From an uncultured Oscillospiraceae bacterium (GTDB lineage: Bacteria; Bacillota; Clostridia; Oscillospirales; Oscillospiraceae), in the NCBI GenBank assembly GCA_947630785.1, contig CANRIW010000003.1:49763-113762 (forward strand): 64,000 nucleotides of DNA, read 5' to 3'. The translations under genes and the position numbers were made by a program. Below, piece after piece: positions 1 through 64,000 of the stretch. Position 1 is the first letter of the stretch. Each line of letters opens with the position of its first letter. The notes under the pieces are model-generated. The model searched no databases and was not told the DNA's origin. It saw nothing but the letters and a program-made list of their open reading frames with translations.

Positions 1-1189
1 CCGTCTCAGGGGCGCGGCCCAGGCCGGGGCCGATGAGGGCCACGTCGCAGGAGTGGGCCTTCTCCAGGAGGTCGGCGTAGTCAACCGGCAGGGGGAAGGG
101 CATGGCCTCGGTACATTTCACGGCCACGATGGGGTAGATGTCCTTCGGTACGCCCAGATACACCAGTCCGGCCCCCGCCCGGACGGCGGCATTGGCCGCC
201 AGCACCGGGGCGCCGGTGTAGCCCACGCTGCCCGCCAGAACGAACACCTTGCCGAAGTCCCCCTTGTGGGCGGCCCGGGGGCGGCAGGGGAGCCGGAACT
301 CGCCCGCCTGGACGGCCTCCACCCGCTGGGGTGCCCGGTGGATGAGGCGGAACTCCAAATCGTGGGGGATGCCGATGTCCACCACCCGCACCTCTCCCGC
401 GTGGGCGGCCCCCTCGCCCAGATAGAGCCCCGGCTTGCCGCAGGTAAAGGTGACGGTGACGGCGGCGTTCACCGCCTCCCCCAGCACCTCCCCGGTGTCG
501 GTGTGGACGCCGGATGGGATGTCGCAGGCCACCACGGGGAACCGGGGGCCCATGCGGTTCAGGTACTGGATGGCGGAGCGGAAGGTCCCCTCCACCGGCC
601 GGGACAGGCCAACGCCGAACAGGGCGTCCACCGCGCAGTCGCAGGTGGACAGCCACGCCAGCTGGAGCTGGGTCTCATTGTCCAGGGCCTCCGGGTGGTC
701 CAGGTCCAGGCGGAAGGGCTCGATCTTTGAATCGCCGCCGCAGCACTCCAGCCGCTGGGCGTTGACGTTGGCGTCGCGGGTCATTTTGGCCCGGTCGCCG
801 AGGAAGTAGGTGTGGACCTGATAGCCCTCCCGGAGCAGCAGCCGGGCGGCGGCGAAGCCGTCCCCGCCGTTGTTGCCGGGGCCGCAGAACACGGCGATCC
901 GGGGGGTGGGGTCGGTGTTTTTGGACTCCACGATGGCCCGGATGGCCTCCGCCTGCCGTTTGTCCGCGTCAGAGGGCTCCCCCTCCCCGGTGGCGAAGGC
1001 CACGGTGGTGAAGCGGCTGGGGTTGGGGCCGTCACTCCCCGCCCGGGCGGGCAGGGGGACCAGGTCCATCACCGCCCCGGCCACGGCCCGGGCGGCGCGC
1101 TCCATCAGGTCCAGGGAGGGGACGCCTCTCTCCTGGATGGCGGCGCGGTCCAGCTCTCTCATCTGGGCGGCTGTGGCGACGGGCTGCAT
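1..1189 (-). CDS. nnr: Bifunctional NAD(P)HX epimerase/dehydratase, 3' end cut by window edge
   Basis: This enzyme repairs hydrated NADH and NADPH in the cytosol: the N-terminal YjeF domain epimerises NAD(P)HX and the C-terminal kinase-like domain dehydrates it with ADP. About 396 codons are visible and the frame stays open to the window edge. The N-terminal motif GPGNNGGDG lies near residues 103-111. The start of the second domain, HKGDFGKVFVLAGS, is visible near residue 300. The ATG at 1187-1189 follows AAAGGAGG with normal spacing. A stretch of about 45 residues near positions 48-95, rich in polar residues, lengthens the first domain relative to short homologues. The gene is transcribed divergently from the T-box leader. 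Family assignment is firm; the C-terminus is not seen. Confidence 0.9.
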   Translation of the reverse strand, partial: MQPVATAAQMRELDRAAIQERGVPSLDLMERAARAVAGAVMDLVPLPARAGSDGPNPSRFTTVAFATGEGEPSDADKRQAEAIRAIVESKNTDPTPRIAVFCGPGNNGGDGFAAARLLLREGYQVHTYFLGDRAKMTRDANVNAQRLECCGGDSKIEPFRLDLDHPEALDNETQLQLAWLSTCDCAVDALFGVGLSRPVEGTFRSAIQYLNRMGPRFPVVACDIPSGVHTDTGEVLGEAVNAAVTVTFTCGKPGLYLGEGAAHAGEVRVVDIGIPHDLEFRLIHRAPQRVEAVQAGEFRLPCRPRAAHKGDFGKVFVLAGSVGYTGAPVLAANAAVRAGAGLVYLGVPKDIYPIVAVKCTEAMPFPLPVDYADLLEKAHSCDVALIGPGLGRAPET

Positions 1190-1218
1190 AGGCGGGACCT
1201 CCTTTCAATATCCCTCTC

Positions 1219-1247
1219 ATTATAATGAAATCCCCCTTGCATTTCAA
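1219..1247 (-). promoter_or_regulatory. Sigma-A promoter for nnr
   Basis: On the minus strand there is a -35 TTGAAA (1247-1242) and a -10 TATAAT (1224-1219) with a 17-bp spacer. It overlaps the divergent promoter of the T-box transcript. Confidence 0.7.
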
Positions 1248-1265
1248 CTCCTTTTGTGATATAAA
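1237..1265 (+). promoter_or_regulatory. Sigma-A promoter for the T-box/pheST transcript
   Basis: TTGCAT at 1237-1242 and TATAAA at 1260-1265 are separated by 17 bp, which predicts transcription starting near 1272. It shares bases with the divergent nnr promoter, so the two may compete for polymerase. Confidence 0.65.
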
Positions 1266-1271
1266 GGTTGG

Positions 1272-1504
1272 GTGCAAATGTGAGGAACGGGAAAATAGCG
1301 AGTTTGCCTTGCGCAGAGAGGGCGGGTCACCGGCTGAAAGCCTGCCTGTGGGGTGTCGCTTGGTTCGCCCGGGAGCGGCCCGCGAGAGCGGGACGGCGGC
1401 CCGCCGTTACGGGGCTTTGAGCGCGCGCCTTGGGGCGCGAACGCGGGTGGTACCGCGGAAGGGTTGCCTTTCGTCCCGGTTGTCCGGGGGGAAGGGCGTT
1501 TTTT
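1272..1504 (+). promoter_or_regulatory. T-box riboswitch (probably tRNA-Phe responsive)
   Basis: The T-box core GGGTGGTACCGCGG lies at 1445-1458 and is followed by a CGTCCC element. A GC-rich hairpin at about 1466-1497 with a T-run at 1499-1504 is the terminator. T-boxes read uncharged tRNA through a specifier codon in stem I; a TTC (Phe) at 1364-1366 followed by a purine is well placed, though I picked it partly because pheS and pheT lie downstream. Uncharged tRNA would stabilise the antiterminator and allow transcription of the genes that follow. The class is firm, the amino-acid specificity probable. Confidence 0.88.
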
Positions 1505-1526
1505 ATTGCCGAGGGGAGTGAGTTCG

Positions 1527-1844
1527 ATGCCCGGCTGGGCCGTCATCCTGATCATGTTCGCCCTGGTGGTGATCGCCCTGGGGGCGGTGCGGCTGCTGGG
1601 CCGGTCCGGGGAGAAAACGGAGACCGCCTCCGCCCGGGTGGTCTCCAAGCGGTCCGGCACCGAGCCGCGCAGCCGCATCTACCGGACCCCGGCCACGGTG
1701 TACTTCGCCGTCTTCCGGCTGGACGACGGCCGGGAGCTGGAACTGTCCCTGGAGGGGGCCGACTTTGCCGCGCTGAGAGAGGGCGCACGGGGGACGCTCA
1801 CCTGGCGGGGAAAGGAGTTCCTCCGGTTCAAGCCGGAGGACTAA
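1527..1844 (+). CDS. DUF2500-like small membrane protein
   Basis: A 105-residue protein with one N-terminal transmembrane helix (about residues 3-24, AVILIMFALVVIALGAVRLL). A small soluble domain follows, in which VVSKRSG, a YFAVFRLDDG strand and the ending GTLTWRGKEFLRF match the DUF2500 pattern as I know it. Its function is unknown. The start at 1527 follows GAGGGGAG; the frame is open further upstream, but that would place codons inside the T-box aptamer. It is the first gene after the T-box terminator and is therefore probably under tRNA control together with pheST, which is unusual for a protein with no evident link to translation. Confidence 0.65.
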   Translation: MPGWAVILIMFALVVIALGAVRLLGRSGEKTETASARVVSKRSGTEPRSRIYRTPATVYFAVFRLDDGRELELSLEGADFAALREGARGTLTWRGKEFLRFKPED

Positions 1845-1874
1845 AGCAAAAATCGCGTTTTTGGAGGGAAACCG

Positions 1875-2345
1875 ATGAGACGAAAGGACCGGGAAGTGAC
1901 CGATTTCGACGGCATCGTGGCCATCATGGAGCGGTGCGACGTGTGCCGGCTGGCCCTGAACGGCGACGGATACCCCTATATCCTGCCGCTGAACTTTGGT
2001 ATGCGCGTGGAGGACGGACAGGTCACGCTGTACTTCCACGGCGCCACGGAGGGCACCAAATATACCCTGATGGAGCGGGACAGCCGGGCCAGCTTCGAGA
2101 TGGACTGCGCCCACGAGCTGATCCTGGACGACGAACATGGGAGCTGCACCATGGCGTATCAAAGCGTCGTGGGCCAGGGGCACATCGAGCCGGTACCCGA
2201 CGGGGAAAAGGAGGACGCCCTGCGCCTGATCGTGGCCCACTACCGCCGGGAGGACTTCCCCTATGGCCGGGCGGTCGTGCCCCGCACCAGAGTGTTCAAG
2301 CTGGCGGTGGAGTCCATGACCGGCAAGATCAGGCCGAAAAAGTGA
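1875..2345 (+). CDS. Pyridoxamine 5'-phosphate oxidase family (NimA-like) flavin-binding protein
   Basis: A 156-residue protein of the FMN-binding split-barrel superfamily. The N-terminus MRRKDREVTD leads to CDVCRLALNGDGYPYILPL, then FGMRVEDG and LYFHGATEGTK, the order typical of NimA-like proteins, which bind flavin or haem and include nitroimidazole reductases. A late VPRTRVFKLAVESMTGK strand closes the barrel. The start at 1875 is preceded by TTGGAGGG. It lies between the DUF2500 gene and pheS, 33 bp before the latter, and is likely co-transcribed under the T-box. The actual substrate cannot be told from sequence. Confidence 0.82.
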   Translation: MRRKDREVTDFDGIVAIMERCDVCRLALNGDGYPYILPLNFGMRVEDGQVTLYFHGATEGTKYTLMERDSRASFEMDCAHELILDDEHGSCTMAYQSVVGQGHIEPVPDGEKEDALRLIVAHYRREDFPYGRAVVPRTRVFKLAVESMTGKIRPKK

Positions 2346-2378
2346 AAAATCCACTCAACAAAAAAGGAGTTTTTGTGT

Positions 2379-3404
2379 ATGAAAGAACAACTGGCAAACA
2401 TCCGCGCGGCGGCCCTGTCCGCCTTTGAGGGGGCCAAGTCCAAGGTGGACCTGGACGCCCTGCGGGTCCAGTACCTGGGCAAAAAGGGCGAGCTGACGGC
2501 GGTGCTCAAGCAGATGGGCGGGCTGTCCGCCGAGGAGCGCCCCGCCATGGGCCAGCTGGCCAATGAGGTCCGCTCTGCCCTGGAAAACGCCCTGGACACC
2601 GCCTCCAAAAAGCTGGAGGCGGCCGCCCTGGAGCATAAGCTGAAGGCCGAGACGGTGGATGTGACCATCCCCGGCAAGGCGGTCACCATGGGCCACCGGC
2701 ACCCCATGTATATCGCCCTGGACGAGATGAAGGAGATCTTCATCGGCATGGGCTTCACCGTGCTGGACGGGCCGGAGATCGAGCTGGGCGAGCTGAACTT
2801 CGACCGGCTCAACGCCGAGCCGGGCCACCCCTCCCGGGACTGGTCGGACACCTTCTACTTCGACACAGACGAGAAGGTGATGCTCCGCTCCCAGACCTCC
2901 CCCATGCAGGTGCGGGCCATGGACTCCATGCCCCTGCCCATCCGCATCATCGCCCCCGGCCGGGTGTACCGCAAGGACGAGGTGGACGCCACCCACTCCC
3001 CCATGTTCCACCAGGTAGAGGGCATGGTCATCGACAAGGGCGTCACCATGGCGGACCTGAAGGGCACCCTCAACGCCGTCATCAAAAAGCTGTACGGGGA
3101 GAACACCCAGACCCGCTTCCGCCCCCACCACTTCCCCTTCACCGAGCCCTCCTGCGAGGTGGACGTCCAGTGCCACAAGTGCGGCGGCGTTGGCTGCCCC
3201 ACCTGCAAGGGCGAGGGCTGGATCGAGCTGCTGGGCGCCGGGATGATCCACCCCCATGTGCTGGAGATGGCGGGCATCGACCCGGAGGTGTACTCCGGCT
3301 GGGCCTTCGGCTTCGGTCTGGAGCGCACCGCCATGCGCCGGTTCAAGATCGACGATCTGCGGCTGATCTTCGAGAACGACGTGCGGTTCCTGGAGCAGTT
3401 CTGA
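2379..3404 (+). CDS. pheS: Phenylalanine--tRNA ligase alpha subunit
   Basis: The catalytic subunit of the heterotetrameric Phe-tRNA synthetase, which charges tRNA-Phe. At 341 residues it has the normal bacterial length. The N-terminal coiled-coil tRNA-contact region (about 1-85) precedes the class II core with GHRHPMYIALDEMKEIFIGMG and RVYRKDEVDATH, and the C-terminal motif 3 is GWAFGFGLERTAM. A CHKCGGVGCPTCKG cluster sits at about residues 265-278, a feature of many bacterial PheS proteins. I chose the ATG at 2379, 8 bp after AAAGGAGT, over an in-frame TTG two codons earlier. pheT follows after 16 bp. Confidence 0.97.
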   Translation: MKEQLANIRAAALSAFEGAKSKVDLDALRVQYLGKKGELTAVLKQMGGLSAEERPAMGQLANEVRSALENALDTASKKLEAAALEHKLKAETVDVTIPGKAVTMGHRHPMYIALDEMKEIFIGMGFTVLDGPEIELGELNFDRLNAEPGHPSRDWSDTFYFDTDEKVMLRSQTSPMQVRAMDSMPLPIRIIAPGRVYRKDEVDATHSPMFHQVEGMVIDKGVTMADLKGTLNAVIKKLYGENTQTRFRPHHFPFTEPSCEVDVQCHKCGGVGCPTCKGEGWIELLGAGMIHPHVLEMAGIDPEVYSGWAFGFGLERTAMRRFKIDDLRLIFENDVRFLEQF

Positions 3405-3420
3405 GAGGGAGGAAAACACC

Positions 3421-6141
3421 ATGAATTTGAGCAGAAAATGGTTGAATGAATTCGCCCGGGTGGACGTCCCCGACCGGGAGTTTGCCGAGGCCATGACCCT
3501 CTCCGGCTCCAAGGTGGAGGGCACCACCGACCTGGGCGCTGAGATCTCCAACGTAGTCGTCGGCAAAATTTTGTCCATGGAGCGGCACCCCAACTCCGAC
3601 CACATGTGGGTGTGCCAGGTGGACGTGGGGGCCGGCGAACCGGTGCAGATCGTCACCGGGGCCTGGAACATCCACGAGGGAGACCTGGTCCCCGTGGCCA
3701 AGGACAACTCGTATCTCCCCGGCGGGGTCCACATCACAAGGGGCAACCTGCGGGGGGTCAAGTCCAAGGGGATGCTGTGCTCCCTCAAGGAGCTGAACCT
3801 GGACGAGCGGGACTTCCCCTACGGGGTCATCACCGCCGCCGCCCTGCTGAACGACTACCACCCCATCGACCCGGACAAGCCCTCCATCCCCGCCGACGTG
3901 CAGCCGGGCCATAAGATCTACGGCCCCGTGGTGGCCGCCTCCGTGGAGGGGGTCAAGCCCGCCGGGAACGGTCTCTGGACCTGCGTGCTCACTTACTCCG
4001 ACAAGGACGGCCCCACCGGCGCCATCGTCACCACCCCCTGCCAGAACATCCACGCCGGCGACATGGTGGCCTTCAACACCTCCACCGCCGCCATCTGCAC
4101 CTTAGTGGACCTCCACGCGGAGCAGCGGGAGTTCCCCCACTGCATCCCCGACGGCATCTTCGTCCTCCAGGAGGACGGCATCGCCCCCGGCGACGACATC
4201 AAACCCGTCATCAACGCCGACGACCGCGTTGTCGAGTTCGAGATCACCCCCAACCGGCCCGACTGCCTGTCCGTCATCGGTCTGGCCAGAGAGGCGGCCG
4301 CCACCTTCGACAAGCCCCTGCGGCTCCATGAGCCCGTCGTCCAGGGCGGGGCCCAGGGCTCCCTGGTGGAGCTGCTGGACGTGGAGACCCCCGACGCGGA
4401 CCTGGTGCCCCGGTACACCGCCCGGATGGTGCGGAACGTGAAGATCGCCCCGTCCCCCAAGTGGATGCGGGAGCGGCTGCGGGCCATGGGAGTGCGGCCC
4501 ATCAATAACATCGTGGACATCACCAACTACGTGATGCTGGAGTACGGCCAGCCCATGCACGCCTTTGATTACCGGTACGTCAACGGCGGGAAGATCATCG
4601 TCCGCCGGGCCGCCGAGGGGGAGGAGCTGACCACTCTGGACGGGCAGGTCCACACCCTCAACCACAACCACCTGGTCATCGCCGACGAGGGCCGGGCCGT
4701 GGGCCTGGCGGGCATCATGGGCGGCCTGAACTCGGAGATCGTGGCCGACACCGCCGATGTGGTGTTCGAGTCCGCCTGCTTCGACGGCGCCTGCATCCGC
4801 AAGGGCGCTCTGGCTCTGGGCATGCGCACCGAGGCCAGCGCCAAGTTCGAGAAGGGCCTGGACCCGCTGAACACCCTCCCCGCCGTCAACCGGGCCTGCG
4901 AGCTCGTTGAAATGCTGGGGGCCGGCGAGGTCGTCGATGGGGTCATCGACATCCTGAACAACGTGCCCCAGCCCACCGTGCTCAAGCTGGAACCGGACAA
5001 GATCAACGCCCTGCTGGGCACCGATGTGCCCGAGGACGAGATGGTCCGCATCCTGGAGAAGCTGGACTTCCAGGTGGACGGCGACCGGGTCACCGTACCC
5101 TCCTGGCGGGGGGACGTGCGCCGGATGGCCGATCTGGCGGAGGAGGTGGCCCGGTTCCACGGGTACAACAACATTCCCGTCACCCTCATGCGGGGCCAGA
5201 CCACCCAGGGGGGCTACTCCGACGCCCAGAAGCTGGAGAACAAGCTGGGCGAGCTGTGCCGCGCCTGCGGGTACGACGAGATCATCACCTACTCCTTCAT
5301 CTCCCCCACGGCCTATGACAAGATCGGCTGGTCGAAGAACTTCCCCCAGCGCCGCTCCTTCAAGATTTTGAATCCCCTGGGGGAGGACACCTCCATCATG
5401 CGGACCACCACCCTGCCCTCCATGCTGGAAATTTTGGCCCGGAACTGGAGCTACCGCAACAAAAACGTGAAGCTCTATGAGCTGGGCCGCATCTACCTCC
5501 CCGGCCGGGAGGACGGCCTGGCGAGCGAGGGCAAGATGCTCACCCTGGGGGCCTACGGGGAGGACATGGACTTCTTCGCCTTCAAGGGGACGGTGGAGGC
5601 CGTGCTGCGGGGCATCCGGGCGGTGGACGTGAGCTTTGAGGCCGCCGATCCCCACATCTGGGGGGACAGCGTGGCCCCGTACCACCCGGGCCGGGTGGCG
5701 GCGGTGCTGAGCGACAGCGACTGTCTGGGCTTCATCGGCCAGATCCACCCCAACGTGGCCAAGAACTACGGCGTGGACGGCGAGCTCTACTGCGCGGAGC
5801 TGTCCTTCGACGAGCTGGCCCTGGCCCAGGGGCCTGACGCGGAGTATACGTCCCTGCCCAAGTACCCCAGCGTGGACCGGGACATCGCCGTGGTGTGCGA
5901 CGAGGCTGTCACCGTGGGCCGGCTGGAGGAGACCATCAAAAAGGGCGCCAAGGGGCTTTTGAAGCACGTGGAGCTGTTCGATATCTACCGGGGCCCCGGC
6001 ATCGCCCCCGGCAAGAAGTCGGTGGCCTTCAGTCTGACCCTCCGCTCCGACGACCGGTCGCTGACCGGCGAGGAGGCCGACCAGGATGTGAAGTCCATCC
6101 TGGAGGCGCTGGAGAAGGACTGCGGCGCCGTTCTGCGGTGA
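3421..6141 (+). CDS. pheT: Phenylalanine--tRNA ligase beta subunit with an extra OB-like domain
   Basis: The beta subunit binds tRNA-Phe and edits Tyr-tRNA-Phe. It is 906 residues, about 100 more than the usual near 800. The EMAP-type tRNA-binding OB domain is at about residues 44-130 (VVVGKILSMERHPNSDHMW). A second segment at about 164-240 (WTCVLTYSDKDG, IVTTPCQNIHAGD) repeats the pattern of the first (WVCQVDVG, IVTGAWNIHEGD) and accounts for the added length. The usual order then resumes with EITPNRPDCLS near 274-284, the B3/B4 editing region, the B5 region and a C-terminal anticodon-binding domain with PSVDRDIAVV. RBS AGGGAGG precedes the start. Confidence 0.96.
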   Translation: MNLSRKWLNEFARVDVPDREFAEAMTLSGSKVEGTTDLGAEISNVVVGKILSMERHPNSDHMWVCQVDVGAGEPVQIVTGAWNIHEGDLVPVAKDNSYLPGGVHITRGNLRGVKSKGMLCSLKELNLDERDFPYGVITAAALLNDYHPIDPDKPSIPADVQPGHKIYGPVVAASVEGVKPAGNGLWTCVLTYSDKDGPTGAIVTTPCQNIHAGDMVAFNTSTAAICTLVDLHAEQREFPHCIPDGIFVLQEDGIAPGDDIKPVINADDRVVEFEITPNRPDCLSVIGLAREAAATFDKPLRLHEPVVQGGAQGSLVELLDVETPDADLVPRYTARMVRNVKIAPSPKWMRERLRAMGVRPINNIVDITNYVMLEYGQPMHAFDYRYVNGGKIIVRRAAEGEELTTLDGQVHTLNHNHLVIADEGRAVGLAGIMGGLNSEIVADTADVVFESACFDGACIRKGALALGMRTEASAKFEKGLDPLNTLPAVNRACELVEMLGAGEVVDGVIDILNNVPQPTVLKLEPDKINALLGTDVPEDEMVRILEKLDFQVDGDRVTVPSWRGDVRRMADLAEEVARFHGYNNIPVTLMRGQTTQGGYSDAQKLENKLGELCRACGYDEIITYSFISPTAYDKIGWSKNFPQRRSFKILNPLGEDTSIMRTTTLPSMLEILARNWSYRNKNVKLYELGRIYLPGREDGLASEGKMLTLGAYGEDMDFFAFKGTVEAVLRGIRAVDVSFEAADPHIWGDSVAPYHPGRVAAVLSDSDCLGFIGQIHPNVAKNYGVDGELYCAELSFDELALAQGPDAEYTSLPKYPSVDRDIAVVCDEAVTVGRLEETIKKGAKGLLKHVELFDIYRGPGIAPGKKSVAFSLTLRSDDRSLTGEEADQDVKSILEALEKDCGAVLR

Positions 6142-6156
6142 TAGGAGGGACCGATC

Positions 6157-6522
6157 ATGACCAACAAGGAGATCGTGCTGAAGTTTTACGAAGAGGTCTT
6201 CAACGGCTGGGACGTGTCCAACCTGGACGCCTATATGAGGGACGACTATATCCAGCACAACCCCGGCTGTGAGACGGGGAAGGCCGGCTTTCTGAAATTC
6301 GCCCAGGGCTTTCTGGCCATGAAGCCCCACATGGACATCGTGAAGATCGGCGCGGACGGGGACATGGTATACGTCTTCTTCAAGTGTACGATGGCGGACG
6401 GCTCCGTCAACAAGGTGTGCGACATCTACCGCCTGGAGGGCGGCAAGCTGGCGGAGCACTGGGACGTGGTGGACCACAACGTGGAGAAGATCACCCCCGT
6501 AAACGCCAACGGTCTGTTTTAA
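6157..6522 (+). CDS. SnoaL-like/NTF2-fold protein
   Basis: A 121-residue single-domain protein of the SnoaL-like (ester cyclase, NTF2-fold) superfamily. The N-terminal helix NKEIVLKFYEEVFNGWD, the DDYIQHNPG segment and the C-terminal KLAEHWDVVD are typical; the histidine in YIQHNP and the HWD acidic pair line the cavity in relatives. Members include polyketide cyclases and many proteins of unknown substrate, so I make no functional claim. It starts 15 bp after pheT behind ATAGGAGG and is probably co-transcribed with it. Confidence 0.78.
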   Translation: MTNKEIVLKFYEEVFNGWDVSNLDAYMRDDYIQHNPGCETGKAGFLKFAQGFLAMKPHMDIVKIGADGDMVYVFFKCTMADGSVNKVCDIYRLEGGKLAEHWDVVDHNVEKITPVNANGLF

Positions 6523-6626
6523 CAAAAACCGGCGGCAGATCCCCCCTCTGTCTGGACAGACGCCGGCCGAATAATCCCCCTCCCCCCGCGGCATACTAAG
6601 GGCAGAAACGACGGGAGGGGACGGCT

Positions 6627-6992
6627 GTGCGGGAAAGCAGGTCCAGGACCGGGTGGTTTGCCCTGGCGGGGGCCGCCGCCGGACTGGTGAACGGATTTTT
6701 CGGCGGGGGCGGCGGCATGGCGCTGGTGCCCATGCTGGCGGGCAAGTGCGGCCTGGATCAGAGAAAGGCATTTGCCACGTCGGTGGCGGTCATCGCGCCG
6801 CTGTGCGCCCTGTCGGCCGGCATCTACTGGTACCGGGGGAACATGGACGTCCAGCTGGCGCTGCCCTATCTGGCGGGAGGGCTCATCGGCGGTCTTGTCG
6901 GCGGAAAAGTCTACCGGCAGATGTCCATGAAGCTGCTCCGCCGGGCCTTCGCCCTGCTGATTCTCTACGGCGGAGTGAGGGCGCTGCTGTGA
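6627..6992 (+). CDS. TauE/SafE family permease half, N-terminal half protein
   Basis: A 121-residue membrane protein covering half of a sulfite/anion exporter of the TauE/SafE family. It has about three to four transmembrane segments and the glycine-rich motif GLVNGFFGGGGGMALVP near residues 19-36, the hallmark of one TauE half. The GTG start follows GGGAGGGG. Its TGA overlaps the GTG of the next gene (GTGA), so the halves are translationally coupled. The full family is about 250 residues, so the two products probably assemble as a heterodimer. The substrate is unknown. Confidence 0.8.
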   Translation: MRESRSRTGWFALAGAAAGLVNGFFGGGGGMALVPMLAGKCGLDQRKAFATSVAVIAPLCALSAGIYWYRGNMDVQLALPYLAGGLIGGLVGGKVYRQMSMKLLRRAFALLILYGGVRALL

Positions 6993-7345
6993 CGGACTGG
7001 CTCATCCCCCTGCTGGCCGGGGCGGTCACCGGGGTGCTGTCCGGGTTCGGCGTCGGGGGCGGGTCCCTGCTGCTGATCTATATGACCGGCTTCGCCGGGG
7101 TGCCCCAGAACCTGGCCCAGGGGGTCAATCTGCTGTACTTCCTGCCCGCCGCCGCCACCGCCCTGCCCGCCCATGTCAAAAACGGGTATATCGAGAAAAA
7201 GGCGCTGGTTCCCGCCATTCTGGCCGGGCTCGCCGGGACCGCCCTGGCGGCCTGGCTGGCCACCGGGCTGGACGTGGGTATCCTGCGGAAGTGCTTTGGG
7301 GTATTCCTGCTGGCGGTGGGGACCCGGGAGCTGTTTTGCAAATAG
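6989..7345 (+). CDS. TauE/SafE family permease half, C-terminal half protein
   Basis: The 118-residue partner of the preceding gene, starting at a GTG that overlaps its stop codon. It carries its own copy of the family motif, GVLSGFGVGGGSLLLIYM (about residues 14-31), and a late helix GLAGTALAAWLATGL. Both halves keep the motif and run in intact frames with a proper overlap start, so I read this as a genuine two-gene permease, not a frameshifted pseudogene. A bidirectional terminator follows. Confidence 0.8.
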   Translation: MTDWLIPLLAGAVTGVLSGFGVGGGSLLLIYMTGFAGVPQNLAQGVNLLYFLPAAATALPAHVKNGYIEKKALVPAILAGLAGTALAAWLATGLDVGILRKCFGVFLLAVGTRELFCK

Positions 7346-7348
7346 CAA

Positions 7349-7384
7349 AAAAAGTTCCGGCGGAATGATCCGCCGGAACTTTTT
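7349..7384. terminator. Bidirectional terminator between TauE pair and eno
   Basis: A perfect 16-bp inverted repeat, AAAAAGTTCCGGCGGA with loop ATGA, gives T-runs on both strands and serves the convergent genes on each side. Confidence 0.93.
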
Positions 7385-7399
7385 GCGTCTGTCGGGAGC

Positions 7400-8719
<1,320 letters not shown>

Positions 8720-8743
8720 TCAAATAAATGATTTGATGTTATC

Positions 8744-10267
8744 TCAGTGTACGATCAGGGACTTACCCGTCATCTCGGCGGGCTGTTCCAGACCCATCAG
8801 GTCCAGCATGGTGGGGCACAGGTCGGCCAGGCGGCCGTCCCGCAGCTTCACCTGGCCGGCGCCCACCACACAGCAGGGCACCAGGTTGGTGGTGTGGGCG
8901 GTGAAGGGGGAGCCGTCGGCGTCCACCATGTGCTCGGCGTTGCCGTGGTCGGCGGTGATGATGACCTTGCCACCCAGCTTCAGGGTGGCGGCCACCACCT
9001 GGGACACGCCGTCATCCACCGCCTCGGCGGCCTTGACAGCGGCCTCGAACACGCCGGTGTGGCCCACCATGTCGCAGTTGGCGAAGTTCAGGATGACCAC
9101 GTCGTACTTCCCGCTCTCGATGCGGCGTACGCACTCCTCCGTGACCAGGGGCTCGGACATCTCCGGCTGGAGGTCGTAGGTGGCCACCTTGGGGGAGGGG
9201 ATCAGGCACCGGTCCTCGCCGGGGAAGACCTGCTCTACGCCGCCGTTGAAGAAGAAGGTGACGTGGGCGTACTTCTCGGTCTCGGCGATGCGCAGCTGGG
9301 TCATGCCCAGCCTGGAGATATACTCCCCGAAGATGTTGTGCAGCGTCTCCTTGGGGTAGGCGATGACCACATTGGGCATGGTGGCGTCGTAAGAGGTGGT
9401 GCAGACGTAGTGGAGGGGGAAGAAGCCCTTTTTCCGCTCAAACCCCTTGAAGTCGGGGTCCACCAGGGAACGGGTGATCTCCCGGGCCCGGTCGGGCCGG
9501 AAGTTCATGAACAGGATGGCGTCCCCGGCGCCGATCTCGGCGTTTTTGCAGGTGACCACGGGGACCATGAACTCGTCGGTGACGCCGGCGTCATAGGACT
9601 TCTGCACCGCATCCACCGGGTCGGCGTTGAACTCTACGCTCTCGCCGTAGGCCATGGCGGCGTATGCCTTCTCCACCCGGTCCCAGTTGGTGTCACGGTC
9701 CATGGCGTAGTACCGGCCCTCCACGGTGGCGATCTTCGCGCCGTATTTGTCGCAGGTCTCCTTCATCCGGGCCACGAAGCCCTTGCCGGAGGTGGGGGGC
9801 ACGTCCCGGCCGTCCAGGAAGCAGTGGACGAAGATCCTCTCCGCCCCCAGGTCGTGGGCCAGCTTGACGGCGGCCTCGATATGGGTGATGTGGGAGTGGA
9901 CCCCGCCGTCGGACATTAGGCCGTAGATGTGGACGGCCCGGCCGGCGGCCTTGGCGGCGTTGATGGCGTCCACGTAGGCTTTGTTCTGGAAGAAGGTGCC
10001 CTCGTCGATGGCCTTGGAGATCTTGGGCAGGTCCTGGAACACCACCCGGCCGGCGCCGATGTTGGTGTGGCCCACCTCGCTGTTGCCCATCTGGCCGTCG
10101 GGCAGCCCCACGTCCAGCCCGGAGGCGGACAGGCGGCATACGGGATTTTCGGCGAACAGTTTATCCAGATTGGGGGTCTTCGCGGCGGCGATGGCGTTGT
10201 CCCCCCGCAGGGTGGAGTGGGAGATGCCGAAGCCGTCCATGATAATGAGGGTAGTAGGTGTTTTCAT
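8744..10267 (-). CDS. gpmI: 2,3-bisphosphoglycerate-independent phosphoglycerate mutase
   Basis: Interconverts 3- and 2-phosphoglycerate with manganese and without a bisphosphate cofactor. At 507 residues it matches the family. The alkaline-phosphatase-type metal site begins with LIIMDGFG (Asp11), and the phosphoserine nucleophile is Ser63 in GQMGNSEVGH. The transferase domain has YGLMSDGGVHSH and HCFLDGRDVPP; the second metal cluster is in ITADHGNAEHM near the C-terminus. It lies 18 bp after tpiA and 39 bp before eno in the glycolytic operon. Confidence 0.98.
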   Translation of the reverse strand: MKTPTTLIIMDGFGISHSTLRGDNAIAAAKTPNLDKLFAENPVCRLSASGLDVGLPDGQMGNSEVGHTNIGAGRVVFQDLPKISKAIDEGTFFQNKAYVDAINAAKAAGRAVHIYGLMSDGGVHSHITHIEAAVKLAHDLGAERIFVHCFLDGRDVPPTSGKGFVARMKETCDKYGAKIATVEGRYYAMDRDTNWDRVEKAYAAMAYGESVEFNADPVDAVQKSYDAGVTDEFMVPVVTCKNAEIGAGDAILFMNFRPDRAREITRSLVDPDFKGFERKKGFFPLHYVCTTSYDATMPNVVIAYPKETLHNIFGEYISRLGMTQLRIAETEKYAHVTFFFNGGVEQVFPGEDRCLIPSPKVATYDLQPEMSEPLVTEECVRRIESGKYDVVILNFANCDMVGHTGVFEAAVKAAEAVDDGVSQVVAATLKLGGKVIITADHGNAEHMVDADGSPFTAHTTNLVPCCVVGAGQVKLRDGRLADLCPTMLDLMGLEQPAEMTGKSLIVH

Positions 10268-10285
10268 AGAAACCCCTTCGCACTT

Positions 10286-11056
10286 TTACTGGTTGGCCGC
10301 GTTGATGATGGCCACGAAATCGTCGGGCTTCAGGGAGGCGCCGCCGATGAGGCCGCCGTCGATGTCGGGCTGGGCCAGCAGCTCGGCGGCGTTCTTGGCG
10401 TTCATGGAGCCGCCGTACTGGATGGTGACGGCCCGGGCCACCCGGGCGCCGAACTGCTTGCGGATGATGGAGCGGATGTGGGTGCAGACCTCGCCGGCCT
10501 GCTGGGCGGTGGCGGTCTTGCCGGTGCCGATGGCCCAGATGGGCTCATAGGCGATGACCACGCGGCGCACCTGGTTCTCGTTCAGGCCGGACAGGGCGGT
10601 CTTCACCTGGTAGGAGATCAGCTCCTCGGTGACGCCCAGCTCCCGCTGCTCCAGGCTCTCGCCCACGCAGATGATGGGCTTCAGGCCCGCCGCCAGGGCG
10701 GCCTTGGCCTTCTTGTTGACGGTGAAGTCGGTCTCGTTGTAGTACTGGCGGCGCTCGGAGTGGCCGATGATGACATACTTGGCGCCCACGTCCTTGAGCA
10801 TCTCGGCGGTGACCTCGCCGGTAAAGGCGCCGGAGGCCTCGTAGTGGCAGGTCTCGCCGCCGATGGCGACCCGGGTGTCCTTGAACGCCTTGACGGCGCC
10901 GGGGATGTTGACGCCGGGCACGCACAGCACCACCTCGCACCACTTGTGGCGGCCCAGGTTGGGCTTGATGGCCTCGGCGAAGGCCTTGGTCTCGGTGAGG
11001 GTCTTGTTCATCTTCCAGTTGCCGGCGATGATAGTCTTGCGGTATTTCAGATTCAT
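10286..11056 (-). CDS. tpiA: Triosephosphate isomerase
   Basis: Interconverts dihydroxyacetone phosphate and glyceraldehyde 3-phosphate. It is a 256-residue TIM barrel with the three catalytic residues in place: Lys15 in AGNWKMNK, His99 in IIGHSERR and Glu171 in [12 protein letters not shown]. The phosphate-binding segments IQYGGSM and GLIGGASL are near the end. It lies 42 bp downstream of pgk and 18 bp upstream of gpmI on the same strand, so it is probably part of one operon. Confidence 0.98.
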
Positions 11057-11098
11057 GAGTAGTCGAGCTCCTTTGTTCGTATATGATTAAATTTCAGA

Positions 11099-12379
11099 TC
11101 AGGCGTCAAGCAGGCACGCCACGCCGGGCAGCTCCTTGCCCTCCATGAACTCCAGGGAGGCGCCGCCGCCGGTGGAGATGTGGGTCATCTTGTCGGCGTA
11201 GCCCAGCTGCTGCACTGCGGCCGCGCTGTCGCCGCCGCCGATGATGGTGATGGCGCTGGTCTTGGAGAGGGCCTCGGCCACGGCCTTGGTGCCCGCCGCG
11301 AACTTCTCGAACTCGAACACGCCCATGGGGCCGTTCCAGATGACGGTGCCCGCGTCGGCCACCGCCTTGCAGTACAGCTCCACGGTGGCGGGGCCGATAT
11401 CCAGGCCCTGCCAGCCCGCGGGGATCTCGCCGGCTTTGACCACCTGGGAATTGGCGTCGGCGGAGAAGGCGTCAGCCGCCACGGTGTCCACGGGCAGGAG
11501 GAGCTTCACGCCCTTCTCGGCGGCCTTCTTCACCATGTCGTTGGCGTAGTCCTCCCAGTCGGCCTCCAGCAGGGAGTCGCCCACCTGGCCGCCCTGGGCG
11601 GCGGAGAAGGTGTAGGCCATGCCGCCGCCGATGATGACGGTGTCGGCGATCTCCAGCAGGTTGTTGATAACGCCGATCTTGGAGCTCACCTTGGAGCCGC
11701 CCAGGATGGCGACGAGGGGACGCTTGGGGTTGGCCAGGGCGCCGCCGATGACCTCCAGCTCCTTCTGGATCAGGAAACCGGAGACGGCGGGCAGATAGTC
11801 GGCCACGCCGGCGGTGGAGGCGTGGGCGCGGTGGACGGCGCCGAAGGCGTCGGACACGTACACGCCGTTCTCCCCGGCCAGAGCGGCCATGGCCTTGGCG
11901 GTGGCGGGGTCGTTCTTGGTCTCGCCCTTCTCAAAGCGGGTGTTCTGGAGCAGCATGATCTCCCCGCCCTTGAGGGCGGCGGCCTTGGCCTGGGCGTCGG
12001 GTCCGATCACGTCGTCCGCCAGGATGACCGGCTTGCCCAGCAGCTCGCTGAGGCGGGCGGCCACGGGCTCCATGCGCAGGGCGTTCAGGGACTTCTTCCA
12101 CTTCTCCTCGGTGAGGGTGGCGGGGTCCTTGCCCTTCTCGGTCTGCTTCTTCACCCACTTCTCGAAGCTGGCCTCGGGCTTGCCCAGGTGGGAGCAGGCG
12201 ATGACCGCCGCGCCCTGGTCCAGCAGATACTGGATGGTGGGCAGAGCGGCCCGGATGCGCTTGTCGTCGGTGATGGCGCCGCTGCCGTCCTTGGCCTGGG
12301 GCACGTTGAAATCGCACCGCAGCAGGACCTTCCTGCCGGCGACGTCGATGTCTTTGACGGTCTTCTTGTTGTAATTCAT
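11099..12379 (-). CDS. pgk: Phosphoglycerate kinase
   Basis: Transfers phosphate from 1,3-bisphosphoglycerate to ADP. It is 426 residues, slightly longer than the typical near 395. The N-terminal substrate motif is [13 protein letters not shown], followed by CSHLGKPE, and the C-terminal nucleotide domain has [22 protein letters not shown] and [13 protein letters not shown] segment of about 25 residues ([19 protein letters not shown]) after the HLGKP motif accounts for the added length. The ATG at 12379, behind AAAGGAGC, is preferred over an in-frame TTG two codons upstream. It begins the glycolytic run; gapdh, its common neighbour, is absent from this window. Confidence 0.97.
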
Positions 12380-12442
12380 GTTCAAGCTCCTTTCGTCAAG
12401 TCAAAGTGATAGGGGCAGATCCTGCCGGATCGGGGAAACAGA

Positions 12443-12934
12443 TCACAGACCGGCCATCTCGCCCTCGCCGGACAGGCCGGGGAAGCCCTGCTGTTTCAGC
12501 GCCTCGTAGGCGAGTACGGCGACCGAGTTGGCCAGGTTGAGGCTCCGGGCGTCCGGCCGCATGGGGATGCGGACGCACCGGTCGTAGTGGGCCATGCGGA
12601 ACCACTCGGGCAGACCGGCGGTCTCCTTGCCGAAGAACAGCCAGCAGCCGTCCCGAAACCGCGCCCGGGAGTAGTCCCGGGGGGCCTTGGTGGTGGCCAG
12701 CCACAGGTCGTCCGCCGCCTCGGGGTGCCGCGCAAACAGCTCCTCCAGGCCGGGGTAGACGTGCAGATCCACCATGGGCCAGTAGTCCAGGCCCGCCCGC
12801 TTCACCGCCTTGTCGCTGATGTCGAAGCCCAGAGGCTCCACCAGGTGGAGGCGGCTGCGGGTGGCGGCGCAGGTCCGGGCGATGTTGCCGGTGTTCATGG
12901 GGATCTCCGGCTCCACTAACACGATATTGACCAT
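12443..12934 (-). CDS. trmL: tRNA (cytidine(34)-2'-O)-methyltransferase
   Basis: A SPOUT-fold enzyme that methylates the wobble ribose of certain tRNA-Leu species with S-adenosylmethionine. At 163 residues it is the usual compact TrmL/YibK. The N-terminal NIVLVEPEIPMNTGNIARTC and the knot motifs LFFGKETAGLP and IPMRPDARSLNLANSVAVLAYEAL are diagnostic. It lies 63 bp upstream of pgk on the same strand, and no terminator is evident between them, so it may lead the glycolytic transcript. Confidence 0.95.
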   Translation of the reverse strand: MVNIVLVEPEIPMNTGNIARTCAATRSRLHLVEPLGFDISDKAVKRAGLDYWPMVDLHVYPGLEELFARHPEAADDLWLATTKAPRDYSRARFRDGCWLFFGKETAGLPEWFRMAHYDRCVRIPMRPDARSLNLANSVAVLAYEALKQQGFPGLSGEGEMAGL

Positions 12935-12958
12935 GATATCCTCCCTCAGCCACGGAAC

Positions 12959-12987
12959 ATTATATCGGCTCTACCCGCAAATGGCAA
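12959..12987 (-). promoter_or_regulatory. Sigma-A promoter for trmL (and perhaps pgk-eno)
   Basis: On the minus strand, TTGCCA (12987-12982) and TATAAT (12964-12959) have a 17-bp spacer and lie about 25 bp before the trmL start. I found no comparably good promoter in the 63 bp before pgk. Confidence 0.75.
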
Positions 12988-13088
12988 GAGAAAAAGTGGC
13001 GAAACTGTCCAAATATTCACCTTTTTTGCTGTCACTTTGCCGAAGTTGGGCCCACATGACAGTTTTTTCCCTTTTTCTCCGGGGGAGG

Positions 13089-13117
13089 TTGTCTTTTCCG
13101 CGCCGGTGTGGTACACT
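13089..13117 (+). promoter_or_regulatory. Sigma-A promoter for the DUF4358-like lipoprotein cluster
   Basis: TTGTCT at 13089-13094 and TACACT at 13112-13117 have a 17-bp spacer. This predicts a leader of about 110 nt that contains a strong hairpin, GACGGCGG with loop AGA, at 13187-13205 shortly before the ribosome site. The rest of the gap between trmL and this cluster shows no gene. Confidence 0.6.
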
Positions 13118-13234
13118 GTTCCGGCGGGGCGGAAAAAGTTTTCCCTGATCATGGGAACCTTTTCCCCTCTCCCCCGTCTAAGCGTTCGACGGCGGAGACC
13201 GCCGTCCAATCCCCAATGATAAGGAGAATACGAA

Positions 13235-13774
13235 ATGAAAAAGGTCATTGCTCTTGCGCTCGCCCTGATGATGGTATTTGCCCTGTGCGCCTGCGGGGAC
13301 ACCGTGACCGGTCCCGGCCCCGCTCAGGAGCCCTCCGACGCCCCTGAGCAGCCCTCTGAGCCCGCCGGGCCCGCCGAGGGCGGCAGCCTGACCGTCTTCT
13401 ACGACGACACCGTCGGCAAGTACGAGTTCCCCGCCATGGTGCTGGCCGAGGGCGATATGCTGGAGATGTTCTATCCCGGCCTGTCCGCTCTGGAGGGCGT
13501 GGAGGAGTTCCAGGTCTATACCCCCATGATGACCGGCGCCGCCGCTGAGCTGACCCTGGTGAAGCTGGCCGACGGGGGCGACCCCGCCGCCGTCAAGGCC
13601 ATCTTTGACGCCCGGGTGGCCGCCTGCACCAAGGACGGCGAGAACTACCCCGAGACCATCGACGCCTGGGTGAACAATTGCCGCCAGGTCACCGCCGGCA
13701 GCTATATGATGCTGGTGGTCCACACCGACTGCGACGCCATCGAGGCCGACTTCAACGCGGCCTTCGGAGGCTGA
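13235..13774 (+). CDS. DUF4358-like lipoprotein, paralogue 1
   Basis: A 179-residue secreted lipoprotein. The N-terminus MKKVIALALALMMVFALCACG is a lipoprotein signal ending in an LCAC lipobox. A short Pro/Glu/Ser linker (about residues 25-50) leads to a compact domain with YPGL, TPMMTGAAAELTLVKL, then a helix VKAIFDARVAA and the closing GSYMMLVVHTDCDAI. This arrangement resembles the DUF4358 family of Firmicutes lipoproteins, of unknown function. RBS AAGGAG precedes the start. It is the first of three tandem paralogues and has the shortest linker of the three. Confidence 0.72.
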   Translation: MKKVIALALALMMVFALCACGDTVTGPGPAQEPSDAPEQPSEPAGPAEGGSLTVFYDDTVGKYEFPAMVLAEGDMLEMFYPGLSALEGVEEFQVYTPMMTGAAAELTLVKLADGGDPAAVKAIFDARVAACTKDGENYPETIDAWVNNCRQVTAGSYMMLVVHTDCDAIEADFNAAFGG

Positions 13775-13776
13775 CC

Positions 13777-14649
13777 ATGAGACGGACGCTCGTTTTGTTT
13801 CTGGCTCTGGCGCTGGCGCTGAGCCTGTGCGCCTGCGCCCGTCCCGCGGCGGAAACCACTCAGCCGCCCGATAGCGAGGCCCCCTCGGAAGCACCTTCCG
13901 CGCCGCCCAGCGAAACTCCCTCGGAGGAGCCCGGCGCGGCGCCCACCGAAGGGCCCACGGCGCCTCCCACCGAGGAGCCCTCAGAGGAGCCCACAACAGA
14001 GCCCACCGAGTCCCCCACGGAGGCTCCAAAGCCCACGGCGACCCCGAAGCCCACCGAGAAGCCCAAGCCCGCGGAGACCCCGAAACCCACCGAGCCCGAA
14101 CCGGCGGAAACCCCAATGCCGGCCGAGACGCCCGCGCCCACCGAGGAACCCAGGCCCTCCGCCCCGCCGATCCACCCCGGCGGTATCGGCGGCAATACCC
14201 AGCCCCCCGAGACCCAGCCCCCGGAGAGCGAGGCGCCCGTCCAGTCCGCCCCCGGCGGCAGCGTGGATCTGGACGCCTTTTACGCCAGGATCAACGGCAG
14301 CTATGAGATGCCCGCCATGAGCCAGATGGGGGATGCCTATCTTCAAAACAGCTATCCCGGTCTGCTCTCCATCCCCTGCTATCAACGGCTGGTCTATCAG
14401 CCCATGATGACCGGCGTGGCCTGTGAGATCGCGCTGATCCAGGTGCAGGACAGCGCCGACGTGTCCGCCGTGCGCGCCATCCTCCAGGCCCGTATCGACG
14501 CCCAGGTGGACGGCGGGGCCTGGTATCCCTCCACCATCGAGCAGTGGGAGAGCAACAGCCGCATCGCGGTGCAGGGCAACTATCTGATGCTGGTGGTCCA
14601 CGCCGACTGCGACGCCATCGTGGCCAGCTTCAACAGCGCGGTGGGATGA
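13777..14649 (+). CDS. DUF4358-like lipoprotein, paralogue 2, long PTE-rich stalk
   Basis: A 290-residue lipoprotein whose ATG lies 2 bp after the stop of paralogue 1, with CGGAGG inside that gene's end. The signal MRRTLVLFLALALALSLCAC ends in a lipobox. Residues about 22-160 form a low-complexity Pro/Thr/Glu stalk built of PTE, APSE and KPTA-type units. The C-terminal domain repeats the paralogue 1 fold: SYPGL, YQPMMTGVACEIALIQVQD, AILQARIDAQVDGG, NYLMLVVHADCDAI. The stalk would carry the domain away from the membrane through the wall. Function is unknown. Confidence 0.72.
   Translation: MRRTLVLFLALALALSLCACARPAAETTQPPDSEAPSEAPSAPPSETPSEEPGAAPTEGPTAPPTEEPSEEPTTEPTESPTEAPKPTATPKPTEKPKPAETPKPTEPEPAETPMPAETPAPTEEPRPSAPPIHPGGIGGNTQPPETQPPESEAPVQSAPGGSVDLDAFYARINGSYEMPAMSQMGDAYLQNSYPGLLSIPCYQRLVYQPMMTGVACEIALIQVQDSADVSAVRAILQARIDAQVDGGAWYPSTIEQWESNSRIAVQGNYLMLVVHADCDAIVASFNSAVG
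13860..14185 (+). repeat. Low-complexity Pro/Thr/Glu coding repeat
   Basis: Imperfect short repeats of codons for Pro, Thr, Glu, Ser and Ala encode the stalk of the second lipoprotein. Units of six to twelve bases such as CCCACCGAG recur many times. Such tracts commonly vary in length by slippage. Confidence 0.7.
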
Positions 14650-14684
14650 CCGGCTCACCGCTGTCAGCAAAGGAGAAAATGAAC

Positions 14685-15416
14685 ATGAATACCCGCAGTT
14701 TGATCCTCGCCCTGGCGGGCGCGCTGACTCTCGGCCTGTGCGCCTGCGCCCCCAAGGCCAACGTTCCCTCCGCTCCCCCCAGCGCTCCCCCCGCCACCCA
14801 GGAGCCCTCCGAGGGCCCCATGGGCGACGGCACCGATCAAGATCATATGACGGTGGCGCCCTCCACCGAGACCCCCTCTGAAGAACCCTCCGAGGAGCCC
14901 GGCGAGACGCCCTCCGCTCCCCCCATCTTCGTGCCCGGCGGCCCCGGGCCCCAGGAGCCCGAGGACGACACCGTCCTGCCGCCCTCCGGCGTGGGCGAGG
15001 GAGACGTGGACCTGCATTTCTTTATGGATGAGCTGTTCCCCACCGTCAGCGAGTACGAGTTCCCGGAGCTGGAGCTGATGAGCGACGAGCGGCTGATCCA
15101 CGAGTACCCCGGTCTGGGGGCCATCCCAGTGAAGCAGCGGCTGATCTACACCCCCATGATGACCGGCGTGGCCTGTGAGTTCGCCTTCGTGGAGGTGGAG
15201 GACGAGGCCGATGTGGACAGGGTGAACGCCATCTTCCAGGAGCGTATCGACTCCCAGGTGGAGGGCGGAGCCTGGTATCCCGCCGTCATCGAGCAGTGGG
15301 AGAACAACGCCCGCATCTTCACCGGCGGGAAGTATGTCATCCTGGCCGTCCACGAGATGTCCGAGTACATGGCCGCTGAGGACGGCGATTTTGCTCTGGC
15401 CCTGGGCTTGGGCTGA
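14685..15416 (+). CDS. DUF4358-like lipoprotein, paralogue 3
   Basis: A 243-residue lipoprotein with signal MNTRSLILALAGALTLGLCAC and a Pro/Ser/Glu linker of about 80 residues. The C-terminal domain again has EYPGLGAIPVKQRLIYTPMMTGVACEFAFVEVED, ERIDSQVEGGAWYP and GKYVILAVHE. I chose the ATG at 14685, nine bases after AAGGAG, over one at 14679 that is too close. Paralogues 2 and 3 share MMTGVACE and GGAWYP, so they are closer to each other than to paralogue 1. A terminator follows. Confidence 0.72.
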   Translation: MNTRSLILALAGALTLGLCACAPKANVPSAPPSAPPATQEPSEGPMGDGTDQDHMTVAPSTETPSEEPSEEPGETPSAPPIFVPGGPGPQEPEDDTVLPPSGVGEGDVDLHFFMDELFPTVSEYEFPELELMSDERLIHEYPGLGAIPVKQRLIYTPMMTGVACEFAFVEVEDEADVDRVNAIFQERIDSQVEGGAWYPAVIEQWENNARIFTGGKYVILAVHEMSEYMAAEDGDFALALGLG

Positions 15417-15442
15417 GTCCGCTCTATCCCGCTGACACACCC

Positions 15443-15481
15443 GGCGGGGGCCGCCGCGCTGACGGACCCCCGCCGTTTCTT
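15443..15481 (+). terminator. Terminator after lipoprotein cluster
   Basis: Stem GGCGGGGG (15443-15450) pairs with CCCCCGCC (15467-15474), followed by GTTTCTTT. It separates the lipoproteins from the MBOAT gene. Confidence 0.65.
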
Positions 15482-15518
15482 TGGACCTGTTCCCCATCCT
15501 GACGCGAGGTGACCGCCT

Positions 15519-16922
15519 ATGGTATTTTCCACCCCCTATTTTCTGTTCCTCTACCTGTGCGTGGTGCTGCTGGTCTATTACATCACCCCGCTGAAGCTGC
15601 GCAACCTGGCGCTGCTCATCCTCAACCTGATCTTCTACGGCTGGGGGGAGCCGGTATATATCCTCATCATGTTCGCCTCCATCGGCATCGACTACACCCA
15701 CGGCATGCTGGTGACCCGGTGCAAGAACAAAGGGAACATCCGGGGGGCCAAGGCGGCGGTGGCCTCGTCGGTGATCTTCAACCTGGCGCTGCTGTTCTTC
15801 TTCAAGTACTGGGACTTCATCGCCGGCAACGTGAACGCCCTGGCCGGGTTCGAGCTGATGAAAGTGCTGGGCCATCCCCTGCCCATCGGTATCTCCTTCT
15901 ACACCTTCCAGACCATGAGCTACACCATCGACGTGTACCGGGGGGACGCCCGCACCCAGAAGAACATCATCACCTTCGGCACCTTCGTCACCCTGTTCCC
16001 CCAGCTCATCGCCGGGCCCATCATCAAGTACAAGGATTTGGACGAGCAGCTGGAGAGCCGCACCCACACGGTGGACAAGTTCGCCTCCGGCGTGCAGCGG
16101 TTCGTGGTGGGCCTGTCCAAAAAGGTGCTGCTGGCCAACGCCATCGGCCAGCTGTGGGACGTGTATAAGGCCACCCCCACCGGGGAGCTCACCACCCTGG
16201 GGGCGTGGCTGGGGGTGCTGGCCTTCTCCCTCCAGCTGTACTTCGACTTCTCCGGCTACTCGGACATGGCCATCGGCCTGGGGCGGATGCTGGGCTTTGA
16301 GTTTTTGGAGAACTTCAACTACCCCTACCTGTCCAAATCCGCCACCGAGTTCTGGAGGAGATGGCACATCTCCCTGGGGTCCTGGTTCCGGGAGTACCTG
16401 TACTTCCCCCTGGGGGGCAGCCGGGTGAAGGCCCCCCGGATGATCTTCAACCTGCTGGTGGTCTGGGCGGCCACCGGCATCTGGCACGGGGCCAGCTGGA
16501 ACTTCCTGATCTGGGGGATGTTCTACTTCGTGCTGCTGGTGGTGGAAAAGCTGTTCCTGCTGAAACGGCTGGAGAAGCTGCCCGCCTGGATATGCCACGT
16601 GTACGCCCTGTTCCTGATCATGGTGGGCTGGGCCATCTTCGCGGTGGAGGATCTTACGCAGCTGGGCGGCTACCTGAAGGCCATGTTCGGCTTCGGGGCC
16701 GGCCTCATGGACGGGGACTTCCTCTACAACTTCTTCAACTATCTGCCCATCCTGGTCATCGCCTGCGTGGCCTCCACGCCGCTGGCCAAAAACCTGTGGA
16801 AGAAGCTGCCCGAGAAGGTGTGGAAGGTCGCCCTGCCGGCGGCGCTGGTGCTGGGGCTGGTCCTGTCCACCGCCTACCTGGTGGACGGCACCTACAACCC
16901 CTTCCTGTACTTCAGATTCTGA
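15519..16922 (+). CDS. MBOAT family O-acyltransferase (AlgI/DltB-like)
   Basis: A 467-residue polytopic membrane protein that moves acyl groups across the membrane to an extracellular acceptor, as AlgI does for alginate and DltB for teichoic acid. MVFSTPYFLFLYLC begins the first helix; FYGWGEPVYILIM, GISFYTFQTMSYTIDVYRG and FFDFSGYSDMAIGLGRMLGFEF-type segments follow. The catalytic histidine is in GIWHGASWNFLIWG near residue 324. The DHHW protein 12 bp downstream is its usual partner. The acceptor polymer is unknown; there are no alginate genes nearby. Confidence 0.93.
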   Translation: MVFSTPYFLFLYLCVVLLVYYITPLKLRNLALLILNLIFYGWGEPVYILIMFASIGIDYTHGMLVTRCKNKGNIRGAKAAVASSVIFNLALLFFFKYWDFIAGNVNALAGFELMKVLGHPLPIGISFYTFQTMSYTIDVYRGDARTQKNIITFGTFVTLFPQLIAGPIIKYKDLDEQLESRTHTVDKFASGVQRFVVGLSKKVLLANAIGQLWDVYKATPTGELTTLGAWLGVLAFSLQLYFDFSGYSDMAIGLGRMLGFEFLENFNYPYLSKSATEFWRRWHISLGSWFREYLYFPLGGSRVKAPRMIFNLLVVWAATGIWHGASWNFLIWGMFYFVLLVVEKLFLLKRLEKLPAWICHVYALFLIMVGWAIFAVEDLTQLGGYLKAMFGFGAGLMDGDFLYNFFNYLPILVIACVASTPLAKNLWKKLPEKVWKVALPAALVLGLVLSTAYLVDGTYNPFLYFRF

Positions 16923-16934
16923 GGAGGCGAGAAC

Positions 16935-18104
16935 ATGGGTAAAAAGTATTCCGTTTTTATCACCGTCCTGTTCTGCGCCTTCATCTTCGGATTTGGCGGC
17001 TGGCTGATCTGGGACATGGCCCACCCCAAGGACTTCTCCGAGCAGGAGAACCGCTGGCTGGCCCAGATGCCCGAGCCAAAAATCGGCCGGCTGGAGTTCC
17101 CCGGGCTGATGAACGGCACCAACGGGGGCAACTTCTTCAGCGGGGACTTCATGGAGGACTTCGAGGACTTCGTCATCGACCAGTTCCCCCTGCGGGATGA
17201 GTGGATCCACCTGAAGGCCCAGTCCGAGCGGCTGCTGGGCAAGAAGGAGAACAACCGGGTCTATTTCAGCAGGGACGGCCAGACCCTGTTCGCCTTCTTC
17301 ACGCCCCCTGACGCCGGCGACCTGGCCAAGCGGGTGGGGTATGTCAATTCCCTGGCGGGCAACGTGGAGGTGCCGGTGTACTTCTCTCTGGTGCCCGACA
17401 AGAGCTATGTGTGGGCCGACCGGCTGCCCGACAACGCCCCCAACGTGGACGACGGCTCCATGAACGAGGCGGCGAAACAGCTGGCCGGGGAAAATGTGAA
17501 CTTCATCGACCTGTATGGCATCCTGTCCGGAGACAGCGTGTTCTACCGCACCGACCACCACTGGACCACCATGGGGGCCTATCAGGGCTACGCGGTACTG
17601 GCCGGCGGCATGAACAACGGCGCCGTCACTGTGCTGGACTATGACCCCGAAAAGGTGTCCGACAGCTTTTACGGCACCACCTGGTCCTCCGCCGGGGCGG
17701 GATGGGTGCGCCCGGACGAGATGTACACCTGGGTGCCCGAGGGGGCCCTGCAGGTGACCGGCTACCCGGAGGGGAAGCCGGTGGACATCCCCCTGTACGA
17801 CCGCTCCAAGCTGGAGGTCAAGGACAAGTACTCCATGTTCCTGGGGGGCAACCAGCCCCTGTGTATCCTCCGCAATCCTCTGGTGGAGGGCGGGAAAAAG
17901 CTGCTGGTGGTCCGGGACTCCTACTCCGACTCCCTGGCCCCCTTCCTGGGGCTGGACTACGGGGAGGTCCATCTGTGGGACCTGCGGTATAATAATATGT
18001 CCCTGAAACAGTATGTGGCGGACAACGGCATCGACCAGGTGCTGGTGCTCTACTCCGCCTCCAACTTCTCCAGCGACAACAACCTGTTCAAGCTGGGGCT
18101 GTGA
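16935..18104 (+). CDS. DHHW family protein (AlgX/AlgJ-like SGNH-type acyl transfer partner)
   Basis: A 389-residue protein anchored by one N-terminal helix (about residues 5-26) with an outer domain related to AlgJ/AlgX. The name-giving motif TDHHWTTMG is near residues 205-213, and a SGNH-type serine motif RDSYSDSLAPFL is near residue 325, consistent with an Asp-His and Ser catalytic set. ENRWLAQMP and DFEDFVIDQFPLRD near the N-terminus are typical. Gene order with the MBOAT protein argues that it delivers or transfers the acyl group to an extracellular polymer. RBS GAGGAGG precedes the start. Confidence 0.9.
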   Translation: MGKKYSVFITVLFCAFIFGFGGWLIWDMAHPKDFSEQENRWLAQMPEPKIGRLEFPGLMNGTNGGNFFSGDFMEDFEDFVIDQFPLRDEWIHLKAQSERLLGKKENNRVYFSRDGQTLFAFFTPPDAGDLAKRVGYVNSLAGNVEVPVYFSLVPDKSYVWADRLPDNAPNVDDGSMNEAAKQLAGENVNFIDLYGILSGDSVFYRTDHHWTTMGAYQGYAVLAGGMNNGAVTVLDYDPEKVSDSFYGTTWSSAGAGWVRPDEMYTWVPEGALQVTGYPEGKPVDIPLYDRSKLEVKDKYSMFLGGNQPLCILRNPLVEGGKKLLVVRDSYSDSLAPFLGLDYGEVHLWDLRYNNMSLKQYVADNGIDQVLVLYSASNFSSDNNLFKLGL

Positions 18105-18117
18105 GCCGGACGAAGAA

Positions 18118-18150
18118 GGCCCCCCGCTCTCCACGCGAGAGCGGGGGGCC
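18118..18150 (+). terminator. Terminator after DHHW gene
   Basis: A 14-bp perfect stem GGCCCCCCGCTCTC with loop CACGC, followed by TCCTTAT. It lies between convergent genes; the T-run is short. Confidence 0.75.
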
Positions 18151-18166
18151 TCCTTATCAAACTGAT

Positions 18167-19348
18167 TCAATCCCCCGCCTGGGCCAGCAGGGGGGCGGTG
18201 GCCTGATAGACCCGGCAGCTGGCGGCGGTCATGGCGCTCCACAGGTAGCGGGACAGATCCAGGCCGGTCCCGTCGCAGGTCAGCTCCACCCGGTTGATCC
18301 GCCGGGCGGACAGCGCCCGCATGACGGCGCCGGCAGAGCCGTAGTCATCGGCCCGGAGGTGGGGCTCCCACAGTACGTATCCGGCCTGCTCCAAAGCGGC
18401 CCTGCCGTCCCCGTTCAGGGCGGGGGCCTCCACGATGAAGAGCGGACAGCGTGCCATGGCCGCCAGCAGAGAGGCGCCCTCTTCCGCCTGGACCAGGCAG
18501 TCCTCGGCGGTCTCGCCGGTGAGGACGAGGCCCAAGGTGTGCCCCGCTGCGGCCAGCCGGCGGACCAGGCCGTCGTTGGCGGCCAGCTCCTCCGGGGTGA
18601 ACAGGAACAGGGCCCGCTGGCTGGCGTTCTCCAGCAGGCGGGCGGCCTCCGCCGCCTGATCCCCCCAGCGGTAGGCCAGAGTCACCTCCGCGCGTTCGCC
18701 GGGAAGGGGCTCCGAGGGCGTGGGGGTGGCGCTGGGCCGGGGCCCGGCAGTAGGCCGCGCGGTGGGCGCAGCGGTGGGCGTTGGGGTCGAGGCCGGTTGG
18801 ATGGAGGCCAGATAGCGGTAGTAGTTGTCCGCCAGCTGGCTGCTGGCCGCGTCCACGAATTCCCGGTCGCTGAGGACCACGGCGCTGTTGGTCACCCGGA
18901 CCAGGGTGCCGTAGTTGGTGCGGGTGAGGGTGCAGTTGATGCTGCCGAAGTAATTGCAGAGCCACATGATGGGCAGGAACACCATGGAGTTGCGCACCAC
19001 GGCGTGGGCATCCAGGGGGTTGCTGCGGATGTCATAGGCGTTGTTGGCCTGAAGGTCAAAGACTACGCCCTGCTGGCCGCTGGACACCAGCACCGTCCGC
19101 CGGGTGGAGTTGTACTGGGCGCTTACCCCTAGGTTGATGGTGGTCGCCCGGCTGGACAGCATGGTATAGGGCACGTACAGCGCCCCGCCCGCCATCATGG
19201 GCATATTCTCCGCCGTCATCTCCATGGGCCGGTCGTTGACCGCCATGAGGTATACGTTGGCGGGGGCCCCGTTGGCCGTGGCGATGAGCCCCATGAGGAA
19301 CGCCGCGCACAGCACGGCGACGGCGGCGAGCTTAACGATCCGCTTCAC
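18167..19348 (-). CDS. Secreted protein: copper-amine-oxidase-N-like domain, Pro/Thr linker, deacetylase-like domain
   Basis: A 393-residue exported protein. A signal peptide (about residues 1-27, LAAVAVLCAAFLMGLIATANG) precedes a domain with VNDRPMEM, GGALYVPYTML and NSMVFLPIMWLCNYFG, which fits the stalk domain first named in copper amine oxidases and common in Clostridia surface proteins. Residues about 185-215 are a Pro/Thr/Ala linker. The rest has TLGLVLTGET and RINRVELTCDGTGLDL, faintly like a polysaccharide deacetylase, but I do not see the His-x-x-x-His and Asp metal triad, so it is likely inactive or another fold. Function is not known. Confidence 0.6.
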   Translation of the reverse strand: MKRIVKLAAVAVLCAAFLMGLIATANGAPANVYLMAVNDRPMEMTAENMPMMAGGALYVPYTMLSSRATTINLGVSAQYNSTRRTVLVSSGQQGVVFDLQANNAYDIRSNPLDAHAVVRNSMVFLPIMWLCNYFGSINCTLTRTNYGTLVRVTNSAVVLSDREFVDAASSQLADNYYRYLASIQPASTPTPTAAPTARPTAGPRPSATPTPSEPLPGERAEVTLAYRWGDQAAEAARLLENASQRALFLFTPEELAANDGLVRRLAAAGHTLGLVLTGETAEDCLVQAEEGASLLAAMARCPLFIVEAPALNGDGRAALEQAGYVLWEPHLRADDYGSAGAVMRALSARRINRVELTCDGTGLDLSRYLWSAMTAASCRVYQATAPLLAQAGD

Positions 19349-19370
19349 GGCGCGGCCTCCTTTCTCCGGA

Positions 19371-20627
19371 TTACGCGGGATGATCCTCCAGCCAGCGGCG
19401 GATCAGATCGAGAGCGTGGTTGGCGGCCATGGTGCGCACCCAGTACCGCCCCTCCACCGCCCGGGCCAGGTGGAGCTCCCTGACCTCGGTGCCCTCCGGG
19501 GCGGCCAGGGCCACATAGACCAGCCCCACGGGGTTGCCCCGCTCGTCGCTGTCCGGGCCGGCCACGCCGGTGACGGACACCGCCAGATCGCAGTTCAGCG
19601 CCCGGCGGGCGCCCTCCGCCATCTGTTTCGCCACCTCGGCGCACACCGCGCCCTTTTCGTCCAGCAGCGCCTGAGATACCCCCAGCACGCCGGTCTTGAC
19701 CTCATTGGTATAGCTGACGACGCCGCCCTTCAACACGGCGGAGGAGCCGGGCAGATCGGTCATCCGCTTGGCGATGAGGCCGCCGGTACAGCTCTCCGCC
19801 GTGCCCATGGTGAGGCCCCGGGCCCTGAGCCCCTCCAGCGCCACCTGCTCCAGGCCGGACACGTCCGCGCCGTAGACTCTGCGGCCCAGCAGGGCCCGGA
19901 CCTCCCCCTCCACCGGGGCGATGAGGGCGTCGGCCTGTTCGGCGGTATCCGCCTTGGCGGTGATGCGCAGCTCCACCTCCCCCTCCTTGGCGTAGGGGGC
20001 CAGGGTGGGGTTGGTCAGAGCGTTCATCCGGTCCCGGAGGAGGGACTCCACCTCCGATTCACCCATGCCGAACACCCGGAGGGTCCTGGAGCGGATGACC
20101 CCTTCGCTGAGACGGGCCAGCCAGGGCATGGCCCGCTCCCGGAACATGGGGAGGCACTCCCTGGGCGGGCCGGGGAGCATGACCACATAGTTCCCGCCGC
20201 TTTCGAAAGCGCAGCCGGGGGCGGTGCCCCAGGCGTTGTCCAGAATGGCGCAGCCCTCCGGCAGATACGCCTGCTGGAGGTTATTGTCGGTCATCTTTCG
20301 GCCCATTTTGGCGAAAAACGCCTCGATCCGGGCGGCGCACTCGGGGTGGAACACCAGCCTTTTGCCGAATGCCTCCGCCAGGGTCTGCTTGGTGAGATCG
20401 TCGCAGGTGGGGCCAAGGCCGCCGGTGGTGACGATCACATCGGCCCGACCTCTGGCGATGGCCACCGCCGCCTTCAGCCGCTCCGGGTTGTCCCCCACCA
20501 CCGAGTGGTAGCAGACGTTGAGGCCCAGGGCGGTCAGCTCCCGGCTCAGGTCCCGGGCGTCGGTGTTAAGGATATTGCCCAGCAGCAGCTCGGTGCCCAC
20601 GCACAGCAGCTCCACGGTGTGGCTCAT
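19371..20627 (-). CDS. cinA: Competence/damage-inducible protein CinA, nicotinamide-nucleotide amidase
   Basis: A 418-residue two-domain protein. The N-terminal MoaB/MogA-like domain (about 1-170) has CVGTELLLGNILNTDA, VTTGGLGPTCDDLTK and LPGPPRE, the pyrophosphatase part. The C-terminal domain (about 255-415) has TAESCTGGLIAKRMTD, GGVVSYTNEVKTGVLGV and VTGVAGPDSDE, which deamidates nicotinamide mononucleotide. The ATG at 20627 behind AGAGGAAC is chosen over an in-frame TTG six codons upstream. It is transcribed toward the surface-protein gene, 22 bp away, and divergently from the tRNA promoter. Confidence 0.95.
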   Translation of the reverse strand: MSHTVELLCVGTELLLGNILNTDARDLSRELTALGLNVCYHSVVGDNPERLKAAVAIARGRADVIVTTGGLGPTCDDLTKQTLAEAFGKRLVFHPECAARIEAFFAKMGRKMTDNNLQQAYLPEGCAILDNAWGTAPGCAFESGGNYVVMLPGPPRECLPMFRERAMPWLARLSEGVIRSRTLRVFGMGESEVESLLRDRMNALTNPTLAPYAKEGEVELRITAKADTAEQADALIAPVEGEVRALLGRRVYGADVSGLEQVALEGLRARGLTMGTAESCTGGLIAKRMTDLPGSSAVLKGGVVSYTNEVKTGVLGVSQALLDEKGAVCAEVAKQMAEGARRALNCDLAVSVTGVAGPDSDERGNPVGLVYVALAAPEGTEVRELHLARAVEGRYWVRTMAANHALDLIRRWLEDHPA

Positions 20628-20666
20628 GGGGGTTCCTCTTTTCAAATGGTTTTCCGCTTTTGATGA

Positions 20667-20695
20667 TTGACAGCAGGCGGGAAATTGAGTAAAAT
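20667..20695 (+). promoter_or_regulatory. Strong sigma-A promoter for tRNA-Arg
   Basis: TTGACA at 20667-20672 and TAAAAT at 20690-20695 with a 17-bp spacer predict transcription from about 20702, 67 bases before the tRNA. Confidence 0.75.
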
Positions 20696-20701
20696 AACAA
20701 G

Positions 20702-20746
20702 GCGGTTATCTCCTAAACGGCCGGAGAAGCAATCGCCCTTTTTAAA
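20702..20746 (+). terminator. Terminator-like hairpin in tRNA-Arg leader
   Basis: GGCGGTT pairs with AATCGCC and an inner CTCC with GGAG, followed by CTTTTT. It starts at about the predicted transcription start of the tRNA promoter and ends about 25 bases before the tRNA, so it may attenuate the tRNA or be removed during processing. Confidence 0.45.
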
Positions 20747-20768
20747 TGTAATTCAATTTATCTTATAC

Positions 20769-20845
20769 GCCCTCGTAGCTCAGCAGGATAGAGCGTCCGC
20801 CTCCTAAGCGGAAGGCCACGCGTTCGAATCGCGTCGAGGGTGCCA
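20769..20845 (+). tRNA. tRNA-Arg (anticodon CCT)
   Basis: A complete cloverleaf of 77 bases including an encoded CCA. The acceptor stem GCCCTCG pairs with CGAGGGT (one G-U at the end), the anticodon stem TCCGC pairs with GCGGA, and the loop CTCCTAA gives anticodon CCT. The T arm has the standard GTTCGAATC. It reads the rare AGG codon. The promoter lies 70-100 bases upstream and a large-loop terminator follows. Confidence 0.97.
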
Positions 20846-20849
20846 TAAA

Positions 20850-20905
20850 ACGCCGGTTTTTGTCCCTGTTTTCCCCTGAAAGCACACAAAAACCGGTGTT
20901 TTTTT
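20850..20905 (+). terminator. Terminator after tRNA-Arg
   Basis: ACGCCGGTTTTTGT (20850-20863) pairs with ACAAAAACCGGTGT (20886-20899) across a 22-nt loop and is followed by a run of T to 20905. After it, the gap up to about 21128 is AT-rich and I see no gene in it. Confidence 0.7.
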
Positions 20906-21128
20906 GCGGCTGCATAAATTGAGTCAAACTACATTTAGAAAAAGGCCGAAAAGTTATAATATTTTGCTGGCAGACAAAACGCATGACGCTGTCGCCTTTT
21001 GCGCGCCATGTCGTCAGTTCAAAAATACACGCTTCCGCTGAAAATGTCAAGGCATGGTTTCCGCGAACGAGAAAGGCGGAAGCAGGCCGATGCGGAAGCG
21101 GGTACGCGGTGAAAGAGACGATATGGTC

Positions 21129-21157
21129 TTGCCTCCGGGACGATCATCGTGTAGAAT
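21129..21157 (+). promoter_or_regulatory. Sigma-A promoter for the ElaA-like GNAT
   Basis: TTGCCT at 21129-21134 and TAGAAT at 21152-21157 have a 17-bp spacer. Transcription from about 21164 leaves a leader of some 24 bases. Confidence 0.6.
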
Positions 21158-21187
21158 AATGGCATCAAAGTGGAAAGAGTGAGCGCC

Positions 21188-21625
21188 GTGGAGCTGATCG
21201 TCAAAACCTTTGATGAGCTGACCAACAGGGAGGTCTATGAGATCCTCAAGGCCCGGTCGGCGGTGTTCATGATGGAACAGCGCATCTGCTGCCTGGATAT
21301 GGACGACACCGACTACCACAGCCTGCACCTGTTCTATGAGGAGCGCGGCAAGGTGACCGCCTATCTCCGGGCCTATCGGACGGAGGCCGATCCGCAGGCG
21401 GTCCACATCGGCCGGGTGCTGACGCTGGAACACGGCAAGGGCCTGGGCGGCAGGCTCCTCACCGAGGCCATCGACGCGCTCCGTACGCGGACCGGATGCG
21501 GGCGTATCCGCCTCGATTCCCAGATCCCCGTGGTGGGATTCTACGAAAAGTATGGCTTCAAACCCGTCTCCGGGGAGTTTTTGGAGGCGGGCATCCCCCA
21601 TATCGCCATGGAACTGGCGCTGTAA
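21188..21625 (+). CDS. ElaA-like GNAT N-acetyltransferase
   Basis: A 145-residue acetyl-CoA-dependent acetyltransferase of the ElaA branch. The pattern VKTFDELTNREVYEILKARSAVFMMEQ, then CLDMDDTDYHSLHL, IGRVLTLEHGKGLGGRLL (acetyl-CoA loop) and GFYEKYGFKPVSGEFLEAGIPH is characteristic. The substrate is unknown. Three in-frame GTG codons (21170, 21179, 21188) are possible; I take the last because ElaA proteins begin close to this point and the promoter leaves little room. It is a single-gene unit with a hairpin after it. Confidence 0.85.
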   Translation: MELIVKTFDELTNREVYEILKARSAVFMMEQRICCLDMDDTDYHSLHLFYEERGKVTAYLRAYRTEADPQAVHIGRVLTLEHGKGLGGRLLTEAIDALRTRTGCGRIRLDSQIPVVGFYEKYGFKPVSGEFLEAGIPHIAMELAL

Positions 21626-21636
21626 ACGGCGTGAGA

Positions 21637-21666
21637 GGCGGCCCCGCGGGGCCGCCCTACTCTTTT
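21637..21666 (+). terminator. Terminator after GNAT gene
   Basis: A GC stem formed by GGCGGCC and GGCCGCC is followed by CTACTCTTTT. The U-tract is poor, so efficiency is uncertain. Confidence 0.5.
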
Positions 21667-21751
21667 CCCCGGTCCTGGCCGCGGCGCTTCCGCCGTTTTG
21701 GCGCAAACCGCCTCTTCTGCTCATAGAATGTGGGGCAAAGGAGGTGTGACT

Positions 21752-22462
21752 ATGGAAGAGATCATTCCCTGCGCGGTGAAGGACCGGGAGGTCTTTCGCC
21801 GGGTGTGGCAGCGGGTGATGGGCGAGCGGGACACGGAGGACTGTCCGGTAGAGGCGTTCCCCGCCGATCTGGAGGGAGACGTCCCCTGCGCCTGCCTGGA
21901 CAGTCTGCTCCGGCAAAGCGGAGGCCAGGCCCGGGGGCAGGCGCCGGGACCCCGGCCGGCTGTCGAAGCCGCTGTCACAGAGCCCTCCGTCTCAGGGTCG
22001 GACACCGGCCCCCTCCCGGCGGAAGACGGCCTTCAACAGGAGAGCGGCCGGGAGCCGTGCGGCTGCGGCGGACAGATGCGTCGGCAGGTGATGGAGGCCC
22101 TGGAGGGCTGGCAGTTCTACCGCCATCTGGCAAAACGCGCCCGCCCCGGAGACGCCCGCGTCCTCAACGCGATGGCCGGGGAGGAGCACCGGACCGCCCG
22201 AAGACTGGCGGCGGCGTACTTCTTACTTACAGGCATCCGCTACTGGCCCAGCGAGCTGCTGACTGTCCCCGCCCTTCCCTCCTACTGGGGGGCCCTGCGG
22301 GGGCGGCACCAGGCGGAGCAGGGTCTGGAGGCGGACTACCGCGCCTCCGCCGAAAGCCGGGGAGACCCGGACCAGCTGGAACTGTACAGGGAGCTGGCCG
22401 GCGAAGCTCACGAGCGGTGCAGACAGCTCCGGGCGCTGCTGGAGAAAGATCACATGATATAG
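21752..22462 (+). CDS. Ferritin-like/rubrerythrin-fold protein with a long N-terminal extension
   Basis: A 236-residue protein in two parts. Residues 1-105 are low in structure signals, with DVPCACLDSLL and REPCGCGG cysteine pairs around a Gly/Pro-rich stretch. From about residue 108, EALEGWQFYRHLAKRA, AMAGEEHRTARRLAAAYFLLTG and LELYRELAGEAHERCRQLRALL give the heptads and Glu-x-x-His pairs of a ferritin-like four-helix bundle, the fold of rubrerythrins. Whether it binds a di-iron centre is uncertain because not all ligands are obvious. RBS AAAGGAGG fixes the start. A terminator follows. Confidence 0.65.
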   Translation: MEEIIPCAVKDREVFRRVWQRVMGERDTEDCPVEAFPADLEGDVPCACLDSLLRQSGGQARGQAPGPRPAVEAAVTEPSVSGSDTGPLPAEDGLQQESGREPCGCGGQMRRQVMEALEGWQFYRHLAKRARPGDARVLNAMAGEEHRTARRLAAAYFLLTGIRYWPSELLTVPALPSYWGALRGRHQAEQGLEADYRASAESRGDPDQLELYRELAGEAHERCRQLRALLEKDHMI

Positions 22463-22467
22463 GGGCA

Positions 22468-22501
22468 GGAGCTCCGCCGGCCGGCGGGGCTCCAAATTTT
22501 T
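22468..22501 (+). terminator. Terminator after ferritin-like gene
   Basis: GGAGCTCCGCCGG is directly followed by its near-perfect inverse, CCGGCGGGGCTCC, then AAATTTTTG. Confidence 0.75.
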
Positions 22502-22560
22502 GCTCAGCCGCGGCAGTTCATTCCGCGGACGCAGGACATGAATCGGGAGCGCGCTTTCTC

Positions 22561-22589
22561 TTGCCTAACCGCCGGAAAAATGGTACACT
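22561..22589 (+). promoter_or_regulatory. Sigma-A promoter for polA
   Basis: TTGCCT at 22561-22566 and TACACT at 22584-22589 have a 17-bp spacer, about 30 bases before the polA start. Confidence 0.65.
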
Positions 22590-22622
22590 ATCCACAATGA
22601 ACGCCCAAGGGAGGTCCCGCCC

Positions 22623-25298
22623 ATGAAGCTGATGGTCATCGACGGCAATTCCATCGTCAACCGCGCCTTTTACGGCGTCACCCAGAACCTGTCCACCCGG
22701 GACGGGCTGCCCACCAACGCCATCTTCGGGTTTCTCAACATCCTGCTGAAGCTGCTGGACGAGGAGCAGCCCGACGGGCTGGCGGTGGCGTTCGATATGC
22801 GGGCGCCCACCTTCCGCCACCTGGCCTACGACGGGTACAAGGCCACCCGCCACGGCATGCCCGAGGAGCTGGCCGCCCAGATGCCGGTGCTGAAAGAGGT
22901 GCTGGACGCCATGAACGTCCGCCGGTACGAGCTGGAGGGCTGGGAGGCCGACGACCTGTTAGGTACTATGGCGAAGGTCAACGAGGAGGAGGGCGGCGCC
23001 ACCGTCATCGTCACCGGGGACAAGGATTCCTTACAGCTCATCGACGAAAAGACGACGGTGAAGCTGGTGTCCACCCGCATGGGCCAGACCACCACCAAAG
23101 AGATGACCCCCGGGGCCTTCCGGGGGGAGTACGGCTTCGAGCCCATCCACATGATCGACCTGAAAGCCCTGATGGGGGACTCCTCCGACAACATCCCCGG
23201 AGTCACCGGCATCGGGGAGAAGACCGCCATGCCCCTGGTGCAGCTCTACGGAACCGTGGAGGATCTCTATGACCATATGCCGGAGGTATGCACCGCCCCC
23301 GGCGTCCCCGCCAAGGCGGGGGTCATCAAGAAGCTGGAGGCGGGCCGGGACCAAGCGATGATGTCCAAGGACCTGGCCACCATCCGCTGTGACGCCCCTA
23401 TGGGGTTCGTCCCCGCCGACGCCGCCCGGAAGCCCTGGAACGAGCAGGCCCTGTACGACATCCTCCTGCGGCTGGAGTTCTCCAAGCTTATCGACCGGCT
23501 GGGGCTCCGTCCCGGCCCCGCCGGGGGCGCGGCGGAACAGCGGGCCGCCGGGGCCCTCCGGGATAGCGAGACAGTGACGGATCCGGCCCGGATGGGGGAG
23601 CTGCTGGGGCTGTGGCGGGGGCTGGATCACGTTTCCTTCCTGGCCCTGCCCGACCTGTCCGGGCTGTGCGCGGCGTGGGCGGAGGGGGACGGCCTCCGGG
23701 CCGCCGCCCTCTTCGCCGACCGGCTGGACTGCTATAACGAGTTTTTGCGGGGCTTCTTCGCCGCCGACATCAAAAAGGTCACCCACGACTGCAAAAACCT
23801 GATGGTCCGTCTGCTGGACGAGGGTCTGGGGGTGGAGGGTTTCCTGTTCGACACCGCCATCGCCGCCTACCTGCTCTCCCCCACCGACGGCAGCTACGAG
23901 CTGGAGAAGCTGTCCGTCTCCTACTTCAACGCCGAGACGGCCAAATCGAAGGACTACCTGGACCCGGATGCCTTCAATCCCCTGTCCGACCGGGCCGTCC
24001 CCCTGGCGGCGCTGACGGCCCACGCCGCCCTCATCGAGTCCCTGTACCGCGAGCTGGGCAAGCGGCTGGACGAGCTGGGCCTGCGTGCCGTCCATGACGA
24101 CATCGACCTGCCCCTGTGCCCGGTGCTGGCAAGGATGGAGCGGGCGGGGGTCCTGGTGGACGGCAAGGCGTTAGTGGATTTCGGGAAAAACCTGAAAACC
24201 GGCATCGACACATTGGAGGCCGAGATCTACCGGCTGGCGGGGGAGCAGTTCAATATCCTCTCCCCCAAGCAGCTGGGGCATATTCTGTTTGAGAAGCTGG
24301 GCCTGCCGCCGGTGAAGAAGACCAAGACCGGCTACTCCACCAACGCGGAGGTGCTGGAAAAGCTCCGGCCCCGGCATGAGATCATCGGGGCCATCCTGGA
24401 CTACCGGCAACTCACCAAGCTGAACTCCACCTATGTGGAGGGCCTGGGCAAGGTCATCGCCCCCGACGGGCGGATCCACACCTGCTTCCAGAACACCGTC
24501 ACCGCCACCGGGCGGCTCAGCTCCACCGAGCCCAATCTGCAAAACATCCCCGTGCGCACCGAGCTGGGGGCCGAGATGCGCAAGATGTTCACCGCCGCCC
24601 CGGGGAACGTGCTGGTGGACGCCGACTACTCCCAGATCGAACTCAGGCTGCTGGCCCATATGTCCGGGGACGCCGCCATGATCGACGGGTTCAACTCCGG
24701 GGTGGACATCCACACCGTCACCGCCTCCCAGGTATTCGGGATGCCGAAGGACCAGGTGCCTCCCGCCCTCCGCCGGGCGGCCAAGGCGGTGAACTTCGGC
24801 ATCGTGTACGGCATCTCCGCCTTCTCCCTGTCGGAGGACATCCACGTCACCGTGGCGGAGGCCAAGGAGTATATGCAGAAGTATTTCGAGCACTACTCCG
24901 GTGTCCGGGCCTATATGGACCGGGTGGTGGAGAGGGGCCGGGAGGACGGGTACGTGTCCACCCTCTACGGCCGCCGGCGCTGGCTGCCGGAGCTGAAGTC
25001 CTCCAACTTCAACACCCGGTCCTTCGGGGAGCGGGTGGCGCTGAACATGCCCATCCAGGGCACCGCCGCCGACATCATCAAGCTGGCCATGATCCGGGTG
25101 GACGCCCGGCTCCGCGCCGAGGGGCTGGCCGCCCGGCTGGTGCTGCAAGTCCACGACGAGCTCATCGTGGAGTGCCCAGAGAGGGAGGGCCAAAAGGTCC
25201 GGGACCTGCTGGAGGAGGAGATGGAGGGGGTGGCCGCTCTGGCCGTCCCCCTGCTGGCCGAGGCCAAGGTGGGAAAGACCTGGGCGGAGGCACACTGA
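22623..25298 (+). CDS. polA: DNA polymerase I
   Basis: An 891-residue repair and Okazaki-fragment polymerase. The 5'-3' exonuclease domain (about 1-290) begins MVIDGNSIVNRAFYGV and has GWEADDLLGT, VTGDKDSLQLI and GDSSDNIPGV. The middle domain (about 315-490) retains the fold but I do not see the Asp-x-Glu exonuclease motif, as in Bacillus-type enzymes, so proofreading is probably lost. The polymerase domain has RLSSTEPNLQNIP, DYSQIELRLLAHMSGD, RRAAKAVNFGIVYGIS and VHDELIVE. RimI and TsaD genes follow closely and may be co-transcribed. Confidence 0.98.
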   Translation: MKLMVIDGNSIVNRAFYGVTQNLSTRDGLPTNAIFGFLNILLKLLDEEQPDGLAVAFDMRAPTFRHLAYDGYKATRHGMPEELAAQMPVLKEVLDAMNVRRYELEGWEADDLLGTMAKVNEEEGGATVIVTGDKDSLQLIDEKTTVKLVSTRMGQTTTKEMTPGAFRGEYGFEPIHMIDLKALMGDSSDNIPGVTGIGEKTAMPLVQLYGTVEDLYDHMPEVCTAPGVPAKAGVIKKLEAGRDQAMMSKDLATIRCDAPMGFVPADAARKPWNEQALYDILLRLEFSKLIDRLGLRPGPAGGAAEQRAAGALRDSETVTDPARMGELLGLWRGLDHVSFLALPDLSGLCAAWAEGDGLRAAALFADRLDCYNEFLRGFFAADIKKVTHDCKNLMVRLLDEGLGVEGFLFDTAIAAYLLSPTDGSYELEKLSVSYFNAETAKSKDYLDPDAFNPLSDRAVPLAALTAHAALIESLYRELGKRLDELGLRAVHDDIDLPLCPVLARMERAGVLVDGKALVDFGKNLKTGIDTLEAEIYRLAGEQFNILSPKQLGHILFEKLGLPPVKKTKTGYSTNAEVLEKLRPRHEIIGAILDYRQLTKLNSTYVEGLGKVIAPDGRIHTCFQNTVTATGRLSSTEPNLQNIPVRTELGAEMRKMFTAAPGNVLVDADYSQIELRLLAHMSGDAAMIDGFNSGVDIHTVTASQVFGMPKDQVPPALRRAAKAVNFGIVYGISAFSLSEDIHVTVAEAKEYMQKYFEHYSGVRAYMDRVVERGREDGYVSTLYGRRRWLPELKSSNFNTRSFGERVALNMPIQGTAADIIKLAMIRVDARLRAEGLAARLVLQVHDELIVECPEREGQKVRDLLEEEMEGVAALAVPLLAEAKVGKTWAEAH

Positions 25299-25308
25299 GG
25301 AGGCCACT

Positions 25309-25764
25309 ATGGAATATCGTCTTGTCCCCATGACAGAGGGGCACATTCCCCAGATCGCCGCGCTGGAGGCGGCCTGTTTCTCCCGGCCCTGGAGCGAATC
25401 CCTCCTCCGGGACCTGCTGGGCAGCCGGCACTCCCATATGCTGACGGCGGAGGGAGAGGACGGCGCGGTGCTTGGCTACGCCGGCCTCACCGCCGTAGCC
25501 GGCGAGGGATATATCGACAACATCGCCGTGGCGGAGCGGTACCGGCGGCAGGGCATCGCCCAAGCCATGCTGGAGGAGTTCATCCGCCGGGGCCGGGAGG
25601 GGGGGCTGGACTTCCTCACCCTGGAGGTGCGGGCCTCCAACGCCCCGGCCATCGCCCTCTACGAGAAGCTGGGCTTCGAGCTGGCGGGCCGCCGCCGGCG
25701 GTATTACGACGACCCGCCGGAGGACGCCCTGCTCATGACCCTGAAGTTTGACGGGAAAGAGTGA
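25309..25764 (+). CDS. rimI: Ribosomal protein bS18-alanine N-acetyltransferase
   Basis: A 151-residue GNAT enzyme that acetylates the N-terminus of ribosomal protein S18. ACFSRPWSESLLRDLL, IDNIAVAERYRRQGIAQAML (acetyl-CoA loop) and LEVRASNAPAIALYEKLGFE are family hallmarks. It lies directly before tsaD, the classic arrangement in Firmicutes, though tsaB and tsaE are not here. RBS GAGGAGG lies 10 bp after polA. Confidence 0.93.
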   Translation: MEYRLVPMTEGHIPQIAALEAACFSRPWSESLLRDLLGSRHSHMLTAEGEDGAVLGYAGLTAVAGEGYIDNIAVAERYRRQGIAQAMLEEFIRRGREGGLDFLTLEVRASNAPAIALYEKLGFELAGRRRRYYDDPPEDALLMTLKFDGKE

Positions 25765-25768
25765 CTGT

Positions 25769-26779
25769 ATGAACATCTTAGCCTTTGAGTCCTCCTGCGA
25801 CGAGACCGCCGCCGCCGTGGTGAAGGACGGCCGGACGGTGCTGTCCTCGGTGATCGCGTCGTCGGCGGACATGCACGCCGTCTACGGGGGCGTGGTGCCC
25901 GAGATCGCCTCCCGCAAGCACGTGGAGGCCATCTCCGGCCTGGCGGACGAGGCCCTGCGGCAGGCGGGCCTGTCCAAGCCGGACATCGATGCCGTGGCGG
26001 TGACCTACGCGCCGGGGCTCATCGGGGCCCTGCTGGTGGGGGTGTCCTTCGCCAAGTCGGCGGCGTTCGCTCTGGGGGTGCCCCCCATCCCCGTCCACCA
26101 TGTGCGGGGGCACATCGCCGCCAACTACATCGCCCACGCCGACCTGGAGCCCCCCTTCCTGTGCCTGTGCGTGTCCGGGGGGACCACCGCCCTGGTGGAC
26201 GTGCGGGACTACACCGACTTCCGGGTGTTGGGCTCCACCCGGGACGACGCCGCCGGCGAGTGCTTCGACAAGACCGCCCGGGTGCTGGGCCTGGGCTACC
26301 CCGGCGGCGGGCCCATGGACCGGATGGCCCAGGGCGGGAACGACAAGGCTTACGTGTTCCCACGGGCCCACATCGACGGCAACCCGCTGGATATGTCCTT
26401 CTCCGGCCTCAAGACGGCGGTGCTGAACCTCATCCACAACAGCGAGCAAAAGGGAGCGACACTGGACCTCCACGACCTGGCCGCCTCCTTCGCCGCCGCC
26501 GTGTCCGACGCCCTCATCCCCCGGACCATGGAGGCCAACGCCCTCACCGGCTACAACAGGATCGCCGTGGCGGGGGGCGTGGCCGCCAACAGCCGCATCC
26601 GGGCGGATCTGACGGCGGCCTGCGAGCGGGCCGGGGCAAAGCTGTGGCTGCCGCCGCTGGAACTCTGCGGGGACAACGCCGCCATGATCGGCTGCCAAGG
26701 GTACTACGAATACCTGGCGGGCCACACCGCGGGCTGGGAACTGAACGCCAAGGCCAGTCTGGACATTGCGAAGAGATAG
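25769..26779 (+). CDS. tsaD: tRNA threonylcarbamoyladenosine transferase subunit TsaD
   Basis: Catalyses the final step of t6A37 modification in ANN-decoding tRNAs, with TsaB and TsaE as partners. It has 336 residues. ILAFESSCDETAAAVV begins the ASKHA fold; PEIASRKHVEAI and the metal-binding HHVRGHIAANY, then CVSGGTTALV, FDKTARVLGLGYPGGG and AVAGGVAANSRIR follow in order. The start at 25769 lies 4 bp after rimI with a weak ribosome site, which suggests translational coupling. A terminator follows at once. Confidence 0.97.
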   Translation: MNILAFESSCDETAAAVVKDGRTVLSSVIASSADMHAVYGGVVPEIASRKHVEAISGLADEALRQAGLSKPDIDAVAVTYAPGLIGALLVGVSFAKSAAFALGVPPIPVHHVRGHIAANYIAHADLEPPFLCLCVSGGTTALVDVRDYTDFRVLGSTRDDAAGECFDKTARVLGLGYPGGGPMDRMAQGGNDKAYVFPRAHIDGNPLDMSFSGLKTAVLNLIHNSEQKGATLDLHDLAASFAAAVSDALIPRTMEANALTGYNRIAVAGGVAANSRIRADLTAACERAGAKLWLPPLELCGDNAAMIGCQGYYEYLAGHTAGWELNAKASLDIAKR

Positions 26780-26816
26780 ATAAGAGGCGGCCCGTGGCCG
26801 CCTCTTATCTATCTTT
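26778..26816 (+). terminator. Terminator after tsaD
   Basis: A perfect 15-bp stem AGATAAGAGGCGGCC with loop CGT, followed by ATCTTT. Confidence 0.85.
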
Positions 26817-27109
26817 CCCCACGGCTGTATAAGATTATGTCAACTAAATTGGACTTTCACCCCGTGAAAAAGTTCGCTGTCGGATTTTGTAATTATTGGT
26901 AAAATCGATGGGAACCGCGACAAACCGCGCCGCCGGGGGCTGTTGAAAACTTTGTTCAAACTGTGGATAACTTTCCGTATCAAAAATTACGGCTGATGTT
27001 ATGAAAACCGCTTTTATCGTCTGGAAGCCAATGGTAAGCTTTGAAAATACAGCCTTTGCACGAATACGATTTGTCTTTCCCCTTCTGTTGAATACTTTTT
27101 GTAATATGC
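26817..27109. other. AT-rich intergenic gap with a perfect DnaA box
   Basis: About 290 bases without a credible gene, clearly richer in A+T than the rest. It holds TGTGGATAA at 26962-26970, the exact complement of the DnaA box TTATCCACA, close to TGTTGAAAAC at 26941-26950. I see no cluster of further boxes. Confidence 0.5.
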
Positions 27110-27139
27110 TTGACGGAGACAGCTCCGCCGTGGTACACT
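27110..27139 (+). promoter_or_regulatory. Sigma-A promoter for ZTP riboswitch-fhs
   Basis: TTGACG at 27110-27115 and TACACT at 27134-27139 have an 18-bp spacer and predict transcription from about 27146, the start of the aptamer. Confidence 0.75.
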
Positions 27140-27145
27140 GTAGGT

Positions 27146-27251
27146 GCTGTATGACTGACGGAAGTGGAGTGACCACATGGAGTACAGCGGCGCGCCGCGC
27201 CTGATTGCCGACCGTCTGGGCGCACATCTCTCTGTGCGCCCTTTTATTTTT
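27146..27251 (+). promoter_or_regulatory. ZTP (pfl) riboswitch with terminator, upstream of fhs
   Basis: The 5' core ATGACTGACGGAAGTGG (27151-27167), a GTGG/CCAC hairpin and TGGAGT match the first half of the pfl motif. The conserved 3' half is GCCGACCGTCTGGGC (27207-27221). GGGCGCACA (27218-27226) from that half pairs with TGTGCGCCC (27233-27241) to form the terminator, followed by TTTTATTTTT. When ZTP, the alarmone of 10-formyl-THF shortage, is bound, the 3' half is held in the aptamer and the terminator cannot form, so fhs is expressed. The location upstream of fhs is the classic one for this class. Confidence 0.88.
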
Positions 27252-27282
27252 GGACGCATGACGAACAAGGAGGAAAACACAC

Positions 27283-28947
27283 ATGAAAACCGACATTGAG
27301 ATCGCCCAGAGCGCCCAAATGCTGCCCATCGCGGAGGTGGCGGCCCGGGCCGGCATCGACGAGAGCCTGCTGGAGTACTACGGGAAGGTGAAGGCCAAGA
27401 TCGACGTAGTGCCCCTCCGGGACAGGCCCCGGAAGGGAAAGCTGATCCTGGTCACCGCCATCAACCCCACCCCGGCGGGAGAGGGCAAGACCACCACGTC
27501 GGTGGGCCTGGCCGACGCGCTGAAAAAGCTGGACAAGAACGTGCTGCTGTGCCTGCGGGAGCCCTCCCTGGGCCCCGTGTTTGGGGTCAAGGGCGGGGCC
27601 GCCGGCGGCGGGTACGCCCAGGTGGTCCCCATGGAGGACATCAACCTCCACTTCACCGGGGATTTCCACGCCATCGGGGCCGCCAACAATCTGCTGGCCG
27701 CCATGCTGGACAACCACATCCAGCAGGGCAACGCCCTGGGCATCGACGTGAAGAAGATCACCTGGCGGCGGTGCGTGGACATGAACGACCGGCAGCTCCG
27801 CAATATCGTGGACGGGCTGGGCGGCCGGATGCAGGGGGTCCCCCGGGAGGACGGGTTCGACATCACCGTGGCCAGCGAGATCATGGCGGTGCTGTGCCTG
27901 GCCACCGATCTCAAGGACCTGAAAGAGCGGCTGGCCCGAATCATCGTGGGCTACACCTATGACGACAAGCCCGTCACCGCCGCCGACCTGAAGGCCCAGG
28001 GGGCCATGGCCGCCCTGCTGAAGGACGCCATCAAGCCCAACCTGGTGCAGACCCTGGAGAACACCCCGGCTCTGGTCCACGGCGGGCCCTTCGCCAACAT
28101 CGCCCACGGGTGCAACTCCGTCTCCGCCACCGACACCGCCCTCAAGCTGGCCGACTACGTGGTCACGGAGGCCGGCTTCGGCGCCGACCTGGGAGCGGAG
28201 AAGTTTTTGGACATCAAGTGCCGGGCCGCCGGACTCCACCCGGACGCGGTGGTCATCGTGGCCACCGTCAAGGCGCTGAAATACAACGGCGGTGTGCCCA
28301 AGTCCGACCTGGGCGCGGAGAACGTGGCCGCCCTGGAGAGGGGCCTGCCCAATCTGCTCAAGCACGTGGAGAACATCACCCAGGTGTACGGCCTGCCCTG
28401 CGTGGTGGCCATCAACCGCTTCACCAACGACACCGACGCCGAGCTGGCCCTCATCCGGGACAAGTGCAAAGAACTGGGGGTCAACGTGGCCCTGTCCGAG
28501 GTGTGGGGCAGGGGCGGCGACGGCGGCGTCGAGCTGGCCGAGGAGATCCTGCGGCTGTGCGAGGCGTCCAGCGACTTCCGCTTCGCCTACGAGCTGGACC
28601 AGCCGCTGAAAGAGAAGATCGGGACCATCGTGAAGAAGGTCTACGGGGGCGCGGGGGTCAGCTACTCCGCCGCCGCCGAGAAGGAGCTGGACCGGCTGGA
28701 GAAGATGGGCTTCGGCGGCCTGCCAGTGTGCATGGCGAAAACGCAGTATTCTTTGTCCGACGACCCGGCCAAGCTGGGCCGGCCGGAGGGCTTCACCATT
28801 ACCGTCAGCAAGGTGAAGGTGTCCGCCGGGGCGGGGTTCGTGGTGGTCCAGACCGGCGACATCATGACCATGCCGGGGCTGCCCAAGGTCCCCGCCGCCG
28901 AGAAGATCGACGTGGACGAGAACGGGGTCATCTCCGGGCTGTTCTGA
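27283..28947 (+). CDS. fhs: Formate--tetrahydrofolate ligase
   Basis: Makes 10-formyl-THF from formate, THF and ATP, the entry to one-carbon metabolism and purine synthesis in anaerobes. It has 554 residues. The ATP loop is [18 protein letters not shown] near residues 64-81; [40 protein letters not shown] sequence follows in order, and the C-terminal part has [18 protein letters not shown] and [26 protein letters not shown] precedes the ATG. It is controlled by the ZTP riboswitch just upstream. Confidence 0.98.
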
Positions 28948-28974
28948 GCTGAACTTCCGCAGGGAGGGGTTTTT

Positions 28975-29706
28975 GTGAACTACGCGCTCATCACCGGCGG
29001 CAGCCGGGGCATCGGGGCAGCCGCCGCCCGGGAACTGGCCCGCCGGGGCTGGGGGGTGGCGATCAATTACCTCCATAGTGAAGAAAAGGCCCGGACCCTG
29101 GCAGAGGAGCTGTCCGCCCTGGGGGTGCCCGCCCTGGCCGTCAAGGCCGACGTGGCCGACGAGGGACAGGTCCGGGCCATGGTTGACCGGGCGCTGGACG
29201 CCTTCGGCCGGCTGGACGCCCTGGTGTGCAGCGCCGGCATCTCCCACGTGGGGCTCATCTCCCAGATCGGCGAAGCGGAGTGGCGGCGGCTGTTCGCCGT
29301 CAACGTGGACGGCGTCCACCACTGCTGCCGGGCGGTGCTGCCCCATATGCTGGAGCGGAAGGCGGGCAGCATCGTCACCCTGTCCTCCATGTGGGGGCAG
29401 GTGGGGGCCTCCTGCGAGGCGGCCTACTCCGCCACAAAAGGGGCGGTCATCGCCTACACCAAAGCGCTGGCAAAGGAGCTGGGGCCCTCCCACATCCGGG
29501 TGAACTGCGTGGCCCCGGGGGTCATCGACACCGAGATGAACGCCCACCTCTCCCCCGAGGACCTGGCCGCCCTGGCGGAGGAGACTCCCCTGGGCCGCAT
29601 CGGCACGGCGGAGGAGGCCGCCAAGGCCGTGGCCTTCCTGGCCGGGGAGGAATCCTCCTTCCTCACCGGACAGGTGATCGCCCCCAACGGCGGGCTGGTG
29701 ATCTGA
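28975..29706 (+). CDS. SDR reductase, probably elongation factor P 5-aminopentanone reductase
   Basis: A 243-residue short-chain dehydrogenase. The NADPH loop TGGSRGIGAAAA is at residues 7-18, the catalytic Ser is in LSSMWG, and the YSATKG motif supplies Tyr and Lys. The segment SSMWGQVGASCEAAYSATKGA, with Trp-Gly after the serines, resembles the YmfI group, which reduces the 5-aminopentanone on EF-P, more than ordinary FabG proteins. The GTG start follows AGGGAGGGG, 27 bp after fhs, so it may share the ZTP switch. A FabG-like 3-oxoacyl reductase is the alternative; there are no fatty-acid genes nearby. Confidence 0.75.
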   Translation: MNYALITGGSRGIGAAAARELARRGWGVAINYLHSEEKARTLAEELSALGVPALAVKADVADEGQVRAMVDRALDAFGRLDALVCSAGISHVGLISQIGEAEWRRLFAVNVDGVHHCCRAVLPHMLERKAGSIVTLSSMWGQVGASCEAAYSATKGAVIAYTKALAKELGPSHIRVNCVAPGVIDTEMNAHLSPEDLAALAEETPLGRIGTAEEAAKAVAFLAGEESSFLTGQVIAPNGGLVI

Positions 29707-29715
29707 CCGCAATAT

Positions 29716-29763
29716 CGAAACGTGCCGCCCTGTGAGAACAGGGCGGCACGTTTCGCGTTTCTT
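29716..29763 (+). terminator. Terminator after fhs unit
   Basis: A perfect 18-bp stem CGAAACGTGCCGCCCTGT with loop GAGA, followed by CGTTTCTTT. Confidence 0.85.
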
Positions 29764-29791
29764 TGCCATAGAGCGGCGGGGCGGGAACGGC

Positions 29792-30730
29792 TCAGTCCCC
29801 AAGCTGATCCGGGAAGGTCTCTTCAATCGGGACGCTGTAAACCGGGTCACCGACAGCGCGTTCATCCGCAAGAACAGAGATGGTCTCAGGGACAAGGGCG
29901 CCGTTTTCGTCCACCACGGCTTTGGCCTGGAGGGACTGGCTCACCTGCTGCTCCACGCCCTCGTCTGTCCCCACGTCCCATCCCTTGCCGAGATAGTACA
30001 TCGTCCAGAGGAAGGTGGCGGTAACGGTATCCCCGTCCATGGTCTCCCCGTAATCGTCGATCTGGTAGCGCAGGCCGTCATAGTAGGGGGAATAGGCCCG
30101 GTCAAACAGATCCGACAGATAGGCGGACAGCTGCTCCTCCGCGGTTTGGGCCGCCGGGGCGCCGGTCACGGGGGAATCGTCCTCCAACCAGTTCACGTTG
30201 CCGGAGTTGTCTACGATGGTCCAGGCCCCGCTGTCTACGTCCTGCGTCAGATAGAAATACATGGTGACCTCGCCGTCGGCCCGGGTGGTCTGAGTGTGGT
30301 CGTACTGGGCATAGTAGTCGGCCCTCACCACCAGGAAATGCCGGGCCAGATGCGCGTCGCTCCAGCCCCGCCGGTCCGCGATGGTCCCCTTGATGAACCG
30401 CTCCCTCACCCGGTCCGTCTCCGCCTCGTCGATCTCCACGCGGTCCACCTCGATGTTCAGGGCGTACTCCTTGCCGGCCTGATTCTCCAGAGCGGACCGC
30501 ACGACCTCCACCGGGTCGGCGGAGGGCTTCTGCACCCACAGGTCGCCGAGCATGATGGCTGCCGCCGCGACCGTCCCCGCCAGGAGAACGGTCAGGATGG
30601 CGGCCGCCAGGGGAATCAGCCAGCGTCTGGTATGAGCGGCGCGCGGCCGCCGCGTCTCATAGGAGATGGCGCTTTCGATATACTTTCCGTCGATCTCGCC
30701 CAGCGCCTCCGAAAATGCCTTTGCGTTCAT
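29792..30730 (-). CDS. Putative anti-sigma or sigma-associated membrane protein
   Basis: A 312-residue protein with a cytoplasmic N-terminus (about 1-35), one transmembrane helix (about 37-62, LIPLAAAILTVLLAGTVAAAAIM) and an extracytoplasmic domain of about 250 residues with no motif I recognise. Its start overlaps the stop of the ECF sigma gene (ATGA), the usual layout for a cognate anti-sigma factor. The N-terminal KAFSEALGEIDGKYIESAISYE helix would be the sigma-binding part and matches a pattern common beside ECF genes in Clostridia. The role is inferred from position and topology only. Confidence 0.65.
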   Translation of the reverse strand: MNAKAFSEALGEIDGKYIESAISYETRRPRAAHTRRWLIPLAAAILTVLLAGTVAAAAIMLGDLWVQKPSADPVEVVRSALENQAGKEYALNIEVDRVEIDEAETDRVRERFIKGTIADRRGWSDAHLARHFLVVRADYYAQYDHTQTTRADGEVTMYFYLTQDVDSGAWTIVDNSGNVNWLEDDSPVTGAPAAQTAEEQLSAYLSDLFDRAYSPYYDGLRYQIDDYGETMDGDTVTATFLWTMYYLGKGWDVGTDEGVEQQVSQSLQAKAVVDENGALVPETISVLADERAVGDPVYSVPIEETFPDQLGD

Positions 30731-31287
30731 ACATAGACCTCCCTTTCCGCCAGATATCGTTTCAACTGTTTTCGGACGCGGACCAGGCGCATGGAGACGC
30801 TCTTTTCGGGGATCCCCGTGCGCGCGGCGATCTCCGCGTAGGAGTCGGAGAACCAGTACCGGCGCAGGAAGATGACCCGGTTCTCCTCCCGCAGCCCGTC
30901 CAGGAATCCCTCGATGACGCGGGTCAGCTCCCGCCCCTCCGCCTCCGCCTCCACGGTATCCGGCGCCGGCAGGCAGTCCTCAAGCTCCTTCAGCGCCACG
31001 TCATACACGCTGTTCCGCTTTTCCGCGCCCCTTCTGTGCCAGAGCTTCAGCGAGACATTCCGGACCACCTTGCAGACGTAGGCCCGCAACGGGTCGGGCC
31101 GCGCCGGAGGGATCGCGTTCCAGATGCCCAGGTACGCGTCGTTCACGCACTCCTCCGCGTCCTGACGGTTATTCAGGATATTGAGCGAGAGGGTGTGACA
31201 CAGCTTCCCGTATTTCGCGTCGAGCTCTTCGAGGGCCCTTTCCGAACGGGCGAAAAACAGTTCAATGATGCTTTTGTCGTCGATCAT
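30727..31287 (-). CDS. ECF (sigma-70 family) RNA polymerase sigma factor
   Basis: A 186-residue extracytoplasmic-function sigma factor. Region 2 has LCHTLSLNILNNRQDAEECVNDAYLGIWNAIPP and region 4 has RVIFLRRYWFSDSYAEIAARTGIPEKSVSMRLVRVRKQLKRYL. The ATG at 31287 follows AAAGGAGC with a 9-bp spacing; the frame continues 11 codons upstream, but without a ribosome site. It overlaps the following membrane protein gene by 4 bases, consistent with a sigma/anti-sigma switch. Target genes are unknown; such factors usually act on their own promoter. Confidence 0.92.
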   Translation of the reverse strand: MIDDKSIIELFFARSERALEELDAKYGKLCHTLSLNILNNRQDAEECVNDAYLGIWNAIPPARPDPLRAYVCKVVRNVSLKLWHRRGAEKRNSVYDVALKELEDCLPAPDTVEAEAEGRELTRVIEGFLDGLREENRVIFLRRYWFSDSYAEIAARTGIPEKSVSMRLVRVRKQLKRYLAEREVYV

Positions 31288-31396
31288 CGGGTACCAGCTC
31301 CTTTCCGAGCGCTCACCCATATACTACGGTTCCGGACGGGAAAACCACGGGGGACAGTGAAAAAAATACAGGAGGGCCCGTCCGGCGGCGCGCGCC

Positions 31397-31432
31397 GAAA
31401 AAAGAGGGCCCATCCGCGGGGATGGACCCTCT
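31397..31432 (-). terminator. Terminator after thiI
   Basis: Read on the minus strand, the stem AGAGGGTCCATCC pairs with GGATGGGCCCTCT and is followed by a run of T. It isolates thiI from the ECF gene. Confidence 0.8.
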
Positions 31433-31496
31433 CATTATGCTCTTTGCGGGGAGGCGGAAAACGCGATCCGGCCCGGGACAGGGCCCATTTTTCCGT

Positions 31497-32669
31497 TTAC
31501 AGGTCCAGCATGACCCGCTCGATGTTCTCCACGGCCTCGCTCACCAGTCCCTCCACGTCCAGGGCCTTTTCCGCCTCCGCCAGGTCCTCCGGGTGGGGCT
31601 TGGTCTTGGGGTGGCGGGGGGTGAACACGGTGCAGCAGTCCTCATAGGGGAGGATGGAGGTCTCGAAGGTGCCGATGCGCCGGGAGACGCGGACGATCTC
31701 CTCCTTGTCCATCCCCACCAGGGGCCGGAGCACCGGCCGGTCGCACACGGCGTCGGTGCACACCATGGCGTCCAGGGTCTGGCTGGCCACTTGGCCCACC
31801 GACTCGCCGGTGGCCAGGGCCTGGATGTCGTTCTTCTCCGCCACCCGGCAGGCGATGCGCATCATGAACCGCCGCATGAGGACGGTGAACAGCTCCTCCG
31901 GGCAGGAGCGGCGCAGCTCCTCCTGGATCTTCGTAAAGGGCACCACATGGACGCACATCTTGCCGGTATAGGGCACCAGCAGCCGGGCCAGGTCCAGTAC
32001 CTTCTCCTTGGCCTCCGGGGAGGTGTAGGGGTAGGAGTAGTAGTGGATGCAGTCCACGATGAGGCCCCGCTTGGCCATCATCCAGGTGGCCACCGGGGAG
32101 TCGATGCCGCCGGACAGCAAGGACAGGGCGCGTCCGCCCATCCCCACCGGCAGGCCGCCCGCCCCCGGCTCCGGGTCGGCGTGGACATAGGCGTCGGTCT
32201 CCCGGACCTCCAGGTGGACCGTCAGCTCCGGATGGTGCATATCCGCCGTCAGATGGGGGAACGCCTTGTGGAGCTCGCCCCCCACGTACTGGGACAGCTG
32301 GATGGAGGTCATGGGGAAGGTCTTGTCCGCCCGCTTGGACTCCACCTTGAAGGTCTTGACGCCCAGCAATTTCTCTCCCAGGTACTCCTTCGCGCACTGG
32401 GCCATGGCGTCGGCGTCCTTCCCGCAGGCCCGGGCGCGACAGACACCCACCGCCCCGAACAGCCTGCCCATGGCCTCCCATGCCCCCTCGAAGTCGCAGC
32501 TCTCGTCCAGGGGCTCCACATAGGTGGTGGACTGGCGGGTGTATACCTTGAAGCTGCCGTACTTCTTCAGGCGGCGCTTGGCGTTGCCCATGAGCTTTTC
32601 CTCAAAGCCCCGGCGGTTCAGGCCCTTCAGCACCATCTCTCCCTGCTTCAGCAGGATGATCTCTTTCAT
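31497..32669 (-). CDS. thiI: tRNA uracil 4-sulfurtransferase ThiI
   Basis: Adds sulfur to U8 of tRNA, giving 4-thiouridine, and in some bacteria supports thiamine thiazole synthesis. It has 390 residues, the short form without a C-terminal rhodanese domain. A ferredoxin-like region and THUMP domain (about 1-165, including RADKTFPMTS) precede the PP-loop ATP motif LLSGGIDSPVA with SGGIDSP at 186-192. The late EDCCTVF segment is typical. No cysteine desulfurase gene lies beside it, unlike in many Firmicutes. A good promoter lies just upstream. Confidence 0.96.
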   Translation of the reverse strand: MKEIILLKQGEMVLKGLNRRGFEEKLMGNAKRRLKKYGSFKVYTRQSTTYVEPLDESCDFEGAWEAMGRLFGAVGVCRARACGKDADAMAQCAKEYLGEKLLGVKTFKVESKRADKTFPMTSIQLSQYVGGELHKAFPHLTADMHHPELTVHLEVRETDAYVHADPEPGAGGLPVGMGGRALSLLSGGIDSPVATWMMAKRGLIVDCIHYYSYPYTSPEAKEKVLDLARLLVPYTGKMCVHVVPFTKIQEELRRSCPEELFTVLMRRFMMRIACRVAEKNDIQALATGESVGQVASQTLDAMVCTDAVCDRPVLRPLVGMDKEEIVRVSRRIGTFETSILPYEDCCTVFTPRHPKTKPHPEDLAEAEKALDVEGLVSEAVENIERVMLDL

Positions 32670-32703
32670 AACGTCCCCTCGTTTTCCTGTGTTCTGTGCC
32701 GCT

Positions 32704-32733
32704 ATTTTATCCCGGCGGGAGGGCCCCTGTCAA
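32704..32733 (-). promoter_or_regulatory. Sigma-A promoter for thiI
   Basis: On the minus strand, TTGACA (32733-32728) and TAAAAT (32709-32704) have an 18-bp spacer. Confidence 0.7.
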
Positions 32734-32775
32734 GATGTACAGTTTTAGAGGCGAAACTTTGTGGATATTTTCTTG

Positions 32776-32803
32776 TATCATATATCTTGCAAAATATATG
32801 ATA
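32776..32803. promoter_or_regulatory. Palindromic operator overlapping the -35 of the Vor operon
   Basis: TATCATATAT and ATATATGATA form perfect 10-bp arms around CTTGCAAA, a 28-base dyad centred on TTGCAA. The first part, ATCATATATCTTGCAA (32777-32792), recurs exactly at 63565-63580 upstream of ptb-buk. The TTGCAA is also the -35 box here, so a bound protein would block polymerase. A GntR-type repressor such as the one starting at 63769 is the candidate. Confidence 0.7.
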
Positions 32804-32815
32804 TTGCGTTATACT
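32787..32815 (+). promoter_or_regulatory. Sigma-A promoter for the P-loop/Vor operon
   Basis: TTGCAA at 32787-32792 and TATACT at 32810-32815 have a 17-bp spacer, with transcription from about 32822. The -35 is inside the palindrome. Confidence 0.75.
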
Positions 32816-32926
32816 GAAAGCATCCCGGAAAAGCCGTTTTCTTCTCTCGACATTTTGGGAAAAATGGTGTATGCTGATGGATGGTTTCAGCCCCGGCTTG
32901 TGAATATCCACGGAAGGAGGACGCGT

Positions 32927-33616
32927 ATGGAGCGGATCTTCGAGACCCTGTCCGGCAAAAAGAATTTCGTCTTCGTGGGCGAGGCCGGCTCCGGCAAGAG
33001 CGAGATCGCCATGACCTTCGCCCGGAGGCTGGCGGAGCGGACCCCCCTGCCCGTCCACTTCTTCGACCTGGACATGACCAAGCCCCTGTTCCGCTCCCGT
33101 GACGCGGCGACGAAGCTGGAGGCCGAGGGCGTCACCGTCCACTTCATGGAGCAGTTCATGGACGCTCCCACCCTGGTGGGCGGCGTGTCCCCCCTGCTGG
33201 GTGACCCCGGCTGCCTCACCGTGCTGGATGTGGGGGGCGACTACATCGGGGCCCGATCCATCGGCGGGTTCGCCCCCCAGCTGAACCGGCCCGACACCGC
33301 AGTGCTGTACGTGGTCAACTCCTTCCGGCCCTGGTCGGACACCATCGAGCACATCGACGAGACCCTGGGGAAGATCCTGGGCGTGTCCCACGTGCGGCTG
33401 GACCAGCTGACCATCGTGTCCAACCCCAACAACGGCGTCACCACCACCGCGGAGGAGTTCGCAGAGGGACACCGAAAGATCGTGGAGCTGATCAGCCCCT
33501 ATCTGCCCGTCGCCTTCGCCTGCGCCCGGGAGGAGATCGCCGCCGAGGCGGCCAAAGCGGCGGACGTGCCGGTGCTGCCCGTCCGTCTTGAACTGGTGTA
33601 TCCCTGGCTGACGTAA
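32927..33616 (+). CDS. P-loop NTPase of unknown function, first gene of the Vor operon
   Basis: A 229-residue soluble ATP- or GTP-binding protein. Walker A is GEAGSGKS (residues 18-25), a switch-like FFDLDMTKPLFRSRD follows near residue 46, and CLTVLDVGGDYIGARS near residue 88 is the Walker B region. SNPNNGVTTTAEEF and an alanine-rich C-terminal helix complete it. The look is of a SIMIBI-type or CooC/MinD-like NTPase, but I cannot name a family. RBS GGAAGGAGG fixes the ATG. It lies about 50 bp before the ferredoxin subunit gene with no terminator between, so a role in cofactor loading or assembly of the oxidoreductase is possible. Confidence 0.7.
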   Translation: MERIFETLSGKKNFVFVGEAGSGKSEIAMTFARRLAERTPLPVHFFDLDMTKPLFRSRDAATKLEAEGVTVHFMEQFMDAPTLVGGVSPLLGDPGCLTVLDVGGDYIGARSIGGFAPQLNRPDTAVLYVVNSFRPWSDTIEHIDETLGKILGVSHVRLDQLTIVSNPNNGVTTTAEEFAEGHRKIVELISPYLPVAFACAREEIAAEAAKAADVPVLPVRLELVYPWLT

Positions 33617-33666
33617 GCCTTCATGATACAAGCTGTTTTCAAACCACGGGGAAAGGAGGATCTCAC

Positions 33667-33870
33667 ATGGCAATGATCAAGGTCATCGCCGAGCGCTGCA
33701 AGAGCTGCCAGTACTGCGTGAAGTACTGCCCCAAGGGCGTGTTGGCGGTGGGCAGGAACGTCAACTCCAAGGGCTACGAGTATGTGGAGCCCGTCAATCA
33801 GGAGGCGTGTATCGCCTGCTGCATGTGCGCCCGGGTCTGCCCCGACGGCGCCATCGAAGTCTATAAGTAA
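33667..33870 (+). CDS. 2-oxoacid:ferredoxin oxidoreductase, 4Fe-4S delta subunit
   Basis: A 67-residue ferredoxin with two clusters: CKSCQYCVKYCPKG near residues 11-24 and CIACCMCARVCPDG near 48-61. It carries electrons from the thiamine site to external ferredoxin. It is the first subunit gene, 15 bp before the alpha subunit, in the order D-alpha-beta-gamma usual for VorDBAC or KorDABC. RBS AAAGGAGG precedes the start. Confidence 0.93.
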   Translation: MAMIKVIAERCKSCQYCVKYCPKGVLAVGRNVNSKGYEYVEPVNQEACIACCMCARVCPDGAIEVYK

Positions 33871-33885
33871 AGGAGAGAAACGAAC

Positions 33886-34965
33886 ATGGCAAGAACACTG
33901 ATGAAGGGCTGCGAGGCCATCGCCGAGGCAGCCGTCCGGGCCGGCTGTCGTTTCTTCGCCGGCTACCCCATCACCCCGCAGAACGAGATTCCCGAATATT
34001 TCGCCCGGCGCCTGCCCGAGGTGGGCGGCGTGTTCGTCCAGGGCGAGTCCGAGGTGGCCTCCGTCAACATGGTCTACGGCGCCGCCGCCGCGGGCACCCG
34101 CAGCATGACCTCCTCCTCCTCCCCCGGCATCGCCCTGAAGAGCGAGGGCATCTCCTACTGCGCCGCCGCCCGCATCCCCATGGTGTACGCCAACATCTCC
34201 CGGGGCGGCCCCGGCGTGGGCGCCATCCAGCCCGCCCAGCAGGACTATTTCCAGGCCACCAAGGCCAGCGGCAACGGCGGCTTTGAGATGCTGGTGCTGG
34301 CCCCCTCCACCGTGCAGGAGGCCGTGGACCTTACTTACGCCGCCTTCGACTACGCTGACCGTGACCGCAACCCCGTGCTGCTGCTGGCCGACGGCGTCAT
34401 CGGCACCATGATGGAGCCGGTGGAGCTGCCCCCCATGAAGACCGACGAGGAGGTGGCCGCCATCAAGGCCGGCAAGGCCGCCTGGGCCTGCACCGGCCAC
34501 AAGCTGGACTACGCCAACCGCGCCTGGATCCAGCCCGGCCAGTGGAACACCGCCATCATGCAGCAGGAGAACGAGAAGGCCGCCGCCCTCTACGCCTCCT
34601 GGCAGAAGGATATCCAGGTGGAGGAGTACCAGATCGAGGACGCCGAGGTGGTTATCGCCGCCTACGGCATCTGCGCCCGCATCGGCAAGTCCGTAGTGGA
34701 TATCTGCCGCGCCCAGGGCAAGAAGGTGGGCCTCATCCGGCCCATCACCGTCCACCCCTTCCCCTACAGCTCCTTCGATAAGATCAACTACGGCGTGTGC
34801 AAGGGCGTGCTCGACGTGGAGATGTCCATCCCCGCCCAGCTGGTGCAGGACGTGGACCTGGGCGTCAAGGGCCGCTGCCCCATTGAGACCTGCCTGTGCT
34901 CCGGCGGCAACATCATGAGCCGGGAGGCCGTCCTCGAGGCCGTGGACGCCATCCTGGCCAAGTAA
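33886..34965 (+). CDS. vorB: 2-oxoacid:ferredoxin oxidoreductase, alpha subunit (VorB/KorA type)
   Basis: A 359-residue subunit of a ferredoxin-dependent enzyme that decarboxylates 2-oxoacids to acyl-CoA. The N-terminus KGCEAIAEAAVRAGCRFFAGYPITPQNEIPEYFARRLPE and the QGESEVASVNMVYGAAAAG and RGGPGVGAIQPAQQDY segments are diagnostic. Whether the substrate is branched-chain 2-oxoacids (Vor) or 2-oxoglutarate (Kor) is not decided by motifs I can read; the operator shared with ptb-buk favours branched-chain acids. The symbol is therefore provisional. Confidence 0.85.
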   Translation: MARTLMKGCEAIAEAAVRAGCRFFAGYPITPQNEIPEYFARRLPEVGGVFVQGESEVASVNMVYGAAAAGTRSMTSSSSPGIALKSEGISYCAAARIPMVYANISRGGPGVGAIQPAQQDYFQATKASGNGGFEMLVLAPSTVQEAVDLTYAAFDYADRDRNPVLLLADGVIGTMMEPVELPPMKTDEEVAAIKAGKAAWACTGHKLDYANRAWIQPGQWNTAIMQQENEKAAALYASWQKDIQVEEYQIEDAEVVIAAYGICARIGKSVVDICRAQGKKVGLIRPITVHPFPYSSFDKINYGVCKGVLDVEMSIPAQLVQDVDLGVKGRCPIETCLCSGGNIMSREAVLEAVDAILAK

Positions 34966-34978
34966 GGGGGTACCGAAC

Positions 34979-35719
34979 ATGGAAAAGATCTATTCCCGCA
35001 CCACCACCATCCAGGAGGACAAGGTCTCCGGCTTCTGCCCCGGCTGTATGCACTCCACCGTCATCAAGCTCATCGGCGAGGCGCTGGACGAGCTGAACCT
35101 GGTGGACAAGGCCGTCTGCGTCCAGGGCATCGGCTGCTGCGGCCTCCACATGGACTACATCGCCTACGACGACATCACCGCCCCCCACGGCCGCGCCTGC
35201 GCTGTGGCCACCGGCATCAAGCGCACCAGCCCCGGCTCCCTGGTGTTCACCTACCAGGGCGACGGCGACTTCGCCTCCATCGGCCTGGCCGAGTCCGTCT
35301 CCGCCGCCAACCGGGGCGAGAACTTCACCGTCATCTTCATCAACAACGGCATCTACGGCATGACCGGCGGCCAGATGGCCCCCACCACCCTGCTGGGCAT
35401 GAAGGCCACCACCGCCCCCAAGGGCCGCATCGCCGAGGAGCACGGCTATCCCATGCACGTGTGCGAGCTGCTGGACCAGCTCACCGCCCCCCACTATCTG
35501 GAACGGGTGAGCTGCAACACCCCGCAGAACGTCATCAAGACCAAGAACGCCATCAAGAAGGCGTTCCAGTACCAGATGGAGGGCAAGGGCTTCTCCCTGG
35601 TGGAGGTCGTCACCAGCTGCCCCACCAACTGGGGCCTGGATCCCCTGGACGCGCTGGACTTCATCGAGCAGAAGATGCTGCCCGAGTATCCCCTGGGCGT
35701 CGTCCGGGACAAGAAGTGA
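34979..35719 (+). CDS. vorA: 2-oxoacid:ferredoxin oxidoreductase, thiamine-diphosphate beta subunit
   Basis: A 246-residue subunit that binds thiamine diphosphate. FCPGCMHSTVIKLIGEAL near residue 18 supplies cluster and cofactor contacts, GIGCCGLHMDY follows, and the ThDP-binding motif is QGDGDFASIGLAESVSAANRGENFTVIFINN near residues 91-121, with the GDG start and NN end. A Mg-binding region and NGIYGMTGGQMAPTT come next. It starts 13 bp after the alpha subunit behind AAGGGGG. The substrate question is as for the alpha subunit. Confidence 0.88.
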   Translation: MEKIYSRTTTIQEDKVSGFCPGCMHSTVIKLIGEALDELNLVDKAVCVQGIGCCGLHMDYIAYDDITAPHGRACAVATGIKRTSPGSLVFTYQGDGDFASIGLAESVSAANRGENFTVIFINNGIYGMTGGQMAPTTLLGMKATTAPKGRIAEEHGYPMHVCELLDQLTAPHYLERVSCNTPQNVIKTKNAIKKAFQYQMEGKGFSLVEVVTSCPTNWGLDPLDALDFIEQKMLPEYPLGVVRDKK

Positions 35720-35731
35720 GGAGGGCTGGAT

Positions 35732-36280
35732 ATGGAAACCAATCTGTGCGTGGCCGGCTTCGGCGGCCAGGGCGTCATGACCCTGGGCAAGTTCCTGGCC
35801 CAGGCCACCTGTGACTCCACCGACAAGAACGTGACCTTCTTCCCCTCTTACGGCGCGGAGCAGCGGGGCGGCACCGCCAACTGCTTCGTGGTCATCTCCG
35901 ACGGGCTCATCGGCGCCCCCCTGGGGGACGTGATGGACGACCTGATCGTGATGAACGGCCCCTCTCTGGCCAAGTTTCTGCCCACTCTGAAGGAGGGCGG
36001 CACCCTGTTCATCAACAGCTCCATCGTGGACGAGAAGGACGTGAATCGTCCCGACGTGAAGGTGGTCAAGGCCCCCGTCACCGAGATGGCCCTGGACATG
36101 GGCAACGCCAAGGTGCTGAACGTGATCATGCTGGGCGTGTACGTGGGCTATACCGAGGTGGTCCCCCCCGACGTGGTGTGGAGCACCATCGAGCACAAGC
36201 TGGGCTCCAAGCCCAAGCTGCTGCCCCTGAACAAACAGGCCTTCGAGAAGGGCCTGGAGATCGGGCGGAGCCAGAAATAA
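35732..36280 (+). CDS. vorC: 2-oxoacid:ferredoxin oxidoreductase, gamma subunit
   Basis: A 182-residue subunit of the pyruvate/ketoisovalerate oxidoreductase gamma family, which helps bind coenzyme A. VAGFGGQGVMTLGKFLAQA near the N-terminus and SYGAEQRGGTANCFVVIS near residues 41-58 are the hallmarks. It ends the operon, 12 bp after the beta subunit, and is followed by a strong terminator. Confidence 0.92.
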   Translation: METNLCVAGFGGQGVMTLGKFLAQATCDSTDKNVTFFPSYGAEQRGGTANCFVVISDGLIGAPLGDVMDDLIVMNGPSLAKFLPTLKEGGTLFINSSIVDEKDVNRPDVKVVKAPVTEMALDMGNAKVLNVIMLGVYVGYTEVVPPDVVWSTIEHKLGSKPKLLPLNKQAFEKGLEIGRSQK

Positions 36281-36298
36281 TTCCCCTTGTTTGAGACG

Positions 36299-36335
36299 GC
36301 CCCCGGTGGTACAATGCCATCGGGGGCTGTTTTTT
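36299..36335 (+). terminator. Terminator after Vor operon
   Basis: Stem GCCCCCGGTGG pairs with CCATCGGGGGC and is followed by TGTTTTTTG. Confidence 0.9.
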
Positions 36336-36346
36336 GCCCATGTAAA

Positions 36347-36378
36347 CCCCCGGTTGACGAAAAACCATCCCCCGGTTG
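36347..36378 (+). repeat. Direct repeat CCCCCGGTTG upstream of the HTH gene
   Basis: Identical 10-base copies at 36347-36356 and 36369-36378 are 22 bp apart, about two helical turns, and lie 54-85 bp before the regulator start. They may be an autoregulatory site. Confidence 0.4.
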
Positions 36379-36431
36379 GTGGAATCGGGGCGGTGTTTCC
36401 GATATATTAGGGCCGAAAGGAGGCGGGCGCC

Positions 36432-37628
36432 ATGACCGTAGGACAGCGTGTCGCGCAGAAACGGAAGGAGCTGGGCCTGTCCCAGGAGGAGCTGGGGGAG
36501 CGGCTGGGCGTCTCCCGGCAGGCCATCTATAAATGGGAGGCGGATCAAACGCTGCCCGAGATCGAGAAGCTGGTGAATCTGAGCAAGCTCTTCTCCGTGC
36601 CCGTGGGCTGGCTGCTGGGGGTGGAGGAGGAGCCCTCCCAGGAAAACAGCGGTGAGCTCACCGAGGAACAGCTGAAAATGGCGGAGGAGATCGCCAAGCG
36701 GTACATCGACGCCATCCCTCAGCCAGAACCGCCCAAAAAGCGGCGGAAATGGCCCTTTGTGGTGGCGGCGGTGGTGCTGATTGGGGTGTTCTGGCATCTG
36801 TTTGGCCGGCTGGACGGGCTGGGCAGCCAGTATAACAGCCTGCAATCCTCCATCGGCAATATATCCGAGTCGGTGAACCGGCAGATCAACGGCATCGCCG
36901 GCCGGGTGGAGTCCATCCTGGAGGCCCAGAACACCCTGGTGGCCGACTGGAAGGCCGACTACACCCCCGATTACCGGGCAAACGGGATCACCTTCCCCCT
37001 CCGGGCGGTGCCCAAAACCTATGAGGAGGGCATGACCGCCATCTTCGTGCTGGAGAGCGCCGGCGAGCGTTTTGAGGCCCCGGTGGAGCCGGGGGCGGAC
37101 CACGCCTTTTCCGGAGCGGTCACCTGTCCCCTCACCGACGACATCCGGCTTTCGGTGGTGTTCGTGTCCGCCGACGGCACCCGTCAGACCCAGCTGCTGG
37201 AGCAGTACTCCATGCTGTACAGCGGCAGCTTTCCCAACGCGAACATCGAGGGCGGTTTGCTGTGGCAGGATATATTCGTGGGGGACACACTTTCCGCAGA
37301 CGATCACATCTCCTGCTCCATCAGCACGCGCGACTGCGCCGTGGCGGACATCCGCTGCGGCCTGTTCCGGGACAACGCGCTGGCGACATGGTATGAACCC
37401 GCCAATGGCGGGGCGTCCGCTCAGTTGCCCGTCTTCCGCCGCCCGCAGGTGACCCTGGAGCGGGGCCACGTCTACTGCGAGGCCCTGGTGGTCACTGACG
37501 AGTACGGTCGGGAGCGGGTCTATCCCAACATCTCCATCGCCTGGAACGAGACCAGACGGCAGTGGGATATATTTGCCCCCGGCAACGTGATCTCTCTTGA
37601 CAACGACCCGGCCCACTGGAGCTATTAA
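36432..37628 (+). CDS. Membrane-anchored XRE-type HTH protein with extracytoplasmic domain
   Basis: A 398-residue protein. An XRE helix-turn-helix (about residues 1-62: QRVAQKRKELGLSQEELGERLGVSRQAIYKWE) is followed by a charged linker, one transmembrane helix (about 108-126, WPFVVAAVVLIGVFWHLF), a short coiled region (GSQYNSLQSSIGNISESVNRQI) and about 250 residues outside. The outer part has repeated beta-rich segments and no motif I know. The layout implies DNA binding coupled to an envelope signal in one chain, without a kinase. RBS AAAGGAGG. A Bce-type exporter lies downstream but behind a terminator and its own promoter. Confidence 0.8.
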   Translation: MTVGQRVAQKRKELGLSQEELGERLGVSRQAIYKWEADQTLPEIEKLVNLSKLFSVPVGWLLGVEEEPSQENSGELTEEQLKMAEEIAKRYIDAIPQPEPPKKRRKWPFVVAAVVLIGVFWHLFGRLDGLGSQYNSLQSSIGNISESVNRQINGIAGRVESILEAQNTLVADWKADYTPDYRANGITFPLRAVPKTYEEGMTAIFVLESAGERFEAPVEPGADHAFSGAVTCPLTDDIRLSVVFVSADGTRQTQLLEQYSMLYSGSFPNANIEGGLLWQDIFVGDTLSADDHISCSISTRDCAVADIRCGLFRDNALATWYEPANGGASAQLPVFRRPQVTLERGHVYCEALVVTDEYGRERVYPNISIAWNETRRQWDIFAPGNVISLDNDPAHWSY

Positions 37629-37639
37629 AATAACGCCGC

Positions 37640-37676
37640 GCCCCCGGACGGCAAGTCCGGGGGCTTTCCCTGTTTC
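37640..37676 (+). terminator. Terminator after HTH sensor gene
   Basis: A perfect 10-bp stem GCCCCCGGAC with loop GGCAA, followed by TTTCCCTGTTT. Confidence 0.75.
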
Positions 37677-37699
37677 AAGAAAACTTAATATTTTCCCTC

Positions 37700-37727
37700 T
37701 TGACATTCGCGCCCTCCGTGGTATATT
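37700..37727 (+). promoter_or_regulatory. Sigma-A promoter for the ABC exporter
   Basis: TTGACA at 37700-37705 and TATATT at 37722-37727 have a 16-bp spacer. Confidence 0.75.
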
Positions 37728-37754
37728 AACTGTGTTAATACGCTTAATACAGTT
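37728..37754. promoter_or_regulatory. Inverted repeat operator at the ABC exporter promoter
   Basis: AACTGTGTTAA and TTAATACAGTT form 11-bp arms with one mismatch around TACGC, directly after the -10 and over the transcription start. This position suits a repressor. No obvious cognate regulator is adjacent. Confidence 0.65.
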
Positions 37755-37774
37755 TGACTGAGGAGGACTGCGCG

Positions 37775-38542
37775 ATGCCCATTTTGGAAGTGGAACACGT
37801 GAAAAAGATCTACTCCACCCGGTTCGGCGGCCAGAAGGTCCAGGCCCTGGCCGACGTGTCGTTCACGGTGGAGAGAGGGGAATATGTGGCCATCATGGGG
37901 GAATCGGGCTCCGGCAAGACCACCCTGCTGAACATCCTGGCGGCGCTGGACCGGCCCACCGCCGGCTCGGTGGTGCTGGAGGGGATGGACCTGTCCAGGG
38001 TGAAGGAGGGCAGCATGGCCGCCTTCCGCCGGGACAACCTGGGCTTCGTGTTCCAGGATTTCTCCCTGCTGGACACCTTCTCCCTTCGGGACAACATCCT
38101 GCTGCCCCTGGTGCTGGCGGGAAAGAAGTACCCGGAGATGGAGGAGCGGCTGAAGCCCCTGGCGGCGGAGTTGGAGATATCCGAGCTGCTGGACAAGTAC
38201 CCCTATGAGGTGTCCGGCGGCCAGAAGCAGCGATGCGCGGTGGCCCGGGCCCTCATCACCGGGCCCAAGCTGGTGCTGGCGGACGAGCCCACCGGGGCGC
38301 TGGACTCCCGCTCGTCAGAGGCGCTGATGGATCTGTTCGTCCGCATCAACCGAGCGGGCCAGACCATCTTGATGGTGACCCACTCCACGGCGGCGGCCAG
38401 CCGGGCCGGGCGGGTGCTGTTCATCCGGGACGGGCTGGTATACTATCAGCTCTCCCGGCAGGGCCGCACCGACGGGGAGATGTACCGCCTCATCACCGAC
38501 GCGCTGACCCGCCTGTCCGCCGGAGGTGAGCACAGTGCGTAA
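37775..38542 (+). CDS. ABC transporter ATP-binding protein (BceA/MacB-like)
   Basis: A 255-residue ATPase of the antimicrobial-peptide exporter or sensor class. Walker A is GESGSGKTT near residues 41-49, the signature is VSGGQKQRCAVARAL near 146, Walker B is LVLADEPTGALD, and the D- and H-loops (THSTAAA) follow. The ATG at 37775 follows GAGGAGG; an in-frame TTG seven codons upstream lies in the operator. The permease gene overlaps its end by 8 bases, so they are coupled. There is no two-component system beside it, unlike typical bce loci. Confidence 0.93.
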   Translation: MPILEVEHVKKIYSTRFGGQKVQALADVSFTVERGEYVAIMGESGSGKTTLLNILAALDRPTAGSVVLEGMDLSRVKEGSMAAFRRDNLGFVFQDFSLLDTFSLRDNILLPLVLAGKKYPEMEERLKPLAAELEISELLDKYPYEVSGGQKQRCAVARALITGPKLVLADEPTGALDSRSSEALMDLFVRINRAGQTILMVTHSTAAASRAGRVLFIRDGLVYYQLSRQGRTDGEMYRLITDALTRLSAGGEHSA

Positions 38543-40613
38543 GCTCTATCCCCGGCTGGCCCTGAACGGGATGAAGAGCAACCGGCGGTTCTTCGTGCCC
38601 TATCTGCTGGCGCTGACGGGCCTCTCCGCCGCCTTCTACGTGATGGCCGCCCTGGCCACCGACCCCGGCAGAAACGAGATGCGGGGGGCGGAGTACGTGA
38701 GCATGATGATGACCATCGGCATGTTCGTGGCGGCCCTCTTCATCGCCGTGCTGGTACTGTACATCAACAGCTTTCTGATGAAGCAGCGGAAAAAGGAGCT
38801 GGGCCTCTACAACATCCTGGGCATGGGCAAAGGCAGCATCGCCGCCCTGCTGTGCTGGGAGAGCCTGTTCACCGCCGTCATCGGCGTGGGCTGCGGCCTC
38901 CTGGCGGGGATGATACTCCACGTGCTGGCGGTATCGGTGCTGGGGCTGCTCATCCCCCTGGGGCTGGTGTTCCGGCTGGGGCTGTCTCTGCCGGCGGCCG
39001 TCATGACCTGCGCCCTGTTCGCCGTCCTGCTCCTGCTGGCCCTGCTGCTGAACCTGGGGCGGGTGTCTCTGTCAAGGCCCGTGGAGCTGCTGCGGGGCGG
39101 CAACGTGGGCGAGAAGGAGCCCAAGACCCGCCTTTTGATGGCCATTCTGGGGGTGGTCGCCCTGGGGGCGGGGTACGGCATCGCCATCTGGGCGGCCGAC
39201 CCGGTGTCCGCCCTGGCTTTTTACTTCCTGGCGGTGATCCTGGTCATCATCGGCACCTATTTTCTGTTCACCGCCGGGAGCATCGCTCTCTTAAAGCTCC
39301 TGCGGAAAAACAAGAGCTTTTACTACCGGCCCGGCCCCTTCATCGGGGTGTCCGGGATGCTCTACCGCATGAAGCGCAACGCGGTGGGCCTGGCCAGCAT
39401 CTGCATCCTGTCCACCATGGTGATGGTGATGGCCTCGGGCACGGTGTCCCTGTACCGGGGGATGAGCCGCATCGTGGAGGCCCAGTACCCCGCCGATGTG
39501 AGCGTCTCCGTCCAGTACGACCCGGACGGCGGGACGGATGACGTCCTGTTCAGCGAGGACGACGAAGAGTTCGTCCCCTTCGATCCCGCCGGACTGAACA
39601 CCGCCCTCCGGGACGCGGCGGCGGAGGCAGGACAGGAGGTGGAGGGGCTGCGCTCCTTCGGCGACCTCCACGTGGACGCCCTGCCCACGGAGGACGGCTG
39701 GCAGATCGGGGCGGGGCTGTCCGCCTCCATGAGCAAGATGCGGACCCTCCACTTCCTGTCGGCGGCGGACTACGAGGCCCTCACCGGCAGAGCCGCCCCG
39801 GAGCTGTCCGCCGGGGAGGCCGCCCTCTGCGGGGAGGGACCCACGGGGGAGCTCACCCTGGTGGGGGTGGAGGTGGACGACCACCACGACGCCCATCCCA
39901 CCGGCGACACTCTCACGCTGAACATCACACAGCAGCTCGGGGCCGTCCCCTACTTCACCGACACGAACGATCCCTACCGGCCGGTGTGCCTCATCCTGCC
40001 GGACGAGGGCGCCCTGGCGGAGGTCCGGGCCTTCCTGCGGCCCCTGGAGAGGCCGGGGGGCATGTGGCGACACAGCACCTGGACCACGCTGCTGGACGTG
40101 ACCGGCAGCGGGGACGACGTCATCGACGCCTGGTGGAGCGGTATCGCCGGCGGCGACACGGGGTTCGGCTCTTACTACTCCCTGTCCTACACCAGCCGGG
40201 AGGACTCCGCCGACCAAATCTACGCGGCGGCGGGCTCCTTCCTGTTCCTGGGCATCGTGCTGGGGGCCATCTTCCTGGCGGCCACCGCCCTGATCCTCTA
40301 CTACAAGCAGGTGTCCGAGGGGTACGAGGACCAGGAGCGCTTCGCCATCATGCGCCGGGTGGGGCTGACCCCGGAACAGGTCCGGGGCACCATCCGGACC
40401 CAGGTGCTTATCGTGTTTTTCCTGCCGGTGGCGGCCGCCGCCGTCCACCTGCTGTTCGACTTCAACCTGGTGGCCCAGATGCTCCAGCTGTTCCACGTGC
40501 GGGATCTGTCGGTGGCCCTCATCTCCACGGGGGCGACCCTGGCGGCCTTCCTCATCGTCTATCTGGTGATGTATCTGCTCACCGACCGGACCTACTACAA
40601 GATCGTGAGATGA
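38535..40613 (+). CDS. FtsX-like ABC transporter permease (BceB-like)
   Basis: A 692-residue permease. It has an N-terminal helix, a helix cluster within about residues 50-290, a large extracytoplasmic segment (about 315-550) between helices and three C-terminal helices. This is the pattern of BceB-type peptide-sensing permeases. KQRKKELGLYNILGMGKGSIA, a coupling-helix segment, is found in FtsX-type domains and recurs as EDQERFAIMRRVGLTPEQV. The GTG at 38535 lies 8 bp after CGGAGG and inside the ATPase gene's end. The peptide handled is not known. Confidence 0.88.
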   Translation: MRKLYPRLALNGMKSNRRFFVPYLLALTGLSAAFYVMAALATDPGRNEMRGAEYVSMMMTIGMFVAALFIAVLVLYINSFLMKQRKKELGLYNILGMGKGSIAALLCWESLFTAVIGVGCGLLAGMILHVLAVSVLGLLIPLGLVFRLGLSLPAAVMTCALFAVLLLLALLLNLGRVSLSRPVELLRGGNVGEKEPKTRLLMAILGVVALGAGYGIAIWAADPVSALAFYFLAVILVIIGTYFLFTAGSIALLKLLRKNKSFYYRPGPFIGVSGMLYRMKRNAVGLASICILSTMVMVMASGTVSLYRGMSRIVEAQYPADVSVSVQYDPDGGTDDVLFSEDDEEFVPFDPAGLNTALRDAAAEAGQEVEGLRSFGDLHVDALPTEDGWQIGAGLSASMSKMRTLHFLSAADYEALTGRAAPELSAGEAALCGEGPTGELTLVGVEVDDHHDAHPTGDTLTLNITQQLGAVPYFTDTNDPYRPVCLILPDEGALAEVRAFLRPLERPGGMWRHSTWTTLLDVTGSGDDVIDAWWSGIAGGDTGFGSYYSLSYTSREDSADQIYAAAGSFLFLGIVLGAIFLAATALILYYKQVSEGYEDQERFAIMRRVGLTPEQVRGTIRTQVLIVFFLPVAAAAVHLLFDFNLVAQMLQLFHVRDLSVALISTGATLAAFLIVYLVMYLLTDRTYYKIVR

Positions 40614-40618
40614 CCCGG

Positions 40619-40650
40619 AGGGGCGGCGCCGCGCCGCCCCTTCTGTTCTT
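40619..40650 (+). terminator. Terminator after ABC exporter
   Basis: A GC stem of GGGGCGGC with GCCGCCCC, followed by TTCTGTTCTT. Confidence 0.6.
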
Positions 40651-40678
40651 GACCGGACGGGCCCTCTTATGGTATACT
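40649..40678 (+). promoter_or_regulatory. Sigma-A promoter for GH13 gene
   Basis: TTGACC at 40649-40654 and TATACT at 40673-40678 have an 18-bp spacer. Confidence 0.65.
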
Positions 40679-40740
40679 GGCGGACGTGTGAGATCATGGG
40701 CGCGCCCGCGCCCAGGCCATAGAGAGGAGCGAGCCATACC

Positions 40741-42051
40741 ATGTGGGCCGACGAGAGCGTATTCTATCAGATCTATCCCCTGGGGTTCTGCGGCGCGCCG
40801 CAGGAGAACGACGGGGTCACCGTCAACCGCATCCAGAAGATCGGCGCGTGGGCGGAGCATATCAGCAGACTGGGGGCCAACGCCGTCTACCTCTGCCCCA
40901 TCTTCGACAGCGACCGCCACGGCTACGACACCCGGGACTACCGCCGCCTGGACCCCCGGCTGGGCACCAACGAGGACTTTGCCGCGGTGTGCCGCGCCCT
41001 CCATGAGCACGGCATCAAGGTGGTGCTGGACGGTGTGTTCAACCACGTGGGCCGGGGCTTCTGGGCCTTCCGGGACGTGCAGGAGAAGAAGTGGGACTCC
41101 CCCTACAAGGACTGGTTCCACATCGACTTCGGGGGCAATTCCGGCTATAACGACGGCTTCTGGTACGAGGGCTGGGAGGGCCACTACGAGCTGGTGAAGC
41201 TGAACCTCCGCAACCCGGCAGTGGTGGACTATCTGCTGGACACCATTCGCTTTTGGGTGGAGCAGTTCGACATCGACGGGCTGCGGCTGGACGTGGCCTA
41301 CTGCCTGGAGCCCGACTTCCTCCGCCGGCTGCGGGACTTCGCCAACCACATCAAGCCCGAGTTCTTCCTGGTGGGCGAGACCCTCCACGGGGACTACAAC
41401 CGCTGGGTGGGGGACGATCTGCTACACAGCTGCACCAACTACGAATGCTACAAGGGCCTGTGGTCCAGCCTCAACAGCAACAACCTGTTCGAGATCGTCC
41501 ACAGTCTGAAGCGGCAGTTCGGCCCGGAGCAGTGGACGCTGTACAAGGGCAAGCACCTTCTGTGCTTCGCCGACAACCACGACGTGACGCGGGCGGCCTC
41601 CATCCTGACCAATCCCGCCCACCTGCCCCTGCTGTACGGCCTGGTGTTCGGCATGCCGGGCATCCCCTGCGTCTACTACGGCAGCGAGTGGGGAGCCCAG
41701 GCCCACAAGTCCCAGGGGGACGCCGCCCTGCGGCCCTGCTTCGACCATCCTGAGTGGAATTTCCTCACCGACGCCATCGCCGCCATGGCGAAGGCCCACC
41801 GGGAGAGCGAGGCCCTGTGTTACGGCGATTTCAGGGACCTGGTCCTCACCAACCGGCAGACGGTGTTCCAGCGGCGGACGGACTCGGAGCGGGTGCTGGT
41901 GGCCGTCAATGCGGACTCCAACCCCTACACCGCCCACTTCGACGCCGGCTGCGGCCGGGCGGTGGACCTGCTCACCGGCCAGCTCCACGACTTCGGCGGG
42001 GGCAGCGAGCTGCCCCCGTACAGCGTGGCCTACTGGAAGTGCGAGCGGTAA
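40741..42051 (+). CDS. Intracellular GH13 alpha-amylase family glycosidase
   Basis: A 436-residue alpha-glucan hydrolase or transferase without signal peptide, so cytosolic. The four GH13 regions are in order: GIKVVLDGVFNHVG, GLRLDVAYCL with the Asp nucleophile near residue 183, FFLVGETLHG with the acid Glu, and CFADNHDVTRAAS with the transition-state Asp. The start ESVFYQIYPLGF is typical of small maltodextrinase or trehalose-related members. It stands alone with its own promoter and terminator; the precise substrate (maltodextrin most likely) cannot be fixed. Confidence 0.92.
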   Translation: MWADESVFYQIYPLGFCGAPQENDGVTVNRIQKIGAWAEHISRLGANAVYLCPIFDSDRHGYDTRDYRRLDPRLGTNEDFAAVCRALHEHGIKVVLDGVFNHVGRGFWAFRDVQEKKWDSPYKDWFHIDFGGNSGYNDGFWYEGWEGHYELVKLNLRNPAVVDYLLDTIRFWVEQFDIDGLRLDVAYCLEPDFLRRLRDFANHIKPEFFLVGETLHGDYNRWVGDDLLHSCTNYECYKGLWSSLNSNNLFEIVHSLKRQFGPEQWTLYKGKHLLCFADNHDVTRAASILTNPAHLPLLYGLVFGMPGIPCVYYGSEWGAQAHKSQGDAALRPCFDHPEWNFLTDAIAAMAKAHRESEALCYGDFRDLVLTNRQTVFQRRTDSERVLVAVNADSNPYTAHFDAGCGRAVDLLTGQLHDFGGGSELPPYSVAYWKCER

Positions 42052-42061
42052 ATGGATGTGA

Positions 42062-42090
42062 AAAACCCCGGAACTCTGTTCCGGGGTTTT
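42062..42090. terminator. Bidirectional terminator between GH13 and MATE genes
   Basis: A perfect 12-bp stem AAAACCCCGGAA with loop CTCTG gives T-runs on both strands. Confidence 0.92.
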
Positions 42091-42091
42091 C

Positions 42092-43477
42092 TCAGATAGC
42101 CTCCGGGGCCTGGCCGTCGGCCAGGCGGCCCAGGGGCCGGTACACGGTGAAGTACATGGTGATGAAGCAGGCCAGCCCGCCCACCAGCTGGGACACGGCC
42201 TCCGCCGCGAACACGCCGGTGGTGCCCATCCCCCACAAGGGCAGCAGCACGGTGAGGGGCGCGTTGATGATGGCCTTGCGCAGCAGGGAGAAGAACACCG
42301 CCTGTCTGGAGCGGCCCAGGCCGGTGAACACCCCCTGCCCCGCCAGCTGGAGGGACATGAACAGGAACATCCCGAAATAGATGCGCAGGGCGGGCACGCC
42401 GATGGTGATGATGTCCGGGGAGTCGTTGAACACCCGGATGAGCAGTTCAGGGAAGGCCATGGCCACCACCCAGAACAGGGCGGAGTAGACCACCGTGATT
42501 CCCACGCTGAACCGGATGGACTCCCGGACCCGCTCATATTTCCGGGCGCCGTAGTTGTAGCCCTCCACCGGCTGGGAGCCGTTGGTGAGGCCGTGGACCG
42601 GCATGATGAACACCTCCCGCAGGGAGTTGATGATGGTCATCACACCCACATAGGGGTCGCCGCCGTAGAGCTGGAGGGTGGCGTTGCACACCACCTGGAC
42701 CAGGCTGTTGGTCAGGTTCACGAAGAAGCCGGACAGACCCAGGGCCACGATGCGCTTCACCCGGCCCAGCTCCAGCCGGAGGCAGGAGAGCTTCAGGCGC
42801 AGGATGGCCCTTTTCCCCATGAGGAAGGCCAGCACCCAGGCGGCGGACAGCCCCTGAGAGAGGATGGTGGCCAGGGCGGCCCCCCTGACCCCCAGACCCA
42901 GGCCGAAGTCGAAGATGAACAGCGGGTCCAGCACGATATTGGCCGCCGCCCCCAGCAGGACGGTCATCATCCCGACGCGGCCGAAGCCCTGGGCGTTGAT
43001 GAAGGGGTTCATCCCCAGACTGATCATCACGAACAGGGTGCCGCAGAGGTAGATGGTCATGTAGCCGTCGGCATAGGGGAAGGTGGCGTCGCTGGCCCCG
43101 AACAGATAGAGGATGGGCTTCTTCCAGATCAGGAAAAAGGCGGTGGACAGCACCCCCAGGATCAGCAGCAGGGTGAAGGAGTTGCCCAGGATGCGCTCGG
43201 CCTCCTGGTCGTCCCCCTCTCCCCGGCTGATGGAGCACAGGGGCGCGCCTCCGGTGCCGCACAGGTTGGCGAAGCCCATGAGGATGGTGATGATGGGCAT
43301 GGCCACGCCGATACCGGTGAGGGCCAGATGGTCGCTGTCCGGCAGGTGCCCTAAGTAAATGCGGTCCACCACGCTGTACAGCACGTTCACCAGCTGGGCC
43401 GCCGTCATGGGCAGGGCCAGCTTCATGATGTTGCCGGGAATGCTCCCCTGTGAAAAGTCGTTTTGCCGGTCTGACAT
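42092..43477 (-). CDS. MATE family efflux transporter
   Basis: A 461-residue protein with about 12 transmembrane helices in two related halves. IPGNIMKLALPMTAAQLVNVLYSVVDRIYLGHL begins the first half, and AGVGVAMP-like ITGIGVAMPIITILMGFANLCGTGGAPLCSI follows, the family pattern. The second half has MPVHGLTNGSQPVEGYNYGARKYERV. Such proteins export drugs or metabolites with sodium or protons; the substrate is unknown. A G-rich ribosome site (GGGGGG) precedes the ATG. Confidence 0.94.
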   Translation of the reverse strand: MSDRQNDFSQGSIPGNIMKLALPMTAAQLVNVLYSVVDRIYLGHLPDSDHLALTGIGVAMPIITILMGFANLCGTGGAPLCSISRGEGDDQEAERILGNSFTLLLILGVLSTAFFLIWKKPILYLFGASDATFPYADGYMTIYLCGTLFVMISLGMNPFINAQGFGRVGMMTVLLGAAANIVLDPLFIFDFGLGLGVRGAALATILSQGLSAAWVLAFLMGKRAILRLKLSCLRLELGRVKRIVALGLSGFFVNLTNSLVQVVCNATLQLYGGDPYVGVMTIINSLREVFIMPVHGLTNGSQPVEGYNYGARKYERVRESIRFSVGITVVYSALFWVVAMAFPELLIRVFNDSPDIITIGVPALRIYFGMFLFMSLQLAGQGVFTGLGRSRQAVFFSLLRKAIINAPLTVLLPLWGMGTTGVFAAEAVSQLVGGLACFITMYFTVYRPLGRLADGQAPEAI

Positions 43478-43553
43478 GGCACATCCCCCCTTCTTTCCGT
43501 ATTTGGGGGATTATATCACCTTTTCGCCCCGAATGGAAGGGGCAAAGCGCACA

Positions 43554-43586
43554 AAACGCCCGGCGCCGCATGAAGCGCCGGGCGTT
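43554..43586 (-). terminator. Terminator after the SpoIIQ-like gene
   Basis: On the minus strand, AACGCCCGGCGC and GCGCCGGGCGTT pair around an 8-nt loop and are followed by TTG. It directly follows the peptidase stop codon. Confidence 0.7.
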
Positions 43587-43591
43587 CCGCG

Positions 43592-44371
43592 TCACTGGGG
43601 CAGATAGTCTCTGGGGTCCACCGCCCTGTTGTCCCTGTACATGGCGAAGTGCAGATGACCGGCCTGACCGCTCTCGCCGGCGGCTGTGGTCCCCACCGCG
43701 CCGATCACGTCCCCGGTCATCACGCTGTCCCCCTCCTTCACGGTGGGAACGGCCGCCAGGTTGGCGTACTCGCTGATGAGGCCGTCTCCGTGGTCGATGG
43801 TCACCACCGTGCCCAGCAGGTCGTCCTGTCCCACCGACTTTACCGTGCCGGCGGCGGCGGCCTTCACCTTGGTGCCCACGTCCACCGCCAGATCCAGGCC
43901 GGGATGGGTCCGCCAGTCCCCCATGGTCACGTCATAGGCCAGGGCGTCCACCGAGAACTCGGCCGCCACCCTGCCGTTCACCGGCCATGTAAAGACCAGA
44001 GCGGCGGGGGTGGGTGCGGGAGTTGCGGCGGGCGGCGCTGTGGGCGCGGCCGTGGGGGCCGCGGTGGGAGCCGCCGAGGGCTTGGCGGTGGGCGCGGCGG
44101 TGGCGGCCGCCGTGGGCGCTGCCGTAGGCGCCGCGGAGGGCTTTGCCGTGGGGGCGGCGGAGGGCTTGACCACAGGCGCTCCGCTCTCGGTGATATGCGC
44201 CGTCCCCGACACGGGCTGGTCGTCCTGCCCGCCCTGAACGCCCCGGATGCCCTGCACCAGATAGAAGCCGGACAGGGCGATGGCCGCCACGCACACCAGC
44301 ACCACCAGATAGAATCCCTTGCCGGCGATAAAATCGCTGAATTTCTCCAGCCAGCTGCGTTTCTTGTTCAT
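43592..44371 (-). CDS. spoIIQ: M23 metallopeptidase, probably SpoIIQ
   Basis: A 259-residue protein with a cytoplasmic start, one transmembrane helix (about residues 19-40, FYLVVLVCVAAIALSGFYLV), a Pro/Thr/Ala/Lys repeat stalk (about 75-125) and a LytM-type domain. The domain start VNGRVAAEFSVDALAYDVTMGDWRTHPGLDLA matches the SpoIIQ pattern, with GDWRTH before the first zinc site; His and Asp in HPGLDLA and the HLHF histidines are kept, so zinc binding is likely, as in clostridial SpoIIQ. SpoIIQ joins mother cell and forespore during engulfment. The ATG at 44371 follows GGAGG, and a sigma-F-like promoter lies upstream, which supports the identification. Confidence 0.82.
   Translation of the reverse strand: MNKKRSWLEKFSDFIAGKGFYLVVLVCVAAIALSGFYLVQGIRGVQGGQDDQPVSGTAHITESGAPVVKPSAAPTAKPSAAPTAAPTAAATAAPTAKPSAAPTAAPTAAPTAPPAATPAPTPAALVFTWPVNGRVAAEFSVDALAYDVTMGDWRTHPGLDLAVDVGTKVKAAAAGTVKSVGQDDLLGTVVTIDHGDGLISEYANLAAVPTVKEGDSVMTGDVIGAVGTTAAGESGQAGHLHFAMYRDNRAVDPRDYLPQ
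43988..44168 (-). repeat. PTAAP/AKPSA coding repeat in the SpoIIQ-like stalk
   Basis: Short imperfect units encoding Ala-Pro-Thr-Ala and Lys-Pro-Ser-Ala recur over about 180 bases and form a low-complexity stalk between membrane and peptidase domain. Confidence 0.75.
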
Positions 44372-44388
44372 GATAACACCTCCGGCCC

Positions 44389-44418
44389 TATTGTGGACAG
44401 GCGGGAGGCAGTTTATAC
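44389..44418 (-). promoter_or_regulatory. Sigma-F/G-like promoter for the SpoIIQ-like gene
   Basis: On the minus strand, GTATA (44418-44414), a 15-bp spacer, and GTCCACAATA (44398-44389) match the forespore consensus GYATA and GGNNANANTR with one difference. It lies about 20 bp before the start codon. Confidence 0.6.
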
Positions 44419-44456
44419 CATATCCGATCAAATCCCCTTGGCCCGAAAAATAAAAA

Positions 44457-44485
44457 TTGCCCTTCTCCCCTCCTTCTGCTATAAT
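44457..44485 (+). promoter_or_regulatory. Sigma-A promoter for pcrA
   Basis: TTGCCC at 44457-44462 and TATAAT at 44480-44485 have a 17-bp spacer. Confidence 0.7.
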
Positions 44486-44514
44486 AGTGCCACTACACAC
44501 GAAGGACTGATCTC

Positions 44515-47064
44515 ATGCTGTCTCCCAGCCAACAACTGGATCTCTGCAAAGCGCGGCGGGCCGCCATCGCCCTGAACTACAAAAACCTGAACCCGGAGCA
44601 GCGCAAGGCCGTGCTGGCCACCGAGGGACCCCTCCTGCTGCTGGCGGGAGCGGGCTCGGGCAAGACCACCGTGCTCATCCACCGGGTGGCCAACCTGATC
44701 CGCTATGGCCGGGGCTCCGACTGCGAGGAGGTGCCTGACTGGGTCACCGAGGACGACCTAGCTTTTCTGAAAGACTATGCCGCTCACCCGGACAGGGCGC
44801 AAAAGGACCGGGCCGACCGGCTGTGTGCCGTGGACCCGGCGCCCCCCTGGACCATCATCGCCATCACCTTCACCAACAAGGCGGCGGGGGAGCTGAAAGC
44901 GCGGCTGGAAAAGATGCTTGGCCCCTCGGCGGGCGACATCTGGGCCTCCACCTTCCACTCCGCCTGCGTGCGCATCCTGCGCCGGGACATCGAGAAGCTG
45001 GGTTTTCCCGCCTCCTTCACCATCTATGACACCGACGACTCGGTGCGGGTCATGAAGGACTGCCTGAAAGAGCTGAACGTGGACGACAAACAGTTCCCGC
45101 CCCGCTCGGTGCTCTCCGCCATCTCCAAGGCCAAGGACAAACTCCAACTCTCCGCCGACTATGCCGCCGACGCGGACAAGTCCGGGGACTACCGGCTGCA
45201 AAGGATCGCCCGGCTGTACGCCGCCTATGAGAAGCGGCTGTGGGAGGCCGGGGCCCTGGACTTCGACGACATCATCCTCCACACGGTGCGGCTGCTCCGG
45301 GAGCATGATGACGTGCGGGAGTATTACCAGCGGAAATTCCGCTACGTACTTATCGACGAGTACCAGGACACCAACAACCTGCAGTACCTGCTGGCCTCCC
45401 TGCTGGCCGGCGGCCGGAAGAACATCTGCGTGGTGGGGGACGACGACCAGTCCATCTACCGGTTCCGGGGGGCCACCATCGAGAACATCCTGTCCTTCGA
45501 GGAGCAGTACAAGGGCTGCCGCACCATCCGGCTGGAGCAGAACTACCGCTCCACCAAAAACATCCTGGCGGCGGCCAACGCGGTCATCCAGAACAACCAG
45601 GGCCGCAAGGGCAAGGAACTGTGGACGGCGGGCAGCGAGGGGGACAAGGTCACCCTCTACACCGCCATGAACGAGAACGACGAGGCCCGGTATGTGGCCG
45701 GCCAGATCATGGAGGGCTACCGGACGGGCCGCAAGTGGAAGGACTTCGCCGTCCTCTACCGGATGAACGCCCAGTCCAACCAGCTGGAGGTGGCGCTGAA
45801 GCGGGACGGCATCCCTTACCGGGTCATCGGGGGCACCAGGTTCTTCGACCGGGCGGAGGTGAAGGACATGCTGTCCTATCTCTGCGTGATCCACAACCAC
45901 GCCGACGACCTGCGGCTGACCCGAATCGTCAACAACCCGCCCCGGGGCATCGGCAGCGCCACCATCGACAAAGCCCGGGCCATCGCCGCCGAAAAAGAGC
46001 TGTCCCTGTGGGAGGTCATCTCCCACGCCGCCGACTGGCCGGACCTGCAAAAATCCGCCCCCCGGCTGGGCCAGTTCGTGAAGCTGATCGAGGAGCTGGC
46101 CGGCCTGTCCCAAACCATGGATCTGCCCGTCTTTTACGACGAGGTGGTAAACCGCACCGGATACGCGGCGATGCTCCAGATGAAGAACGACATCGAGAGC
46201 CGCACCCGCTTGGAGAACGTGCGGGAGCTGCTGACCTCCATCAACGGCTATATGGAAAACGCCGAGGAGCCCACCCTGGCGGGCTTTCTGGACGAGATCG
46301 CCCTGTACACCGACATCGACAGCCACGACCCCGGCGAGGACGCTGTGGTCCTGATGACCATGCACTCGGCCAAGGGGCTGGAGTTCCCGGTGGTGTTCGT
46401 GGTGGGCATGGAGGAGGGCATCTTCCCCGGGATGCGCGTGATCGGCGACGCGGAGGAGATGGAGGAGGAGCGGCGGCTGTGCTATGTGGCCCTGACCCGG
46501 GCCAAGGAGCGGCTGGTGCTCACCTGCGCCGGGCAGCGGATGCTCTTCGGCCACACCACCAACAACCGGCCCTCCCGGTTCGCCGGGGAGATCCCGGCGG
46601 AGCTCATCGAGGCCTCCGGCCGCTCCTACCTGGACCCCTACGCCTCCCGCTCCGACGGCTGGGACGACTTCGACCAGACCCCCCGCCCCTCCTACCGGAG
46701 CCCCTATAGGCGCGAGGGCCGCGCCGCCAGCGGTTATCCCGTCCGGGAGCGGAGCACGGGGAGCTATACCGGCGGCTACCCCCGCCGGCCCGGGGCGGCC
46801 TCCGCCCACCCCAGGCCGGGGAGCGTCCCGGCAAGGCCCACGCCCTCCCGGCCTTCCGGCATAGGGAGCGCGGCGGCCAGGTCCCCCGTCTCCCTGCCCA
46901 GCATCCAGCCGGGGGACGCGGTGGAGCACAAGGCTTTCGGCCGGGGGATGGTGACCTCCGCCCAGAAGATCGGCGGCGACGTGCTGCTGGAGATCGCCTT
47001 CGACGGGGTGGGCACCAAGCGGCTGATGCTGAAATCCGCAGCCCAATACCTGAAAAAACTGTAA
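44515..47064 (+). CDS. pcrA: ATP-dependent DNA helicase PcrA/UvrD
   Basis: An 849-residue superfamily 1A helicase for repair and replication-conflict clearing. NPEQRKAVLATEGPLLLLAGAGSGKTTVLIHR holds the Q motif and Walker A; AITFTNKAAGELKARLE, IDEYQDTNNLQY, VVGDDDQSIYRFRGA, VLLMTMHSAKGLEFPVVF and RRLCYVALTRAKERL follow. About 45 residues (roughly 64-105) are inserted between motifs I and Ia compared with Bacillus PcrA. The C-terminal linker is Arg/Pro/Tyr-rich and ends in the tudor-like domain PGDAVEHKAFGRGMV that contacts RNA polymerase in PcrA. Confidence 0.96.
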   Translation: MLSPSQQLDLCKARRAAIALNYKNLNPEQRKAVLATEGPLLLLAGAGSGKTTVLIHRVANLIRYGRGSDCEEVPDWVTEDDLAFLKDYAAHPDRAQKDRADRLCAVDPAPPWTIIAITFTNKAAGELKARLEKMLGPSAGDIWASTFHSACVRILRRDIEKLGFPASFTIYDTDDSVRVMKDCLKELNVDDKQFPPRSVLSAISKAKDKLQLSADYAADADKSGDYRLQRIARLYAAYEKRLWEAGALDFDDIILHTVRLLREHDDVREYYQRKFRYVLIDEYQDTNNLQYLLASLLAGGRKNICVVGDDDQSIYRFRGATIENILSFEEQYKGCRTIRLEQNYRSTKNILAAANAVIQNNQGRKGKELWTAGSEGDKVTLYTAMNENDEARYVAGQIMEGYRTGRKWKDFAVLYRMNAQSNQLEVALKRDGIPYRVIGGTRFFDRAEVKDMLSYLCVIHNHADDLRLTRIVNNPPRGIGSATIDKARAIAAEKELSLWEVISHAADWPDLQKSAPRLGQFVKLIEELAGLSQTMDLPVFYDEVVNRTGYAAMLQMKNDIESRTRLENVRELLTSINGYMENAEEPTLAGFLDEIALYTDIDSHDPGEDAVVLMTMHSAKGLEFPVVFVVGMEEGIFPGMRVIGDAEEMEEERRLCYVALTRAKERLVLTCAGQRMLFGHTTNNRPSRFAGEIPAELIEASGRSYLDPYASRSDGWDDFDQTPRPSYRSPYRREGRAASGYPVRERSTGSYTGGYPRRPGAASAHPRPGSVPARPTPSRPSGIGSAAARSPVSLPSIQPGDAVEHKAFGRGMVTSAQKIGGDVLLEIAFDGVGTKRLMLKSAAQYLKKL

Positions 47065-47076
47065 AGGAGCGTACTT

Positions 47077-47316
47077 ATGCGTCTTGACAAATGGCTGAAG
47101 GTCTCCCGGCTCATCAAGCGCCGCACGGTGGCCAACGAGGCCTGCGACAACGGCCGCGTCCTGGCAAACGGCCGGGAGGCACGGGCCTCCTACGACGTGA
47201 AGATCGGGGACGTGCTGGAGCTGAAATTCGGCGACAGGACCGTAAAAGTAGAGGTGCTTTCGGTGGCGGAGATCGTGGGCAAGGCCGACGCCGGCGCCAT
47301 GTATCAGCAGCTGTAA
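47077..47316 (+). CDS. S4-domain RNA-binding protein, RqcP-like
   Basis: A 79-residue protein made of a single S4 domain: MRLDKWLKVSRLIKRRTVANEACDNGRVLANGREARASYDVKIGD holds the conserved Arg-Leu-Asp-Lys start and the helix-turn loop. Proteins of this size and start are the YabO/RqcP group, which helps Ala-tailing of stalled 50S subunits by RqcH. In Bacillus it lies beside mazG and a SpoVB-like flippase gene; here those genes are nearby on the opposite strand. It starts 12 bp after pcrA and is probably co-transcribed with it. Confidence 0.85.
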   Translation: MRLDKWLKVSRLIKRRTVANEACDNGRVLANGREARASYDVKIGDVLELKFGDRTVKVEVLSVAEIVGKADAGAMYQQL

Positions 47317-47328
47317 GGAGGGTTTCCC

Positions 47329-47967
47329 ATGAAGTATCTGAACAACTTTGTGCTGGCGGTGCTGGCGGGAGCGGCCATCTCCATCGGCGGGGCGGTGTTC
47401 CTGTCCCTGGACGACAAGGTGCTGGGGGCGGTGTTCTTCTGCGTGGGACTGTTCATGGTGTGTACCCTGGGGCTGAACCTGTTCACCGGCAAGGTGTGCG
47501 CCCTGCCCAACCAGTGCACTCCCGCCTATCTGGGCTTCCTGGGCCTGGTGTGGCTGGGCAACCTGGCCGGGACAGAGATCGTCGCCCTGCTCCTCCGCGC
47601 TACCCGGGCGGGGGCCGCCATGGCGGAGAAGGCCGCCGGCATGGCCGCCGCCAAGACGGGGGACTCCCTCCCCTCCCTGTTCGTCCTGGGCATCTTCTGC
47701 AACATCCTCATCTATCTGGCGATCACCAGCTACCAGAACAATCCCCACCCCATCGGCAAATACCTGGGGCTCATGTTCGGGGTGACGGTGTTCATCCTGG
47801 CGGGGTTCGAGCACTGCGTGGCGGATATGTTCTACTTCGCCGTGGCCGGCGCCTGGAGCCCGCGTACCTTCCTGTGCCTGATCGTCATCACCCTGGGCAA
47901 TGCGGTGGGCGGCGTGTTGTTCCCCCTGTGCTTCAAGCTGAGAGACAAGGTCACCGCCGCCGTATAG
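47329..47967 (+). CDS. Formate/nitrite transporter family channel
   Basis: A 212-residue membrane protein of the FNT family with about six helices. AAISIGGAVFLSL, GLFMVCTLGLNLFTGKVC (with the characteristic LFTGK turn), GIFCNILIYLAI and AGFEHCVADMFY, containing the pore histidine, are seen in order. It is shorter than the usual 250-280 residues because the termini are trimmed. Formate, hydrosulfide or short organic acids are possible cargo; the fhs gene elsewhere in the window makes formate reasonable but unproven. RBS AAGGAGGG. Confidence 0.87.
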   Translation: MKYLNNFVLAVLAGAAISIGGAVFLSLDDKVLGAVFFCVGLFMVCTLGLNLFTGKVCALPNQCTPAYLGFLGLVWLGNLAGTEIVALLLRATRAGAAMAEKAAGMAAAKTGDSLPSLFVLGIFCNILIYLAITSYQNNPHPIGKYLGLMFGVTVFILAGFEHCVADMFYFAVAGAWSPRTFLCLIVITLGNAVGGVLFPLCFKLRDKVTAAV

Positions 47968-47978
47968 CGGGACATGAA

Positions 47979-48010
47979 AAGGCGGCCTCCCGGATCCGGG
48001 AGACCGCCTT
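47979..48010. terminator. Bidirectional terminator between FNT and HU genes
   Basis: AAGGCGG plus CTCCCGG pair with CCGGGAG plus CCGCCTT around AT, with one bulged base pair, between convergent genes. Confidence 0.75.
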
Positions 48011-48031
48011 CGATTTATATGGGGTCAGCGA

Positions 48032-48307
48032 TTACTTCGCCACCGCGTCCTTCAGAGCCTTGCCGGCGCTGAACACGGGGACCTTGGTCGCGGGGATCTT
48101 GATCTCCTTGCCGGTCCGGGGGTTGCGGCCGACGCGGGCGGGACGGGCCTTCACGTCGAAGGAGCCAAATCCGACCAGCTGGACCTTGTCGCCCTTGGCC
48201 AGAGCCTCGGTGACAGAGGCGACGACGGCGGCGATGGCGGCGGCGGCATCCTTCTTGGACAGGCTGGCCTTCTCGGCCACGGCGGCGATGAGTTCGGTTT
48301 TATTCAT
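48032..48307 (-). CDS. hup: HU family DNA-binding protein
   Basis: A 91-residue nucleoid protein that binds and bends DNA without strong sequence preference. [28 protein letters not shown] is the dimerisation helix pair; [48 protein letters not shown] is the DNA arm with the proline at the tip (NPRTG). RBS AGGAGG lies just before the ATG. It lies downstream of mazG on the same strand. Confidence 0.97.
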
Positions 48308-48378
48308 GACAATACCTCCTAAATTTTTCTTGGGTGCGCGTGCGGTTCTCCCGCTATACTTAAAGCGCGTACACGCTG

Positions 48379-49179
48379 TTAAGCCTTGGTCTCCGCTTGC
48401 TTTACCTCGTTCCAGAGTCTGTCCAGTTCCTCCAGCGGGAGCCGGTCCAGCTTTTGCGTCCTCCGGCCCGCCAGTTCCTCCATCCGGCGGAACCGGGCGG
48501 CGAATTTGTCGCTGGCGGCCTGAAGGGCGTCCTCCGGGTCTACTTTCAAAAAACGGGCGGCGTTCACCGCCGCGAACAGCAGATCGCCCAACTCCTCCGC
48601 GGGATCTCCGTCCCCGGCGATGGCTGCCTTCAGCTCCGCCGTCTCCTCAGACAGCTTGTCCAGCGCGCCGGAGACATCCGGCCAGTCGAAGCCCACCTTG
48701 GCGGCCTTCTTCTGGATCTTCTCCGCCCGCCACAGGGCCGGCAGGGTCTTTGCCACCGCGTCCACCGCGTCGGCCTGGGATGCCTGACCTTTTTCCTTCT
48801 TCTTGAGCTCCTCCCAGTTGGAGAGGACCTCGCCGGTGGAGCTGACCGTCACGTCCCCGAACACGTGGGGATGGCGGTAGATGAGCTTTCGGCACTCCCC
48901 GTCCGCCACGCCGTCCAGATCGAACCGGCCCGCGTCCTCCTCGATAGAGGCGTGGAAGATGACCTGCAGGAGAACGTCACCCAGTTCCTCCTTCATGTGT
49001 TCGGGGGAGTTCTCGTCGATGGCCTCGGCCAGCTCGTAGGACTCCTCCAGCAACCCCCGCCGGATGGACTGGTGGGTCTGCTCTATGTCCCAGGGGCAGC
49101 CCCCCGGGGCCCGAAGGATACGGACGATCTCGATCAGGTCATTCAGGGTGTATTTTTCTTTCGCCAACCAATTTACCAT
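48379..49179 (-). CDS. mazG: Nucleoside triphosphate pyrophosphohydrolase MazG
   Basis: A 266-residue house-cleaning enzyme that hydrolyses non-standard NTPs to NMP and pyrophosphate. [33 protein letters not shown] begins the first MazG domain with the EExxE-type metal site ([11 protein letters not shown]), then [12 protein letters not shown]; the second domain has [15 protein letters not shown] and [17 protein letters not shown] take the ATG at 49179, behind GGGAG, rather than 17 codons upstream. It lies between the SpoVB-like flippase and HU genes, an order conserved in Firmicutes. Confidence 0.95.
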
Positions 49180-49286
49180 ACTTTCGCTCCCAATGCAAGC
49201 ACTTTCCACCTGAAATCGCAAAAAGCGCAAATTTTTTACATTTTAACCAAACTGTACCGTGCCCCACCGGAGAGGGCCGCCGCCCG

Positions 49287-50924
49287 TCAGCGCAGCCGCA
49301 GCAGCTTGGCGATCTTATCCCCCTTGGGCATCAGGGACAGGTCGTCCCGGGAGATGGCCCGTGTCAGCAGCACCAGGGCGAAATAGATCACCACGCCCAC
49401 CCCCACGGCGATGACCACGCAGGCGGCATTGCCCAAGCCGGAGAGGGTCCCCGCGTCCCCAAAGGGCCCGACCCCTGCCAGCCACTTGGAGGACAGGCCG
49501 AACACCGCCCACACGGCCAGGCCCATGACGGCGGAGTTGATCACCGGCTTGACGAACACCCGGAGATAGCTCAGAGTTCCGGGCAGGAGGATCTTGATGA
49601 TCACCAGCTCCACCAGGGCGATGAGGCCGAAGCAGGCCAGGGTGCTGAACGCGGCGCCCCAAATGTTGATGGCCGGATTGCCCACCAGCACATAGTTCAT
49701 GACGATCTTCAGCGCGCATCCCGCCAGGGTGGTGACCATGGTGATGGCCGCGTGCTTGTGGGCCTGGAGGATGGCGTTGCACACCAGCATCAGGCACACA
49801 AAGATGGCCGCGAATCCCAGGATGGACAGGGTCCAGCCGGCCAGCGCCACGTCGGTGGCGGGGTAGAGCAGCCGGACGATGGGCTCCGCCAGCACGGAGA
49901 GCCCCACGCCGGCGGGGATGATCAGCAGGGCGGTGGTACGCAGGGCGGTCTCGCTGACCAGGGCGCTCTGCCGGTAGTCCTTGAGGGCCTGCGCGGCGGA
50001 TACCGCCGGAATGACGCTGGCGGTCAGGGGCGGCATAAACTGAGCGGGCAGGTTGTAGAGGGTGACCGCCTTGTCGTAGACCCCCTTCAGGGTGGCGGCG
50101 GCGTCCTCCGTCAGCCCTACCGCGTCCTGCAGGCGGCCCATGACCAGGCTGTTGTCGATCAGGGTCGCCACCGCCATCACCGAGGAGCCCAGGGTGATGG
50201 GGATGGCAAGGGAGAGCAGGGTGCGGAGGATCTGGCCCGACTCCTCGGGCGTGTCGCTGTATTTTGGGGTCTTCGCGCGATACCCCCGGTAGACGATGAA
50301 CATATACCCCGCCGCCAAAGCGCAGCCGATGGAGACTCCCACGATGGCGCCGCCGGCGGCCATGGACTCGTCCATCCCCCACCGGACCATCAGCCAGGCC
50401 AGAGACAGACCGAACACCAGCTTGCACATGGCCTCGATGATCTGGGACACGGCGGTGGGGGTCATAAGGGAGTGGCCCTGGAAATAGCCGCGCAGGGCGG
50501 ACAGGGGGCAGATGAAGAACAGGGCCGGAGCCAGGGCCAGGATGCTGTAATAGCTGCGGCTGTTGTTCATAAAGTCGGCCAGCTGGCGGGGGAACAGGAA
50601 CATGATCAGGCAGGTGATGGTGCCCAGCGTGCAGAACGCGACGAGAGAGAGGCGGAACACCTTTTGCACCTGGTTCCCCCGGCCAGTGGTGTGGGCCTCG
50701 GACACCATCTTGGACAGGGCCACCGGCAGTCCGCCGGTGGAGATGACGATGAGCAGGGCATAGATAGAGTAGGCGATATTGAAGTCGGCAAAGGCGGCGT
50801 CGCTCAGGATCCGGCCCAGGGGTATTTTATAAAGGGCGCCGATGATCTTTACGATGATGATACCGGCCGCCAGGATGGCTGCGCCGCCGAAAAATGAGTT
50901 CTTTTTGGGTTGGGAACCAGCCAT
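49287..50924 (-). CDS. MVF-family flippase, SpoVB/YabM-like
   Basis: A 545-residue membrane protein with about 14 helices of the MOP/MVF flippase superfamily, which also holds MurJ and SpoVB. KNSFFGGAAILAAGIIIVKIIGALYKIPLGRIL is the typical first helix with KI(I/L)GxxYKIPL; STGGLPVALSKMVSE and LRGYFQGHSLMTPTAVSQIIEA follow. It probably translocates lipid-linked peptidoglycan or polysaccharide precursors, perhaps in sporulation. It is upstream of mazG on the same strand. Confidence 0.88.
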   Translation of the reverse strand: MAGSQPKKNSFFGGAAILAAGIIIVKIIGALYKIPLGRILSDAAFADFNIAYSIYALLIVISTGGLPVALSKMVSEAHTTGRGNQVQKVFRLSLVAFCTLGTITCLIMFLFPRQLADFMNNSRSYYSILALAPALFFICPLSALRGYFQGHSLMTPTAVSQIIEAMCKLVFGLSLAWLMVRWGMDESMAAGGAIVGVSIGCALAAGYMFIVYRGYRAKTPKYSDTPEESGQILRTLLSLAIPITLGSSVMAVATLIDNSLVMGRLQDAVGLTEDAAATLKGVYDKAVTLYNLPAQFMPPLTASVIPAVSAAQALKDYRQSALVSETALRTTALLIIPAGVGLSVLAEPIVRLLYPATDVALAGWTLSILGFAAIFVCLMLVCNAILQAHKHAAITMVTTLAGCALKIVMNYVLVGNPAINIWGAAFSTLACFGLIALVELVIIKILLPGTLSYLRVFVKPVINSAVMGLAVWAVFGLSSKWLAGVGPFGDAGTLSGLGNAACVVIAVGVGVVIYFALVLLTRAISRDDLSLMPKGDKIAKLLRLR

Positions 50925-51241
50925 AGTCTCAGCTCTCCTTCATCGATCCGCCGGGGAAGGCGCGTTCTGTTCCGGTATATGACCGTCCTCCCCGCCATAT
51001 GCGTCACGCAGGGCGGGGACCGCCCTTCAACGCGCTGTCAGCCATATAGTGTACACCTGTTCCGGAGAAAAATCAATGAAAACGGCGTAAATTTCGCGAT
51101 CCTCCGTGATCTTCCCGCAAACGGACGGGAAACGGTTGAAATAGCGAAAGGAATTTGGTATAATGATAAAATCTATGAATACAGCTTTCCGCGCCCGAGG
51201 GCGTTGGAGGCAGGGGGACCGCTTGCCTTGAGGAACAAATC
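50925..51241. other. Divergent gap between SpoVB-like and recJ genes
   Basis: About 317 bases with no credible gene. It contains the recJ promoter at 51136-51164 and nothing else I can name. Confidence 0.5.
51136..51164 (+). promoter_or_regulatory. Sigma-A promoter for recJ-relA operon
   Basis: TTGAAA at 51136-51141 and a consensus TATAAT at 51159-51164 have a 17-bp spacer. Confidence 0.8.
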
Positions 51242-53308
51242 ATGAAATATGAATACTGGACGCTGAAGCCAGCCCCGGCCGCAGCCGACGCCGCGGCGCT
51301 GGCCGAAACAGGGCTGTCTCCCCTCTGCGCCGCCGTGCTGTGCGCCAGGGGGCATACCCGGCCCGACGAGGCCGCCCGTTTTCTCTCCTGCGGGATGGAT
51401 CGGCTCCACGACCCCTTCCTGATGAAGGACATGGACCGGGCCGCTGCCCGCGTGCGCTCCGCCCTGGCGCAAAATGAGATCATCGCCGTCTACGGCGACT
51501 ACGATGTGGACGGCATCACCGCCACCGCCCTGCTGACCGATTTCCTCACAAAGCGGGGGGGCGCGGTCATCAGCTATATCCCCGACCGGGAGGGCGAGGG
51601 CTACGGCCTGAACCGGGACGCGATCCTCCGGCTGAAGCGGCAGGAGGTGTCCCTGATCGTCACGGTGGACTGCGGCATCACCGCCGCCGCCGAGGTGGAC
51701 TACGCCCGCTCCCTGGGGCTGGACGTGGTCATCACCGACCATCACCACTGCATGGACGAGCTGCCTCCCGCCGCCGCCGTGGTAGACCCCCGCCGGAAGG
51801 ACTGCTCCTATCCCTTCAAGGAGCTGTGCGGCGTGGGGCTGGCTCTGAAGCTGGCCCTGGCCCTCACGCCGGAGGAGGAACGGGACGAGGTGTTCCGCCG
51901 ATACGGGGAGCTGGCCGCCATCGGCACCGTGGCTGACGTGATGAGCCTCACCGATGAAAACCGCGCCATCGTCCACCACGGGCTGGAGCTGCTCCGCCGC
52001 ACCAGGCGGCCCGGCCTCAGGGCCCTGCTGCGGGAGGCGGGCTGCGCCGATATGCCCCTCACCACCGTAAACGTGGGGTTCGGCCTGGCGCCCCGCATCA
52101 ACGCCGCCGGCCGGATGGGCAGGGCCGCGGTGGCCCTGGAGCTGCTGCTCACCGATATCCCCGCCCACGGGGAGGAGCTGGCCCAGACTCTGTGCAAAAT
52201 GAACCGGGACCGGCAGGCCATCGAACAGGCTATCGACCAGGAGTGCGACGCCTATCTGGAGCGTCACCCCGAGGAGACCGCCCCCGCCATCATCCTGGCC
52301 GGCGAGGGCTGGCACCAGGGGGTGGTGGGCATCGTGGCCTCCCGTCTGGCGGAAAAATACGCCTGTCCCGCCATCATGATCTCTCTAGACAAGGGGATCG
52401 GCAAGGGCTCCTGCCGCTCCTTCGGGGGGTTCCACCTGTTCCGGGCGCTGGAAAAGTGCGCCCCTCTGCTGACAGAGTACGGCGGCCACCACCTGGCGGC
52501 CGGCTTCACCATCCGGGAGGAGAACATCCCCGCCCTGAAGGAGTCCATCCTCCGGCAGGTCACCGAGTACACCGGTGGCAAACCCATGACCGCGGAGATC
52601 GACGTGGATGTGGAGATCGAACGCTGTTCCCTGCTCACTCTGCGTGAGGCGGAGGCCCTGTCCGCCCTGGAGCCCTTCGGCACCGGCAATCCCAGACCCG
52701 TGTTCCTGCTCCGCTCCGCCGCCGTGGTCTCCTGCTGCGACGTGGGGGGCGGCCGCCACCTGAAGATGAAGCTCCGGCGGGACGGCGTCACCCTGGACGC
52801 CATCTTCTTCTCCGCCAACGCCGCCGCCTGCGGGGTATCCCCCGGGGACAGGCTGGACGTGATCTTCACGTTGCAGGTCAATGAATTCCGTGGAGAGCGG
52901 ACGGTACAGCTCCAGCTGTGCGACCTGCGCCCAGCCCCCACCCAGGCCCAGCTGGAGCGGGAGCTGTACACCCGGCTCCGGGAGGGAGACGTTCTCTCCC
53001 GGTGGGAGGCGGGGCTGCTCCTCCCCGACCGGGCCGACTTCGCCCGGCTGTGGCGGCTGCTGGAGCAGCTGTGCGCCTCCGGCCCCGTCTCCGCCGGGCC
53101 CGCCTGGCTCAGGCAGGCCGCCCGGGACCCCTCCGGCCGGTGCCGCTACGGCCGCACCCTGGTCTGCCTTCATGTGATGGACGACCGGGGGCTCATCCGC
53201 TGGGAGACCTCCGGCGGAGAGGCCACGGTGACCGTCTGCCGGCCGGAGCGGAAGGTGGATCTGGAACAGGCCGCCCTCATGCGGCGGCTGCGGTCCCTGC
53301 TGGAATAG
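51242..53308 (+). CDS. recJ: Single-stranded-DNA-specific exonuclease RecJ
   Basis: A 688-residue 5'-3' ssDNA exonuclease for recombination and mismatch repair. The DHH-family motifs are GDYDVDGITATALL near residue 87, VDCGITAAAE, and TDHHHCMDELPPAAAVVDPRR near 166. The DHHA1 motif GEGWHQGVVGIVASRLAEKY and GKGSCRSFGGFHLFRALEKC follow. A C-terminal OB domain and an extra helical tail of about 110 residues complete it. RelA/SpoT follows 38 bp downstream. Confidence 0.96.
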   Translation: MKYEYWTLKPAPAAADAAALAETGLSPLCAAVLCARGHTRPDEAARFLSCGMDRLHDPFLMKDMDRAAARVRSALAQNEIIAVYGDYDVDGITATALLTDFLTKRGGAVISYIPDREGEGYGLNRDAILRLKRQEVSLIVTVDCGITAAAEVDYARSLGLDVVITDHHHCMDELPPAAAVVDPRRKDCSYPFKELCGVGLALKLALALTPEEERDEVFRRYGELAAIGTVADVMSLTDENRAIVHHGLELLRRTRRPGLRALLREAGCADMPLTTVNVGFGLAPRINAAGRMGRAAVALELLLTDIPAHGEELAQTLCKMNRDRQAIEQAIDQECDAYLERHPEETAPAIILAGEGWHQGVVGIVASRLAEKYACPAIMISLDKGIGKGSCRSFGGFHLFRALEKCAPLLTEYGGHHLAAGFTIREENIPALKESILRQVTEYTGGKPMTAEIDVDVEIERCSLLTLREAEALSALEPFGTGNPRPVFLLRSAAVVSCCDVGGGRHLKMKLRRDGVTLDAIFFSANAAACGVSPGDRLDVIFTLQVNEFRGERTVQLQLCDLRPAPTQAQLERELYTRLREGDVLSRWEAGLLLPDRADFARLWRLLEQLCASGPVSAGPAWLRQAARDPSGRCRYGRTLVCLHVMDDRGLIRWETSGGEATVTVCRPERKVDLEQAALMRRLRSLLE

Positions 53309-53346
53309 GCCCGCGCCGTCCCCATCCTGAAAAGCGAGGTGCTCGT

Positions 53347-55602
53347 ATGGACATCGCTCACGAGCGTTACACCCAACTTGTAAAGCACATCCCGGCCTCC
53401 ACCAGCATGGCCGATATGGAGCGCATCCACGCCGCCTTCGAATACGCCAACGCCCACCACGGCGATCAGCTCCGCAAAAGCGGCGAGCCCTATATCATCC
53501 ACCCCATCGCCGTGGCCGAGATCGTCAATGAGCTGGAGCTGGACCCGGATTCCATCATCGCCGCCCTGCTCCACGACTGCATCGAGGACACCGACGCCAC
53601 CTATGACGAGATCGCCCGGCTGTTCGGCCAGCAGGTGGCCAATCTGGTGGACGGGGTCTCCAAGCTGACCCGAATCCAGTACACCTCCAAAGAGGACGAG
53701 CAGATGGAAAATCTGCGCAAGATGTTCATGGCCATGGCCAGGGATGTGCGGGTCATCCTCATCAAGCTGTGCGACCGGCTCCACAACATGCGCACCCTTC
53801 AGTATCAGTCCACTCCCAAACAGAAGGAGAAGGCCCTGGAGACCATGGAGATCTACGCCCCCATCGCCCACCGGCTGGGGATGCAGAAGATCAAATGGGA
53901 GCTGGAGGACCTGTCCCTTCAATACCTGGACCCGGTGGCCTACGACGAGGTGGAAAAGGAGCTGGCGGAGGTCACCTCCGCCCACGCGGAATTCCTGGCC
54001 AATATGCAGGAGCGCATCGAGAAGCGGCTGGCCGAGGAGGGCATCCAGTGCCAGGTCTACGGCCGGGTAAAACACATCTACTCCATCTACCGGAAGATGT
54101 ACGCCCAGAACAAGACCATCAAGGAGATCTTCGACCTGTACGCCTTCCGGGTCATCGTACAGGACATCCCCACCTGCTACAACGTGCTGGGCTGCATCCA
54201 CGATATGTTCAAGCCCGTGCTGGGCCGGTTCAAGGACTATATCGGCACCCCCAAGCCCAACGGCTACCAGTCCCTCCACACCACCGTCATCGGCCGGGAG
54301 GGCATCCCCTTCGAGGTGCAGATCCGCACCTGGGAGATGCACCAGACCGCCGAATACGGCGTGGCCGCCCACTGGAAATACAAGCAGGGCATGGCCAACA
54401 GACAGCTGGGCACCGAGCAGGAGTTCGAGTGGGTCCGCAAGCTGCTGGAGAGCCAGCAGGACGCCGACCCGGACGAGTTCGTCCACACCCTGCGGGTGGA
54501 CATGTTCGCCGACGAGGTGTTCGTCTTTACCCCCAACGGGGACGTGAAGTCCCTCCCCGCCGGGGCCACTCCCATCGACTTCGCCTACTCCATCCACTCC
54601 GCCGTGGGCAATCACATGACGGGGGCAAGGGTCAACGGGCGGCTGGTCACCTTCGACACGCCCCTGACCAACGGCGACATCGTGGAGATCATCACCTCCC
54701 GGTCCGCCAAGGGCCCCAGCCGGGACTGGATGAAGATCTGCAAATCCAACGAGGCCCGCAACAAGATCCGCCAGTGGTTCAAAAAGGAGCGCCGGGAGGA
54801 GAACATCGCCACCGGCCGGGCCATGTTCGAGTCGGAGCTGAAGCACGCGGGGCTGACCCTGGCCGCCGTCACCGCCTCCGACCAGGTGCTGGACTCCCTG
54901 CTGAAGCAGCTGCGCTTCGGCTCGCTGGATGAGCTGTACGCCGCCATCGGCTACGGCGGCATGTCCGCCCAGAAGGCCGCCGGCCGTATCCGGGAGGAAC
55001 TGACCCGCCAGGGCCGGCTGGAGCGCCAGCGGGCGGAGCAGGAGGCCCTCCAGGCCGCCGCTGCCGCCGCAGGGGAGGCCATCTTCCCCGCCTCCGCCAA
55101 GACCGGCCAGCCCACCGGCCAGGGCAAGGCCAGCGGCGGCATCATCGTGGAGGGGCTCAACAACTGCATGGTCAAGTTCTCCAAGTGCTGCACCCCCGTC
55201 CCCGGCGACCCGGTGGTGGGGTTCATCACCCGGGGATACGGGGTGTCCATCCACCGGCAGGACTGCCCCAACGCCGACCCCGCCCGCCGCAAGCCCGACG
55301 AGCACGGCCGCTGGGTGAAGGTGTCCTGGGCCTCCGACGCCGCCGAGGCCGCCTACCGCACCTCCCTGGACATCTCCGCCAAGGACCGGGACGGCCTGGC
55401 TCTGGATATCGCCACCGTACTGTCCGCCCAGAAGGTGAAGGTGAACAACCTCTCCGCCCGCAGCCAGCCCGACGGCTACGCCGTGGTGTTCCTGGAACTG
55501 TCGGTCAAGGACCGGGCCGAGGTCACCGCCGTGGTCAACAAGCTGTCTCAGATCCCCGGCGTATTTTTGGTGCGCCGTGCCGGCGGACAGACTTCCAACT
55601 GA
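53347..55602 (+). CDS. relA: Bifunctional (p)ppGpp synthetase/hydrolase
   Basis: A 751-residue Rel protein that makes and degrades the stringent-response alarmone. The hydrolase HD site is intact: HDCIED with His76, Asp77, Glu80 and Asp81. The synthetase domain has RFKDYIGTPKPNGYQSLHTTV near residues 294-314; the RxKD form is that of bifunctional enzymes. A TGS domain (VFTPNGDVKSLPAGATPIDFAYSIHS), a zinc-finger-like CCTPVPGDPVVGF and a C-terminal ACT domain follow. The frame is open upstream into recJ, but the ATG at 53347 has the ribosome site. The wall genes follow in the same direction. Confidence 0.97.
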   Translation: MDIAHERYTQLVKHIPASTSMADMERIHAAFEYANAHHGDQLRKSGEPYIIHPIAVAEIVNELELDPDSIIAALLHDCIEDTDATYDEIARLFGQQVANLVDGVSKLTRIQYTSKEDEQMENLRKMFMAMARDVRVILIKLCDRLHNMRTLQYQSTPKQKEKALETMEIYAPIAHRLGMQKIKWELEDLSLQYLDPVAYDEVEKELAEVTSAHAEFLANMQERIEKRLAEEGIQCQVYGRVKHIYSIYRKMYAQNKTIKEIFDLYAFRVIVQDIPTCYNVLGCIHDMFKPVLGRFKDYIGTPKPNGYQSLHTTVIGREGIPFEVQIRTWEMHQTAEYGVAAHWKYKQGMANRQLGTEQEFEWVRKLLESQQDADPDEFVHTLRVDMFADEVFVFTPNGDVKSLPAGATPIDFAYSIHSAVGNHMTGARVNGRLVTFDTPLTNGDIVEIITSRSAKGPSRDWMKICKSNEARNKIRQWFKKERREENIATGRAMFESELKHAGLTLAAVTASDQVLDSLLKQLRFGSLDELYAAIGYGGMSAQKAAGRIREELTRQGRLERQRAEQEALQAAAAAAGEAIFPASAKTGQPTGQGKASGGIIVEGLNNCMVKFSKCCTPVPGDPVVGFITRGYGVSIHRQDCPNADPARRKPDEHGRWVKVSWASDAAEAAYRTSLDISAKDRDGLALDIATVLSAQKVKVNNLSARSQPDGYAVVFLELSVKDRAEVTAVVNKLSQIPGVFLVRRAGGQTSN

Positions 55603-55620
55603 CAAAGGAGTTCGATTTTC

Positions 55621-56838
55621 ATGTCCACCCCCGCGATCCAGCCGCTGCTGTTCGGCGGCGATATCAACGTATACAGCGTGGCCCGCGCCTTCCACGAGGC
55701 CTATGGCGTCAAGAGCATCGCCTACGGCATCTTCGCCGGCACCTTCCCCTGCGCCGGCAGCGCCATCATCGACTACCGCGCCTGCCCCGAGAACGAGGAC
55801 GCCGGGGCTTTCCTTCAAAATGTCAAGACCGTGGCGGCGGAGCATCCGGACAAGACGGTGCTGGTGGTGGGCTGCGGGGACAGCTATGTGAAGCTGGCGG
55901 CCCACCTGAAGGACCAGTTCCCCCCCAACGTGAAGTGCAACTACATCAGCGGCGAGATGCTGGACCGGCTCACCGACAAGGAGCAGTTTTATCAGCTCTG
56001 CGACAAATACGGCATCGACCATCCGGCCACCTTCGTGTACGAGGGGTCTATGGGCCACGGCTTCACCCTCCCCTGGGGGGCGCCCTACATCGCCAAGCCC
56101 GCCGACGGGGTGGCCTACTGGGCCACCGGCCACCGGGAGCTGAAAAAGGTGTACGTATGCCAGTCCTGGGAGGAGCTGCTGGCCGCCCTGGACCAGGTCT
56201 ACGCCGCCGGCTACCCGGGCAAAATGATCCTGCAGGAGTTCATCCCCGGGGACGACACCTATATGCGGGTGCTGACCAACTACTCCGACACCCACGGCAA
56301 GGTGAAGCTCATGTGCCTGGGCCACACTTTGCTGGAGGAGCACTCCCCCCACGGCATCGGCAACCACGCCGTCATCGTCACCGAGCACGACCAGGGCCTG
56401 AGCGACAGGATCCGGGGGATGCTGGAGGACCTGGGCTATGTGGGCTTCTCCAACTTCGACATCAAATTTGACCGGCGGGACGGGAAATACAAGGCCTTCG
56501 AGATCAACTGCCGCCAGGGGCGGAGCAACTACTATGTCACCGGGTCCGGCCACAACATCGCGGAGTACCTGGTGGGCGACCTGGTGGAGGGGAAGGACCT
56601 GCCCCTCACCGTCACGAAAGACCAGTCCCTGTGGCGGATGGTCCCTAAATTCGTGGCCTATAGATTCATCCCCAAGCGCTACCACGCCCAGATGAAGGCG
56701 CTGGTGAAGGCAGGGGCGGACCACCACTCCATGGAGTATAGCGGGGACGCCGCCCTGGGCCGCAGGATCAAGATCTGGAAAAACCACGTGGGCAACTATG
56801 TCCGCTTCAACAAGTACTGCAAAAAGCCGGAGGACTGA
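55621..56838 (+). CDS. ATP-grasp ligase resembling D-aspartate ligase (Asl type)
   Basis: A 405-residue ATP-grasp enzyme. The start GGDINVYSVARAFHEAYG, VVGCGDSYVKLA, LQEFIPGDDTYMRVL, MCLGHTLLEE followed by GIGNHAVI, and GFSNFDIKFDRRDGKYKAFEINCRQGRSNYYV (read here in parts) track the enterococcal D-aspartate ligase Aslfm as I remember it. That enzyme joins D-Asp to the side-chain amine of L-Lys in UDP-MurNAc-pentapeptide. The metal and ATP residues sit in the FEINCRQGRSN segment. The next gene is an aspartate racemase, the classic partner, and then a Mur ligase, so a peptidoglycan branch role is well supported. The exact amine acceptor is unknown. Confidence 0.8.
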   Translation: MSTPAIQPLLFGGDINVYSVARAFHEAYGVKSIAYGIFAGTFPCAGSAIIDYRACPENEDAGAFLQNVKTVAAEHPDKTVLVVGCGDSYVKLAAHLKDQFPPNVKCNYISGEMLDRLTDKEQFYQLCDKYGIDHPATFVYEGSMGHGFTLPWGAPYIAKPADGVAYWATGHRELKKVYVCQSWEELLAALDQVYAAGYPGKMILQEFIPGDDTYMRVLTNYSDTHGKVKLMCLGHTLLEEHSPHGIGNHAVIVTEHDQGLSDRIRGMLEDLGYVGFSNFDIKFDRRDGKYKAFEINCRQGRSNYYVTGSGHNIAEYLVGDLVEGKDLPLTVTKDQSLWRMVPKFVAYRFIPKRYHAQMKALVKAGADHHSMEYSGDAALGRRIKIWKNHVGNYVRFNKYCKKPED

Positions 56839-56839
56839 T

Positions 56840-57547
56840 ATGGACAGACAGGCGAAATTGGGGGTGCTGGGGGGTATGGGCCCCCAGGCCTCCCAGACCT
56901 TTTACCAGTTCGTGCTGGACCGCACCGACGCGTCCAGGGACCAGGACCACGTCCCCACCCTGATCCTGTCCGACACCGGGATGCCCGACCGGACCGCCGC
57001 CATCCTCTCCGGTCAGACGGAGGGGCTCCACGCCCGCCTGCTGGCCGACGCCAGACTGCTGGAGCAGTGCGGCTGCACCGTCCTGGCCATCCCCTGCAAC
57101 ACCTCCCACTACTTTGTGGACAGGCTCCAGGGGGAGGTGGGCGTGCCCATCCTCCACATGATCCGTGAGACCGCCAGACTGCTGGCCGCCCAGGGGAAAA
57201 AGCGCCCTGGCATCCTGGCCACCGACGGCACCATCCGGACCGGGCTCTACCAGAAGGAGTTCGCCGCCCTGGGGCTGGAGGCCGTGGCCCCTGACCCGGA
57301 CACCCAGAAGCTGGTCATGTCCATCATCTACGACGAGATCAAGCAGGGGGAAAAGGGCAGCCGGGAGAAGTTCGCCAAGATCGACAAGGCCATCCGCCGG
57401 GCGGGATGCGACTGCGCCGTGCTGGCCTGCACCGAGCTGTCGGTGTTCGCCACCTGGCACCCTCTTCCCCCCTACTACATCGACGCCATGATGGTCCTGG
57501 CTGAACAGGCCATCGCCGCCTGCGGCTATCCCCTGCGCACCATCTGA
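56840..57547 (+). CDS. Aspartate/glutamate racemase family protein (probable aspartate racemase)
   Basis: A 235-residue cofactor-independent racemase. LGVLGGMGPQASQTFYQ is the standard start, the first catalytic cysteine is in IPCNTSHYF near residue 88 and the second in CAVLACTELSVF near residue 198. The pairing with a D-aspartate-ligase-like gene 1 bp upstream points to L- to D-aspartate conversion to supply that ligase; glutamate racemase MurI is less likely. The start at 56840 overlaps the upstream region with CGGAGG in the ligase's last codons, so they are coupled. Confidence 0.86.
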   Translation: MDRQAKLGVLGGMGPQASQTFYQFVLDRTDASRDQDHVPTLILSDTGMPDRTAAILSGQTEGLHARLLADARLLEQCGCTVLAIPCNTSHYFVDRLQGEVGVPILHMIRETARLLAAQGKKRPGILATDGTIRTGLYQKEFAALGLEAVAPDPDTQKLVMSIIYDEIKQGEKGSREKFAKIDKAIRRAGCDCAVLACTELSVFATWHPLPPYYIDAMMVLAEQAIAACGYPLRTI

Positions 57548-57584
57548 CTGAATCCATTCAAAAGACGATTTGGAGGCCATGCAC

Positions 57585-59954
57585 ATGGACCTGACCCTGT
57601 ACCCCCTGAGGGAATACACCGCCCTGTTGGACCGGGAGGGGCTGCTGGCCGCCCCCCTGCCGGGAGACCTGGACCTGGACCGCGCCGTGGAGTTGGTGTC
57701 CTACAACTCCCGGGAGATGGTCCCCGGCACCCTGTTTCTCTGCAAGGGGGCCCATTTCAAGCCGGACTATCTGGCCCAGGCCGCCGAAAACGGGGCCTTC
57801 GCCTATGTCAGCGAGCGGCCCTATCCGGAGGTGGACCTGCCCTGCGTCCTGGTCAGCGACATGCGCCGGGCCATGGCCCCCATGGCGGTGAAATACTACA
57901 ACGATCCCGCCCGCCGGCTGAACGTCATCGCCGTCACCGGCACCAAGGGCAAGTCCTCCACCGCCTACTACTTGAAATATATCCTGGACGAGTACCTGGC
58001 CCCCAAGGGGGTGACCTGCGGCGTGCTGGGCTCCATCGACACCTGGGACGGGGTGGAGCGGTTCGAGTCCCACCTGACCACGCCGGAGCCCCTGGAACTG
58101 CAAAAACACTTTGCCAACGCCCTGTCCGCCGGACTGGGCTACCTGGTGATGGAGGCGTCCTCCCAGGCCCTGAAATACCACCGCACCCTGGGCACCCGGT
58201 TCGCCGCCGCCGCCTTTCTGAACATCGGCTCCGACCACATCTCCCCCATCGAGCACCCGGACTTTGACGACTATTTCCACTCCAAGCTGAAGATTTTCGC
58301 CCAGGCGTCCACCTCCTGCGTCAATCTGGACAGCGACCACGCGGACGAAATTTTGGCCGCCGCCCGCCGGGACTGCCGCCGGGTCATCACCTTCTCCCAG
58401 AAGGACCCCTCCGCCGACGTGTACGGATTCGACGTGCGTAAGCGGGGGACGGATATCATCTTCCAGGTGACCTCCCAGCGTCTCTCCAGGGAGTTCCAGC
58501 TCACCATGCCGGGGCTGTTCAACGTGGAGAACGCCCTGGCCGCCATCGCCGTGTGCGAGGCCCTAGGTATCCCTCAGCAGTGTATCTACGTGGGGCTGAT
58601 GAAGGCCCGGGTCCCCGGCCGGATGGAGGTCTACACCAACGCCAACGACACGGTCACCGCCATCGTGGACTACGCCCACAACCGCATGAGCTTTGAGACC
58701 CTGTTCCGGTCGGTACAGAAGGAGTACCCCGGCCGGCGGATCGTCACCGTGTTCGGCTGCCCCGGCAAAAAGGCCCTGGACCGCCGGCGGGACCTGGGGG
58801 AGATCTCCGGCAAATACTCCGACCTGGTGGTCCTCACCGAGGAGGACTCCGGCGAGGAGGACACCGTCTCCATCTGCAAAGAGATCGCCGGACACGTGGC
58901 GGAGCAGGGCTGTGAATATATCATCCAGCCCAACCGGGGGGAGGCCATCCGGCAGGCGGTGCTGGGCTGCGAGGTCCCCACCGTCATCCTCATCACGGGC
59001 AAGGGGGCCGAGACCCGCCAGAAGCGGGGGCTGGAGTACATCGATACCCCCTCCGACGTGGAATATGCCCAGACCTGGCTGAGGGAGTACGACGTGACCC
59101 ACCACCTGGACGGGCTGGAGAAGGCCCGCTCCCTGTCCTATGTGCTGCCCAGGCTGAAGCAGCAGGCGGGGGCCACCGTGGTGGTGAAGTACGGGGGCTC
59201 CGCCCTGGGCCCCGAGGGGGCGGTGGACTCCATCCTCCACGACGTGGCGGTGCTGCAGATGTCCGGCATCCGGGTAGTCCTGGTCCACGGGGGCGGGAAG
59301 AACATCACCGCCCTGCTGAAGCGGCTGAACGTCCCCACCCATTTTGAGAACGGCTACCGGGTCACCGACGAGGCGGCTCTGGAGTGCGCCGAGCTGGCAC
59401 TGTCCGCCCAGGTGAACAAATCCATCGTGTCCGCCCTGAACGGGCTGGACGTGTCCGCCGTGGGGGTCTCCGGCAAGGACGGGAAGCTCCTCACCGCGGA
59501 GTGCAAGGACCCCGCCCTGGGCCGGGTGGGACAGATCACAAAAGTCGATCCCCGGCTGCTGGACACCCTGCTGGGCGCGGGATTTCTCCCCGTGGTCTCC
59601 CCCATCGCCGGCAGCGAGGACGGCATAGGCTATAACTGCAACGCCGACGACGCCGCCCAGGCCGTGGCCGAGGCCCTCCACGCCAACCGGCTGGTGTTCC
59701 TCACCGACGTGGGAGGGGTGCGCATCGACAGCCGCAACCAGTCCACCGCCGTGGCCCGCATGGACGCCCAGCGGGCCCGGGAGCTGCTGGACGCCGGCCT
59801 CATCGCCGGGGGGATGGTCCCCAAGGTCACCGGCTGCCTCCACGCCCTGGATCACGGGGTGGGAGAGGTCTCCGTGCTGGACGGCACCACCGAGCACGCC
59901 CTGCTGCTGGACATGCTCCATGAGCGGGTAGCGGGCACCATCTTCACAAAATAA
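57585..59954 (+). CDS. Fusion: MurE-type Mur ligase plus acetylglutamate-kinase (ArgB)-type domain
   Basis: A 789-residue fusion. Residues about 1-500 are a MurE-like ligase: ATP loop TGTKGKSSTAYYLK (118-131), LVMEASSQALKYHR (187-200), IVDYAHNRMSFETLF (360-374). Where MurE enzymes that add DAP have DNPR, it has EEDSGEED (419-426). Residues about 528-789 are a complete amino-acid kinase: VVVKYGGSALG, LVHGGGKNI, GYRVTDEAALE, VGVSGKDGK, YNCNADDAAQA, LTDVGGVRID and GGMVPKVTG, all the acetylglutamate kinase motifs. No stop or frameshift divides them. The ATG at 57585 lies 8 bp after TTGGAGG. It probably adds a third residue other than DAP to UDP-MurNAc-dipeptide; the kinase substrate (N-acetylglutamate or a related glutamyl carboxylate) is uncertain. 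Confidence 0.88.
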   Translation: MDLTLYPLREYTALLDREGLLAAPLPGDLDLDRAVELVSYNSREMVPGTLFLCKGAHFKPDYLAQAAENGAFAYVSERPYPEVDLPCVLVSDMRRAMAPMAVKYYNDPARRLNVIAVTGTKGKSSTAYYLKYILDEYLAPKGVTCGVLGSIDTWDGVERFESHLTTPEPLELQKHFANALSAGLGYLVMEASSQALKYHRTLGTRFAAAAFLNIGSDHISPIEHPDFDDYFHSKLKIFAQASTSCVNLDSDHADEILAAARRDCRRVITFSQKDPSADVYGFDVRKRGTDIIFQVTSQRLSREFQLTMPGLFNVENALAAIAVCEALGIPQQCIYVGLMKARVPGRMEVYTNANDTVTAIVDYAHNRMSFETLFRSVQKEYPGRRIVTVFGCPGKKALDRRRDLGEISGKYSDLVVLTEEDSGEEDTVSICKEIAGHVAEQGCEYIIQPNRGEAIRQAVLGCEVPTVILITGKGAETRQKRGLEYIDTPSDVEYAQTWLREYDVTHHLDGLEKARSLSYVLPRLKQQAGATVVVKYGGSALGPEGAVDSILHDVAVLQMSGIRVVLVHGGGKNITALLKRLNVPTHFENGYRVTDEAALECAELALSAQVNKSIVSALNGLDVSAVGVSGKDGKLLTAECKDPALGRVGQITKVDPRLLDTLLGAGFLPVVSPIAGSEDGIGYNCNADDAAQAVAEALHANRLVFLTDVGGVRIDSRNQSTAVARMDAQRARELLDAGLIAGGMVPKVTGCLHALDHGVGEVSVLDGTTEHALLLDMLHERVAGTIFTK

Positions 59955-59972
59955 ATCGAAGCCACAGAAAAG

Positions 59973-60003
59973 CGGTCCCTCCGGCTTGGGAGGGACCGTT
60001 TTT
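59973..60003 (+). terminator. Terminator after MurE-ArgB
   Basis: A 10-bp stem CGGTCCCTCC with GGAGGGACCG around a 6-nt loop, followed by TTTTT. It separates the fusion from the next murE. Confidence 0.9.
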
Positions 60004-60049
60004 GCGTCCAGGTCATAGGATGGGGCAGCTCAACAAAGGGGGAAGTCCT

Positions 60050-61483
60050 ATGAAGCTGTCCCGTCTGCTGTCTGTGCTCCGTCTGCCCTGCCCCGCCGAT
60101 GTGGAGATCACCGCCCTGGCCTGCGACTCCAGAGAGGTCGGCCCCGGCGCGCTGTTCGTGGCCCTCCCCGGGGCAAAAGAGGACGGCCATGCCCACATCG
60201 ACGACGCCGTCCGGCGGGGGGCCGCCGCCGTCCTCTGCGCCCCGCCCCTGCCGGAGGGGGTGCCCGCCGTGGCCGTGGATGACCCCCGGGCCGCCCTGGG
60301 ACCTTTGGCCGCCCAGTTCTACGGCTGGCCCGCAAGGCAGATGACCCTGCTGGCCGTCACCGGCACCAAGGGCAAGACCACCACCGCCCATATGCTCCGC
60401 GCCATCCTCACCCAGGCGGGGCACACCTGCGGCATGATCGGCACCCTGGGGGCCTTCCTCGGCGATACCCTCATCGCCCCCGCCGTCAACACCACCCCGG
60501 AGCCCATCGCCCTCCACCGGACCCTTCGGCGGATGGCCGACGGGGGCTGCACCCACGTGGTCATGGAGGTGTCCTCCCAGGCCATGAAGCTCCGCCGGGT
60601 GGAGGGGGTCGACTTCGCCGCCGGACTGTTCCTCAACCTGTCCCCGGACCACATCGGCGCGTATGAGCACGCATCCTTCGACGAGTACCGGGCCTGCAAA
60701 GCCGCCCTGTTCCGCCAGTGCCGGGTGGCGGTGGGCAATCTGGCCGACCCCGCCTGGCCCGCAATGCGCTCCCAGCTCCGCCCCGGCGCCCCCGTCCTCA
60801 CCTTCGGGACGTGCTCCGGCGCCGATGTGCGCGGCGTCTCCGTCACCCCGGTTGGCCTGGCCTCCCTCCTCACCGTGGCGGGGTCGTGGTCGCCCTATGC
60901 CGTCTCCATGCCGGGGGACTTCAACGCCGCCAACGCCCTGGCCGCCATCGCCCTCTGCCGCGCCGTCGGCGTGGACGACGCCGCCGTCCGCCGGGGGCTG
61001 GCCCACGTCTCCGTACCGGGGCGGACCCAGATCTTCCCGGCCCCCGCCCCATACACCGTACTCATCGACTACGCCCACAACGGACAGTCCTTCCGGGCCC
61101 TGCTCTCCGCCCTCCGGCCCCACGTGACGGGCCGGATCATCGCCCTGTTCGGCGCGGGGGGCGACCGGCCTCCCATCCGCCGCGCCGATATGGCCCGGGC
61201 CGCCGCGGAGTTCGCCGACGCCGCCGTCCTCACCGAGGACAATCCCCGGTCCGAGGACCCCGCCGCCATCTGCGCCCGGATCGCCGCCGAAATCGGGGAC
61301 GCCATCCCCCACATCACCGTCCCCGACCGCCGGGAGGCCATCTTCGCCGCCCTGGATATGGCCCGCCCCGGCGACCTGGTGGCCCTGCTGGGCAAGGGAC
61401 ACGAGGACTACATCGAGACGAACGGCGTCCGGCGGCACTTCTCCGAGTGGGAGGTGCTGGAGGAGTATTTCGGCCGCCTATAG
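60050..61483 (+). CDS. murE: UDP-MurNAc-tripeptide synthetase MurE (meso-DAP type)
   Basis: A 477-residue Mur ligase that adds the third stem-peptide residue. The Mur N-domain has ITALACDSREVGPGALFVALPGAKEDGHAHI, the ATP loop is TGTKGKTTTAHML, and MEVSSQAMKLRRVEGVDFAAGLFLNLSPDHI, IDYAHNGQSFRALL and LGKGHEDYIE follow (read in parts). The DNPR motif in LTEDNPRSEDP indicates meso-diaminopimelate specificity. The ATG at 60050 follows AAAGGGGGAAG; an in-frame start 16 codons earlier has no ribosome site. It lies after a terminator, so it is expressed separately from the fusion. Confidence 0.93.
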   Translation: MKLSRLLSVLRLPCPADVEITALACDSREVGPGALFVALPGAKEDGHAHIDDAVRRGAAAVLCAPPLPEGVPAVAVDDPRAALGPLAAQFYGWPARQMTLLAVTGTKGKTTTAHMLRAILTQAGHTCGMIGTLGAFLGDTLIAPAVNTTPEPIALHRTLRRMADGGCTHVVMEVSSQAMKLRRVEGVDFAAGLFLNLSPDHIGAYEHASFDEYRACKAALFRQCRVAVGNLADPAWPAMRSQLRPGAPVLTFGTCSGADVRGVSVTPVGLASLLTVAGSWSPYAVSMPGDFNAANALAAIALCRAVGVDDAAVRRGLAHVSVPGRTQIFPAPAPYTVLIDYAHNGQSFRALLSALRPHVTGRIIALFGAGGDRPPIRRADMARAAAEFADAAVLTEDNPRSEDPAAICARIAAEIGDAIPHITVPDRREAIFAALDMARPGDLVALLGKGHEDYIETNGVRRHFSEWEVLEEYFGRL

Positions 61484-61488
61484 GCGCA

Positions 61489-61523
61489 AAACGCCGCCTC
61501 CGGGATGACCGGAGGCGGCGTTT
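61489..61523. terminator. Bidirectional terminator between murE and buk
   Basis: A perfect 15-bp stem AAACGCCGCCTCCGG with loop GATGA serves both convergent genes. Confidence 0.9.
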
Positions 61524-61534
61524 CAGCGCTGTGT

Positions 61535-62614
61535 TCAGTTTCTGGGGCGGTCAGGGCTCACGTAGGTCTTGGCCTGTTCCTCGCCCCGGAGGACCCGGAG
61601 CCCGCCCAGAGCCAGGGACTGCATCTCGTCCTCGCCGGCGTAGATGACCACCGGGGCGATCCAGTCCACATAGTCGGTGACGGCCTGGGTAAAGTACTTG
61701 GAGTAGGCGATGCCGCCGGTGAGGATGATGGCGTCCACCTTCCCCTTCACGCCGGGGGCGCACTTGGCGATGTTCTTGGCCACGTTGAGGGCCATGGCGT
61801 CATAGATGAGCTTGGCGTGCTCGTCGCCGGCGGCGATCATTTTCTCCACCTCCCGGCTGTCGGTGGTGCCCAGGTGGGCCATGAGGCCGCCCCGGCTCTT
61901 GACGGTCTTCATCACGTCCTTCTGGGTGGCGCCGGGGGCGAAGCACTTGGCGATCACGTCGAACATGGGCAGGCCGCCGGCCCGCTCGGGGGAGAAGGGG
62001 CCCTCCTCGTCGTTGATAAAGTCCTCGATCTTCCCGTTGTGGTGGAGGTTCACCGAGATGCCGCCCCCCAGGTGGGCCACGATGACGGTGATGTCCTGAT
62101 AGGGCCTGCCCTGTTCCCTGGCGTAGCGCATGGCGGCGGCCCGGGTGTTCAGGTTGTGGCCCATGCCCTTGCGCTGCATCTCAGGCAGGCCGGTGATCTT
62201 GTTGATGGGGGTGAGTTCCTCCACGGTGACGCCGTCGTAGATGTAGGCGGGGATGCCCAGCTCCTTGCCGATGGCGTCGGCGATCATGGCGCCCACGTTG
62301 GAGGCGTGCTCGTTGCGGGGTTTGTTGCGGAGCTGCCAGACCATGTCGTCGTTGACGGCGTAGGCGCCGGCCTCGATGGCGGTGAGCAGGCCACCCCGGG
62401 AGACGATGCCGTTGAGAGAATCCAGGGGGATGTCGTGTGCGGCCAGGGTCTTGAGGACCAGATCCTTGCGGAACTCGTACTGGTCGGCCACCTTGTCAAA
62501 GGGGGCCAGCTCCTCGGGGGAGTGGGTGACGGACTCCACGAACAGGGCCTTCTCGTCGTCGAACACGGCAAGCTTGGTGGAGGTGGAGCCGGGGTTCAGA
62601 ATGAGCAGACGCAT
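61535..62614 (-). CDS. buk: Butyrate kinase (or branched-chain acyl kinase)
   Basis: A 359-residue ASKHA-fold kinase that converts acyl phosphate and ADP to fatty acid and ATP. LILNPGSTSTKLAVFDDEK is the phosphate-1 region; VAHLGGGISVNLHHNGKIEDF and RGGLMAHLGTTDSREVEKMI follow, and IILTGGIAYSKYF is the adenosine motif. The length fits butyrate kinase better than acetate kinase (about 400). The ptb gene lies 12 bp upstream. Butyrate, isobutyrate and isovalerate kinases cannot be told apart by motif. Confidence 0.94.
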   Translation of the reverse strand: MRLLILNPGSTSTKLAVFDDEKALFVESVTHSPEELAPFDKVADQYEFRKDLVLKTLAAHDIPLDSLNGIVSRGGLLTAIEAGAYAVNDDMVWQLRNKPRNEHASNVGAMIADAIGKELGIPAYIYDGVTVEELTPINKITGLPEMQRKGMGHNLNTRAAAMRYAREQGRPYQDITVIVAHLGGGISVNLHHNGKIEDFINDEEGPFSPERAGGLPMFDVIAKCFAPGATQKDVMKTVKSRGGLMAHLGTTDSREVEKMIAAGDEHAKLIYDAMALNVAKNIAKCAPGVKGKVDAIILTGGIAYSKYFTQAVTDYVDWIAPVVIYAGEDEMQSLALGGLRVLRGEEQAKTYVSPDRPRN

Positions 62615-62626
62615 ATGTAGTCCTCC

Positions 62627-63535
62627 TTACTTCTGGGCGGCCACCGCGCTGATGACGATGGACAGATACTTCTCCTCGGGGGTGGAGCCGCGGCTGGTCA
62701 TGACGATGGGGCACTTGGCGCCCACGATGAAACCGGCCATCTTGGCGTGGCAGGTGACGGCCAGCATCTTGCCCATGATGTTGCCGGCGTGGATGTTGGG
62801 GGCCACCAGCACGTCGCAGTCACCGGCGCAGGGGCTTACAAACCCCTTGAACTCGGCGATCTCTTTGGACACGGCGCAGTCATAGGAGATGGGGCCCTCC
62901 ACGATGCAGCCGGGGATCTCCCCCCGCTGGTTCATCTGCTTCAGAGCGTCGCCCTCCACCGTCTCGGGCATCTTGGGGTTCAGCTTCTCCACGCAGGCCA
63001 AGATCCCTACCTTGGGCATGTCGTAGCCCATGGCCCGGAGGGTGTCCACGGTGTTCAGGATGATATCCTTCTTTTGCTCCAGGGTGGGATAGGTCACCAT
63101 GCCGCCGTCCACGGGCACCAGCAGCTTGTGGTAGGTGGGAATCTCAAAGGCGGTGAAGTGGCTCATGGTGCGGCCCTGGCCCAGGCCGTTCTCCTTGTCC
63201 ACCACGGCCTTCAGCAGCACGGAGGTGTCCAGCTTGCCCTTCATCAAAAAGTCGGCCTTCCCCTCCCGGACCAGGGCCACGGCCTTCCGGGCGGACTCGG
63301 CCAGGTCGGGCACGTCGTAGATGTCCTCCTCGGGCACGGTGGCGTTGAACTCGGCCAGGGCGGCGTCGATGGCGGCCTTGTCGCCCACCAGCACGGGGAT
63401 GGCGATGCCCTCCTCCCGGGCCTTCAGCACGGCCTCGATTGTGTGGGAGTCGCCGGCGGCGGCGACGGCCATGCGGGCGGTGTGGGGCTTGCTCTTGGCG
63501 GCGTGGATGAGCTCGTCGAACGTTTTGAAAACCAT
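62627..63535 (-). CDS. ptb: Phosphate butyryltransferase (phosphotransacylase)
   Basis: A 302-residue enzyme that swaps CoA for phosphate on butyryl-CoA or branched acyl-CoA. MVFKTFDELIHAAKSKPHTARMAVAAAGDSHTIEAVLKA begins it (read in parts), and GILACVEKLNPKMPETVEGDALKQMNQRGEIPGCIVEGPISYD-type segments and VAPNIHAGNIMGKML follow, typical of Ptb. With buk it turns acyl-CoA into acid plus ATP. The promoter and a candidate operator, identical over 16 bases to that of the Vor operon, lie just upstream. RBS AAAGGGGA. Confidence 0.94.
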   Translation of the reverse strand: MVFKTFDELIHAAKSKPHTARMAVAAAGDSHTIEAVLKAREEGIAIPVLVGDKAAIDAALAEFNATVPEEDIYDVPDLAESARKAVALVREGKADFLMKGKLDTSVLLKAVVDKENGLGQGRTMSHFTAFEIPTYHKLLVPVDGGMVTYPTLEQKKDIILNTVDTLRAMGYDMPKVGILACVEKLNPKMPETVEGDALKQMNQRGEIPGCIVEGPISYDCAVSKEIAEFKGFVSPCAGDCDVLVAPNIHAGNIMGKMLAVTCHAKMAGFIVGAKCPIVMTSRGSTPEEKYLSIVISAVAAQK

Positions 63536-63564
63536 GATGGATTTCCCCTTTCCTGTATTGAAAA

Positions 63565-63583
63565 ATCATATATCTTGCAAGAT
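63565..63583. promoter_or_regulatory. Candidate operator upstream of ptb-buk
   Basis: ATCATATATCTTGCAA at 63565-63580 is identical to 32777-32792 of the Vor promoter. It contains the perfect 12-base palindrome ATCTTGCAAGAT (63572-63583). It lies just downstream of the predicted ptb transcription start, a blocking position. Confidence 0.68.
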
Positions 63584-63596
63584 TTCTTCTGCTTTT

Positions 63597-63624
63597 AGAA
63601 TACTACTTTTTCACCAAAAGTCAA
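63597..63624 (-). promoter_or_regulatory. Sigma-A promoter for ptb-buk
   Basis: On the minus strand, TTGACT (63624-63619) and TATTCT (63602-63597) have a 16-bp spacer. Confidence 0.72.
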
Positions 63625-63699
63625 GCGTATTTTTGGTTGGGATTTTGCACAAAAGTACAGGCCAAAATCCGTCACATTCGACGAGAATCAAGTTTCCCC

Positions 63700-63728
63700 T
63701 TGCACTTTTCCCGCCTGTCCGTTATACT
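63700..63728 (+). promoter_or_regulatory. Sigma-A promoter for the GntR gene
   Basis: TTGCAC at 63700-63705 and TATACT at 63723-63728 have a 17-bp spacer, with transcription from about 63735. Confidence 0.72.
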
Positions 63729-63730
63729 TT

Positions 63731-63746
63731 ATATGTTGCAAGAAAT
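63731..63746. promoter_or_regulatory. Candidate operator at the GntR promoter start
   Basis: ATATGTTGCAAGAAAT keeps the TTGCAA centre and AT-rich flanks of the sites before ptb and the Vor operon and covers the predicted start of transcription. It is a weaker match, compatible with autoregulation. Confidence 0.5.
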
Positions 63747-63768
63747 AAGATATAGGAGGTCCCCCCTC

Positions 63769-64000
63769 ATGCCCGCCATTAAAAAGCGCTCCCTGGTGGA
63801 TCAGGTCTATGACCGGCTCCGCTCCGACATCGCCGCTCTGCGCATCCCCCTGGGCAGCCGGGTCAACGTCAACGAGCTCCAGGACACCCTGGGCGTGTCC
63901 TGCACCCCCATCCGGGAGGCAATCAACCGGCTCCAGCAGGAGGGGCTCATCGAATATGAGAACAACATCGGGGCGCGGGTCATCGCCCTCACCCCCAAGG
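63769..64000 (+). CDS. GntR family transcriptional regulator, 5' part only
   Basis: The first 77 residues of a regulator that runs off the window. KKRSLVDQVYDRLRSDIAALRIPLGSRVNVNELQDTLGVSCTPIREAINRLQQEGLI (read in parts) is the winged helix of the GntR family, with the CTPIREA recognition helix typical of the FadR/FCD branch that senses small acids. RBS AGGAGG lies 9 bp before the ATG. It is divergent from ptb-buk, separated by about 230 bp that hold both promoters and TTGCAA-centred sites, so it is the likely regulator of ptb-buk. Confidence 0.88.
   Translation, partial: MPAIKKRSLVDQVYDRLRSDIAALRIPLGSRVNVNELQDTLGVSCTPIREAINRLQQEGLIEYENNIGARVIALTPK

Follow-up and report, generated by a model that had tools for sequence, protein, structure and literature searches.

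In lactic acid bacteria, Lys-D-Asp peptidoglycan is produced by a pathway that comprises racD, aslA (Aslfm in Enterococcus faecium) and a Lys-type MurE, and a passage in PMC4155827 describes racD and aslA of L. lactis as belonging to one operon. Orn-D-Asp walls are reported in excerpts of PMC6024572 for Limosilactobacillus fermentum and of PMC8346765 for L. fastidiosus, the latter in a genus that also has Lys-D-Asp species, and are described as infrequent in Bacillus in a section of PMC9781867. Fusions that join a Mur ligase to a supply enzyme for one of the wall's amino acids are already known as well, the example (by its family name, NCBIfam PRK11930) being the bifunctional MurF/alanine racemase, in which both activities reside in one chain. 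Lysinibacillus sphaericus has a Lys-D-Asp vegetative wall and a DAP cortex; our literature search found no passage describing the two walls of Lysinibacillus.

The window analyzed here, a 64,000-nucleotide stretch of a contig from an uncultured Oscillospiraceae bacterium, contains, by predicted function, the same three kinds of genes as the Lys-D-Asp pathway, with a MurE from the same non-DAP clade. In window coordinates, the features are as follows:

53347..55602, plus strand: relA/spoT-family gene, the upstream neighbor (TIGR00691, 789 bits)
55621..56838, plus strand: Asl-type ATP-grasp ligase, a predicted D-aspartate ligase (homologues and predicted fold)
56840..57547, plus strand: aspartate-racemase-family gene, the predicted source of D-Asp (TIGR00035)
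57585..59954 (alternative start 57579), plus strand: MurE-like ligase and acetylglutamate kinase in one frame (NCBIfam, relatives)
57579..59066, plus strand: non-DAP MurE part, residues 1-496 counted from 57579 (TIGR01085, tree)
58842..58853, plus strand: E-D-S-G motif (residues 422-425) occupying the DNPR position (motif comparison)
59118..59951, plus strand: acetylglutamate kinase part, residues 514-791 (argB TIGR00761, alignment)
59973..59998, no strand assigned: terminator-like inverted repeat of 10 pairs in the gap separating the fusion from the following gene; the listing gives the minus strand, and GTTTTTG follows on the plus strand
60050..61483, plus strand: DAP-type murE with a DNPR motif (TIGR01085, 399 bits; DNPR clade)

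A first-pass annotation of this DNA had described three tightly spaced genes following relA, and these were found in that place and on that strand: 18 bases separate relA from the Asl-like ligase gene, and the racemase ATG (at 56840, not 56798) lies 1 base past the ligase stop codon. The fusion starts at 57579 or 57585, with the spacing from GGAGG and the starts of relatives pointing to the latter, and a scan for sigma-70 promoters found none. The DAP-type murE at 60050-61483 was missing from the first-pass annotation.

The locus differs from those of Lys-D-Asp lactic acid bacteria in that no kinase fusion is present in the loci we fetched from the latter, and in that the window's gene set adjoins a DAP-type murE in a host that carries spoIVA. 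The predicted product type is like the L-Orn-D-Asp peptidoglycan of L. fermentum and L. fastidiosus, and L. equigenerosi and L. gastricus have an Asl profile match and a non-DAP MurE as found here, a likeness at the level of genes; in the two Limosilactobacillus loci fetched, MurE stands alone, unlike the window fusion. Judged by sequence, the MurE-linked kinase is the new part; otherwise, the gene set is related to the established Lys/Orn-D-Asp pathway, here found in Clostridia.

MurE, ligase and racemase

MurE enzymes that add DAP carry a DNPR motif. The fused MurE of the window lacks it, as had been noted earlier, and has E-D-S-G, preceded by T-E, at that position; residues 35-486 of the fusion match murE (TIGR01085) with 299.4 bits against an NCBIfam cut-off of 257.3. 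In a tree of 113 representative MurE sequences, 69 non-DAP MurEs, the fused MurE of the window among them, form one clade (support 100) that includes Enterococcus, Vagococcus and Limosilactobacillus, and the opposite side of the tree holds 39 sequences with DNPR and 5 without it. Within the non-DAP clade, the second motif position is D in 68 of 69 members and the fourth is a residue other than R in 68 of 69, and all 69, including the window, have Lys both at the P-loop and at the site of the carbamylated Lys. The MurE part is predicted to be a ligase of the non-DAP kind, adding lysine or ornithine to UDP-MurNAc-dipeptide. Cyanophycin synthetase combines an ATP-grasp and a Mur ligase in one chain, whereas the window has both kinds in one pathway on separate chains, and its Mur part scores 69 bits as cyanophycin synthetase versus 299 bits as MurE; synthesis of a cyanophycin-like polymer was rejected on this much weaker family score.

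The Asl-like protein has no Pfam match at E 0.001, and its assignment rests on homologues and on the predicted fold. It is 34-37% identical to Vagococcus genes that are clustered with a non-DAP murE and a racemase gene, an arrangement present in four Vagococcus loci. A profile of the Asl family has matches in all seven Lactobacillales genomes tested, four of which had supplied rows to the profile (G331, G334 and G335 had supplied none); the matched strains presumably have walls with D-Asp bridges. Among the 120 homologues listed, 2 are named D-aspartate ligase, by one source, and the other named ones are called ATP-grasp, carboxylate-amine ligase or hypothetical proteins. The structural model (pLDDT 91.4) has the fold of an ATP-grasp carboxylate-amine ligase, and its best match in the PDB is PylC (E 5e-17, TM 0.55), an ATP-grasp ligase that has also been solved with L-lysine-Ne-D-ornithine. 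The adjacent racemase scores 209.0 bits against asp_race (TIGR00035; cut-off 93.1) and is also above the cut-off for the cysteate racemase CuyB (202.4 versus 190); its genomic context favors aspartate as the substrate.

The first-pass annotation had called for a search for co-occurrence of the three genes. Of 17 fused loci, 15 have an Asl-like gene on the same strand no more than 4 kb away; contig ends truncate the remaining two, L044 and L049, on their upstream side. The set is also present in Pseudoflavonifractor sp. An44. Together with the MurE clade and the Vagococcus clusters, which match racD/aslA, this conserved Asl-racemase-MurE set supports the earlier proposal of an additional stem-peptide route that is non-DAP and branched by D-Asp, in which the Asl-type ligase is predicted to add D-Asp to the side chain of the stem peptide.

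The fused acetylglutamate kinase

Residues 533-766 of the fusion match argB (TIGR00761) with 228.7 bits against an NCBIfam cut-off of 151.3, in the same frame as MurE, and the proposed one-frame fusion thus holds with both domains above their cut-offs. The fusion is not an assembly slip, since separate records yielded 20 distinct kinase domains of this fused kind for alignment. Our literature search found no MurE-acetylglutamate kinase fusion. MurF/alanine racemase differs in its ligase and its amino acid, and it supplies its substrate directly, whereas the kinase here would act several steps ahead; since ornithine lies several steps past acetylglutamate kinase and a normal argB is present, the fusion does not imply direct channeling.

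Over its full length, the kinase part is homologous (E 1e-51 to 1e-64) to the arginine-inhibited hexameric N-acetylglutamate kinases (NAGKs) of PDB entries 2bty, 2buf and 2rd5, which we take to be those of T. maritima, P. aeruginosa and Arabidopsis. It keeps their N-helix and catalytic positions; it differs from them in sitting behind a MurE and in having lost the residues presumed to form the arginine site. Our final alignment contains 20 fused and 25 clostridial stand-alone domains (19 and 24 before L055 and L133 joined), leaving out the duplicates L004, L006 and L127 and the murE loci L146-L175; the stand-alone set was drawn from among the matches listed, with G071, G289, G308, G309, G316, G320, G321 and other above-cut-off ArgBs outside the alignment. 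Eight positions taken as catalytic (K8, G11, G44, G45, R66, N158, D162 and K217 in E. coli numbers, placed by motif without aligning the E. coli sequence) are invariant in 20/20 fused and 25/25 stand-alone domains. A Tyr in the N-helix, by contrast, is found in none of the 20 fused domains versus 24 of 24 readable stand-alone ArgBs (25 aligned), a Glu in the C-terminal helix in 2 of 20 (the others being 16 Asp, 1 Ser and 1 Tyr) versus 25 of 25, and a loop Gly in 0 of 20 versus 25 of 25. In the window, the residues at the Tyr, Glu and Gly positions are R, D and V.

A passage in PMC3329491 describes arginine in yeast NAGK as held between the N-helix, helix H and the following loop, and the Tyr, Glu and Gly positions fall in the matching places of the fusion model. 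From alignment position and that description, we infer that the lost residues belong to the arginine site and set arginine sensitivity. Deregulating NAGK mutations are listed in part of PMC10464499, in a numbering that is not mappable with certainty onto the fused domains, and an excerpt of PMC10454706 contains no list of residues. In one stand-alone Vagococcus ArgB (L142), kept apart from the counts above, the Tyr, Glu and Gly are missing as well, and so is the N-helix form, which shows that enzymes of this kind also occur unfused.

The fused kinase domains form a single clade (support 100/99) that spans 52-94% identity and lies apart from the 24 stand-alone domains in the tree, which rules out a recent duplication of the host argB; the tree program warns of long branches meeting between the fused and stand-alone domains, which leaves the deeper root uncertain. 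The N-terminal helix of NAGKs joins dimers into rings, and the model of the fusion (pTM 0.51; local confidence 63-73 at the C-terminal helix) still shows it as helical, at residues 512-528. Retention of this helix while presumed arginine-contact residues changed would suit a kinase domain that is regulatory or a scaffold, binding a metabolite or forming the NAGK ring and so controlling or clustering the MurE part. An accessory role of this kind would also fit the relatives without a kinase (L013, L050-L054, L056, L057 and L059), which have the same three-gene set and MurEs 74-78% identical; L013 and L059, the two that the tree includes, fall inside the fused MurE clade, indicating that the kinase domain is dispensable. 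The invariance of the eight catalytic positions across all fused domains would be needless for a pure scaffold, and we regard this explanation as improbable.

Ornithine, lysine and arginine supply

Acetylglutamate kinase catalyzes the committed step toward ornithine. The first-pass annotation had proposed ornithine or lysine at position 3 of the stem; ornithine is the favored candidate, given a catalytically intact kinase that lacks the presumed arginine-site residues. The stand-alone argB that had been suggested as a check was found on a different contig of the window's genome (L002), within a run of argJ, argB and argD, so the fused kinase is not the only NAGK that this genome has, and stand-alone argB scored above cut-off in 17 of 18 distinct fused genomes searched. 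Across 30 genomes, argG was above cut-off in 27 and argJ in 26 (17 and 16, respectively, among the 18 fused); argG was below cut-off in G315, and argJ was absent or below cut-off in G296, G308, G315 and G317. Arginine synthesis is thus apparently present in most genomes, and supplying this pathway may be all that the kinase does. Two genomes, the fused G306 and the kinase-less G310, match argJ and not argG, and synthesis of ornithine without arginine would point to use in the wall; because both are draft MAGs, we draw no conclusion from them.

The prevalence of arginine pathway markers would agree with a stem of the Vagococcus and Enterococcus kind, Lys-D-Asp, with the kinase as an ordinary extra arginine or ornithine feed that rides on the MurE gene. 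The nearest named three-gene clusters are those of Vagococcus, whose wall is Lys-D-Asp, and the nested clade that lacks the kinase keeps the motif EEDSGEED unchanged. Lysine is also preferred by the S. aureus MurE, for which an excerpt of PMC3829189 gives a specificity for L-ornithine 400-fold below that for lysine; according to the same excerpt, S. aureus secures this low-affinity wall substrate by a very high lysine pool. An extra feed for arginine should, however, retain feedback, and the existence of one fused clade across 52-94% identity, with the Tyr and Gly lost in all 20 members, suggests selection for a joint role. We consider the lysine explanation possible but rather unlikely.

Two MurEs and the spore

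The host genome (G000) encodes a non-DAP MurE, a DAP MurE and SpoIVA. Among related genomes, with SpoIVA scored at the family cut-off and a partial match in G171 counted as absent, spoIVA is present in 59 of 64 with at least two MurEs versus 1 of 12 whose only MurE is non-DAP; these totals leave out seven Lactobacillales genomes and G327, which has two non-DAP MurEs and no SpoIVA. The exceptions are G122, which is 99% complete and has one MurE together with spoIVA, and five two-MurE genomes without a spoIVA match above cut-off. Within genus g45, the two-MurE genomes G034 and G182 have spoIVA and six one-MurE genomes do not; these six have no Asl match, so their non-DAP wall would be of another sub-kind. 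In a second genome set, the DNPR of the second MurE was seen in only 18 of 29 genomes.

With spoIVA missing from almost every genome whose sole MurE is of the non-DAP type and present in almost every genome with two, the DAP route appears tied to the spore and the non-DAP route to vegetative growth. Gene distribution in related genomes thus suggests that the non-DAP MurE serves the vegetative wall and the DAP MurE the spore, the same predicted split as in two-wall spore formers of the Lysinibacillus sphaericus type; here, it occurs in Clostridia, with a kinase fusion, and is drawn from gene distribution only. As a point against this reading, one Oscillospiraceae genus, Faecalibacterium, is entered as mesoDAP in a gut peptidoglycan table in part of PMC11382707, and our literature search found no usable description of the cell wall of Flavonifractor or Pseudoflavonifractor.

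The first-pass annotation had suggested a role in sporulation or stress, which would leave the DAP-type MurE to build the vegetative wall. The spoIVA distribution is the opposite of what that role would predict. The relA gene is directly upstream in the window, and of the 17 fused loci, 9 include it in the stretch fetched (contig ends truncate some of the remaining stretches), but this adjacency is weak evidence: the modules L042, L048, L055 and L058 have no adjoining relA, which is not a constant part of the module. We consider a sporulation or stress role very unlikely.

Returning to the vegetative ornithine route, we put at about even the chance that the three genes make a second wall precursor with ornithine, or less likely lysine, at position 3 and a D-aspartate branch. 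The racemase, judging from its family, would supply D-Asp. The fused kinase, in which all catalytic residues checked are present, would phosphorylate N-acetylglutamate and, given the lost arginine-site residues, may stay on when arginine shuts off the normal ArgB; ordinary enzymes of the arginine pathway, for which argJ and argD-like genes lie beside argB in the window's genome, would finish ornithine. The MurE part, with an acidic loop replacing DNPR, would add ornithine to UDP-MurNAc-L-Ala-D-Glu, and the Asl-type ligase would then place D-Asp on the side-chain amine to form the cross-bridge. Judging from gene distribution, this Orn-D-Asp route would lead to the vegetative wall and the adjoining DAP-type MurE to the spore cortex.

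More tentatively, a gut spore former may have built its own arginine-insensitive kinase into a wall enzyme, committing glutamate to ornithine whatever the arginine supply, with an Orn-D-Asp wall for growth and DAP only for the spore. The MurE-kinase fusion offers a way to test how bacteria secure a wall substrate of low affinity. The gene distribution further predicts, for many Clostridia, vegetative walls of the non-DAP type (with D-Asp in the present case) alongside spore walls built with DAP. If true, the muropeptides seen by the gut host would change, and the two-wall pattern, which to our knowledge comes only from Bacillus-type organisms, would extend to Clostridia.

Gene order and the MurE half of the fusion

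The window (genome and contig G000:C3, 49763-113762) comes from a draft genome of 2.17 Mb with 98.5% completeness, in the same genus as Pseudoflavonifractor sp. An44. Cultured strains that carry the fusion include Pseudoflavonifractor sp. An44 and An85 and P. capillosus An386a. The genes around the fusion are as follows.

49287-50924, minus strand: member of the polysaccharide-synthesis/MurJ-type flippase family (PF01943, PF03023); it lies upstream of both relA and the recJ-like gene
51242-53308, plus strand: recJ-like gene
53347-55602, plus strand: relA
55621-56838, plus strand: Asl-like (predicted D-aspartate ligase) ATP-grasp gene
56840-57547, plus strand: racemase gene
57579 or 57585 to 59954, plus strand: in-frame fusion of a MurE-like ligase and an acetylglutamate kinase (NAGK)
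59973-59998: inverted repeat of 10 pairs, between the fusion and the DAP-type murE
60050-61483, plus strand: DAP-type murE with DNPR, directly downstream of the fusion

Over its first ~496 residues the fusion reaches 299 bits against murE (cut-off 257), and the first-pass annotation was right that this part lacks DNPR, the motif whose Asn and Arg bind the DAP carboxylate in DAP enzymes (PMC3829189); E-D-S-G occupies the site. In a tree of 113 MurE representatives (quick search, support by SH-aLRT only), 69 non-DAP sequences, including Enterococcus, Vagococcus and Limosilactobacillus enzymes, formed one clade (support 100), with all 39 DNPR sequences and 5 without DNPR on the opposite side. Motif position 2 is Asp in 68 of the 69, and position 4 is not Arg in 68 of the 69. 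Because it falls in this clade and carries a motif other than DNPR, the fused MurE groups with Lys/Orn-type enzymes and, by its sequence, belongs among them.

Tandem MurEs of opposite type, the non-DAP fusion and the DAP-type murE, thus share one locus in the window. Another tandem, in Limosilactobacillus gastricus (locus L106, 6001-8991), consists of two non-DAP murE genes, 35% and 38% identical to that of the window, which may be neighbouring enzymes that take different amino acids. The flippase-family gene is possibly part of the wall neighbourhood. The adjacency to relA from which a stress or sporulation role had been proposed exists in the window, but relA is not a constant partner, being present within the fetched piece at 9 of 17 fused loci. 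The genes flanking the three-gene set (Asl-like ligase, racemase, fusion) differ at L048, L055 and L058, indicating that the three genes are the unit.

The Asl-like ligase and the racemase

The Asl-like ligase of the window had no Pfam match, and 6 of 22 members of its family matched an ATP-grasp model weakly. Among the 120 database matches listed for the family, one source gives two the name D-aspartate ligase; the other named ones are labelled hypothetical protein, ATP-grasp or carboxylate-amine ligase. PylC is the closest PDB match to the structure predicted for the window's ligase (pLDDT 91.4), with E 5e-17, TM 0.55 and 13% identity; it has also been solved with L-lysine-Ne-D-ornithine, in which a D-amino acid sits on a side-chain amine.

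Of 30 chosen genomes, 17 gave matches to a profile of the Asl family, each with a single match apart from G329 with two and G331 with one split in two pieces. All seven Lactobacillales genomes matched, four of which contributed rows to the profile, the independent ones being G331, G334 and G335. The co-occurrence with the fusion that the first-pass annotation had noted in the window extended to 15 of the 17 fused genome_contigs loci, where Asl lies within 4 kb on the same strand; the other two are cut by contig ends. MurE, Asl-like ligase and racemase are also clustered at four Vagococcus loci (L100, L101, L103, L104), matching the racD-aslA operon described for L. lactis (PMC4155827). At L042 (genome G282), L061, L071 and L075, Asl adjoins a non-DAP MurE with no racemase between them, so D-Asp would need another racemase there. 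The window's racemase (56840-57547) also scores above the NCBIfam cut-off for cysteate racemase CuyB (202.4 vs 190); that threshold may be too permissive, or the enzyme's range wider.

The kinase domain and its history

A complete acetylglutamate kinase (228.7 bits against a cut-off of 151.3) makes up the last ~278 residues of the fusion. The alignment compared 20 fused domains, all distinct, with 25 stand-alone ArgBs from Clostridia, most of which come from genomes that also carry a fusion. Eight positions regarded as catalytic, which carry E. coli numbers placed by motif, were invariant in all 45; five of them are named in PMC3329491. Three further positions separated the groups: the N-helix Tyr (24 of 24 readable stand-alone ArgBs vs 0 of 20 fused domains, which have Ala in 11, Arg in 7, Leu in 1 and Lys in 1), the Glu of the C-terminal helix (25 of 25 vs 2 of 20, with Asp in 16, Ser in 1 and Tyr in 1) and the Gly of the loop after that helix (25 of 25 vs 0 of 20). 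The fusion model places these in helix 512-528, in helix 775-781 and in the loop that precedes the last strand; its local confidence at the C-terminal positions is 63-73. Five solved NAGK chains, one of them 2bty of T. maritima, keep the Glu and Gly and have Tyr or Phe in the N-helix. The 2bty structure is arginine-bound (table in PMC10464499), and in yeast NAGK arginine is bound between the N-helix, helix H and the following loop (PMC3329491). With these residues of the presumed arginine site changed, loss of arginine control in the fused kinase is a good prediction. A stand-alone ArgB in the Vagococcus allomyrinae genome G329 (L142), outside the 20 vs 25 counts, lacks the N-helix form and the N-helix Tyr, Glu and Gly, and is probably a naturally arginine-insensitive kinase.

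A tree built from 19 fused and 24 stand-alone kinase domains, which carries a program warning on long branches, placed the fused ones in one clade (100/99). In the 113-representative MurE tree, the kinase-bearing MurE parts formed one clade with L013 and L059 (support 96), which also holds L060 and L066, both truncated at contig ends. L013 and L059, which lack the kinase, branch inside this clade beside the window, and L050-L054, L056 and L057 have the same gene order, also without a kinase. Given this nesting, the kinase would most simply have been gained once and later lost in the L013/L059 group, with the three-gene set retained. A stand-alone argB, which the first-pass annotation proposed looking for, scored over cut-off in 17 of the 18 distinct fusion-bearing genomes covered; G296, the one without, is a draft MAG.

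Neither the wall type nor the Asl-racemase-MurE set is new, and fusion of a supply enzyme with a different Mur ligase has a precedent in NCBIfam's bifunctional MurF/alanine racemase (by family name), which shows that the two kinds of enzyme can share one chain. A MurE-NAGK fusion with an altered arginine site was not found in the open-licence literature searched; the first-pass annotation likewise knew of no published MurE-ArgB fusion.

Ornithine, lysine and two walls

Orn-D-Asp walls are reported for L. fermentum (PMC6024572), for L. fastidiosus, whose genus also has Lys-D-Asp species (PMC8346765), and infrequently for Bacillus (PMC9781867), so either amino acid can be found in a wall of this type. 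S. aureus secures lysine for its MurE (Km 0.55 mM) with a lysine pool near 20 mM, and the specificity of that enzyme for ornithine is 400-fold lower (PMC3829189). A MurE dependent on its substrate pool would gain from an arginine-insensitive feed into ornithine, and this would be the simplest reason for fixing such a kinase to MurE. The kinase-less sister clade and the several steps that separate the kinase reaction from ornithine argue against such a feed, and we favour ornithine as the amino acid only slightly.

Among 48 genomes chosen around matches, 35 have a DNPR MurE besides a non-DAP MurE (motif seen in each), and 33 of these have the sporulation marker SpoIVA over the family cut-off; the other two, G303 and G307, are MAGs. 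SpoIVA was absent from all five genomes of Clostridia or Actinomycetota whose single MurE is non-DAP, as well as from G327, which has two non-DAP MurEs, and from all seven Lactobacillales (these last eight outside the combined counts). Among 36 further Oscillospirales genomes, SpoIVA was over cut-off in 26 of the 29 with at least two MurEs and in 1 of the 7 with one. DNPR was seen in the second MurE of 18 of the 29; that of G156, G005 and G048 lacks DNPR yet lies inside the DNPR clade, and in the rest the second gene was counted by match only. Combined, SpoIVA is present in 59 of 64 genomes with at least two MurEs vs 1 of 12 with one (Fisher p ~1e-8, overstated because the genomes are related). 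The one, G122 (same order, f26 g53; 99% complete), in which only a non-DAP MurE was found, may be a real exception to the two-wall pattern or an assembly gap.

Within genus g45, SpoIVA accompanies two MurEs in G034 and G182, six genomes (G053, G083, G109, G220, G202, G069) have a non-DAP MurE as their sole one and no SpoIVA, and G240 (61% complete) has two MurEs and no SpoIVA match (p = 0.08, G240 included). The first eight gave no Asl-profile match; they therefore support the two-wall idea, not D-Asp, and in the six with one MurE the cross-bridge must be of another kind. DapF did not separate the MurE/SpoIVA genome groups.

The SpoIVA pattern is consistent with a wall of non-DAP type in vegetative cells and of DAP type in spores, the arrangement of Lysinibacillus sphaericus, for which the literature searched yielded no describing passage. 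The first-pass annotation had tentatively placed the non-DAP route in sporulation or under stress; the gene distribution fits vegetative use instead, which we consider fairly likely. That the genes would serve a non-DAP wall plus D-Asp is, from their sequences, probable, and the full statement, with ornithine or, less likely, lysine as the amino acid, has about an even chance of being correct.
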